From positions 1 to 37,458 of the forward strand of contig JAQICJ010000212.1 of the NCBI GenBank assembly GCA_027858615.1: a stretch of DNA of 37,458 bases. Direction: 5' to 3'. Made by a program: the position numbers and the translations under genes. Positions 1 to 37,458 of the stretch are shown piece by piece. This DNA is from Deltaproteobacteria bacterium. Lineage in GTDB: Bacteria; Myxococcota_A; Polyangia; HGW-17. The notes beneath the pieces were generated by a model that ran no database searches, was not told where the DNA came from, and saw only the letters and a list, made by a program, of their open reading frames with translations. Numbering within the stretch: position 1 is the first letter of the stretch; the number at the start of each line of letters is the position of its first letter.

Positions 1-689
1 AAGAAAGACTTCAGTTCATCGACCAAGTTTTTTGTAAAAGAAAATTCTTTGTCAAGATTGATTCTTGAAGACTGAACCTGAAAATTAAAATTTTTTAAAT
101 GAGATAAGAAAAAAACAGGAGGAAGCTTATTTTGCTTATTCTTGAACCCTGTTTCAAGAGTAAGTGATAAACCAGAGAGTGAGTTATATTTTTGAGGAAC
201 CAAAATATTTCTTAAATGCCACTTATTATTTTTGTAGTAGTCCTTAATATCTTTTCTAAATTTGTTTACTCCTTCTAAGTCTAAATTTTTGTTTTGATCT
301 ACTCCGATGTTATCCCAAATGAATATTTTTCCAGTAAATGAATCCATGAAAAATAGTAGACTCAGGGTGTAGCGTTTAAATTTTCCGTCTTGCTTCCACC
401 TGAAAGTTCCCACCTTTTTACAAAAAAAAACAGCTTGAAGCCCTGGAAATAAATGGACAATCTCTCCTCTTTCAATTTTATCGTATAATTCATCGAAATT
501 CATATTGATATATTTTTGAACTCTCCTCCGATATTTATCTAAGCCTTCCTTTTTTAGTATTTCACGAACAGTGTTGTGAGACCAAGGTTTATTTGGTGGA
601 AAATCAATAGCCAATCGTTTTATTGATCGAAGAGGGTTAGAAATGGCTATATTAACAAGGGCTTCCTTTTCTTTGTAGGTTTTAGTCAT
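1..689 (-). CDS. Partial transposase/integrase-like protein, cut by the left edge
   Basis: An open frame of 229 codons runs from an ATG at 689 off the left edge with no stop, so the C-terminus is missing. The N-terminus (about residues 18-50) reads like the second helix-turn-helix of IS3/IS481-type transposases: a run ending in W-S-x-N-T-V-R-E-I-L-K-K-E-G-L. Around residues 112-125 comes a strand with F-F-M-D-S-F-T-G-K-I-F, which resembles the first Asp strand of a DDE/rve fold. I cannot see the remaining catalytic acidic residues, so family assignment is inference. It is divergent from the replication gene operon on its right and shares the 313-bp control region with it. Base composition is as AT-rich as the rest of the element. 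It could equally be an HTH protein with another function. Confidence 0.55.
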   Translation of the reverse strand, partial: MTKTYKEKEALVNIAISNPLRSIKRLAIDFPPNKPWSHNTVREILKKEGLDKYRRRVQKYINMNFDELYDKIERGEIVHLFPGLQAVFFCKKVGTFRWKQDGKFKRYTLSLLFFMDSFTGKIFIWDNIGVDQNKNLDLEGVNKFRKDIKDYYKNNKWHLRNILVPQKYNSLSGLSLTLETGFKNKQNKLPPVFFLSHLKNFNFQVQSSRINLDKEFSFTKNLVDELKSF

Positions 690-1002
690 GTTGTACCAAC
701 TTGTTTCTTAAAAATTATTATTAATTCAAATTCAAAGTGCATAAAAGTGCATAAATGTATAAATTTGACCCACCATCAGTATTATAAGCATATACGAAAT
801 CGAACATAAATACAAGAAAATATAGTAAATATATCAAATATGAAACGAGTTATAATGTATCATATATAAAGCAATAATAAACTCTTTACCCTCAACAGAA
901 TGTTGGCAATAATAAAAGGGAAGGCATACATTTCTCGAAAGTGATGCTTGGCATTTTCGGAATATATATATTTTTTGGTTCCAAGCTTAAAGGAGTTTAC
1001 TC
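690..1002. promoter_or_regulatory. Divergent control region with 10-bp iteron-like repeats
   Basis: This 313-bp very AT-rich spacer separates the partial transposase-like gene (leftward) from the replication operon (rightward). It holds two exact copies of AAAGTGCATA at 734-743 and 744-753, followed by a degenerate third (AATGTATAAA), so the period is one helical turn. A TATAAT at 851-856 is a possible -10 for the rightward operon but has no clear -35. A 6-bp inverted repeat GCTTGG/CCAAGC (946-951, 981-986) lies just before the Shine-Dalgarno (AAAGGAG, about 989-995). The spacing of the 10-bp repeats suggests operator or iteron sites for an element-encoded protein; this is inference. Confidence 0.4.
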
Positions 1003-1287
1003 ATGCAAAGGTTATTAGATAGTTTCAATTTAGTGTTTATTGGCAGTGACATTATTCGGCAAAAGGTTGGTGGAGGTAGAACTTATGCCTCTCTGAAATT
1101 GTTAATTGGGAATGATGAAGGAGAATATCCTTATTCTATAACCTTATCTTCTATTGATAAGAAAAGTCAGGTTCTCCAACTTTTAAAAAATATTACTCTA
1201 AACTTTGACTTATCCTTGGATGATGAAGACGTAGAAAAATTCCAGAATGAATTAAAAAAACTAATGAAAGGTAAAGAAAATGAATAA
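1003..1287 (+). CDS. Small hypothetical protein of the mobile element
   Basis: A 94-aa protein with no family I recognise. It starts at an ATG preceded by AAAGGAG with a good spacing. It has no signal peptide or membrane segment. The first 65 residues look beta-rich with a G-G-G-R turn (residues 24-26), and the last 25 are charged and helical. The stop codon overlaps the start of the primase-helicase gene by 8 bp, so the two are almost surely translated together. That coupling suggests an accessory role in replication of the element, for example a small DNA-binding partner, but nothing in the sequence proves it. Confidence 0.75.
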   Translation: MQRLLDSFNLVFIGSDIIRQKVGGGRTYASLKLLIGNDEGEYPYSITLSSIDKKSQVLQLLKNITLNFDLSLDDEDVEKFQNELKKLMKGKENE

Positions 1288-4200
1288 AGCACAACATATT
1301 ATTAATAATTTCGCAGGTAATCAAGAGACTGTTGCAATATCCATCAATGATTCATGGCCTCAACCGGCAAAAATAGATAACCCTACACAACTTGAAGAAT
1401 ATGTGGAGGGGCATATTACTGGTAAAACAGTGACGGTAAAAAATTATGGAAAAGACAGAAATAAAACCGTTACAGGAACTGTCAGAGTAGGATTTTATAC
1501 CATTAATCCTGTTAATAATACTGTTATCGCCAGCTGCTTTGATATAGATGGGAGTAACCATAAACAAGGGGTAGAAAACACTAAAGCCCTTGTCGCCTTT
1601 ATTGTAGAAGAGTTGGAAGAAATAAATGTCGAACCGACCCTTGAAGTAAGTGGAAGTGGCAAAGGCGCTCATGCTTGGATCTTAACAAACGAGGTACCTG
1701 CAGATTATATGTATAATTTGGGGGCATATATCAATTCAAAAATACCCAGAAGATTGTTAAAAAAGAAAGATGGTTCATTTTTAAAAGAAGTAGAATTCTT
1801 TCCTAAACAACCATGGCTTAGTGATAATTTGGGTAATATGGTCTGGGCTCCATACTGGTATAAGGCAAAAAACAAAGCGAATAAAATTATTGTTGGTGGT
1901 GAGGCTTTAAACTTGGATGATGATGGATATTTTCTGCAAAAAGAAAAATATCAATTACCAGTTTTTAATCATAATAGGAAGATTGAGGACAGTGAAAGAA
2001 AGGTTCAACTTCTAAAACAATATTTCATCAACAGACAAGATGCTCTGGTTGTTCAGGATGTTAAAGGAAATTATATAACACTGAAGGAGATTGATGGGAT
2101 AGATGATTTTCTTGAGTCACATATCAATGGAAAACGGATTATCATCCAAAAGAAGGCTCCCAAACAAATATATTCTGTTTCAGGGCATTTGTTGAACGAT
2201 AAGAATGAAGTCAAGTATCTTGCCTTTGATATCGACTCTTCGGTCAATCATGGTAACGGAGTAGATGATCCACAGGACGTAAGCGATAAAATATTGGATG
2301 CATGTCATTACAGGGACCTTAAGGCTTATCAGTTTGTTTCTAAATCTGGAACAGGTTTCCATTTATACGTTTTTTTCGAAGAACTTCAGCCGGCCTCGAA
2401 AGCTAGAGCTTTAGGATTAGAAATTTTAAACGCCGTTTATAAGGGGGAAAAAAATAACATTGAAATCTTCCCGAAAGAAATAACTCTCCAATCAGGTGGG
2501 TTTGGAAGTAGCCTCTCATTCCCTTGGTATTATGGTTGTTTTGGCTCTGAAGAAAAATGCCCTAATCCAATAAAATTATCTAAGATGCCTTCATATATAA
2601 AAGCACTAAAAAAAGGAAAAAAGGAAAGAAAGAAGAAAAAAAAGAAAAGTTCAAATGAATTTGATTTTTGGTCAAAAAAAGCACTGGCCAGTCTAAATCT
2701 TGCTTTACCATATGGCAATTATTTGACTGGTAAAAAATTTAATAGTGGGTGGCTTCAGGCTAGAGCTATAGAATCTAAAACAGGTGATATACATCCAAGT
2801 GCAGGTGTGTATTCTTTTAATAATGGGATATATGCAAGAGGGCTATATAATTCTTTTATCCCTTCAGAAAATGCATCGTCTGGTCAGTCGCTGAATGTTT
2901 TTCAGTTTATGGTTGAAACAAATCAAGCAAAAGATTTTAAAGAAGCTGTAAAAAAGGTAGCGGAATGGACAAAAACCGAGGCTACCTGTCCCTTGATTTT
3001 TAATAAAATCAAATTAAACAAAAACAAAATAAAAAAAGAAATCGTCTTAACTGATAATCTAAATCTAGCCCATCCTGATAATACTCCCGAGATCATGTTA
3101 GATAAAGAGACTGAAGAGAAAGATGTGATTATTAGTGTTGGGGATAAAATTCTATCTAAAAATTTAATCAACTTCTCATTATTTGAAGGGAAAAATAACG
3201 AATTACTGGTATATAACGACAATTCCCTACAATTAATAGATCTATCAAAAGGAGGAAGTTTATTATCAAAATTAATTTTTTCTCAGCAGCTTATTTGGAG
3301 AGCTGTAACGGATGATGGATTAAAACATTGTAAACCTAGATATAGCATTCGCTACCAGGTTTTCGAACTTGTTAAGCCGCACCTTCCAAAATTAAAACTA
3401 CAATTAAATAATCCTGGTTTTTCAAAGGAAAGGAAATTAATTGCAAAAAAGGGCTATTATCCAAAGGATGAGATTTTTCAACTAGGAGATTTTACCCAGA
3501 TCAATCCAATATTAGATCTGGAAGAAGCTTTGGAGATTATTAAAGATGCCTTTATTGATTTTCCATTTTTACCTGAACATACTGGAAATTTGATTGCTTG
3601 TTTGATTACTCCTTATTTAAGATTGATGTTTGATGGTCCTTCTCCTTTGTTCATAGTTTCCAGTGAAAAATCTAATGCGGGTAAAACTAAACTGGCTAAT
3701 TACATAGGTGAATTAAATGATTTAAAAGTCGGGAATGTTACTTTCAGCAAAAAAGAAGAAGAACACAACAAAAGTCTTGTAACAGTTCTTATTTCTACTC
3801 CCGAGCCTGATATGCTTTTATGGGATAATGTTAAAGAAAAAATTGCTGGTGGAAGTTTGGAAGAAATAATAACTGCAAGGTATATCCAGAAAAGAATTCT
3901 TGGGGGTAATACTTCAACTTGTTTTGATAATTCTGTTTTGAAAATCATGACAGCTAATTCTCCAAGGGCCAATCTGGATATGGAAAACAGAATTATCCCT
4001 ATTTTTCTGGAGGATCCTGGAGTGAGGGAGCAAGGAGATTTTGATCATTATGATTTATCTAAATTTGTTCTAGAAAAAAAAAGGCATATTCAAAATGCAA
4101 TAATAGGTATAATCCAAATATGGATTGAGATGAAATGTCCAAGTGTAGTAAATTATTCTAATAATAAGTTCCCTCTTTATTGTGAGATAATTGATTCAAT

Positions 4201-4825
4201 ACTAGAATTCTGCAATTATAAGTTGATGTGGGAACGTAAGATAAAGAATTCTTTAAATAAGCAGTTGTTTAGTAGAACCATTTTATTTCTCAAAGAGCTT
4301 GCAGCCCATGATTGGTTTGAAGCTAAAGAAGTTAAAGATTTTGAAATCAGTGTTAAATCTCCATTTCCGATTAAAAACACAAGGATTCTAGGAAAGAAAT
4401 TAGTTAGTTTGGCTAATGATGCCAGAATCTTGGAGAATGGGATAAAAATCGAGGTCGAAGATCGAGGTAAACACTCAAATCGATACAGAGTCATTTTAAA
4501 AGAGGTTGCGGGGTTTGAAGAGGTTAAGGAAAAAAATAAACCCCAACAATATAATAAAGTAAATTCAGATACTTACGATGGTGAAGAGGTTAAAGGGGTT
4601 TGTTCTAACTCTAGTGAGAAAAAAGAAGATAAAGAAACTCTTCCCTGTGTAACACACAATAACACCCAGAGTAACACTAACCGCATAAACCCCGAAAGCG
4701 ATACCCAAATACCTCATAAGGCCTTGTTATCATATGGGGATAACAAAGAAGGGGGTTTAGAACTAACACCCCAAAAAAAAGATCCTGAAAGCCGCCACTC
4801 TCAGGATCTAAAAGAAAGCAAATAA
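1280..4825 (+). CDS. Tandem AEP primase / CHC2-like / AAA+ helicase replication protein
   Basis: An 1181-aa multidomain protein expected to prime and unwind DNA of the element. Two archaeo-eukaryotic primase domains lie in tandem. The first has the metal motif FDID at 87-90, the nucleotide-binding S-G-x-G-K-G-A-H with His131, and EFFPKQ at 172-177. The second has FDID at 316-319, S-G-T-G-F-H with His361, and EIFPKE at 395-400. These motifs match the AEP type described for TOTE conflict systems. A very basic linker (441-457) leads to residues 495-565, which align by pattern with the CHC2 primase region but have no zinc cysteines. The C-terminal half has a Walker A-like E-K-S-N-A-G-K-T (796-803), Walker B LLWDN (846-850), sensor Asn893 and Arg904 in M-E-N-R-I-I-P-I, as in SF3/AAA+ replicative helicases. 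The last 150 residues are low complexity. Catalytic residues appear intact in both AEP copies. I am confident of the domains, less of the biological role (replication versus defence). Confidence 0.88.
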   Translation: MNKAQHIINNFAGNQETVAISINDSWPQPAKIDNPTQLEEYVEGHITGKTVTVKNYGKDRNKTVTGTVRVGFYTINPVNNTVIASCFDIDGSNHKQGVENTKALVAFIVEELEEINVEPTLEVSGSGKGAHAWILTNEVPADYMYNLGAYINSKIPRRLLKKKDGSFLKEVEFFPKQPWLSDNLGNMVWAPYWYKAKNKANKIIVGGEALNLDDDGYFLQKEKYQLPVFNHNRKIEDSERKVQLLKQYFINRQDALVVQDVKGNYITLKEIDGIDDFLESHINGKRIIIQKKAPKQIYSVSGHLLNDKNEVKYLAFDIDSSVNHGNGVDDPQDVSDKILDACHYRDLKAYQFVSKSGTGFHLYVFFEELQPASKARALGLEILNAVYKGEKNNIEIFPKEITLQSGGFGSSLSFPWYYGCFGSEEKCPNPIKLSKMPSYIKALKKGKKERKKKKKKSSNEFDFWSKKALASLNLALPYGNYLTGKKFNSGWLQARAIESKTGDIHPSAGVYSFNNGIYARGLYNSFIPSENASSGQSLNVFQFMVETNQAKDFKEAVKKVAEWTKTEATCPLIFNKIKLNKNKIKKEIVLTDNLNLAHPDNTPEIMLDKETEEKDVIISVGDKILSKNLINFSLFEGKNNELLVYNDNSLQLIDLSKGGSLLSKLIFSQQLIWRAVTDDGLKHCKPRYSIRYQVFELVKPHLPKLKLQLNNPGFSKERKLIAKKGYYPKDEIFQLGDFTQINPILDLEEALEIIKDAFIDFPFLPEHTGNLIACLITPYLRLMFDGPSPLFIVSSEKSNAGKTKLANYIGELNDLKVGNVTFSKKEEEHNKSLVTVLISTPEPDMLLWDNVKEKIAGGSLEEIITARYIQKRILGGNTSTCFDNSVLKIMTANSPRANLDMENRIIPIFLEDPGVREQGDFDHYDLSKFVLEKKRHIQNAIIGIIQIWIEMKCPSVVNYSNNKFPLYCEIIDSILEFCNYKLMWERKIKNSLNKQLFSRTILFLKELAAHDWFEAKEVKDFEISVKSPFPIKNTRILGKKLVSLANDARILENGIKIEVEDRGKHSNRYRVILKEVAGFEEVKEKNKPQQYNKVNSDTYDGEEVKGVCSNSSEKKEDKETLPCVTHNNTQSNTNRINPESDTQIPHKALLSYGDNKEGGLELTPQKKDPESRHSQDLKESK
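4773..4809 (-). terminator. Intrinsic terminator on the strand opposite the primase gene
   Basis: Read on the minus strand, AGATCCTGAGAG and CTTTCAGGATCT form a 12-bp stem with one G-T wobble, a TGGCGG loop, and then a run of T. On the plus strand the hairpin is followed by an A-rich sequence without T tract, so it does not terminate the primase mRNA. It lies inside the last codons of the primase gene. Confidence 0.65.
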
Positions 4826-4843
4826 TAAGAAGAATCACTTTCT
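4773..4843 (-). ncRNA. Candidate antisense RNA over the primase gene 3' end
   Basis: The minus strand has a well-spaced promoter (4850-4878) directed leftward, and 34 bases after its predicted start a strong intrinsic terminator (4773-4809). The predicted transcript is about 70 nt: a pyrimidine-rich 5' arm of about 34 nt followed by the terminator hairpin. Its last 53 nt are complementary to the end of the primase-helicase mRNA. Compact antisense RNAs of this form commonly control replication genes of plasmids and integrative elements; the assignment here rests only on the promoter-terminator architecture. Confidence 0.4.
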
Positions 4844-4849
4844 CTATTT

Positions 4850-4878
4850 ATCATATTCAGTTTGATAAGAGAGATCAA
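4850..4878 (-). promoter_or_regulatory. Minus-strand sigma-70-like promoter
   Basis: On the minus strand TTGATC (4873-4878) and TATGAT (4850-4855) are separated by exactly 17 bp. Transcription would start near 4843 and run into the terminator at 4809-4773. Confidence 0.4.
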
Positions 4879-4907
4879 CACTTTTGTGATAACAGGTATT
4901 AACTATG

Positions 4908-4922
4908 AATTATCATATAATT
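4908..4922. promoter_or_regulatory. Palindromic operator candidate before the double-HTH gene
   Basis: AATTAT and ATAATT flank a CAT centre, giving a perfect 6-bp inverted repeat, and the right arm contains a TATAAT (4916-4921) pointing toward the HTH gene. No good -35 is visible. It could be an autoregulatory site of the HTH protein; AT-rich palindromes also arise by chance. Confidence 0.3.
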
Positions 4923-4995
4923 TCAAACACAATTATTAAAAACAGTCATTTTATCAAAATAATATTTAGCTCTTTCGAGCAGAGGAGGTGGAATA

Positions 4996-5511
4996 ATGGT
5001 TCTCAATAATTCCAACGTGCTCGATACAAAGAAACTGGCTGGACTTTTGCGGTGTCCCATAAAAACAGTACAGGAGTATGCCCATGATGGGTTAATTCCG
5101 ACATTTGGCAAAATAGGCCGTGGTTATCGTTTTAGTCAACTCCGGATTTTTAACTGGCTCATGAATGATAAAAGTCAAAAACAGGTGTCCGATTTTAAAA
5201 CACCTGATGATCTGGTCGCAGAGTTGAAGATTATATTAAATAATCAGGGCTTAAACAGAGAAGATATTCTATCGACTGTTTTATTAACCGAAGAAGTGGC
5301 GATCTTGCTGGGGATAAATGAGAATACTGTTTGTAGATACGCGCGTAAATCCGAACTTCCAGCCCGTAAAGTTGGTAAAGGGTACCGTTTTTTCGCACCA
5401 GCAGTATGCCACTGGATAACTCACCAAAGTTCAGAGACCTTGATCAGTGAACAAATAAAAAAGCCCAAAGCAGTGGGGGCTGCTCCAGGCTTTAGAAAGG
5501 AGGGAAACTAA
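4996..5511 (+). CDS. Tandem helix-turn-helix excisionase-like protein
   Basis: A 171-aa DNA-binding protein with two copies of the MerR/excisionase-type HTH (HTH_17). The first (about residues 10-55) reads L-D-T-K-K-L-A-G-L-L, then the T-V-Q-E-Y recognition helix and a K-I-G-R-G-Y-R-F wing. The second (about 95-140) reads L-L-T-E-E-V-A-I-L-L, then T-V-C-R-Y and K-V-G-K-G-Y-R-F. Both end in a W-[IL] helix. A strong AGGAGGTGG precedes the ATG. Xis/AlpA-type proteins of this kind bend DNA at attachment sites or regulate element genes; usually they hold one such domain, so the duplication is notable. Position directly before the integrase supports a recombination directionality or control role. 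Exact role unproven. Confidence 0.8.
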   Translation: MVLNNSNVLDTKKLAGLLRCPIKTVQEYAHDGLIPTFGKIGRGYRFSQLRIFNWLMNDKSQKQVSDFKTPDDLVAELKIILNNQGLNREDILSTVLLTEEVAILLGINENTVCRYARKSELPARKVGKGYRFFAPAVCHWITHQSSETLISEQIKKPKAVGAAPGFRKEGN

Positions 5512-5532
5512 AATTTAGTAAATCGGTATACC

Positions 5533-5607
5533 CTCTATTCTGAAACTACCTGCCTCGGAATAGAGAAGCAAATTATTTTTCAAAGATAAAGTAATTTAGT
5601 GGCAGGT
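5533..5607. repeat. Nested inverted repeats after the HTH gene
   Basis: CTCTATTC (5533-5540) pairs perfectly with GAATAGAG (5558-5565), and ACCTGCC (5548-5554) pairs with GGCAGGT (5601-5607); the two pairs interlock. They could be integrase or Xis binding sites, or RNA structure in the HTH transcript. Confidence 0.35.
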
Positions 5608-5665
5608 TCTTTTCAGGTGGTCACGCAATGTAATCACGAAAACATCAAATAATCTCGGATGCAAT

Positions 5666-5685
5666 AAAATCCAGACTGGATTTTT
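5666..5685 (+). terminator. Terminator-like hairpin between HTH and integrase genes
   Basis: AAAATCC and GGATTTT form a 7-bp stem around an AGACT loop, and the stem is followed by one more T and then TTTG-like sequence. It would separate the HTH transcript from the integrase gene. The stem is A-T rich, so it is weak. Confidence 0.35.
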
Positions 5686-5747
5686 GTTCTGGCAGTGTTA
5701 AACTGATTTCAGGTAAAAGCTGCCATGCCTCCGTAAGGAGAGATATC

Positions 5748-6818
5748 ATGGCAAAACTTATTAACAAAAGTAACTGGGCTATTGACTTTAGGTGCTTTAG
5801 CCCTGAAAAAGGAAGGAAGATAAGAATAAGGAAACAATGTTTCAAGCGTCGAAAGGATGCTGAGAAGGCTGAGAGATCAATTCGTGATTTGATCGCAGAT
5901 GCCGAGTATTTTATCAACTTGAATACAGAAACAAAAAATGAAGAAAATGAAGAAGATGAAGAAATGGTAGACCTTGATGAGCTTTGGAGTACTTTCATGC
6001 TTTACAAAAAAAGCATGAATTTAAAGCATTCAACCATAGATAGCTATAACAGTTTTTACAGGGTACATTTTCAGAACCTGTTTAAAGAAGCAAGCATAGA
6101 TAATTTGGAAGAACTAGTTGATTTGCTGTTGTCCAATCTCAAAGCCAGGAAAATTACAGGGAAAACCTGTAACAATGTTCTTTGTGCACTTAATAGCTTT
6201 TTTAAGTATCTGAAGAAAAGGAATCATATCGATTACAACCCAGAGATTGAGTATGTCAAACAGGATAAGCCTGCTTATAGATACCTCAAAATTGAAGAAC
6301 AAAAGAAAATTTTGAGTACAATTGATTCTGAGTTTTACTTGATATGTTATCTGGCACTGAAAACAGGTTTGCGTTTTGGTGAACTCAGGGCTCTCAAATG
6401 GTCAGATATTAACTCTAAAGAGAAAAAACTTATTGTTAAAAGGAGTTATGTCAGAAGAAGGATTACAACAACAAAAAGTCGTAAAACCAGAACCATTCCC
6501 CTTTCAAGTAGCACAATCAATCTGTTAAATAAGACTAGGCACAGCCGTTCTTTTGTGTTCAGCGATCCTGATGGCAGTCTTCCAGACAAGAACAGACTTT
6601 ACAGAGGCCTGGTTAAGGCAGCAAAGAAAGCAGATATTCAGCCTTTTGGCTGGCATGTGCTCAGACATACTTTTGCTACTAACTTGGCTAATGAAAACGT
6701 TCCTGTTGTGGTAATTAAAGAGCTTCTCGGGCATAGTGATGTCAACACCACTATGATTTATGCTCATCCGACAAGAAAAGCCAAAGTTGATGCTATTATG
6801 CATTTAGACCTTGGGTAA
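5748..6818 (+). CDS. int: Tyrosine recombinase (phage-type integrase) of the element
   Basis: A 356-aa site-specific recombinase, the length usual for element integrases. Residues 1-60 form an arm-binding-like region, followed by a strongly acidic stretch (62-74). A SAM-like core-binding domain follows at about 75-165 and the catalytic domain at about 175-350. Catalytic residues are visible: Arg209 in T-G-L-R-F-G-E-L, a candidate Lys243, His303 and Arg306 in H-V-L-R-H-T-F-A, His329 in L-L-G-H-S, and the nucleophile Tyr338 in M-I-Y-A-H. AAGGAGA precedes the ATG. It ends 123 bp from the 3' end of a tRNA-His gene transcribed toward it, the standard layout for an integrase that uses the tRNA 3' end as its attachment site. 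Nothing suggests inactivation. Confidence 0.93.
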   Translation: MAKLINKSNWAIDFRCFSPEKGRKIRIRKQCFKRRKDAEKAERSIRDLIADAEYFINLNTETKNEENEEDEEMVDLDELWSTFMLYKKSMNLKHSTIDSYNSFYRVHFQNLFKEASIDNLEELVDLLLSNLKARKITGKTCNNVLCALNSFFKYLKKRNHIDYNPEIEYVKQDKPAYRYLKIEEQKKILSTIDSEFYLICYLALKTGLRFGELRALKWSDINSKEKKLIVKRSYVRRRITTTKSRKTRTIPLSSSTINLLNKTRHSRSFVFSDPDGSLPDKNRLYRGLVKAAKKADIQPFGWHVLRHTFATNLANENVPVVVIKELLGHSDVNTTMIYAHPTRKAKVDAIMHLDLG

Positions 6819-6826
6819 AAACTTAT

Positions 6827-6864
6827 CTCTTTATTTCCCGACAATAAAGAGTCCAATATTTTTT
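6827..6864 (+). terminator. Terminator of the integrase gene
   Basis: A perfect 9-bp stem, CTCTTTATT (6827-6835) with AATAAAGAG (6843-6851), has a 7-base loop and is followed after a few bases by a run of seven or more T. It lies just behind the integrase stop. Confidence 0.55.
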
Positions 6865-6882
6865 TGGTCAATATATGGTCAA
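6865..6882. promoter_or_regulatory. Candidate recombinase binding repeats beside the tRNA
   Basis: Two copies of TGGTCAA (6865-6871 and 6876-6882) stand 11 bp apart, one helical turn, between the integrase and the tRNA 3' end. Same-face spaced direct repeats at this location are typical of arm-type or accessory sites at the attachment site. No second copy of the tRNA 3' end is visible in the window, so the core site cannot be delimited. Confidence 0.3.
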
Positions 6883-6941
6883 CGAGATGTTTTTAACAAA
6901 GGGCAAACCCTGTTTTTTGCAATATTTTCAATTGTTTAGAA

Positions 6942-7018
<77 letters not shown>

Positions 7019-7032
7019 ACAGGGTGAATTAT

Positions 7033-7061
7033 GAATTACCACAAAAGAAAAAGGGTTGCAA
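7033..7061 (-). promoter_or_regulatory. Possible promoter of tRNA-His
   Basis: On the minus strand TTGCAA (7061-7056) and TAATTC (7038-7033) are 17 bp apart, about 15 bp before the mature tRNA 5' end. The -10 is a poor match to consensus. Confidence 0.3.
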
Positions 7062-7338
7062 CAAAAAGTTTGCATATTTTGGCGGCAATGGTTGATAAAT
7101 TTCAAGTTGAAACCTAAACTTGAATCGTTTGAAAAAAGATCTTCAAGTTTAGCGGATCTCAAGGTTTGCACCTGAAATAAATTGTCTCTTTTCTGCATAT
7201 TTACGATAAGTTACGGCAAATCAAAAAGGTGATATTCCTCCTTTACAATTGTGATTTATTTAACTACTCTGACCAGGTAAAGAGCTTGGATCTGATTCGT
7301 TTTGCTCTAATTTGAAATAAAAATTCAGTTTAGCGGTT

Positions 7339-7412
7339 TAGTTAGTTTCCGTCCCAGACGATTACATCCATTTTTAGGACTGGAACTAGTTGTCAGGCAG
7401 TTTTATGGTTTC
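7339..7412. repeat. REP-like palindromic interspersed repeat, copy A
   Basis: The left arm TAGTTTCCGTCCCAG and right arm AGGACTGGAACTA form an imperfect inverted repeat around a spacer of about 20 bases. Copy B at 17421-17496 matches most of the arms, the spacer (AGACGATxACATCCATTTTT) and the trailing TTTTATGGxTTTC. Related single arms lie at 17287, 26438 and 29834. Confidence 0.6.
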
Positions 7413-7416
7413 AGTT

Positions 7417-7446
7417 TTGAGATGTTCCTGCCAGAATCAATATAAT
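7417..7446 (+). promoter_or_regulatory. Candidate promoter for the P5C dehydrogenase gene
   Basis: TTGAGA (7417-7422) and TATAAT (7441-7446) are 18 bp apart. The -10 belongs to a direct repeat TATAATCAAAA at 7441-7451 and 7456-7466. The predicted start lies about 60 bp before the ATG. Confidence 0.42.
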
Positions 7447-7511
7447 CAAAACCGATATAATCAAAATTTTGGTCCAATTATCATCTTCACCTTAAAGGAG
7501 GTCAATTCATA

Positions 7512-9137
7512 ATGAATGCTATTTTTAATCTGCCAACACCAGTTAATGAGCCTGTTTTAAATTATAAACCCGGTTCCCAAGAACGGAAATTAGTAGAGAA
7601 AGAGTTGCAAAGGCAACTTGATGAGGATTTGGAAATCCCCTTGATTATCGGTGGCAAGACTGTGAAAACCGGCAACATCGGCAAGATTGTTTGTCCTCAC
7701 GATCACGGGAAAGTGCTTGCTACCTATCATAAAGCTGGTGAAAAAGAAGTAAAAATGGCAATTGATACCGCTCTTAAAGCTAAAGAACAATGGGCACAAA
7801 TGCATTGGTCTGATCGAGCTGCCATCTTTTTGAAAGCAGCCGAACTCATAACCACCAAATATCGCTATATTCTCAATGCGGCCACCATGCTTAATCAATC
7901 AAAAAGTATCCATCAAGCCGAGATTGATGCTACAGCCGAACTGGCTGATTTTTACAGATTCAATGCTTATTTCCTGCAGGAAATTTATAAAGATCAGCCC
8001 ATGTATAATGCTCCGGGTGCTTGGAATCGCCTTGAATTCCGTCCTCTCGAAGGTTTTATTTTTGCAATCACTCCGTTCAACTTTGTTTCCATAGCAGGTA
8101 ATCTTCCCACTGCACCGGCTCTCACTGGTAATGTGGTTTTGTGGAAACCTGCTTCCTCGGTTGTATATTCCAACTACTATCTGATGCTGCTTTTCAAAGA
8201 GGCTGGACTTCCCGACGGTGTTATCAATTTTGTGCCCGGCAGTGGTGCCCAAGTGGGTAACCCGGTTCTTGACGATGAAAATCTGGCTGGAATCCACTTT
8301 ACTGGCTCTACCGGTACTTTCAATTATATGTGGAAGAAAATTGGCAACAACATTGCCAAATACAAGACTTTTCCCCGCATTGTCGGTGAAACAGGTGGTA
8401 AAGACTTCATCTTTGTTCACAAAAGCGCTTCTACAACCGAAGTTGCTGTGGCCGCAGTCAGAGGATCCTTTGAATATCAGGGCCAAAAATGTTCGGCAGC
8501 TTCCAGAATGTATGTTCCCAAATCAAGTTGGGGAGAAATCAAAGACAAAATCCAGACCATGGCAAAAGATATAAAAATGGGTGATCCCCTTGATTTTAAA
8601 AACTTCATGAATGCTGTTATTGATGAGAATGCCTTTGATTCTATTACCGAATATATTGACTATGCAGCCAAAGCTGACAAGGCCGAAATCATCTGTGGTG
8701 GCAAATATGACAAAAAAAAGGGCTATTATATTGATCCCACAGTCATCGTAACTACCGATCCTCATTTCAAGACCATCGAAGAGGAAATCTTTGGTCCTGT
8801 TCTCACTGTTTATGTATATGAAGATGATAAATATGAAGAAACCCTCAAATTGTGCGACTCCACTTCACCTTATGGACTGACTGGAGCTATTTTCTCCAAA
8901 GATCGTTTTGCCGTTCAAACTGCCTATGCAGCCCTGAGAAACAGTGCAGGCAACTTCTATATTAACGACAAGCCTACCGGTGCAGTAGTAGGGCAACAAC
9001 CCTTCGGCGGAGCCCGTGGAAGTGGTACCAACGATAAAGCCGGCAGCGCTCTCAACCTGCAAAAATGGATTTCCCACCGCACCATCAAGGAAACATTCTG
9101 CCCGGCTCGCGATTACAAATATCCTTTCATGAAGTAA
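7512..9137 (+). CDS. pruA: L-glutamate gamma-semialdehyde (P5C) dehydrogenase
   Basis: A 541-aa NAD-dependent aldehyde dehydrogenase that oxidises glutamate semialdehyde/1-pyrroline-5-carboxylate to glutamate, the second step of proline catabolism. It matches the stand-alone ALDH4-like form in length. Catalytic Glu293 lies in V-G-E-T-G-G-K-D and nucleophile Cys327 in G-Q-K-C-S-A-A-S-R. The oxyanion Asn190 is in T-P-F-N-F, and the Rossmann motif F-T-G-S-T is at 263-267. The N-terminal L-P-x-P-x-N-E-P motif is typical of the family. Start supported by AAAGGAGGT 9 bp upstream of ATG. No proline dehydrogenase (PutA/PRODH) is next to it, so the pathway partner must be elsewhere. Codon use looks chromosomal and more GC-rich than the mobile element. 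Confidence 0.93.
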   Translation: MNAIFNLPTPVNEPVLNYKPGSQERKLVEKELQRQLDEDLEIPLIIGGKTVKTGNIGKIVCPHDHGKVLATYHKAGEKEVKMAIDTALKAKEQWAQMHWSDRAAIFLKAAELITTKYRYILNAATMLNQSKSIHQAEIDATAELADFYRFNAYFLQEIYKDQPMYNAPGAWNRLEFRPLEGFIFAITPFNFVSIAGNLPTAPALTGNVVLWKPASSVVYSNYYLMLLFKEAGLPDGVINFVPGSGAQVGNPVLDDENLAGIHFTGSTGTFNYMWKKIGNNIAKYKTFPRIVGETGGKDFIFVHKSASTTEVAVAAVRGSFEYQGQKCSAASRMYVPKSSWGEIKDKIQTMAKDIKMGDPLDFKNFMNAVIDENAFDSITEYIDYAAKADKAEIICGGKYDKKKGYYIDPTVIVTTDPHFKTIEEEIFGPVLTVYVYEDDKYEETLKLCDSTSPYGLTGAIFSKDRFAVQTAYAALRNSAGNFYINDKPTGAVVGQQPFGGARGSGTNDKAGSALNLQKWISHRTIKETFCPARDYKYPFMK

Positions 9138-9263
9138 TTTCCGAGTTTCCCATTCCAGAGCAAAACCTTCCCTCCTGAATTTCATTTCTGAAGTAATTTT
9201 CAAAAACATCCAAGTAAATCCCCTGTAAGTTCGTATCCCGAAACCTGCAATTTTCTACCAAGG

Positions 9264-9378
9264 GAGAACACAGGAGCTTGCCTTGGGTGTTGGTTTTGAA
9301 TTTTGGGTACAGGATTTACGATTGCCTTGGGGTGTTGTGGTGTGAATTGGGTGGTTGGTTTAGAAGATTTGGTGTTTA
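9264..9378 (-). repeat. Stop-codon-anchored 3' repeat, copy 1
   Basis: Read on the minus strand, this ~115-bp C/A-rich sequence begins at the TAA stop of the Cys-rich lipoprotein gene and ends with AAGCTCCTGTGTTCTC. Copy 2 (12779-12895) shares ACACCCCAA, AAATCCTG, CCCAAAATTCAA, ACCAACACC and the terminal block in the same order. Both copies start at a stop codon. Confidence 0.7.
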
Positions 9379-10122
9379 TTGTTCGGGGCAGTTGCAGATG
9401 GGGTTTTGTTCTTCCAGAATACAATCACTCCAAGCATTATCTCCATTGGCTTTAATATAGGTTGTTCCGTATTCTCCTGAATAATACCAATTTACCACCT
9501 TTGTGTTTTCTGGTGTTGAGATCTGTTTGATTATCAAAACCTGTAATTCCCTATTGACATTAAAAACTGGGACTTGTGTGTAATTTATGTTGAGGCATAA
9601 AGACTTTGGTTCTGTTTTCCAGCCTGTACATTGATTATTTTCTATGATGGCCTCGTAGGCTTCATCTGCCCAGAAACAATAATTATTCAAACAGTCTTCT
9701 TTGTTGTTTTGTTCAGAACAGACGCTTTGTCGGGGAAAGCAGTCAACAGATCTTAAATCAAGTTCAGAACTATCGCTTGATTTTAAAGAATATATTCTAA
9801 CTAAACTTGAAGTCCAGTATAGAAAAGTAGCGTCAGCAGTAGTTCTAGAGTGCCAAGCTTCTGCGTTTCCAACACTTCCGCGAGATATGGGGGGATGGCA
9901 ATTTATATCAGCCTTCAAGGCAGTACAATATCCGTTCTTATAAATTGCAGTAAATCCAAATCTATTATAATCTTGAGGAGCATAATCACAACCCTCACTT
10001 TCGCATTTTGAGGGATTTTCATTAAATTTTTTGCAATGTTCAATAGTGGGATTATTTTCTTCACAGTTGATTAAAAAAAACGAAAATAATAACAAAATAA
10101 TAAAATAAGAATATAATTTCAT
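9376..10122 (-). CDS. Cys-rich secreted lipoprotein, partner of the subtilase
   Basis: A 248-aa protein starting with a lipoprotein signal peptide (K near the N-terminus, hydrophobic core, L-I-N-C at about 17-20). The mature part contains two imperfect repeats of roughly 100 residues, each opening C-x(n)-C-x3-C-[DF]-[YW] (H-C-K-K-F-N...K-C-E-S-E-G-C-D-Y and V-C-S-E-Q-N...D-C-L-N-N-Y-C-F-W) and later N-G-Y-C-T or N-N-Q-C-T-G-W. The even number of cysteines suggests disulphides and an extracytoplasmic location. The start lies 12 bp behind the subtilase stop, with AAGGAG in the gap, so they form an operon. A role as inhibitor, substrate or surface partner of the protease is inference. I do not recognise a named family. 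Confidence 0.8.
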   Translation of the reverse strand: MKLYSYFIILLLFSFFLINCEENNPTIEHCKKFNENPSKCESEGCDYAPQDYNRFGFTAIYKNGYCTALKADINCHPPISRGSVGNAEAWHSRTTADATFLYWTSSLVRIYSLKSSDSSELDLRSVDCFPRQSVCSEQNNKEDCLNNYCFWADEAYEAIIENNQCTGWKTEPKSLCLNINYTQVPVFNVNRELQVLIIKQISTPENTKVVNWYYSGEYGTTYIKANGDNAWSDCILEEQNPICNCPEQ

Positions 10123-10134
10123 AATAAAACTCCT

Positions 10135-12510
10135 TTATTCCGGATCAATATCTGAGTTAGGACCATCAGGATCGTCTCTGCTTGAATCTTCATAAAACCA
10201 GGCAAAGTGAACTCTCATTGAGTTTGTGCCACAGCCGGCGTCATCAGAAGTAACATCAGCTCCCTTAATTTTGAGACGAAACATTTTTCCTCCCAAATTT
10301 CCTGATCTGAAGACTCTTTCTTTTTCTTCGGAAGTACTTACAAATCTGTAAATTGAGGTCCACAGACATATTCCTCCTGATGGAATGCATTCTTCAAGAG
10401 AAAAATTGATATTATCAATTGCCGTTCCATTTTCATGTCGTTTGTCGTACCAGGTAATTACAGCTTTTATTATATCTGTATTGGAAGGGAATGTATTGGA
10501 ATTATAAAGGTATTTGTAATAAACTTCTCCATCGTCAATACAAGTACTCAAGCTTCCCCATCCCCATGGACTATCAAGGCCATACGCATCCCAACGTCTC
10601 ATTTTCAATCGGCCTCCACCCCAAAGATTGTCAAAATCTGAATCGGGTTGACCTGTACTTGGAGAATATGCTCGATCGCCCATTAGAAGTAAATGAGCAT
10701 AGAGTTTTCCTGGATTTTCCATGGCATTACTATATTTATATTTGTAAAAATCCATCAAGTTAGCAGCTCCGGCAGTAACGGTTGGTGTTGCATAACTGGT
10801 ACCACACACAGGATTTTGATAAGGAAAGATGTCAAATGCATAGTTGTTATTAGAAGCCACAGAAAATCTATAGTTTCTACAGGCTGGAGCCATTATATCT
10901 ATTATTGTTCTACCTCTTCCTTCGCTTGTTGTACCTCCGCGAGATGTATTTGGATATATGAATCCATATCTTACTTCATCCTCAGTATTTTGATCAGTTT
11001 GTATTCTTGGTGTTGTTCCTGGAGTAGTAGTTCCTCCAACTACAAAAACTCCCATTGCAGATCCGGGAGAATCTATTCTGCAATTGGTATATGAACTATG
11101 TCCGTCATTGCCCGCTGCATAAATTATTGGAATTCCGGCTTCAAACACTGTATTGGCATCTCGGGAAAGAGAGTCAGTTCCGGTACAAGTAATATCAGTA
11201 CTTGCTGCTTCAATAGACATGCTTAATAAATGTGGATTATAAGAGATTATTTCATCAAAAGCATCGTCAATTAAACCATCTCCATTACTGCCTCCACAAC
11301 CAGTAGAATAATCATTATGAGCTCTCCATAATTTTAGAGCAGAATTGCGAGAAAAACCGCTATATTGTCGTTGATCTATTGCTGAAGGAATATTAATGTC
11401 ATCTTGTCCTTGGGTAATATCTCCCGCCGCAATTCCTGCGACAACTGTAGCATGTTCTGAGCTTGTAGAAGGAAAATTTGTTACACCAGAACACTCTGGA
11501 CTATAAGAATAGAATGGCCAAATCCCTGATCTGTGGCAATGACAATTTCTTCGTAATGCAATTCTGCTGTTTCCATTGGCATCGTTAAAACCCGGGTGTT
11601 CATCATTGTAACTGCTATGCTCCAGAATACCTATGTTGATTCTGTTAAAATAGCCTTTATTACCAAGGTATTCGGCAGTGTACTCATCATCCATAAACTG
11701 CACATAATCAGAACCAGATGTTTCAGTGATCATTTGAGTTCCCCTGCTGATTTCAATTCCAGAAAGATGATTTTCATTCAGAATTCCTGAATGATTTATT
11801 CTGGAAACACTTGGATGAGTGGAAAGGCTGATAATTTGATTGCTGGTGAGAATAGCGTCAAGACTAAAAAGATTAAGATTAGCTTTAATAATAGATCCCC
11901 CGAGATTTGTTATCTGTTTTTGGATGGGGATGCTGACTTGGCGGACTTCTTCCTGTTGGGTCAAAAGATGCTCGTTTCTGACCAGTTGCCTGTCTTCAAA
12001 AGTATTGACTTCGCCAAGCGCTATTGATTCTTCCATCCGGTAGATCAAGGGTTTATAGCTTAATGGCGGTTCAAAATTAACATGGACGTAAAAGGTGGCA
12101 TCCTGGCTTGCGGTACTCATCATCTGTTCCAATCCCGGGGAAATAATTGGAGCACTGTTGTAGTTGCGCGGGTAACCTCTTTGTCCTGTGGCAATCAGAT
12201 CGTCAAGTTCATCTTGAGCCAGGGGGCGGCGTTCAATTGTTGAAATGCCTGAAAAGACTATTTCATTACCGTTTTCGTCTACGGAGATCTGTTCTCCGCT
12301 GACATAGCGCCGACCGTTTATGTCGTCCTTGACTTCCTGAAAAATAATCCCCCTTGGGGTAAAGCCATCTTGCATGGGATGGTTGTACGGTGTTTGGGTT
12401 TGAGGAGGGGAGGAGTTGGATTGGGAGGAGACAGGATTCATTTTGAGATCCTCGGGTTGGTTGTCCGGGGAAGGCTGAGGATCACAACCAATTAAAAAAA
12501 TCAGAATCAA
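10135..12510 (-). CDS. Secreted subtilisin-like (S8) serine protease lipoprotein
   Basis: The frame from TTG 12510 gives 791 aa. A short hydrophobic stretch ends in L-I-G-C (Cys9), a lipobox, then a Pro/Ser/Gln-rich linker (10-50), a propeptide-like domain (about 135-245) and an S8 catalytic domain (about 285-590). His353 is in E-H-A-T-V-V-A-G, the oxyanion Asn468 in Y-A-A-G-N-D, and Ser572 in C-G-T-S-Y-A-T-P. Where the catalytic Asp is expected the sequence reads I-G-I-L-E (Glu297). The last 190 residues are beta-rich. TTG 12510 has no Shine-Dalgarno; ATG 12587 has GGAGGTGG and a promoter, but ten CAGT repeats between them leave it out of frame by two bases. The likely full product in the ON state begins M-F-S-F-K-S-L-F, passes through S-Q-S-V repeats, and enters F-K-F-Y-A-L-I-L-I-F-L-I-G-C. 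Confidence 0.85.
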   Translation of the reverse strand: MILIFLIGCDPQPSPDNQPEDLKMNPVSSQSNSSPPQTQTPYNHPMQDGFTPRGIIFQEVKDDINGRRYVSGEQISVDENGNEIVFSGISTIERRPLAQDELDDLIATGQRGYPRNYNSAPIISPGLEQMMSTASQDATFYVHVNFEPPLSYKPLIYRMEESIALGEVNTFEDRQLVRNEHLLTQQEEVRQVSIPIQKQITNLGGSIIKANLNLFSLDAILTSNQIISLSTHPSVSRINHSGILNENHLSGIEISRGTQMITETSGSDYVQFMDDEYTAEYLGNKGYFNRINIGILEHSSYNDEHPGFNDANGNSRIALRRNCHCHRSGIWPFYSYSPECSGVTNFPSTSSEHATVVAGIAAGDITQGQDDINIPSAIDQRQYSGFSRNSALKLWRAHNDYSTGCGGSNGDGLIDDAFDEIISYNPHLLSMSIEAASTDITCTGTDSLSRDANTVFEAGIPIIYAAGNDGHSSYTNCRIDSPGSAMGVFVVGGTTTPGTTPRIQTDQNTEDEVRYGFIYPNTSRGGTTSEGRGRTIIDIMAPACRNYRFSVASNNNYAFDIFPYQNPVCGTSYATPTVTAGAANLMDFYKYKYSNAMENPGKLYAHLLLMGDRAYSPSTGQPDSDFDNLWGGGRLKMRRWDAYGLDSPWGWGSLSTCIDDGEVYYKYLYNSNTFPSNTDIIKAVITWYDKRHENGTAIDNINFSLEECIPSGGICLWTSIYRFVSTSEEKERVFRSGNLGGKMFRLKIKGADVTSDDAGCGTNSMRVHFAWFYEDSSRDDPDGPNSDIDPE

Positions 12511-12587
12511 GGCATAAAACTTGAACTGACTGACTGACTGACTGACTGACTGACTGACTGACTGAATAAAGATTTAAAAGAAAACAT
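12507..12587 (-). CDS. 26-codon out-of-frame leader ORF through the CAGT repeats
   Basis: This is what the well-supported ATG actually encodes at the present repeat number. It begins M-F-S-F-K-S-L-F, continues in S-Q-S-V units, and stops at TGA 12509-12507. That stop overlaps the TTG (12510-12508) of the protease frame as TTGA, so weak reinitiation could still yield some protease. With 8 or 11 CAGT copies this reading frame would be continuous with the protease. Confidence 0.6.
   Translation of the reverse strand: MFSFKSLFSQSVSQSVSQSVSSSFMP
12525..12564 (-). repeat. Tetranucleotide tract (CAGT)10 inside the protease 5' coding region
   Basis: Ten uninterrupted copies of CAGT on the minus strand (ACTG on the plus). 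Distance from ATG 12587 to the protease frame is 37 + 4n bases, which is divisible by three for n = 8 or 11 but not for n = 10. Such tracts change length by slipped-strand mispairing. Confidence 0.97.
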
Positions 12588-12633
12588 AACCACCTCCAAC
12601 ACGGGCTAAAATGATAAAATTCCAATATAAGAA

Positions 12634-12661
12634 ATTATAGCCCCTGATATTTATTATGCAA
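12634..12661 (-). promoter_or_regulatory. Promoter of the subtilase operon
   Basis: On the minus strand TTGCAT (12661-12656) and a perfect TATAAT (12639-12634) are separated by 16 bp. The predicted start near 12627 gives a leader of about 40 nt, with GGAGGTGG ending 3-4 bases before ATG 12587. Confidence 0.6.
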
Positions 12662-12738
12662 TATGCTAAAGTATAAAAAGAAAGGGTTGTTGTAAAACGT
12701 CTGTAAATAAACGGGAAAACAAGAATAATAAATTAATA

Positions 12739-12762
12739 AAAATTATTAAAAACAATAATTTT
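12739..12762 (-). terminator. AT-only hairpin after the secreted-protein gene
   Basis: AAAATTATT and AATAATTTT form a 9-bp stem around a 6-base loop, followed on the minus strand by T-rich sequence. It could end the transcript of the gene at 12893-13429; the all-AT stem makes this weak. Confidence 0.3.
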
Positions 12763-12778
12763 AGCAAATTTAAGAGGC

Positions 12779-12895
12779 GAGAACACAGGAGCTTGTCCTG
12801 GGTAGCGGCAGTGGTGTTGGTCTTGAATTTTGGGGCAGGATTTTCTAATGCATTGGGGTGTTTTGGTGGATTTGGTGGTTGGGGGTGGGAGTTTA
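12779..12895 (-). repeat. Stop-codon-anchored 3' repeat, copy 2
   Basis: Second copy of the ~115-bp C/A-rich repeat, again beginning at the TAA stop of a secreted-protein gene on the minus strand. It differs from copy 1 by small gaps and an insertion of about 9 bases after ACCAACACC. No protein similarity links the two host genes. Confidence 0.7.
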
Positions 12896-13429
12896 AAAAA
12901 CTGTCAGGTTGGCAAGAATTTTGTAGAAATCTATTTGTCTGTTTTTACAGATGGAATTTTGGATTTTTTTGGAGGTTGAAACAGGTTTGGGTTGACAGGA
13001 AAAGCCCAGAACAAAGCCTTGGTTATTGTGAAGAAGATGAACAATTATCACCTCATTCTTATTTTTTTTGGCAATTACAATTTTGCCAGGGACTTTTTTA
13101 TCACCTATATATAAAGGTTTTTCTGTGAATTTGTTGAATTTTCTATTTTTCAGAACTTTTTTGGTTGTTTTTATCCACTTGGGTATTTGTTTTTCAGATT
13201 TTATATTATCGGCTGCAACCAGTGAAATTCTTGCTCCTGTGGGGTGGTAAAGCATTACTTTTGTATTGGAAAAAGAATTATATTTACCATGCAGCCAATC
13301 TTTGGGCAGGGGAAATTTTAGTTTGTATTCGCGGGAGATATAGTATTCAGCGGCACTGGCTTGAGGCAGATAACTGAACTGCAGGGCAGAGATGAATAGA
13401 AGTGATAAAAAAAACAGTTTATTTTTCAT
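12893..13429 (-). CDS. Small secreted protein of unknown function
   Basis: A 178-aa exported protein. I place the start at ATG 13429 because it gives a clean signal peptide (M-K-N-K-L-F-F, hydrophobic core, cleavage after Q-A-S-A near residue 26); a longer upstream extension would only overlap the aminotransferase. The mature part resembles small periplasmic proteins with an F-P-L-P-K-D-W motif near the start followed by beta strands, a pattern seen in PsbP/DUF1795-like folds, but this is a loose impression. The start overlaps the last 11 bases of the aminotransferase gene, so translation is probably coupled. The stop is the first base block of the 3' repeat. Confidence 0.72.
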   Translation of the reverse strand: MKNKLFFLSLLFISALQFSYLPQASAAEYYISREYKLKFPLPKDWLHGKYNSFSNTKVMLYHPTGARISLVAADNIKSEKQIPKWIKTTKKVLKNRKFNKFTEKPLYIGDKKVPGKIVIAKKNKNEVIIVHLLHNNQGFVLGFSCQPKPVSTSKKIQNSICKNRQIDFYKILANLTVF

Positions 13430-14690
13430 TGAATAATGACATTTGATTTTCGGCTGCTTTACCCCTGATAATCGTGGTGCTATCAACAAAGGATACCGGG
13501 GAGATGGAAACGGAATTGCTGGATTTGTTTGTCCAGGCTTTGGCTGCTTTGAATAAAACAAAATTGAGGGTATTGAGAAATTCCCTGATGGTGGTTTCAC
13601 TGAGATCGCCCATGTTGGAGATCTGGAAATATTTGTCTTCAAAATCATCTTTACAGTTATAGATGATATAGCCAAAGGATTTCATTGCTTTATACAAGGT
13701 TTTAAAGGAAATGAACTCAGGTACTTTGACAATATTGAGGGTGCTTGATTCTTGTCCTGTGGAAGTAAGGAATTCCAGCCCCATTTTTGTGAGAGCCTTT
13801 TTAATGTCCCGATTACGTTTGCGGTAAATTTCCCAGCGTTTTTCAAGACCATCTTCCATCAGTTCATCCAGAGCGGCATCAAGAGCATAAAAACTGGAAA
13901 CGGCAGGAGTAAATGGAGTTTGTTCCATTTCGACTGCGTATTTGCGATAGCGTTTGAGATTGAGGTAATAAACCCTGGGTTTGATATTTTCCATCTTTTT
14001 CCAGGCTCTGTTGTTGACACAAGCAAAGGAAACTCCAGCAATGGCATGGATTGCCTTGTTGGCGGAAGAAAGACAAATATCTATTTTGTCACGGACGACA
14101 TCAATATTTTCGGCTCCAAGGGAAGCTACGGCATCAACAATAAAAATGGCATCGTTTTCGTGGCAGATACTGCCAATTTTACTCACAGGATTGAGAAGTC
14201 CCACCGAAGTTTCGTGATGGGCCATCATAACTGTACTGATTTGGGGATCGGATTCGATTTTCTCTCTGACTTTTTCAATGTCAATAATTTTGGCCCAGCC
14301 AAAATCGAGAACTTCATAATTAAGATTGTGGGTTTGGGCGATCTCAAGATAGCGTTCCCCGAAGGCTCCGTTCATAATTATGAGAATTTTCTTGTCAGCC
14401 GGAACAGCTGAGGAAATGGCTGCTTCCAGAGAAGCTGTTCCGCTGCCGGTTATGGGAACCACTTCATGTTGATCGTCACCCTGGAAAACCTGCTTTAATT
14501 TTCTTCTGATGTTTTTGACGAGGTAAGAAAAGTCTTCGTCGCGATGAGAGATGTCATGATGAACAAGTGCTGCTTTTACCCGCGGAGTTGTGATAACCGG
14601 ACCCGGATTCAAAAGAACGTAACTAGGGGATTTTTTATGGTGAAGAATGTTTTCTATATAATCAAGCAATCTTGAAGAATCACTATGCAT
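13419..14690 (-). CDS. Class V PLP aminotransferase (PhnW/AGAT-like)
   Basis: A 423-aa pyridoxal-phosphate enzyme of the alanine-glyoxylate / 2-aminoethylphosphonate transaminase family. The N-terminal L-L-N-P-G-P-V motif, the phosphate-binding T-G-S-G-T-A-S-L-E, the D-A-V-A-S-L-G strand holding the cofactor Asp, and the S-S-A-N-K-A-I-H lysine segment match PhnW-type proteins. About 55 residues beyond the usual end form a Ser/Thr-rich tail. No phosphonate-degrading genes lie nearby, so the substrate could be serine, alanine or an aminophosphonate. A weak AAAGG precedes the start. The final codons overlap the start of the small secreted-protein gene. Confident of family, not of substrate. Confidence 0.85.
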   Translation of the reverse strand: MHSDSSRLLDYIENILHHKKSPSYVLLNPGPVITTPRVKAALVHHDISHRDEDFSYLVKNIRRKLKQVFQGDDQHEVVPITGSGTASLEAAISSAVPADKKILIIMNGAFGERYLEIAQTHNLNYEVLDFGWAKIIDIEKVREKIESDPQISTVMMAHHETSVGLLNPVSKIGSICHENDAIFIVDAVASLGAENIDVVRDKIDICLSSANKAIHAIAGVSFACVNNRAWKKMENIKPRVYYLNLKRYRKYAVEMEQTPFTPAVSSFYALDAALDELMEDGLEKRWEIYRKRNRDIKKALTKMGLEFLTSTGQESSTLNIVKVPEFISFKTLYKAMKSFGYIIYNCKDDFEDKYFQISNMGDLSETTIREFLNTLNFVLFKAAKAWTNKSSNSVSISPVSFVDSTTIIRGKAAENQMSLFNEK

Positions 14691-14998
14691 AATAATTTGA
14701 CCTTTGAAGTAATATTTCAGGGTTGTTCAAGGTTTGGTGTTGAATTGTTCAAACTCCAAAACCAGCGGTTGTTGACGGCTCCTACTATCAAGCAAAAGTC
14801 GATCCAAGACCATGAATTTGAGCTTTTTTACATGAAAAAATAATAAACTTCAAGCACAAATAAAACAAAGCCCTGATATAAAAGATAAAATGTGTCAATT
14901 GAAATATTTGTAAAAAATCGTGTGAAGATAGTAATTAAGGCAGTTTGTCCCTTTGGAAATTCAAAAACTGTCAGAAAACTGACAGCTATCTGACAGTT
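14691..14998. other. Intergenic region upstream of the aminotransferase
   Basis: A 308-bp spacer with no plausible gene. It holds two TTGTTCAA repeats (14723-14730 and 14745-14752) and, at its right end, the terminator of the glycosyltransferase operon. I see no clear promoter for the aminotransferase. Confidence 0.4.
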
Positions 14999-15000
14999 TT
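14963..15000 (-). terminator. Terminator of the glycosyltransferase-nucleotidyltransferase operon
   Basis: Read on the minus strand, CTGTCAG-TTTT-CTGACAG is a perfect 7-bp hairpin followed by TTTTT. An additional upstream CTGTCAG directly after the stop codon can pair with the same downstream arm through a 12-bp stem (14964-14975 with 14989-15000), so two hairpins compete. Confidence 0.7.
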
Positions 15001-15898
15001 AAACACGTGTCAGAAAACTATTAAAAACGGAGTCCTTTCTGAGGGAGAGAAAAGCACGGGTTAACAAAGAATATAATCTTGGTGATTGCTTGCTTTCATA
15101 ATATATCTTGGAAGACCTGAAGATGATATTTTCCAATGGGGACAGTTTGGGAGTTTTGGTTTTTTGATCAACTGGGGGGAAAAAACACCGGCAAAGTTGC
15201 AAAGCTGCCTGCAGGCCACGTCCATAGTGATAGATTCTGTTCAATTCCGTCATTTTCTGATCAAGCTCGGGAAATTTGCGGAGAAGTAGGGAATAATCAA
15301 GCAACCAGATGGGAGAATTACACAAAAAGTGATTACGAGCGTGATGAAGCAGGTAAAAAGCATGGTAGTCGGGTTGAGGCAGGGGGAATTTAACACCTTC
15401 GAATTCGTGCAAATAGGAGCTGTTGATAAAATCGTTAAAAAAGTTGTTCTGGAGAGGGAAATCCCTGGAAAGAGCAAAATGAAGTTCAACTGGAGGCCAG
15501 TCCGGTTTGCTGAGAGTACGATGGATAAAGGGTGGTTGATAATGGGCAAGATCTTTGAGGGAATAACCCAGGGAAATAAGTGTTTTGATTGACTGTGCAA
15601 AATCGGCGTGATCGACATAGAGATCTATATCGGTAAATGGTCGTGAAAAGGGAGTGGGATATGCTTGCAAGGCGGCGCCGATTCCTTTTGCCACCACATA
15701 ATTTATCTTATTTTTATTGAGACTGGAAAAAACAAGTTTAAGGGGGTGGGCCCACTTGATGATTTTGTATTTCCAGGAGAGGACAATTTGCTGATTGACT
15801 ACAACTGGATATTGGTGGCGGGCAAGATGATCGAGGTAAGGTTGGAGGTATCTGGTTCCCCGGGACAGTTTTGCGGAGGGCAGAGGCCAACTGGACAT
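14999..15898 (-). CDS. Nucleotidyltransferase-fold protein (NTP_transf_5-like)
   Basis: A 299-aa protein matching the uncharacterised nucleotidyltransferase family PF14907, often found among polysaccharide genes. The core is V-A-K-G-I-G-A-A-L (about 70-78) followed by R-P-F-T-D-I-D-L-Y-V (about 86-95), where D-x-D would bind metal. A further E-L-H-F strand and the helical H-x-x-N-H-F region follow. ATG 15898 lies 2 bp after the glycosyltransferase stop in TAATAATG, so the two are coupled. It may transfer a nucleotidyl or phosphoryl group in envelope polysaccharide synthesis; the true substrate is unknown. Confidence 0.75.
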   Translation of the reverse strand: MSSWPLPSAKLSRGTRYLQPYLDHLARHQYPVVVNQQIVLSWKYKIIKWAHPLKLVFSSLNKNKINYVVAKGIGAALQAYPTPFSRPFTDIDLYVDHADFAQSIKTLISLGYSLKDLAHYQPPFIHRTLSKPDWPPVELHFALSRDFPLQNNFFNDFINSSYLHEFEGVKFPLPQPDYHAFYLLHHARNHFLCNSPIWLLDYSLLLRKFPELDQKMTELNRIYHYGRGLQAALQLCRCFFPPVDQKTKTPKLSPLENIIFRSSKIYYESKQSPRLYSLLTRAFLSLRKDSVFNSFLTRV

Positions 15899-15900
15899 TA

Positions 15901-17061
15901 TTATTGTGAATTTTCAGAAAGAAGATGTTTGTAGAGTTTATCCATCAATTCAGCCACATTGGCAACTCCGTATTTCTTTTGGACCTCCTGTTGAATGCGG
16001 GAATGGTCGCGATTGAGGGAAAATTCTGTTTCCAGGGCACCGGCTAGAGCTCTGTAGTTGCGGGGAGAACACAACGTACCCCAGTTGCCGTCGTTAAGGA
16101 CATCGCGAATGCCGCCGACTTCGGTGGAAACAACTTTGATTCCGGCGGCCAGGGCTTCGATCAGGGAGCCCGGGGTTCCTTCGGATTTGGAACCGAGTAA
16201 AGCAAGGTCTGAAGCTGCATAAATCTCTGGAATATCGCTGCGATATCCTGTGAGGTAAACTGAATCGCTGAGCTCCATCTCTTTGATCCAATTTTCCACT
16301 TCTGGTTGCAGAGGACCTGAACCCACGAGAATCAGATGGGGATTTATTTCAGGGTTTCTGGCTCTGAAAAGATTGAAAGCCTTAAGAACATTCTGATGGT
16401 CTTTTGGTGGTTGAAAATTAGCGACACAAGTGAGAATAACTGCTTTGGGATCGAGACCGAACTGTTCGTGCAGAATCTTACTGCGGGTACTTTTGAGGAA
16501 GGGTTCCAGAATAAAACTGTTGGGAACGACAGTTATTTTGTCGGGAACAGTCAATTTGAAATCGGTGGCTATCTCGCGACCCTGAATTTTGCTGATGGCA
16601 ATAATTTGGTCAGTGAAAAGATTGCAGGCCCTTTCGAGATTGAGAAAAATCGGCCGGATCAATTTGGTTTTCAACCCAAAATAATTATCGTAATATACCA
16701 GACCGTGATAGGTTCTGAGAATTACCGGAACTCCGGTAATTTTTGCCGCCAGTCGGGCCAAAATGCCATCTTTTGATTGATGGGTATGGACAATATCAGG
16801 TTTGATTTGGCGGAAAAGCTTGACAAAGTGGTAAAGAGCCGCAGTATCTTTAAATGGATAAATATTGCGTTTCATTGTAGGAAGGTGGATGGTTTCGAAG
16901 TTGAATTCCTTTTTTTCGAAATTAAGAGGATCCCATTTATCGAGGGAACCATGAATGAGGATATTTTCATACCCCATCTTCTGCATATGTTCGGCTAGTA
17001 GAACTGTTCTGTATGCCGGTCCGCCAGCAAGTCGACTGATTGAATGAACAACTTTTATCAT
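15901..17061 (-). CDS. GT4-family glycosyltransferase
   Basis: A 386-aa GT-B glycosyltransferase. The N-terminal Rossmann half has S-R-L-A-G-G-P-A-Y-R near residue 10 and D-I-V-H-T-H-Q-S near 90. The C-terminal half has V-P-N-S, V-G-S-G-P-L-Q and the nucleotide-sugar E-x7-E motif in S-E-G-T-P-G-S-L-I-E-A-L-A-A-G. This is the WecA-downstream/capsule type of retaining enzyme that transfers a sugar from a nucleotide donor to a lipid-linked acceptor. GGGAG stands 7 bases before the ATG. Its neighbours, a nucleotidyltransferase-fold protein and a divergent Wzc-like kinase, support exopolysaccharide synthesis. Donor and acceptor cannot be read from sequence. Confidence 0.9.
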   Translation of the reverse strand: MIKVVHSISRLAGGPAYRTVLLAEHMQKMGYENILIHGSLDKWDPLNFEKKEFNFETIHLPTMKRNIYPFKDTAALYHFVKLFRQIKPDIVHTHQSKDGILARLAAKITGVPVILRTYHGLVYYDNYFGLKTKLIRPIFLNLERACNLFTDQIIAISKIQGREIATDFKLTVPDKITVVPNSFILEPFLKSTRSKILHEQFGLDPKAVILTCVANFQPPKDHQNVLKAFNLFRARNPEINPHLILVGSGPLQPEVENWIKEMELSDSVYLTGYRSDIPEIYAASDLALLGSKSEGTPGSLIEALAAGIKVVSTEVGGIRDVLNDGNWGTLCSPRNYRALAGALETEFSLNRDHSRIQQEVQKKYGVANVAELMDKLYKHLLSENSQ

Positions 17062-17286
17062 TGAAAACTCCCTGAAAGTCTATTAGATGGGAAGAAAATC
17101 AAGTTGATATTTGAATACCGTTTTCAGGTATCTTTAATGGATAAATTCAAATTAACAGATATTCCACTAATAAAAAACCTGAAACTTAAATATTTTGCAA
17201 CTTTCAATCAACTTGTTTTTCATTTGCCAACAGGTATGTAGTTTACATCTCAGAATGGAGATTTTTGCCTGAATATTTTTAATTGC

Positions 17287-17322
17287 TTAGTTTCTGCCCC
17301 AGAATGATGGTTATTGACTGAG
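17287..17322. repeat. Palindromic interspersed repeat, half copy B'
   Basis: TTAGTTTCTGCCCCAGA resembles the left arm of copy A. Its reverse complement matches copy C (26430-26460): both contain CTCAGTCAATAA followed by TTCTG and AACTA. Confidence 0.5.
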
Positions 17323-17420
17323 CAAGAAGTTTGCCTCAGATGCGCCCAGTAACTTCGCTGAAATGAAAATTCCAAGTAGATACTATTTCAAGAAGTTACG
17401 ACAAAACAGATGAGGTAAAA

Positions 17421-17496
17421 TTCCGTCGCCAGACGATGACATCCATTTTTGGGACGGGAACTACTTAAGTCTCAGCTTGCTCTTTTATGGGTTTCC
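17421..17496. repeat. Palindromic interspersed repeat, copy B
   Basis: TTCCGTCGCCAG and GGGACGGGAA are near-complementary arms around a spacer shared with copy A. The match with 7347-7412 continues beyond the palindrome to TTTTATGG-TTTC, so the two are copies of one element of about 70 bp. Confidence 0.6.
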
Positions 17497-17630
17497 AAGT
17501 AAGGTATGCATCTTTTAAACAGTTGAGGAGACTTTCGTTCGGAATTAGCTCAAACCAGATATTATTTCCAGGTATTAGCCGTTCATAAAGTGAATGGGTC
17601 AGAAATAAAAGAAATTCTTCAGGAATTCAT

Positions 17631-19952
17631 ATGCAAGACAACAATCAGCAAAATCCCTTTGATCTGCAGGGAAGTCAAAGTAGTGAAAGCCAGGTGGACT
17701 GGCAGCGGATTATACATATTGACAGAAGATATTTCTGGATTATGCTGATAACTTCCGGGGTTGGTGTTGCTTTGGGGTTTCTGATCAACAAACGTCAGAC
17801 GCCAATTTACCGCACCCAGTCTCAGATCATCATTTCCAGTCAATTGCCCAGTTATCTGGGTTCACAGATAAAAAGCAACATCAGTTCCATTTCTGGGGAT
17901 TACTGGTATGAAAAACGTTATCTGGAAACTCAGTATGAAGTTTTGAAATCTCGTAAAATATCTTATCTGGCTGCTCAAAGACTGGAGCCGGAACTTATTT
18001 TCAAAATTTTGAACAAACCTGAGTTTGCCCACCGCAACCCATCGGAAAAAGAGTTGAAACAAGCGGCGATGTTTATTAAACAAGCCATCAGTGTTGCTCC
18101 CCTGGCCGAAAGCAGAATTGTCAAAATTGCCACAGTCAGTCCCCATCCCAAAGTAGCCCAGGAAGTTTCCAACGCTATTGCCAATGCCTATATTGACATC
18201 AATCTGGAAAAAAGACTGCAATCTACGCGCAAGGCTTCAACCTGGCTTAACACCCAACTGACAAAACTCAGGGGAAAGCTCGATAAATCTGAACAGGATA
18301 TTTATGATTTCAAAGTCAATAACAAAATCATGGATGTTTCCCTGGAACAGCGAAAAAATCTGCTGGCTTCAATTATTGCCTCTCGTACCAGAGAAGTTGA
18401 AAGTCTCGAAAGCAATGCCCGTGAGAAGAGAATTCTGCTTCATCGTTTTCGAACTCTCCGTACCAAGAATCCTTTGGAAGATGCTGCGGGAGAATTTGTT
18501 AAAAACGAAACAATCTCCGAATTGCGCAAACTTTATTTTGATGCTGTTACTAAATTAAAGTCCATGAAAGTCGAATATCTCGAACAGCACCCCGATGTTA
18601 TCCAGCAGGAAAGCGTGGTTAATGCTACCAAAAACCAGTTGGATCTCGAATATAAAATCATGGAAAAATCCATCAGTACCCGTTATCAATCCACCCAGGA
18701 TAATATGACCGAAGCCCAGAAAAATCTGCAAAATGCCAGGGAGGAAGCCTTGGTGCTGGGAAAACTGGAAATTGATTACAATAAGCTACTCCGTGAAAGA
18801 AATGAAACAGCAAAGTTATATGAACTGGTACTGGCCCGACTCAAGGAAACTGGTCTGGCAGAGGAATTGAAGACCAACAACATCAGAATGCTTGATGCTG
18901 CCACTTTGCCCAAAGTACCCTTTAAGCCGGTTTTATTACTCAATCTTATTTTTGGACTGGCTTTGGGACTTTTTTCAGGCACAGCCCTGATGGTTCTGCT
19001 CTATTATCTTGATAACACCTTGAAATCACAAGAAGAGCTTGAACGATATCTCCAGGCGCCTTTCCTGGGTCATGTTTCCCTTCTTCCCCACCATAAGTTG
19101 AATTCTCCCGAATATGATCTTTATATCTATCGTCATCCTCGCAGTCCCATAGCTGAAGCTATCAGAAGTATCAGAACCAATATTCTGTTCATGTCTCCGG
19201 ACAAGACTGTCAAATCTCTGCTTTTTACCAGTGCTTCTCCGCTTGATGGCAAAACCACCCTCAGTACTTATGTGGCAATTTCCATGGCCATGGGGGGTGA
19301 CAAAACTTTGCTAGTGGATGCTGATATGCGCAAGCCCAGAATTCACAAAATATTTCAGTTGAATCCCACCAAAGGTTTATCTTCGCTGATTGTTCAAAAA
19401 ACTTCCATGGAAGAATCCATCATTTCAACTGAAGTTGAAAATCTTGATCTGCTGCCCTGTGGTCCGATTCCTCCCAACCCTTCAGAATTGCAGCAATCCA
19501 AAAACTTTGATCTCGTTTACGAACAACTCTACGAAAAATATGATCGCATCATTTTTGATTCACCTCCGGTTGGTCTGGTTACAGATCCATCCATCATCGG
19601 TCAGAAAACCGATGGGGTTGTTTTGGTTGCAAGATTTGGCAAAACCACCAGGCATATGTTGAAAAACGCCCACCACACGCTGGCTCGGGTTAAAGTAAAT
19701 ATTATGGGTGGTGTCATGAATTATGTGGACAACAAGAGATGGGGCAGCAAAAACTACTATTACCGCAAGGGAAAATACAGCCAATACGGCTATCAGGCTT
19801 ATGCTTACGGCAACTATATAAGTGACGAGGAAAAAGAAAAAGACCAGAAAAGCGAAAAGAAAGACAAGCAAGCAAAAGACAAGCAAGAGAAAGATAAACA
19901 GAAGCAAGCAAAACAAGAAAAAAAAGACAAATCCAAAAAAGACAATAAGTAA
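17631..19952 (+). CDS. Wzc-like polysaccharide co-polymerase and tyrosine autokinase
   Basis: A 773-aa inner-membrane protein that controls chain length and export of exopolysaccharide. The N-terminal Wzz domain has a transmembrane helix at about 34-53, a long periplasmic coiled-coil region (about 190-400) and a second transmembrane helix near 435-460 preceded by P-x-x-P-F-K-P. The cytosolic BY-kinase domain carries Walker A A-S-P-L-D-G-K-T-T, Walker A' L-L-V-D-A-D-M-R-K-P and Walker B I-I-F-D-S-P-P-V. A Tyr cluster follows (Y-Y-Y near 706, then several more Tyr) as the autophosphorylation tail. Unusually, the last 45 residues are a Lys/Asp/Gln-rich repeat tail. The PP2C-type phosphatase downstream would not act on tyrosine, so a cognate phosphatase is not in view. 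Confidence 0.92.
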   Translation: MQDNNQQNPFDLQGSQSSESQVDWQRIIHIDRRYFWIMLITSGVGVALGFLINKRQTPIYRTQSQIIISSQLPSYLGSQIKSNISSISGDYWYEKRYLETQYEVLKSRKISYLAAQRLEPELIFKILNKPEFAHRNPSEKELKQAAMFIKQAISVAPLAESRIVKIATVSPHPKVAQEVSNAIANAYIDINLEKRLQSTRKASTWLNTQLTKLRGKLDKSEQDIYDFKVNNKIMDVSLEQRKNLLASIIASRTREVESLESNAREKRILLHRFRTLRTKNPLEDAAGEFVKNETISELRKLYFDAVTKLKSMKVEYLEQHPDVIQQESVVNATKNQLDLEYKIMEKSISTRYQSTQDNMTEAQKNLQNAREEALVLGKLEIDYNKLLRERNETAKLYELVLARLKETGLAEELKTNNIRMLDAATLPKVPFKPVLLLNLIFGLALGLFSGTALMVLLYYLDNTLKSQEELERYLQAPFLGHVSLLPHHKLNSPEYDLYIYRHPRSPIAEAIRSIRTNILFMSPDKTVKSLLFTSASPLDGKTTLSTYVAISMAMGGDKTLLVDADMRKPRIHKIFQLNPTKGLSSLIVQKTSMEESIISTEVENLDLLPCGPIPPNPSELQQSKNFDLVYEQLYEKYDRIIFDSPPVGLVTDPSIIGQKTDGVVLVARFGKTTRHMLKNAHHTLARVKVNIMGGVMNYVDNKRWGSKNYYYRKGKYSQYGYQAYAYGNYISDEEKEKDQKSEKKDKQAKDKQEKDKQKQAKQEKKDKSKKDNK

Positions 19953-20142
19953 AAACCAGAAATAAAAACTCAGGGGAAAGTTATGGGAAAGCAAATTTAC
20001 AGATCCAGTTTCAAAAAACAAAATCCTCAACGAGTCGATTAATGGTCGGAGTGTCCTGATGTGGACAATTTTACCGGGGGGTAATCTGTATCTTAGTTGC
20101 TATCATCTTGTATTTTCAAGGGAACTGAAGGTGGAATAATCC

Positions 20143-21675
20143 TTGCTTTGGTTTGAGGGCATGCTTACCAAAATTTTTACTTCAGATGTTTTTGGAATCA
20201 ATGCTTATCAGGTTGCAGTAGAAGTGGACAGTCAAACTGGTATTCCCGGTTTTCATCTTGTGGGGATGGCATCTACCGCTGTTGCCGAAGGAAAGACCAG
20301 ATTGCGTTCGGCTCTGGCAAATTGCAATTTTAAGCTCCATTCAAAACGGATAACCGTTAATTTGGCTCCGGCAGAAATCAAAAAAGATACAACAGCTTTT
20401 GATCTGCCAATTGCTCTGGGAGTTATTGCTGTAAATGATCATCTTCCCCCTGAAAAAATTGGAAAAGGAATTATTGTGGGGGAACTTTCCCTGAATGGAG
20501 GAATTCGTCCGGTCCGGGGAGTGCTGGCCATAGCTGAGTTGGCCACCAAAGCAGGTTTTGAATATATCCTGGTTCCTCAAGAAAATGCCCCTGAAGCTGC
20601 TTTGGCTGGGGAAATCGAAGTTCGGATCGCCGAAAATCTGAACCAGGTAGTAAATTCTTTTCAGGGGTTGATTCCTTGGAAAAAAATGGTGTCCCAACAG
20701 GAATTCAGAGCGGGAGAGATAGAACTGGATCTGAAAGATATTAAGGGGCAGAAAAGAGCGCGGGAAGCTTTGGAAATTGCGGCAGCCGGTGGTCATAATC
20801 TTTTGTTGGTAGGGCCTCCCGGTTCCGGAAAATCGATGTTGGCAAAAAGATTGCCGGGAATTTTACCCCCCATGAACAAAATCGAATCTTTGGAAACAAC
20901 AAAAATCTATTCTATTTCCGGTTTGCTCAACGATACTTCCTTGATTTCAACCAGACCTTTTCGCAGTCCGCATCACACTGTAACCAATGCGGGACTGGTA
21001 GGAGGAGGACCAGGTCCAAGACCCGGGGAAATCAGTCTTGCCCACAACGGAGTGCTCTTTTTGGATGAGCTGCTTGAATTTTCCCGCAATACACTTGAAA
21101 CTCTGCGCCAACCCATGGAAAATCAGCAAATCACCATAACCAGGGCCAAAGGATCATTGACTTTTCCTTCTTCTTTTCAGGTCGTGGCCGCCATGAATCC
21201 CTGTCCTTGCGGATATCACAACGATAAATCACGGGAATGTATCTGCAGTAAATTTCAAATCAGAAAATACCGCAATAAATTGAGTGGTCCTCTGCGGGAT
21301 CGTTTTGATTTGCAGTTGGAAGTTCCTGCTCTTTCCTATACTGAAATAATGAATGAAGAGGAAGGAGAAAGCAGCGCCACTGTTAGAAACAGGGTTCTGG
21401 CCGCCCGCAAATTCCAAATTCGACGCTACCGAGAGGAAAAATTCTTCTGTAATAGCAATATGGACTCGGGATCAATCCGAAAATATTGTCGTCTGCAGCA
21501 AGAATCCCAACAATTGTTCTCTCGCCATCTGGAGAGGCACAAATATTCTGTCAGATCCGCCGATAAAATTCTGAAGATGTCCAGAACCATAGCTGATCTT
21601 GATCTTTCCCCGGAAATAGAAAAAAAACATCTCAAAAAGGCTCTCAATTTCAGATGTCTTGATGATTCAATTTGA
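20143..21675 (+). CDS. comM: YifB/ComM-family AAA+ Mg-chelatase-like ATPase
   Basis: A 510-aa member of the YifB/ComM family, hexameric branch-migration helicases that help natural transformation. The N-terminal Lon-protease-like domain includes I-P-G-F-H-L-V-G-M and the A-P-A-E-I-K-K motif. Then comes the AAA+ domain with Walker A V-G-P-P-G-S-G-K-S, a Walker B F-L-D-E-L-L-E-F, sensor-type M-N-P-C-P-C-G-Y, and the Cys-rich D-x-S-R-E-C-I-C insertion. The start is uncertain: TTG 20143 has AAGGTGG eight bases upstream, while ATG 20161 gives M-L-T-K-I-F, which aligns with relatives but has GAGGG too close. Family is certain; a transformation role in this organism is inferred. Confidence 0.9.
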   Translation: MLWFEGMLTKIFTSDVFGINAYQVAVEVDSQTGIPGFHLVGMASTAVAEGKTRLRSALANCNFKLHSKRITVNLAPAEIKKDTTAFDLPIALGVIAVNDHLPPEKIGKGIIVGELSLNGGIRPVRGVLAIAELATKAGFEYILVPQENAPEAALAGEIEVRIAENLNQVVNSFQGLIPWKKMVSQQEFRAGEIELDLKDIKGQKRAREALEIAAAGGHNLLLVGPPGSGKSMLAKRLPGILPPMNKIESLETTKIYSISGLLNDTSLISTRPFRSPHHTVTNAGLVGGGPGPRPGEISLAHNGVLFLDELLEFSRNTLETLRQPMENQQITITRAKGSLTFPSSFQVVAAMNPCPCGYHNDKSRECICSKFQIRKYRNKLSGPLRDRFDLQLEVPALSYTEIMNEEEGESSATVRNRVLAARKFQIRRYREEKFFCNSNMDSGSIRKYCRLQQESQQLFSRHLERHKYSVRSADKILKMSRTIADLDLSPEIEKKHLKKALNFRCLDDSI

Positions 21676-21881
21676 GCAATCCAATTTTCCTTGAACCAAA
21701 TTGGTGGACTCAGCCTTATCAAGATCTTCACTCCGGGAAGGTGATTATCAATTTAGGTTGAAATATCATAGAAAATAGAACATAATGGGAAAAATCTGAT
21801 TTTTCATTTCAATCGGGTTTATCGGGACTTTTGGTGTAGCCAAGTACCGGTTTAACCCGGCCGGCGTAAAGGAGCCTTAAA

Positions 21882-22676
21882 GTGAGTAATTCCTTCCCAT
21901 TCAACAATATGCGTGTTCGTTTTGCAGGAGAAACCGATATAGGTAAAACCCATGCTGAAAACGAGGATTCCATTTATCTTCCTGAAATGATGCCCCTGGG
22001 GATTGTAGCTGATGGAATGGGAGGAGCTGCTGCTGGTGAAGTTGCTTCAAAGTTGACCGTTACCATTATTTCTGATTTTTTCAAAAAAACCAGTGAAGGC
22101 TGGCATCCTATATGGCCTCTTCATATGGATCCCCTAAAATACAATATTTTTCGTATGGAAAGTGCAATCACTTTGGCCAACGCCCGGGTTCATCGTCAGT
22201 CAAAAGATGATGCCAGTTGCAAAAATATGGGAACTACGGTTGTGACCATATTTTTCGAAAATAGTTATTGCATTCTTTCTCATGTCGGCGATTCTAGAGT
22301 TTATCGCATCAGAAAAGACGGGCTTGAATTAATGTTGGAAGATCATTCCTATGTCAACGAAATTGCTCGTATGCGCCATATCACTCGGGAAGAAGCAGCC
22401 GCCATCGGAACTAAAACTAATGTTGTTACTCGAGTCATTGGTCCCAACCCCCAAATACGTCCTGATACTACTGTAGTTTATCCCCAGGAGGACGATCTTT
22501 TCATCCTCTGTTCAGATGGTTTGAACGATATGATCTCAGATGAACAGATTTTTCAAATTGGAACGGAAACCGAAGATCTGGATGAAATGTGCGAAAAAAT
22601 GATAGCTGCAGCCAATGAAGCTGGGGGAGAGGATAATATTACAGTTATTGCAGTAAGAATTGAAAAAGAAGAGTAG
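21882..22676 (+). CDS. PP2C-type Ser/Thr protein phosphatase
   Basis: A 264-aa metal-dependent phosphatase of the bacterial Stp/PrpC type. Signature residues are all visible: H-A-E-N-E-D (metal), V-A-D-G-M-G-G, H-V-G-D-S-R-V-Y, C-S-D-G-L-N-D and G-G-E-D-N-I-T-V. It starts with GTG behind AAAGGAG. It lacks membrane or sensor segments, so it is a soluble cytosolic enzyme that dephosphorylates Ser/Thr kinase substrates. No Ser/Thr kinase lies in the window. A (TTG)8 tract follows the stop (22691-22714). Confidence 0.93.
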   Translation: MSNSFPFNNMRVRFAGETDIGKTHAENEDSIYLPEMMPLGIVADGMGGAAAGEVASKLTVTIISDFFKKTSEGWHPIWPLHMDPLKYNIFRMESAITLANARVHRQSKDDASCKNMGTTVVTIFFENSYCILSHVGDSRVYRIRKDGLELMLEDHSYVNEIARMRHITREEAAAIGTKTNVVTRVIGPNPQIRPDTTVVYPQEDDLFILCSDGLNDMISDEQIFQIGTETEDLDEMCEKMIAAANEAGGEDNITVIAVRIEKEE

Positions 22677-22690
22677 TTTCAGTTGTTTTT

Positions 22691-22714
22691 TTGTTGTTGT
22701 TGTTGTTGTTGTTG
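22691..22714. repeat. (TTG)8 microsatellite in the PP2C 3' region
   Basis: Eight TTG copies 15 bp after the phosphatase stop, followed by a small TGGGCA/TGCCCA hairpin (22713-22732). Being trinucleotide and non-coding, length change would not shift a frame. Confidence 0.95.
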
Positions 22715-22780
22715 GGCAAAGCCGAGTGCCCACTTGTCAGTTTTATCAGGTAAAGCAATTAAAGGAGCAATTAAAGGGGA

Positions 22781-23167
22781 TTATTTCTGAGCAAGCCAGT
22801 AGTAGTAAATTTTATTGTCTCCCTTTTTTGCATATAAAATCAAGGAGAAATCGCATTTTTTCTTGTTTTCCAACTTTTCTTCTTCCAGGGGAGTCAGGGA
22901 AAAAATGTAATAATTTCCAGCCTCGGATCCACATTCAATTTTGTTGGCATACTTGGGAAAAGCTTTCTTGGCGGCTGTGGCAGCTTTGGTGAGATTGTTG
23001 ATTTGGCAGGAACTTTCCCTTGACATTCCGGGCATCTGGTCTGCAACCAGTTTTTCAAATCTGTTTCTGGTTTCGGGGGGCATGGTTGAGGATTTGAAAG
23101 TGTTTTCGGAGCAGGAAACCAGGTTGAATAATAGCAGTATAGTTATAGTTGCAAAAATTAATTTCAT
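22781..23167 (-). CDS. Small lipoprotein of unknown function
   Basis: A 128-aa exported lipoprotein. I choose ATG 23167 because AAGGAG sits just before it and because the product begins with a lipobox signal (M-K-L-I-F, hydrophobic core, L-V-S-C at 16-19). The mature part contains three further Cys (including S-S-C and I-E-C), suggesting disulphides, and ends in a strongly basic, Tyr-rich C-terminus. It has no family I recognise. Situated between the convergent phosphatase gene and SecA, on the same strand as SecA, 64 bp downstream. Confidence 0.75.
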   Translation of the reverse strand: MKLIFATITILLLFNLVSCSENTFKSSTMPPETRNRFEKLVADQMPGMSRESSCQINNLTKAATAAKKAFPKYANKIECGSEAGNYYIFSLTPLEEEKLENKKKCDFSLILYAKKGDNKIYYYWLAQK

Positions 23168-23231
23168 TTTATTTCTCCTTGTCAGTTTCCATCTCAAAAA
23201 GGAATTTCCCTTTAAAAATAAAAAACAGCAA

Positions 23232-26200
23232 TTAGATTTTATCGAACCATTCTGGCAAAGTACCTTTTCTGATTAATTTTTTATCTTTGGGATAATGGCA
23301 AATTTTATATTTTTTCCCACTACCGCAGGGGCAGGGACCATTGCGAGGTATTCTTTTGATTAATTGTCGCAATTCAACTTTGGAAATTTTTTCCTTTTGA
23401 CCCTTGCTTTCGTTAACACCACTGGTAATTGTGGCATTCTCATTCATCTGTTTATGTTCATATTCGGGAAGTTCTTCCTGTTCTTCTTCCTCAACTTCCA
23501 TTTCAAAGATCCGTTTGGTTACATCCCTTTTAATGTCGTTGGTCATGAAGTTGAAGAGGTTGTAGCCTTCTTTTTTGTATTCAAGTTTTGGATCTTTCTG
23601 GGCGTATCCTCTGAGTCCGATTCCTTCCCTCAAATGGTCCATGCGACGGAGATGTTCGATCCATTTTGAATCGATTTCATCAAGATAGAAATGGCGGGCA
23701 AAAAAGAGGAATTGTACAATTCCAACTTTTTCTTCCTTTTTTTCTATCTGTCCTTCCAGAACTTTGTAGATTTTTTTGGCAATGGAAACTGGATCCATCT
23801 GGATGTCTTCAAAATTGATTTTCTGGCTGAAAAGTTCTTTGATTTCAGTTTGAAGTCCTTCCATGTCCCAGTCTTCGGGATGATCCTGAGGAGGGCAGTG
23901 GGAGCCTACCATAATTCCAATCAATTCATCTATGAGATCAAGGATTCTTTCCCGCTGTTGAATCAAGGAGTCAGCTACAATTTCAATTGTTTTTTCGACA
24001 ACTGTCTCGCGGGTTTCCCTGAGATGTTCGTCTATTTCGACAACGGCTCCGAAATGTCTGTAAAGCTCGTGTGTAAGTTCTTTGGCAGGTAAATCAAGAT
24101 CTTTGAAATCCAACTTGTCGAGGTTGATATTTTCATCTTCTTTTGTAAGTTCTTCTTTGGCTTCATTAATGAAATAATCGATAATCTTTTCAACCCAGGG
24201 TTTGATTTCTTCGCTGATGGTCTCGCGGTTCCATTTTCCACTTTCTATGGGAACCTCAGGTTTTTTGCCGGCTTTTTGCTCTTCTTCAGTGAGTTCCTGG
24301 TAATAGTAGCCTTCCAGAACTTGTTTGCGCAGGTTATAGATGGCTTTGCGCTGATTGGACATGACATTGTCATATTCAAGCAGGTTTTTTCTGATGTCGA
24401 AGTTTTGGGCTTCTACCCGGCGCTGGGAATCTTCAATACTGCGGTTGACCAGACGGTGTTGAATCGGCTCGTCTTCTGGCATTTTGAGCCAATCCATCAT
24501 TCTTTGTAATTTTTCGGCTCCAAAGATACGCATGAGGTCGTCTTCAAGACTGATGAAAAAGCGGGAAGATCCGGGATCACCCTGGCGACCGCTACGTCCG
24601 CGCAACTGATTGTCAATACGTCGTGATTCATGTCTTTCGGTACCCAGAATATGGAGACCACCGGCTTCGAGAACCTCAGCCTTTTCCTGTTCACACTGGC
24701 CTTTGTATTTTTTGTAAGCTTCAACATATTCGGGGGATTCTTCATCATCCACTTCCTGTTTAGCCATGAATTCGGGATTTCCACCCAGGATGATGTCTGT
24801 TCCGCGACCGGCCATATTGGTTGAAATAGTGATTGCTCCCTTGCGACCTGCCTGGGCGACAATATCAGCTTCCCTCCAGTGGTTTTTTGCATTGAGAACT
24901 TCGTGTTCGATATTTTCTTTGGTGAGAAGACGTGAGAGTACTTCTGTTTTTTCAACACTGATTGTTCCGACCAGAACCGGTTGTCCTCTTTTTCTGCAAT
25001 CGTTGAGGCTTCTGATTACTGCTCTGAATTTCGCCATTTCATTTTTATAGATCAGATCGTCAAAGTCTTTGCGGATGACAGGACGGTTGGTGGGAATGAC
25101 AGAAACTTCGATATTGTAAGTTTTCTGGAATTCCACAGCTTCAGTTTCGGCTGTACCGGTCATTCCTGCCAGTTTATTGTACATGCGGAAGAAATTCTGG
25201 TAGGTGATAGTAGCCAGAGTTTGATTTTCTTCTTCAATTTCAACATTTTCCTTGGCTTCTATTGCCTGGTGCAATCCGTCGGACCAGCGTCGTCCTTCCA
25301 TTTTACGACCGGTAAATTCATCGATGATAACAACTTTCCCCTTTTCAACCAGATAGTTGACGTCTCTTTTGAAGAGAGTATGTGCTTTGAGGGCGGTATT
25401 AACATGATGCAGCCACTCAATATTGCGGGGATGGTAGAGATTGTCCAATTCGAGTTTTTCTTCAACAACAGAAACTCCCTGATCGGTAAGCATGGCGGAA
25501 TTGGCCTTTTCATCCAGGGAAAAATCCACATCGCGTCTGAGGAAGGGAATTACTTTGTTTACTTTTACATACAGGTTGGCAGCGTCTTCTGCCGGTCCGG
25601 AAATAATCAGGGGAGTTCTGGATTCATCGATTAAAATAGAGTCTACCTCGTCAATGATGACGTAGTTCAATTCTTGCTGAACATATCTTTCGATGGAATC
25701 TTTCATGTTGTCCCGCAAATAATCAAATCCGAACTCACTGTTGGTTCCATAGCAGATGTCTTTTTTGTAGGCTTCTTGTTTTTCACTATCATTCATACCG
25801 TGGATAATTTTGCCTACACTGAGTCCGAGGAAATTATAGATTTTTCCCATCCAGTCGGCATCACGGGAAGCCAAATAGTCGTTGACGGTTACCAGGTGGG
25901 CGCTTTTGCCGGTAAGGGCGTTGAGGTACAGAGCCAAACTGGCTACCAGGGTTTTACCTTCCCCTGTTTTCATTTCGGCGATATTGCCGTTGTGCAGAAC
26001 TATGCCACCGATGAGCTGTACATCGAAATGCCGCATCCCTGTGGTTCTGATGGAAGCTTCCCGCACTACAGCGAAGGCTTCAGTAAGCAAATCATCAAGG
26101 GTTTCCCCCTGCTTGAGTCTGGTTTTGAATTCGTCGGTTTTAGCTTTCAATTGGCTGTCAGAGAGTTTGCGAATTTCAAATTCCCAGGAATTAATCTTGT

Positions 26201-26267
26201 CCACCAGGGGCTGCAACTTGATCATTTTGCGCTCATGAGCGGTTCCAAATATTTCTTTGACTCCCAT
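23232..26267 (-). CDS. secA: Preprotein translocase ATPase SecA
   Basis: A 1011-aa SecA, longer than the common 900. It drives export of unfolded proteins through SecYEG. The first NBD has Walker A E-M-K-T-G-E-G-K-T-L (about 97-107) and Walker B I-I-D-E-V-D-S-I-L; the helicase pair includes G-T-D-I-I-L-G-G and G-R-S-G-R-Q-G-D-P-G. Length above average comes from inserts in the C-terminal scaffold and helical-wing region, about 660-860, rich in charged residues. The C-terminus carries the zinc SEC-C motif C-P-C-G-S-G-x4-Y-K-x-C-H, which binds SecB or ribosomes. AGGAG precedes the ATG. The many secreted proteins in this window depend on it. Confidence 0.97.
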   Translation of the reverse strand: MGVKEIFGTAHERKMIKLQPLVDKINSWEFEIRKLSDSQLKAKTDEFKTRLKQGETLDDLLTEAFAVVREASIRTTGMRHFDVQLIGGIVLHNGNIAEMKTGEGKTLVASLALYLNALTGKSAHLVTVNDYLASRDADWMGKIYNFLGLSVGKIIHGMNDSEKQEAYKKDICYGTNSEFGFDYLRDNMKDSIERYVQQELNYVIIDEVDSILIDESRTPLIISGPAEDAANLYVKVNKVIPFLRRDVDFSLDEKANSAMLTDQGVSVVEEKLELDNLYHPRNIEWLHHVNTALKAHTLFKRDVNYLVEKGKVVIIDEFTGRKMEGRRWSDGLHQAIEAKENVEIEEENQTLATITYQNFFRMYNKLAGMTGTAETEAVEFQKTYNIEVSVIPTNRPVIRKDFDDLIYKNEMAKFRAVIRSLNDCRKRGQPVLVGTISVEKTEVLSRLLTKENIEHEVLNAKNHWREADIVAQAGRKGAITISTNMAGRGTDIILGGNPEFMAKQEVDDEESPEYVEAYKKYKGQCEQEKAEVLEAGGLHILGTERHESRRIDNQLRGRSGRQGDPGSSRFFISLEDDLMRIFGAEKLQRMMDWLKMPEDEPIQHRLVNRSIEDSQRRVEAQNFDIRKNLLEYDNVMSNQRKAIYNLRKQVLEGYYYQELTEEEQKAGKKPEVPIESGKWNRETISEEIKPWVEKIIDYFINEAKEELTKEDENINLDKLDFKDLDLPAKELTHELYRHFGAVVEIDEHLRETRETVVEKTIEIVADSLIQQRERILDLIDELIGIMVGSHCPPQDHPEDWDMEGLQTEIKELFSQKINFEDIQMDPVSIAKKIYKVLEGQIEKKEEKVGIVQFLFFARHFYLDEIDSKWIEHLRRMDHLREGIGLRGYAQKDPKLEYKKEGYNLFNFMTNDIKRDVTKRIFEMEVEEEEQEELPEYEHKQMNENATITSGVNESKGQKEKISKVELRQLIKRIPRNGPCPCGSGKKYKICHYPKDKKLIRKGTLPEWFDKI

Positions 26268-26649
26268 AGAAATCTCCTAAATCTATTCACATCCGAACAA
26301 CTTTATAACTGCACAATATTACCTGAAAAGAAAAAAAAATCAAAAGTGCCGCCAAGCTTGTAAAACCTGGTGAAAAAGTTGCTGTTTTAACTGGTATTAT
26401 GTTATTATCAACTGCAAATTATGATTACTCAGTCAATAAACCCCGTTCTGAGACGGGAACTAGTTAAGGAACTAATTAAGAATTAATCAACTAAGCATTT
26501 ATCATTTATGGACTAACTTTTAAAGATAATTATCCAATCATCTCTTATTGGCTCCAATCTCCTTTACAAACAGGTGATTGGCAACTTAAACATAATCCTT
26601 TTCCTTTTTTGTATTATCAACTGTTATCAACCCTCAAATCAACTCTTTC
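26268..26649. other. Intergenic region upstream of secA with repeat C
   Basis: A 382-bp spacer between two divergent genes. It contains copy C of the palindromic repeat. No coding frame or clear promoter is visible, although the secA promoter must lie here. Confidence 0.4.
26430..26480. repeat. Palindromic interspersed repeat, copy C
   Basis: CCCGT-TCTGAG-ACGGG forms a short hairpin followed by AACTAGTTAAGGAACTAATTAAG. The ACGGGAACTAxTTAAG block is shared with copy B, and the upstream CTCAGTCAATAA with the reverse complement of B'. Confidence 0.5.
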
Positions 26650-27144
26650 ATGAATCCTGAAAAAATCATTTCTTCTTCAATAAAACTCACGGGCAGGATC
26701 TGGTTTTTTCTGGGTTTGTTAAGTCAACTTCTGTTTGTTTATCTAATAGTTGTTTTTATGCGTAATACTTTGATTTTTGCCCGTCTTGGTGCTCTTTTAT
26801 TTTCCATTCCCCTGTTTTTTACAAGTCTTAAATTGCTTTTTGAGGGAGGAAAACTGCTGTTCTTCCCCAAATCAACTTTTTATCAACAACTGACCGGGTC
26901 TATAAATGATTTAAAGTGGATTTACAAGTTGGAAGCCAAACTAAAAAAAGGGGGGGCGTATCCCAGGAAAAAAATGAAAACCGTAATTATCGCAGATAAA
27001 AATGGAAGAAGAAGAGCTCTGTTGATAAAAAGAGAAAACTTGGAAGATTTTTTTGCTTTCCTCAAAAAGAATAATCCTCAACTTGTTTTCGGCTATACTC
27101 TTCAAAAAGAAAAGACGTACAAAAAGGATCCCCTTTCCTTATAA
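26650..27144 (+). CDS. Small two-helix membrane protein
   Basis: A 164-aa protein without a recognised family. Two hydrophobic segments at about 18-37 and 44-62 suggest membrane helices, followed by a basic cytosolic domain with a K-x-x-x-I-A-D-K-N-G-R-R-R-A-L-L motif that resembles a small beta sheet. No good Shine-Dalgarno is visible before the ATG. It converges with and overlaps by 6 bp the radical SAM gene. Confidence 0.65.
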   Translation: MNPEKIISSSIKLTGRIWFFLGLLSQLLFVYLIVVFMRNTLIFARLGALLFSIPLFFTSLKLLFEGGKLLFFPKSTFYQQLTGSINDLKWIYKLEAKLKKGGAYPRKKMKTVIIADKNGRRRALLIKRENLEDFFAFLKKNNPQLVFGYTLQKEKTYKKDPLSL

Positions 27145-28590
27145 GTTCATCATCATTCTGAGTAATTGGGCAAAACTCCAATTCTCTTTCAATGCTTGCA
27201 AAAGCAGCAAAGCTCCCTTTTCTTTTGTTGTATCCAGATAATATTCAAAAGCAGCGGCTTTCCAGGAAACAGGTTTGATCTCCACCTTTCCTCTCAGTTC
27301 TTTCTGGATATATTTGAGTTTTTGCTTAATTTCCTTTTTGGAACTGAAGGTGGAATTTTCCAGAGGAGTTGCAGGTTTGGGAACAAAAGGAGAAATTGTC
27401 ATTACCAAGGGAAGGATTGACGAAAGTTCCTTGCCAAGTTCACACAATTCCTCCAGATCTTCTGCCGTTTCATTCGGAAGTACTACCATTTGGAAGAGCT
27501 TGATTCTGTTGATACTGAATTGTTTGGCAAGTTTTGTTGCTTTGATCAGGTGTTTTGCGAAAATTCCCTTGGAAATCAGATTGCGAATACGCTGGGAAGA
27601 GCCGTCCGCGGCAATGGTAAGAGTTTTATAACCGCTGTGGGCCAGAAGTTCCACAAATTCCTGGTCGAGTCTGTCAGCTCTCAGGCTGGAAAGGCTGGTA
27701 TCTACTTTATTTGCAGTCAGGTATCGCAGGATTTCTTTGATTTGGGGATGATCACTGACTGCAGGGCCCACCAGACCAACAGCCTTGGGAAGGGGTTGCA
27801 AAGCTGCAAATATTTTTTCAGCGGGAATGGCTTCCATCTTTTTGCCTGTTGCTCGCCGGCTCATTACACAAAAACCGCAGTTGCGAGAACAACCCTTGAC
27901 TGTTTCCACCAGAATCCGCTTGCCAAATTGAGCCGCGGGAGTTGAAATTGCAGTTATAGCAGGTGAGTTGCGGGGATAAAATGATGTTGGAGGTGGTTTG
28001 TTGTCCAGTAAAGGTGCCCAAACATCGTTGTGGCGCCGGGAAGCCCACTGGAGAATTTCTTTTTTCCCATGTAATTCAGGGTAGGTCTCCAAAAAATCGA
28101 TAAAAGCGTCCTCGTTATCAACCGGAAAAACAAGATCAAAAAAAGGAGCCAGGGAGAAGGGGGCAATTCTGCTGAGAACTCCCCCGGCAATGAGCAGGGG
28201 GGCGTTTTCATCACGTTTGGCCGCCACCGGTTCTATTCCTGATGAAATCAACATTGATAGCAATTGAGCCAGTTCATATTCCCAGGATAGGCTTGCTCCC
28301 ACCAGAGGAAAGCTGTTGATGGGGGTGAGACTTTCGTAACTTCTTACGGGAAAGGCAACGTTTTTGCCGAATTTGAATTTACGAAGATAGTCGGGCCAGA
28401 AAGCTCTTTCACAGCGGTAGGTTTTGAGGGAATTGATTCTGGAATGAAGATGGAGAAATCCGCAGGACGCCATACCCACTCCGTAATGGGCAGGATAGAT
28501 GAGCACCATGGGAATGTCGCCGGAAAGGGCCTGATTTCCTGTTTCTTTTTGCAGTCTTAAATTAATTACCTTTTCCCGTGCGAAAGACAT
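27139..28590 (-). CDS. B12-binding-type radical SAM protein
   Basis: A 483-aa enzyme of the radical SAM superfamily. The N-terminal 200 residues form a cobalamin-binding-like Rossmann fold typical of the subfamily but lack the D-x-H-x-x-G motif, so B12 may not be bound. The [4Fe-4S] cluster motif is C-S-R-N-C-G-F-C (Cys234, Cys238, Cys241), followed by the barrel with E-T-V-K-G-type and T-I-A-A-D-G-S-S segments that bind SAM. The C-terminal region is helical. Substrate unknown. It begins six bases after the methyltransferase stop, so the two genes are an operon; a role in tRNA/rRNA or small-molecule modification is conceivable. Confidence 0.85.
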   Translation of the reverse strand: MSFAREKVINLRLQKETGNQALSGDIPMVLIYPAHYGVGMASCGFLHLHSRINSLKTYRCERAFWPDYLRKFKFGKNVAFPVRSYESLTPINSFPLVGASLSWEYELAQLLSMLISSGIEPVAAKRDENAPLLIAGGVLSRIAPFSLAPFFDLVFPVDNEDAFIDFLETYPELHGKKEILQWASRRHNDVWAPLLDNKPPPTSFYPRNSPAITAISTPAAQFGKRILVETVKGCSRNCGFCVMSRRATGKKMEAIPAEKIFAALQPLPKAVGLVGPAVSDHPQIKEILRYLTANKVDTSLSSLRADRLDQEFVELLAHSGYKTLTIAADGSSQRIRNLISKGIFAKHLIKATKLAKQFSINRIKLFQMVVLPNETAEDLEELCELGKELSSILPLVMTISPFVPKPATPLENSTFSSKKEIKQKLKYIQKELRGKVEIKPVSWKAAAFEYYLDTTKEKGALLLLQALKENWSFAQLLRMMMNL

Positions 28591-28596
28591 AGTAAA

Positions 28597-29829
28597 TCAA
28601 TCCAGTCGGATGAGAACGGACTTCAGGTAACTGCCTTCCGAGAAGAAAGGCAGATCGGGATAATCTTCAGGAAGGTAGATTCTGCGTAAAATGCGCATGC
28701 TGCGTCCGGGCATACTTTTGGCGATGAGTCTTTCAAAATCTTCCATGGAAATTTTGAAACTGTTGATGGCCAGCAGCAGATAAGCTCCTGGTTCCATGAT
28801 GTATCTCATATTGTTCAATAAACCGGTATAACTTTTTTGCACCGACCAGTTGGTTTTTTTGCCCCGGCTGAAGGTTGGCGGATCAACTACAGCCAGATCA
28901 AAACTACTTTCTCGTTTGCGCAGAAGTTCCACTCCCCGGAAAACATCCTCGGTGATAAAATCGTCGGAGTTGTCAATATCAAGATTGTTGTTACGATAAT
29001 TACGTCTCAGTATTTCCATGTAACGACCGGAATTGTCGATGTTGACTACTCTGGTCGCTCCGGCACTGAGTGCGGAAACGGAGAAAGCTCCGGTATGGGA
29101 GAACATGTTTACCATTTTTCTGCCGGGAGCTAATTTGCGAATAAGTCGACGTCCTTCTCTGAAATCGGGAAAGAATCCCACACCCATGGGAGCACTGAGA
29201 TCTACCAGATATTTGCATCCGTCTTCATTGATTTTAAAATCAAGGGGAAAGTCTTCTCCCCAGAATTTTTCAGCCCGATCAATATTAAAATCGTTATCGC
29301 CGGAAGGTCGAAAGCGTTTTTGGAGGAATACGGATTTGGCATCAAGCATTGCAGCCAGTTCGGGAAGGGCGATTTTTACAATCCAGTCTATGGAGGGGGT
29401 ATATTGGACAGCCAGCAGGTAATCACCAAACACCGTCACTGTTAGACCCGGAAGACCGTCACTTTCTCCGTTGATAATTCTGTAGGCATTGGTGTTCTGG
29501 ATGAGCAGTTCTTTTCTCAATGTAACAGCGTTGAAAACGGCTTTTTTTACAAATTCTTCATTGATGTCAAGGTGCTTATTGCGAGTGAGAATGCGGAAAG
29601 CAATGGCTCCTTCCTCTTCAAAATAACCGGTAGCCAGATAGTAGCTGTCTTCGTCATGCAAAGCTACTATATCACCGGCTTTATGGTTTATGTCTCTATT
29701 GGCTATTCCGTTTCTGAAAATCCAGGGATGTCCGTCACGCACTGCTCTGGAAGCCGCTCTGGTAAGTTGGATTTTCTTTTTGCGGGAAAAGGCACTTTTA
29801 GAACTCTTGTCTTTGTTTTTATTGTTCAT
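28597..29829 (-). CDS. RlmI-type 23S rRNA methyltransferase
   Basis: A 410-aa SAM-dependent methyltransferase with an N-terminal PUA domain (about 20-95; H-P-W-I-F-R-N-G, D-I-V-A-L-H-D) and a Rossmann catalytic domain. The SAM loop is M-F-S-H-T-G-A-F-S-V-S-A, the catalytic strand V-V-D-P-P-T-F. This fits RlmI, which methylates C1962 of 23S rRNA, or a close relative. A basic N-terminal extension of about 20 residues precedes the PUA domain. It heads the operon with the radical SAM gene; a diverged repeat copy (29834-29865) lies directly upstream. Confidence 0.9.
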   Translation of the reverse strand: MNNKNKDKSSKSAFSRKKKIQLTRAASRAVRDGHPWIFRNGIANRDINHKAGDIVALHDEDSYYLATGYFEEEGAIAFRILTRNKHLDINEEFVKKAVFNAVTLRKELLIQNTNAYRIINGESDGLPGLTVTVFGDYLLAVQYTPSIDWIVKIALPELAAMLDAKSVFLQKRFRPSGDNDFNIDRAEKFWGEDFPLDFKINEDGCKYLVDLSAPMGVGFFPDFREGRRLIRKLAPGRKMVNMFSHTGAFSVSALSAGATRVVNIDNSGRYMEILRRNYRNNNLDIDNSDDFITEDVFRGVELLRKRESSFDLAVVDPPTFSRGKKTNWSVQKSYTGLLNNMRYIMEPGAYLLLAINSFKISMEDFERLIAKSMPGRSMRILRRIYLPEDYPDLPFFSEGSYLKSVLIRLD

Positions 29830-29833
29830 AACT

Positions 29834-29865
29834 TCATCCTGTTCTAATGGGAACTATTCAGGAAC
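29834..29865. repeat. Palindromic interspersed repeat, diverged copy D
   Basis: TGTTCTAATGGGAACTATTCAGGAACT matches copy C (GTTCTGAGACGGGAACTAGTTAAGGAACT) with a short gap. It stands between the methyltransferase start and the ammonia-lyase gene. Confidence 0.4.
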
Positions 29866-29912
29866 TTTATCTGGTTTGAAACATAAACCGATACTAATCA
29901 CCCTAATAATTA

Positions 29913-29941
29913 TTGACTACACCACATTTTAACTGTTATCA
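29913..29941 (+). promoter_or_regulatory. Possible promoter of the ammonia-lyase operon
   Basis: TTGACT (29913-29918) and TTATCA (29936-29941) are 17 bp apart; the -10 is a weak match with a TG immediately upstream. It would give a leader of about 80 bases. Confidence 0.3.
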
Positions 29942-30027
29942 AAAGAAAAATTCATTTAGTTCTTTTACGGATCACTCAAGTGTTCTAGTTGTGGTCTGAA
30001 TCTCTTTGGCTCATTACAGAGGTTTTT

Positions 30028-32028
30028 ATGCAGCATCTTTCTATAAATGGTCATGATTTGACATTAAAAGACGTTATTTCAGTTGCCCGCAGTCGGCAAC
30101 GGGTTGAACTTTCCCCAGAAAGCTTCAGACTTACGGCCAGATGCAGAAGTGTTGTTGATATTCTGGTTCATAACAATATTCCTGTGTATGGACTTACTAC
30201 AGGTTTTGGTTCCAAGCGCAACGTGTTTATTGACCGCGAGGATACCAAAACCCTGCAACACAACCTGATTATGTCACATGCCAGTGGTATCGGCACTCCT
30301 CTTCCTGAAGACGTTATCAGAGCGGCCCTGCTTTTGCGCGCCAATGCTCTGGCTCGTGGTCATTCCGGCATCCGGACGATTTTGCTGGAAAAGATAATTG
30401 CCTTGCTGAATCTGGATATTTTTCCCTGGGTTCCTGATCAGGGCAGTGTTTCAGCTTCGGGAGATCTGGCTCCTCTTTCCCACATAGCTCTTGTGCTGGT
30501 TGGAGATCCCGGTGGCAAAATATATAATCCCGAAAAATTGGATAGAACCAACAATTCTGATTACGTGGAAGCTCCCTCAGAAAATGATTTTATCCCTTCT
30601 ACAGCTGAAAACCTCAAAAAGTACTATGGCTATGAGGCGGTACAACTGGAAGCAAAAGAAGGATTGGCTTTGACCAACGGGGTTCAGGTCACCTGTGCCA
30701 TGGGTTTGATTAATGCCTGGGATACAATTTCTCTGGTGAAACATGCAGATCTGTCCTGTGCTCTTTCCCTGGAGGCCCTCAAGGGAATTCCGGCTGCCTT
30801 TGATTCGGCGATTGCCCGGGCGCGACCTTATCGCGGACAGACTGAAAGCGCATCTAATATCAGAGAATTAATTGAAAACTCCTTTGTGCTTTCAATACCT
30901 CTCAACACAGCTATTTTAACCAGGGCTCAAAATCTCATATCCGACAGTCTTTCCCTGGTTTCAGATGCACAAAACATTAGCAAACTCAAACAAATAGGTG
31001 CCCAGTTAAACGAAATACTCCAAGATCCCATGTCAAGTCTGGCAGTCATGGAAGAACAGAACGAAGTGCAAAAAGGTTTTTTCAGTGCTGGCGATTCCCA
31101 GACCTTGTCTTTGCGTGAAAAAATCAAGCCGATTCAGATTCAGGTACAGAAATTGATTCAGCAAATTCTTGCTCCAGGTGAAGAAACTCCTAAAATTTCT
31201 CATCTGCGGGAAAATTTGGTTATTATTTCAGAAATGCTGGAAAAAGCTGTTCCTAAAATTCCTTCAGTGCAAAATGATTATTCTTTTCGCTGTGCCTCCC
31301 AGGTACACGGAGCTGTGAGAAACACCCTCCAGCATGTAATTGAGCTTTTAATCATTGAAGCCAATTCTTCCACTGACAACCCTCTTATCTTTCCTCCGGA
31401 TGGTCCGGAAGATCTAAAAGCATACAAAACTTCCCTTTCTATAGAGAAGTGTCGTAAGGCTGTACTTTCAGGTGGAAATTTTCACGGAGAACCCATTGCT
31501 TTGCCCATGGACTATCTGACTCTGGCTGTCAGTGAATTGGGTTCTATTTCCGAACGTCGCATTGCCAAAATCATTGATGGCAAGCACAACAACGGGTTGC
31601 CCTCTTTATTGATCAATAAAAGCGGACTCAACTCCGGTTTCATGATTCCGCAGTATACAGCAGCTTCCCTGGTTTCTGAAAATAAAAGCCTGGCATATCC
31701 GGCTTCCGCCGACTCCATTCCCACTTGTGAGAATACTGAAGATCATGTTTCCATGGGATTGATTGCTGCCCGTAAAACCAGAACCGTAATTAAAAACACC
31801 ACTAAAATAATTGCCATTGAATTGCTGGTAGCTTTCCAGGGACTTCATTTTCGCAAACCTTTTCTCAGCAAGCTCGGCAAAGGTACTCAGAAGATCTTCG
31901 ATGAAATGCAAAATACAGATGGCATTGAGTTTGTTGAAAGGGACAGAATTTTGGCCCCTCTTATTTCCAAGGTGCTGGAGCTAGTGGAAAATCGCACCTT
32001 GCTCAATAAAATTCATTATTTGGATTAG
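30028..32028 (+). CDS. hutH: Histidine ammonia-lyase with a large internal insertion
   Basis: An MIO-dependent lyase, 666 aa from ATG 30028 (AGAGG five bases upstream; the in-frame TTG at 29989 lacks such support). It would release ammonia from L-histidine to give urocanate. The A-S-G triad that forms MIO is at 143-145 (V-S-A-S-G-D), catalytic Tyr54 lies in V-Y-G-L-T-T-G-F-G, and Q-N-D-Y-S-F-R-C and S-G-G-N-F-H-G-E-P are present. The substrate pair reads Ser-His (83-84) in I-M-S-H-A, as in histidine rather than tyrosine (His-Leu) or phenylalanine (Phe-Leu) lyases. The usual HutH has about 510 residues; here about 110 extra residues, mostly helical, sit between roughly 300 and 415. No other hut gene is visible. 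A beta-barrel gene follows by 15 bp. Confidence 0.9.
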   Translation: MQHLSINGHDLTLKDVISVARSRQRVELSPESFRLTARCRSVVDILVHNNIPVYGLTTGFGSKRNVFIDREDTKTLQHNLIMSHASGIGTPLPEDVIRAALLLRANALARGHSGIRTILLEKIIALLNLDIFPWVPDQGSVSASGDLAPLSHIALVLVGDPGGKIYNPEKLDRTNNSDYVEAPSENDFIPSTAENLKKYYGYEAVQLEAKEGLALTNGVQVTCAMGLINAWDTISLVKHADLSCALSLEALKGIPAAFDSAIARARPYRGQTESASNIRELIENSFVLSIPLNTAILTRAQNLISDSLSLVSDAQNISKLKQIGAQLNEILQDPMSSLAVMEEQNEVQKGFFSAGDSQTLSLREKIKPIQIQVQKLIQQILAPGEETPKISHLRENLVIISEMLEKAVPKIPSVQNDYSFRCASQVHGAVRNTLQHVIELLIIEANSSTDNPLIFPPDGPEDLKAYKTSLSIEKCRKAVLSGGNFHGEPIALPMDYLTLAVSELGSISERRIAKIIDGKHNNGLPSLLINKSGLNSGFMIPQYTAASLVSENKSLAYPASADSIPTCENTEDHVSMGLIAARKTRTVIKNTTKIIAIELLVAFQGLHFRKPFLSKLGKGTQKIFDEMQNTDGIEFVERDRILAPLISKVLELVENRTLLNKIHYLD

Positions 32029-32043
32029 ATCAGGATAAAAATT

Positions 32044-33117
32044 ATGAAAAAATTATTATTAGTAGTTTTGATGGTTTCCATTTTACCTGAATTTGCCAGG
32101 GCTGATGAAAAAATGGATTTTGTGTCAGACAAACCAAAATCAGTTCTGGAAAGCAAAAAAAAGAAAAAAGCAAAATACGGTTGGGATGGTTTGTTAAAAA
32201 CTTCCGGAAGCATTTCCTGGGCCCACAGCGACAATGTAATGGGACAGACAGATGGTGCTACTTGGAATATCGGATATATTCTCAATGGCAAACTTGCCTA
32301 TCTCAGCAAAAAAGGCCACGAATGGTCCAACAATCTGAATTGGCAGCTCAATTATTTAAAAACCCCCCTCCTTGATGAATTTGCCAAAGGCATGGACAAT
32401 TTTGAAATCAGTTCGGCTTATCTTTTCCATATTCCCGATTATGAATGGATGGGACCCTTTGCTCAATTGGGATTAAAAACTGCGATCATGGATGGTTATT
32501 ATCTGGCTGCAACTCCTATGAATGTTGAATATCGCAATCCCAAGGGAGAACCCATTGAAACAGTTGCTTTTGCCACTCAGGAAAGAATCGATCTTACCAA
32601 GTTTTTTTCACCCTTAGTAATCAAACAGAGTTTGGGTTATTTTTTAAAACCTTTGACTAAAAAACAGGCCAAAGTTTTTATTCAGGCAGGTGGTGGTGCT
32701 TGGGAGATTTTCGGTCGTAACGGCTGGGCAGTCCGTGATGATGCAGCTACAACCGATACCTTGGAAGTACAAAAAATAGAAGATACTTTCCAGGTAGGGG
32801 CTGAACTCAGTGTTGGAATCGAGGGAGTTATCAGAAAAAATTTTAACTATGAATTAAAAGCCAACCTGCTGTATCCTTTTTACCATAATTCCGAAACAGA
32901 TATGACGGGAATGGATCTGCTCAATATGGATTTTGAAGTCAAAGCAGGTTTGAAACTTAACAAATATGTTTCCATCAACTACAGCTTTAAAGCAGTCAAG
33001 ATGCCACTGGTATCAGAAGAATGGCAGATTCAGAACGGAGTTGTTCTTTCCTTCAATATGACTCTGCTTGAACCAAAAAAACCCAAGAAGAAAAAGAAAG
33101 AAGAAAAGAAAAAGTAG
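32044..33117 (+). CDS. Outer-membrane beta-barrel protein, DUF3078-like
   Basis: A 357-aa protein with a signal peptide (M-K-K-L-L-L, cleaved after A-R-A near residue 20), then a short Lys-rich linker and alternating amphipathic strands rich in Tyr, Trp and Gly. The W-x-W-D-G-L-L-K-T-S-G-S-I-S-W opening and L-N-W-Q-L-N-Y resemble the DUF3078 barrel family. The C-terminal 15 residues are almost pure Lys/Glu, atypical for a barrel end, so the last strand may precede it. It lies 15 bp behind the histidine ammonia-lyase gene, probably one operon. Its stop codon abuts, with no gap, the stop codon of the convergent glycosidase gene. Confidence 0.75.
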   Translation: MKKLLLVVLMVSILPEFARADEKMDFVSDKPKSVLESKKKKKAKYGWDGLLKTSGSISWAHSDNVMGQTDGATWNIGYILNGKLAYLSKKGHEWSNNLNWQLNYLKTPLLDEFAKGMDNFEISSAYLFHIPDYEWMGPFAQLGLKTAIMDGYYLAATPMNVEYRNPKGEPIETVAFATQERIDLTKFFSPLVIKQSLGYFLKPLTKKQAKVFIQAGGGAWEIFGRNGWAVRDDAATTDTLEVQKIEDTFQVGAELSVGIEGVIRKNFNYELKANLLYPFYHNSETDMTGMDLLNMDFEVKAGLKLNKYVSINYSFKAVKMPLVSEEWQIQNGVVLSFNMTLLEPKKPKKKKKEEKKK

Positions 33118-35568
33118 TCATGGAGCGGGAGTTATGGCGATAATCCTGTCTTCCCACAGATCATAAGGCCAATTGACATCAGGGGAGGAGCAGACATCTT
33201 CCAGAATAATTCTGAGGTTGAAACAGGTGGCGATGCCAGACTGCCAGCATCCGCATTTGCCGTTGGCCTGTCCGCAGCCGGTATAGGGAGTGAGGGTAAT
33301 CGTATTAGTGGGAGTGTAATTTCCTTGGGCATAATCCAGGGGAGCCCAGCAGCGTATTTGGTAAGTAGTTGCCTTTACCTCATCTATGAAGATTTCCCGG
33401 GCATCAAACTCGGTAGTGGCAGGACAAGTATTGGTGTTTGGATTGCATCTTTGGTAATCTTGGATCAGGTAGAGCAGAAACTGATTGGCAGCTTCGTTTC
33501 CTATGGTTGAATAAGAGGTGCATTGACCAAGGTTGTCATCGTAATTGAGACAGCGGGCGTTACTGGTAGCGACGAGACCGATTCCACATTGATCGCCAAT
33601 GGTACAAACGGATTTTTGAATTATATCTCCGGAACTGTTTTTAACCCAGGCTTTGATGCCACCTGCGGTTTCCACCTGCTTCATGGTCAGGTTACGAAGG
33701 TTGAAACCCCATTTGTAATCCAAAAAAGTGTGGATATGAACTCCAAGGTTAACAAAACCCTGGAGTGTGTTCAGAAATTCGTCAGGCATTCCATATCTTG
33801 AAGAGCCTTCGCCACCGGTGTAAGGCCAGCGGAGAGTAAAGCCCGAATCGCCGGAAGCAAAAGCAGAGAGGGAAACCATTCTGAAGTAGGTTTGATCAGG
33901 ATTCTGGTAAAGTTCTTCAGCCAAGAGGGGACCCCATTCAGTAGTGAAAATGGGAATATTCTGATCTTGGGGATTGAAGATTCTTGAGGAGCAGGCGCTG
34001 TTTGAACACCAGCCCAGACCGGTATCTGTTTTGAGCAGGTGGGTTCCGATGGCATCGGAGATGTGGATCTGAGATTCAAGTATATTGGTGAGATAGTTGA
34101 GGCCTTGACCGGATGAGTGCCAGTAAAAATGGGGACTGATCAGATCGGTATAAACAGTGCCGTTTTGATTGTGGGCAATGGAATTTTCTTGAATAACAGC
34201 GTTGTCAATCCAGGAAGCATATAAAATAGAAGGGGAAAGGCCGATGCGATTTTCCAATTCGCGGAAATATGAACGCATTTCCACCAGCCAGTTACTTAAT
34301 ATCTGGGCATCAATTTCCCAGTAGTTGTTGATTTCGTTCATTAAATCGACTGCGGCAATTTTGTTCCAGTAATTTTCGCCGTTGTCGGTGGTGCCATCGG
34401 CATATAAAGCGCCGTGGATATTGCCGGTAACCAGATCGATAAAACGTTTTATGCGTGCTTTAGTTCTTGTTTTGGCGCATTCATTGCTGAAAATATCGCT
34501 CCACTGATTAAGAGAACAAGCAGAAGTCAGAGGGAATTCGTTGAAATATCCCAATTCCGGGTGGGCAATCCAGAAATTGTCATAGAGGGAAACCACGATG
34601 ACTCCGGAGAAGTATTTTAAGAAAGTGCGGAACTGCATCTCGAATTCTTCATCGAATTGCCACTTGTTACCATCATATCTTTCGTAAAAACGGTGGAGGC
34701 CTGAAGCGCAACTGTCAGGAGGCTGGGTACCGTCCAAGCATTCCTGTGGTACTCCCAAAAAGAGGTGAATGGTATTGATATTGTGGTCTATCCAGCGGTT
34801 GATTTCGGCTTGCATGTCCCTATGGGCAGGATCGTGGTAAAAGGGCATATTGTACCAGTTGAAGTGGTAGTTAAATCCCGTTGGAATTCCGAAGACGCAG
34901 GTTTCCGACTGGTTATAGTCGGGAGAGTTGATATCGGTACAGTCTTGTGGCCATTTGTCGTAGTCGCTTATGACCCAGAATCTTCGATCAGCATTAGTGA
35001 TGGCGACTTTTATCTGGGTTTCTTCGTTGCAGATTCTGTCTTCCCCACTGCAGTCAGTGTCTCCTGAAGAGGTACAGTCATCGATGACGCCGGGATTGAT
35101 ATTTTCGTTGTCGTCATTGCAGTCGCTGCCTCCGCAAGTGAGGGTTGTATAGCCGTCGTCATCTTTGTCGGCCAGCAGTTCGCAGCCGTTTTCGGGATCG
35201 CTGTCGCCATCGCAATAATCGGATTCACATTCCCAGCCGCAGAATCCTTCTTCGTTGCAGGTTGCAACTGAATTGGGAGGTGGTTCACAAAGGTCGCATT
35301 CAACCTGTGCTCCGCAGCCGTCACTCCAGGTGCCACATTCTTTGCCAAGTTCTTCACAGGTGCGGGGAGTGCAATTGTTGCCCCCATCAGCGCAATCCAT
35401 GGGACAACTGTCTCTTTCCCCGATATCGCAGAATCCATCTCCGCAGATGGGATCATCACCTGAGGCACAGCTTTGGTAAAAGAAAAGGGATGCAACAAGT
35501 GCTAGGAACAAAAGCCAATTTGTTTGTCGGTTCGAATTGAATATGGAAACTTGAACTTTTATATCCAT
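33118..35568 (-). CDS. Cys-rich secreted lipoprotein with GH-A/GH5-like glycosidase domain
   Basis: An 816-aa exported protein. A hydrophobic signal ends at S-C (Cys34). Residues 40-180 are Cys-rich: C-G-D-G-F-C-x9-C-P-M-D-C (42-59), a C-x-x-L-G-K-E-C module, and a MopE-like calcium/metal motif D-K-D-D-D-G-Y...S-D-C-N-D-D (134-152). From about 185 to 640 comes a TIM-barrel glycosidase of clan GH-A: acid/base Glu412 in V-D-L-M-N-E-I-N and nucleophile Glu544 in F-T-T-E-W-G-P, with conserved W and H residues between. The remainder is a beta domain with four or more Cys. Likely a surface hydrolase of a beta-linked polysaccharide; the family within clan GH-A and the substrate are not settled from sequence. 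GGAG precedes the ATG about ten bases upstream. Confidence 0.82.
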   Translation of the reverse strand: MDIKVQVSIFNSNRQTNWLLFLALVASLFFYQSCASGDDPICGDGFCDIGERDSCPMDCADGGNNCTPRTCEELGKECGTWSDGCGAQVECDLCEPPPNSVATCNEEGFCGWECESDYCDGDSDPENGCELLADKDDDGYTTLTCGGSDCNDDNENINPGVIDDCTSSGDTDCSGEDRICNEETQIKVAITNADRRFWVISDYDKWPQDCTDINSPDYNQSETCVFGIPTGFNYHFNWYNMPFYHDPAHRDMQAEINRWIDHNINTIHLFLGVPQECLDGTQPPDSCASGLHRFYERYDGNKWQFDEEFEMQFRTFLKYFSGVIVVSLYDNFWIAHPELGYFNEFPLTSACSLNQWSDIFSNECAKTRTKARIKRFIDLVTGNIHGALYADGTTDNGENYWNKIAAVDLMNEINNYWEIDAQILSNWLVEMRSYFRELENRIGLSPSILYASWIDNAVIQENSIAHNQNGTVYTDLISPHFYWHSSGQGLNYLTNILESQIHISDAIGTHLLKTDTGLGWCSNSACSSRIFNPQDQNIPIFTTEWGPLLAEELYQNPDQTYFRMVSLSAFASGDSGFTLRWPYTGGEGSSRYGMPDEFLNTLQGFVNLGVHIHTFLDYKWGFNLRNLTMKQVETAGGIKAWVKNSSGDIIQKSVCTIGDQCGIGLVATSNARCLNYDDNLGQCTSYSTIGNEAANQFLLYLIQDYQRCNPNTNTCPATTEFDAREIFIDEVKATTYQIRCWAPLDYAQGNYTPTNTITLTPYTGCGQANGKCGCWQSGIATCFNLRIILEDVCSSPDVNWPYDLWEDRIIAITPAP

Positions 35569-36000
35569 AATTTTGAACTCCAGAAACCTGTGTTGCGAAT
35601 TATTTGGTATGTTTTTTATGTTGATAATATGGATTATTTATTTGCTGCTGCTGATGAGTAGCATTATAGAGCACAATCATAATTTAACAAGCCTTTTAGG
35701 AAGGAAATAAAGAAAGTAGTTCAGAAAATACCGGGGGAAAATCGACTGCAGTCTCAACCGATAACCCCCCATATCAGAATTGGGAAAAGAGGGGGGAAAA
35801 GGAAATTTAAATTTTTTGCGAATGATTGGAGTAATTCCACTGATTCCAAATTAACAAAAGTTTGTTTATAATAACTCCTGAAGCCATAAATTTAATCATT
35901 TGGAACAAGCAAAAAGAAAACAGTCAACTATTGCTTGTTTGCCCTGTTGGTTTTTATTGTACTTTTTATGGAACTAAGCAGTTTTCAAATAGACTTTGTT
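35569..36000. other. Intergenic region upstream of the glycosidase gene
   Basis: A 432-bp spacer between two genes of the same strand. It holds three interacting G/C runs (35733-35796, described separately) and otherwise AT-rich sequence with no coding frame. Confidence 0.5.
35733..35796 (-). promoter_or_regulatory. Alternative hairpins upstream of the glycosidase gene
   Basis: On the minus strand, in order of transcription, lie C6 (35796-35791), G6 (35770-35765) and C5 (35737-35733). The G6 can pair with either C run. With the later C5 the stem extends through ATCG/CGAT with small bulges and contains the palindrome GACTGCAGTC. The two folds exclude each other, an arrangement seen in attenuators. 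It is 165 bases before the glycosidase ATG. Confidence 0.3.
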
Positions 36001-37401
36001 TCAGAATTTGATAATGAGGTGAGTCTGGATTGTTTGGGCAAATTTAGGTTCGGCGGCAAAGCTGCCGTAAATCGATTCGGGATGATCCATGGCGTTGAGG
36101 GGATAGAAAATACCATAGTAAAGACCGAATTTGAAACTGTTGTCTTTGGAAGTGAAATTGAGAAAGCCGTCGAGCTCGGCTCCGTATAACCTGCTGTTAC
36201 CAGGAGTTGCAACTGGTTCGTTGGCCATAGGAAGGATGCCATCAATTCCAAAGTTCCATCTTCCGGTTTTGTATTTGAAGCTTAATTTGGCGTAAGAAGA
36301 GTTGTAAACAGTGCCCATTAACTCTCGGAAAAAGAGCATATCAACGTGGTAGGAAGGATGGAATAAAAAGAGGTTATTGTATTTATCGTTGGGATTAACA
36401 GGGTAGGCTGGCAAATTGGAGTAATGAGTGGATCCTTTGTTTTCAATATTTTCATATTGGTCATCACCTGAAGCATAGCCAAATTCAACTCCCAGGGTTA
36501 CTTCTTTGCTGTAGCGGTAATTCATGCGCATGACACCGCCAAGAGACAAAATATTCATATCATTGCCTTCTTTGCTCATGCCGTCGACTTCATTTAATTT
36601 GGTAATCCAACCGTATTTTCCAACTACTTCCATTTCAAACCTGAAATTGCCTTTGGCGTAGAGCATCCAGAAATCAGGAACAGTGTAAAATGCATATCGG
36701 GGAGTAATATAACTTGCCAGTTCTGATAATTCATTGTCTGAACTGATAGTGGGAGAATTGAGAGGACTGTATCCCATAGCAGGCATGCCGTAGCGATGTC
36801 GGTTGAAACCAACATTGAGTCCGTAGTTGAAAATATGATTTCCGGATTTCAATTTTCTAGCTGCTTTGACAGGTGAATATTTTTTCATCAAGTAGACGGT
36901 CCAGCGGGTAGAATCGTCCATGTCGTCCATATCTTTAGGTTGGCCCTGGTCGGCCTGAGGATCAACAATATTTGAACTGAATCCTTGGGAGGAAAAATCC
37001 CAACTGGCACCCAATTGAAGCTCGAAAGCAGGAATAACCGATGAAATTTGAATACGATCTACGGAATCGCCGTAATCGGCATCAAGACCAAAACCATTGT
37101 TGTGGTAAAGACCCATTCCAAAGTGATTGGGCATACGACCGAAAGAAAGATCAAAAAGTTGCAGATCGACTTTTCCCCAGAGATTCTTTACTCTGATAGC
37201 ATCCCAGTTTGAATTGGAGCCATCCTGATATACGGACTGGTTGGCTGAGAAACCGGCGTAGGGAAGGTGGCTGGAAGAGCCGTACTGATAATTCATTCCG
37301 TAAGGAGTGGAGCCCATAACCAGATTGTCAAGAACATCCAAAGTTGAGTAGATAGCCACAGATTCACTGGGTCGCAAAACCGGATTAATGCCTAAACACA
37401 T
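36001..37401 (-). CDS. TIGR04551-like outer-membrane protein, N-terminus truncated or frameshifted
   Basis: The 466-aa frame from ATG 37401 lacks a signal peptide, so this is not the true N-terminus. It is beta-rich with many Tyr, Trp and Phe, and ends in L-I-I-K-F, a terminal Phe typical of outer-membrane barrels. The segment L-R-P-S-E-S-V-A-I-Y-S-T-L-D-V-L-D-N-L-V-M-G-S-T-P resembles the conserved start region of the deltaproteobacterial TIGR04551 family. An in-frame stop lies at 37441-37443. The other frame upstream is open to the window edge and would join in frame with one more G in the G6 tract at 37419-37424. Confidence 0.72.
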   Translation of the reverse strand: MCLGINPVLRPSESVAIYSTLDVLDNLVMGSTPYGMNYQYGSSSHLPYAGFSANQSVYQDGSNSNWDAIRVKNLWGKVDLQLFDLSFGRMPNHFGMGLYHNNGFGLDADYGDSVDRIQISSVIPAFELQLGASWDFSSQGFSSNIVDPQADQGQPKDMDDMDDSTRWTVYLMKKYSPVKAARKLKSGNHIFNYGLNVGFNRHRYGMPAMGYSPLNSPTISSDNELSELASYITPRYAFYTVPDFWMLYAKGNFRFEMEVVGKYGWITKLNEVDGMSKEGNDMNILSLGGVMRMNYRYSKEVTLGVEFGYASGDDQYENIENKGSTHYSNLPAYPVNPNDKYNNLFLFHPSYHVDMLFFRELMGTVYNSSYAKLSFKYKTGRWNFGIDGILPMANEPVATPGNSRLYGAELDGFLNFTSKDNSFKFGLYYGIFYPLNAMDHPESIYGSFAAEPKFAQTIQTHLIIKF

Positions 37402-37413
37402 ATTGGGGGTTGT

Positions 37414-37458
37414 TACATCCCCCCATAATGGATTACGCCATTATCCGGGTTTTCGACC
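37414..37458 (-). pseudogene. Upstream part of the beta-barrel gene, in a different frame
   Basis: From the window edge on the minus strand the frame GTC-GAA-AAC... reads V-E-N-P-D-N-G-V-I-H-Y-G-G-M and stops at TAA. With seven rather than six G it would read ...Y-G-G-D-V-T-T-P-N-M-C-L-G and run smoothly into the downstream gene. This is a natural continuation of the barrel protein, so a frameshift in the G tract is likely, either real, phase-variable or an assembly error. Confidence 0.5.

Follow-up and report, generated by a model that had tools for sequence, protein, structure and literature searches.

A CAGT repeat between start codon and signal peptide as a candidate translational switch of a subtilase lipoprotein in Myxococcota

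Described repeat-mediated switches and the present locus

Most known cases of repeat-mediated phase variation come from host-adapted pathogens, for which immune pressure is the usual explanation. Judged by analogy, the closest functional parallel of the putative protease described here is NalP (AspA) of Neisseria meningitidis, a phase-variable subtilisin-like autotransporter lipoprotein (PMC5472700). Both are S8 subtilases with an N-terminal lipobox, and a simple repeat lies within the coding region of each. The NalP tract is poly-C, whereas the tract reported here consists of CAGT units and precedes the signal-peptide core, and NalP has a C-terminal autotransporter barrel, whereas PF00082 was the only domain found in our protease.

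The closest sequence parallel of the tract occurs in Haemophilus influenzae, whose tetranucleotide contingency loci include AGTC tracts that follow closely on the start codon (PMC2651432). These share with our locus the repeat necklace (AGTC = CAGT), the site just inside the open reading frame (ORF), the frame logic, and a hydrophilic, uncharged peptide of the S-Q-S-V type. However, the H. influenzae loci belong to a pathogen and specify LPS glycosyltransferases, methyltransferases, and iron receptors, with a Type III methyltransferase downstream of the AGTC tract in the mod locus, whereas an S8 subtilase follows the tract in the environmental lineage studied here. In addition, the sampled part of our genome is otherwise almost tract-free, unlike that of H. 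influenzae. Because it has neither an autotransporter domain nor a methyltransferase, our protease belongs to neither of these gene families.

Phase variation within the same phylum is represented by the yellow/tan variation of Myxococcus xanthus (Furusawa et al. 2011, as cited in PMC8538405). A literature search, in which subscription journals were thinly covered, returned no paper joining "phase-variable" and Myxococcota. To our knowledge, the yellow/tan switch has not been ascribed to simple repeats.

The tract, the start codon, and the reading frames

The window is the whole stretch of DNA that was analysed, 37,458 nucleotides of contig JAQICJ010000212.1 (assembly GCA_027858615.1). Its relevant features are as follows.

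12634..12661, minus strand: candidate promoter TTGCAT-16-TATAAT with a weak -35 box, from the sequence and its conservation in a paralogue on contig C122 of the same genome
12590..12597, minus strand: Shine-Dalgarno (SD) sequence GGAGGTGG, from the sequence, identical in the C122 paralogue
12585..12587, minus strand: ATG start codon, out of the protease frame at n = 10, from its position, the SD sequence, and conservation in C122
12507..12587, minus strand: 26-codon OFF-state frame MFSFKSLF(SQSV)3SSSFMP*, from translation
12526..12565, minus strand: (CAGT)10 tract, the proposed switch, from direct reading and TRF (100% matches)
12484-12486, minus strand: lipobox Cys codon of the signal peptide ...QFKFYALILIFLIGC, from translation
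10135..12573, minus strand: open frame of the S8 subtilase lipoprotein, 812 codons from stop to stop, from translation, Pfam, and purifying selection in comparison with C122
9376..10122, minus strand: downstream Cys-rich lipoprotein with a LINC lipobox, from the sequence

Read on the minus strand, the SD sequence is followed by the ATG at 12587, TTTTCTTTTAAATCTTTATT, ten CAGT units (12565-12526), TCAAGTTTTATGCC, and the protease frame, which begins LILIFLIGCDPQ... As the CAGT unit is not a multiple of three and sits between the start codon and the ORF, the copy number n sets the frame. The distance from the ATG to the protease frame is 37 + 4n, which equals 77 at n = 10 and gives the 26-codon product in the sequence as assembled. 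Varying n in silico yielded the full-length product at n = 2, 5, 8, 11, and 14, and short peptides otherwise. The preliminary description had reported the ten perfect copies between the ATG and the protease frame, this spacing and its consequences (including an in-frame start at n = 8 or 11), and an SD sequence with the ATG at 12587 upstream of the tract. We reproduced all of these and place the SD sequence at 12597-12590. Its "good promoter" held only in part: the TATAAT -10 box is perfect, but TTGCAT matches only 3/6 positions of the -35 consensus. A promoter consensus scan did not list the TTGCAT-16-TATAAT pair; both boxes are nevertheless kept in the C122 paralogue.

The period-4 run around the tract spans 41 bp (12525-12565, minus strand); among 60 copies of the window simulated with a first-order Markov model, the longest such run was 14 bp. 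A search for the 20-mer (CAGT)5 found no second site with five CAGT units in the 3.67-Mb assembly. Besides the tract, the 308 kb sampled from the window's genome (G000) contain one frame-shifting simple sequence repeat (SSR) with a unit of at least 4, located in an intergenic region, and the genome is thus not generally tract-rich. The window also contains an imperfect, frame-keeping GTT repeat of ~11 copies (22682-22714) at the start of a 110-aa plus-strand frame.

The tract is very probably a translational contingency locus for slipped-strand phase variation of a lipoprotein-type S8 subtilase. Slipped-strand mispairing would add or remove CAGT units in the stretch that separates the start codon from the signal-peptide core. 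For n = 2 mod 3 (8, 11), the ATG would read MFSFKSLF(SQSV)x-SQFKFYALILIFLIGC, and the protease would be exported and lipidated (ON), whereas with n = 10 translation would end after 26 codons (OFF). A different outcome could be envisaged from the TGA of the OFF-state product, which overlaps the protease-frame TTG at 12510 (TTGA, 12507-12510) both at n = 10 and in C122: stop-start coupling with this leader TGA might produce the protease constitutively from the TTG. Such a product would start with MILIFLIGC, an unworkable signal peptide of nine residues lacking a charged n-region, and neither the orthologue in genome G004 (see below) nor the other tracts show such an overlap; constitutive expression by this route is therefore highly unlikely.

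The protease and its copies in the same genome

The protease ORF comprises 791 codons without a lesion and matches PF00082 (Peptidase_S8) with 53.7 bits against a cut-off of 21.8 (E=2.6e-14, Pfam). Subtilisins were among the solved structures matched by the profile of the protease family. H353, N468, and S572 are conserved; at the acid position of the triad, the window copy has Glu297 and homologues have either Asp or Glu. Protease activity is likely from these features, although not certain because the catalytic Asp is Glu297 in the window copy. Export, surface location, and proteolysis are predicted properties, surface exposure being predicted from the LIGC lipobox in the protease frame. AlphaFold, given four sequences, produced a model of low quality (mean pLDDT 35.5). 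The downstream Cys-rich lipoprotein is the probable operon partner of the protease, and a 25% identical paralogue of it follows the C122 protease copy.

The C122 paralogue is 91% identical to the window copy over the first 409 bp and shares its promoter, SD sequence, and ATG, but has (CAGT)2 and a lead-in that is 4 bp shorter. Since near-identical copies thus carry two and ten units behind the same promoter, SD sequence, and ATG, the tract changes length. Like the window copy, the paralogue is out of frame, and the two share one OFF frame (1 in 3 by chance); a large internal deletion also breaks the frame of the paralogue (G000:C122:5382-6006, L012). Comparison of the two copies gave dN/dS values of 0.062/0.314 for the N-terminus and 0.092/0.483 for the C-terminus, about 0.2 in the protease frame, and thus purifying selection on a protein frame out of reach of the SD-linked start. 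A third C-terminal fragment of the protease lies at a contig edge (G000:C62:26-109, 93% identical over 28 residues), and the genome may therefore hold another, unassembled copy.

Tracts in homologues across the phylum

Homologues were collected by a class search and a phylum-wide profile search, using one genome per species, all consensus assemblies; the phylum was assigned to Myxococcota from two named relatives. Searching the genome contigs with the protease protein alone gave no match, and closer alignment matched G004 and G196. The G004 orthologue (JAFGWM010000016.1; same family, other genus) has (CCAT)5 between the ATG and the signal peptide, is out of frame, and would be in frame at n = 1, 4, or 7. 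The N-terminus could be read in 29 homologues, and in 14 of these a simple repeat separates the start codon from the signal-peptide core. In addition to (CAGT)10 and (CCAT)5, these are tracts with longer units ((CTCGGTT)8, (AGAAGCA)4, (GCCTCTC)6, (GGAAGCA)6, (CTCAT)5, and (CGTCT)5) and shorter units ((CGCA)4, (CTCG)5, C11, G9, (TC)8, and (CT)8). The units are mutually unrelated, and none of the 14 is a multiple of three. In 11 of these 14, the SD-linked start does not match the protease frame, a share close to the 2/3 that random sampling of a switch would give; the three in-frame cases are G221, G515, and a G128 copy that is truncated. For G130, the start, a GTG, is assigned with less certainty. 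Most ORFs behind the tracts stay open.

Independent assemblies thus have out-of-frame tracts at the same site, and the 41-bp tract of the window would fit inside ordinary short reads. Although the genome is a 312-contig draft whose read type is unknown, an assembly error that hides a fixed, in-frame repeat number is therefore the least probable of the explanations considered.

Repeat-free homologues mostly start in frame upstream of the signal peptide. An in-frame start downstream of the tract position in repeat-free homologues, which the preliminary description named as evidence against switching, was not found; both statements except two copies in G383 (L085 and L106, on G383:C817 and C27), which lack an in-frame ATG start. 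L085 has 2.3 copies of the heptamer TCAAAAG behind an out-of-frame ATG, and this could be a tract that is just emerging or has shrunk. The tandem paralogues L097/L108 (G357:C18) differ from each other: in one, C11 follows an out-of-frame start; the other starts in frame and is tract-free. In L091 (G469:C529), ~6 copies of a 14-bp unit, TTCACCGGAGCTCC, each with a GGAG, lie directly 5' of the homologue ATG, some 150-235 bases inside the open frame of the protease. This repeat is possibly a different expression switch in the same protease family. L090 (G398:C174) has a poly-G9 inside the protease coding region (GGG motif before TIVDL, reverse-strand ~2649), where a second switch might lie.

Several genomes have protease copies from which large internal stretches or catalytic parts are missing: C122 (L012), G004:C57 (L019, without residues 324-417 and with a frame change), G129:C98 (L031), G128:C287 (L025), and G450:C626 (L109). 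G353 is also broken, as is probably G408, which has a probable second frameshift further downstream. The G450 copy was considered as a second copy with another tract length and rejected as a broken fragment in unrelated DNA. Copies with large deletions may reflect ordinary decay, assembly faults, or the selected loss of an over-active protease. As several copies are broken (C122, G004, G353, G128, and C98 of G129), part of the overall pattern could be decay, and the window protease might itself be a young pseudogene in which the tract fixed a frameshift, like the C122 copy with its frame-breaking deletion and the shortened G004 copy. Such a history is very improbable for the window copy, given its lesion-free ORF and dN/dS, the long intact ORFs of tract homologues elsewhere, and the in-frame copies of G221 and G515.

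Enrichment, turnover, and probable selection for switching

In each of the 29 homologues, a 150-bp segment was positioned manually at the hydrophobic core of the signal peptide. Against an expectation of 0.18, 14 tracts were observed in these segments (Poisson P about 3e-22, a guide only, because the homologues are related). The background consisted of 851 kb taken elsewhere in these genomes and loci. It contained 57 SSRs, of which 35 were frame-shifting (A/T runs of 9 for the most part) and 22 kept the frame; units of 3, 6, or 9 thus make up 0/14 of the repeats in the segments vs. 22/57 elsewhere (Fisher P=0.003). With broader segments derived from ORF and profile boundaries, tracts were found in 12/36, and those of G004 and G353, both split genes, were recovered by hand. 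None of 19 control subtilases from the same genomes has a tract, and no such SSR occurs elsewhere in 60 kb. In the protein tree, tract presence requires about 10 changes; well-supported branches force at least seven of these, and the units of sister tips are unrelated to each other.

Neutral repeat expansion in a tolerant, low-complexity n-region of the signal peptide, with no selected switching, would accommodate the free turnover of units between relatives, as hydrophilic low-complexity peptides are tolerated in n-regions. However, neutral expansion should keep the frame in coding DNA, yet all 14 tracts are frame-shifting, most SD-linked starts are out of frame while most downstream ORFs stay open, and other subtilases of the same genomes are tract-free. 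We therefore regard it as improbable. The contingency reading of the preliminary description gains strong support from homologues with different frame-shifting repeats at the same position and from an out-of-frame ORF that is intact and constrained. We accept it because units turn over at a fixed site, are never divisible by three, and precede ORFs that mostly stay open, a pattern that is predicted by selection for switching and not by neutral expansion or decay. The repeated gain and loss of unrelated tracts at one site implies selection for a switchable protease. It is likely, with somewhat less assurance than for the window tract itself, that one secreted-subtilase family is a preferred target of phase variation phylum-wide, with at least seven tract gains or losses at one site pointing to strong fluctuating selection.

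What is new here is the comparative evidence, namely the unrelated tracts at the same site in homologues across the phylum, which suggests that evolution keeps rebuilding a protease switch. Contingency logic would thus operate in mostly uncultured environmental bacteria, in a single protease family and through independently evolved tracts at one spot. These independent tracts provide replicated evidence, from sequence only, that selection favours a switch over a fixed state, and the driving pressure, be it phage, predation, or kin or community conflict, becomes a directly testable question.
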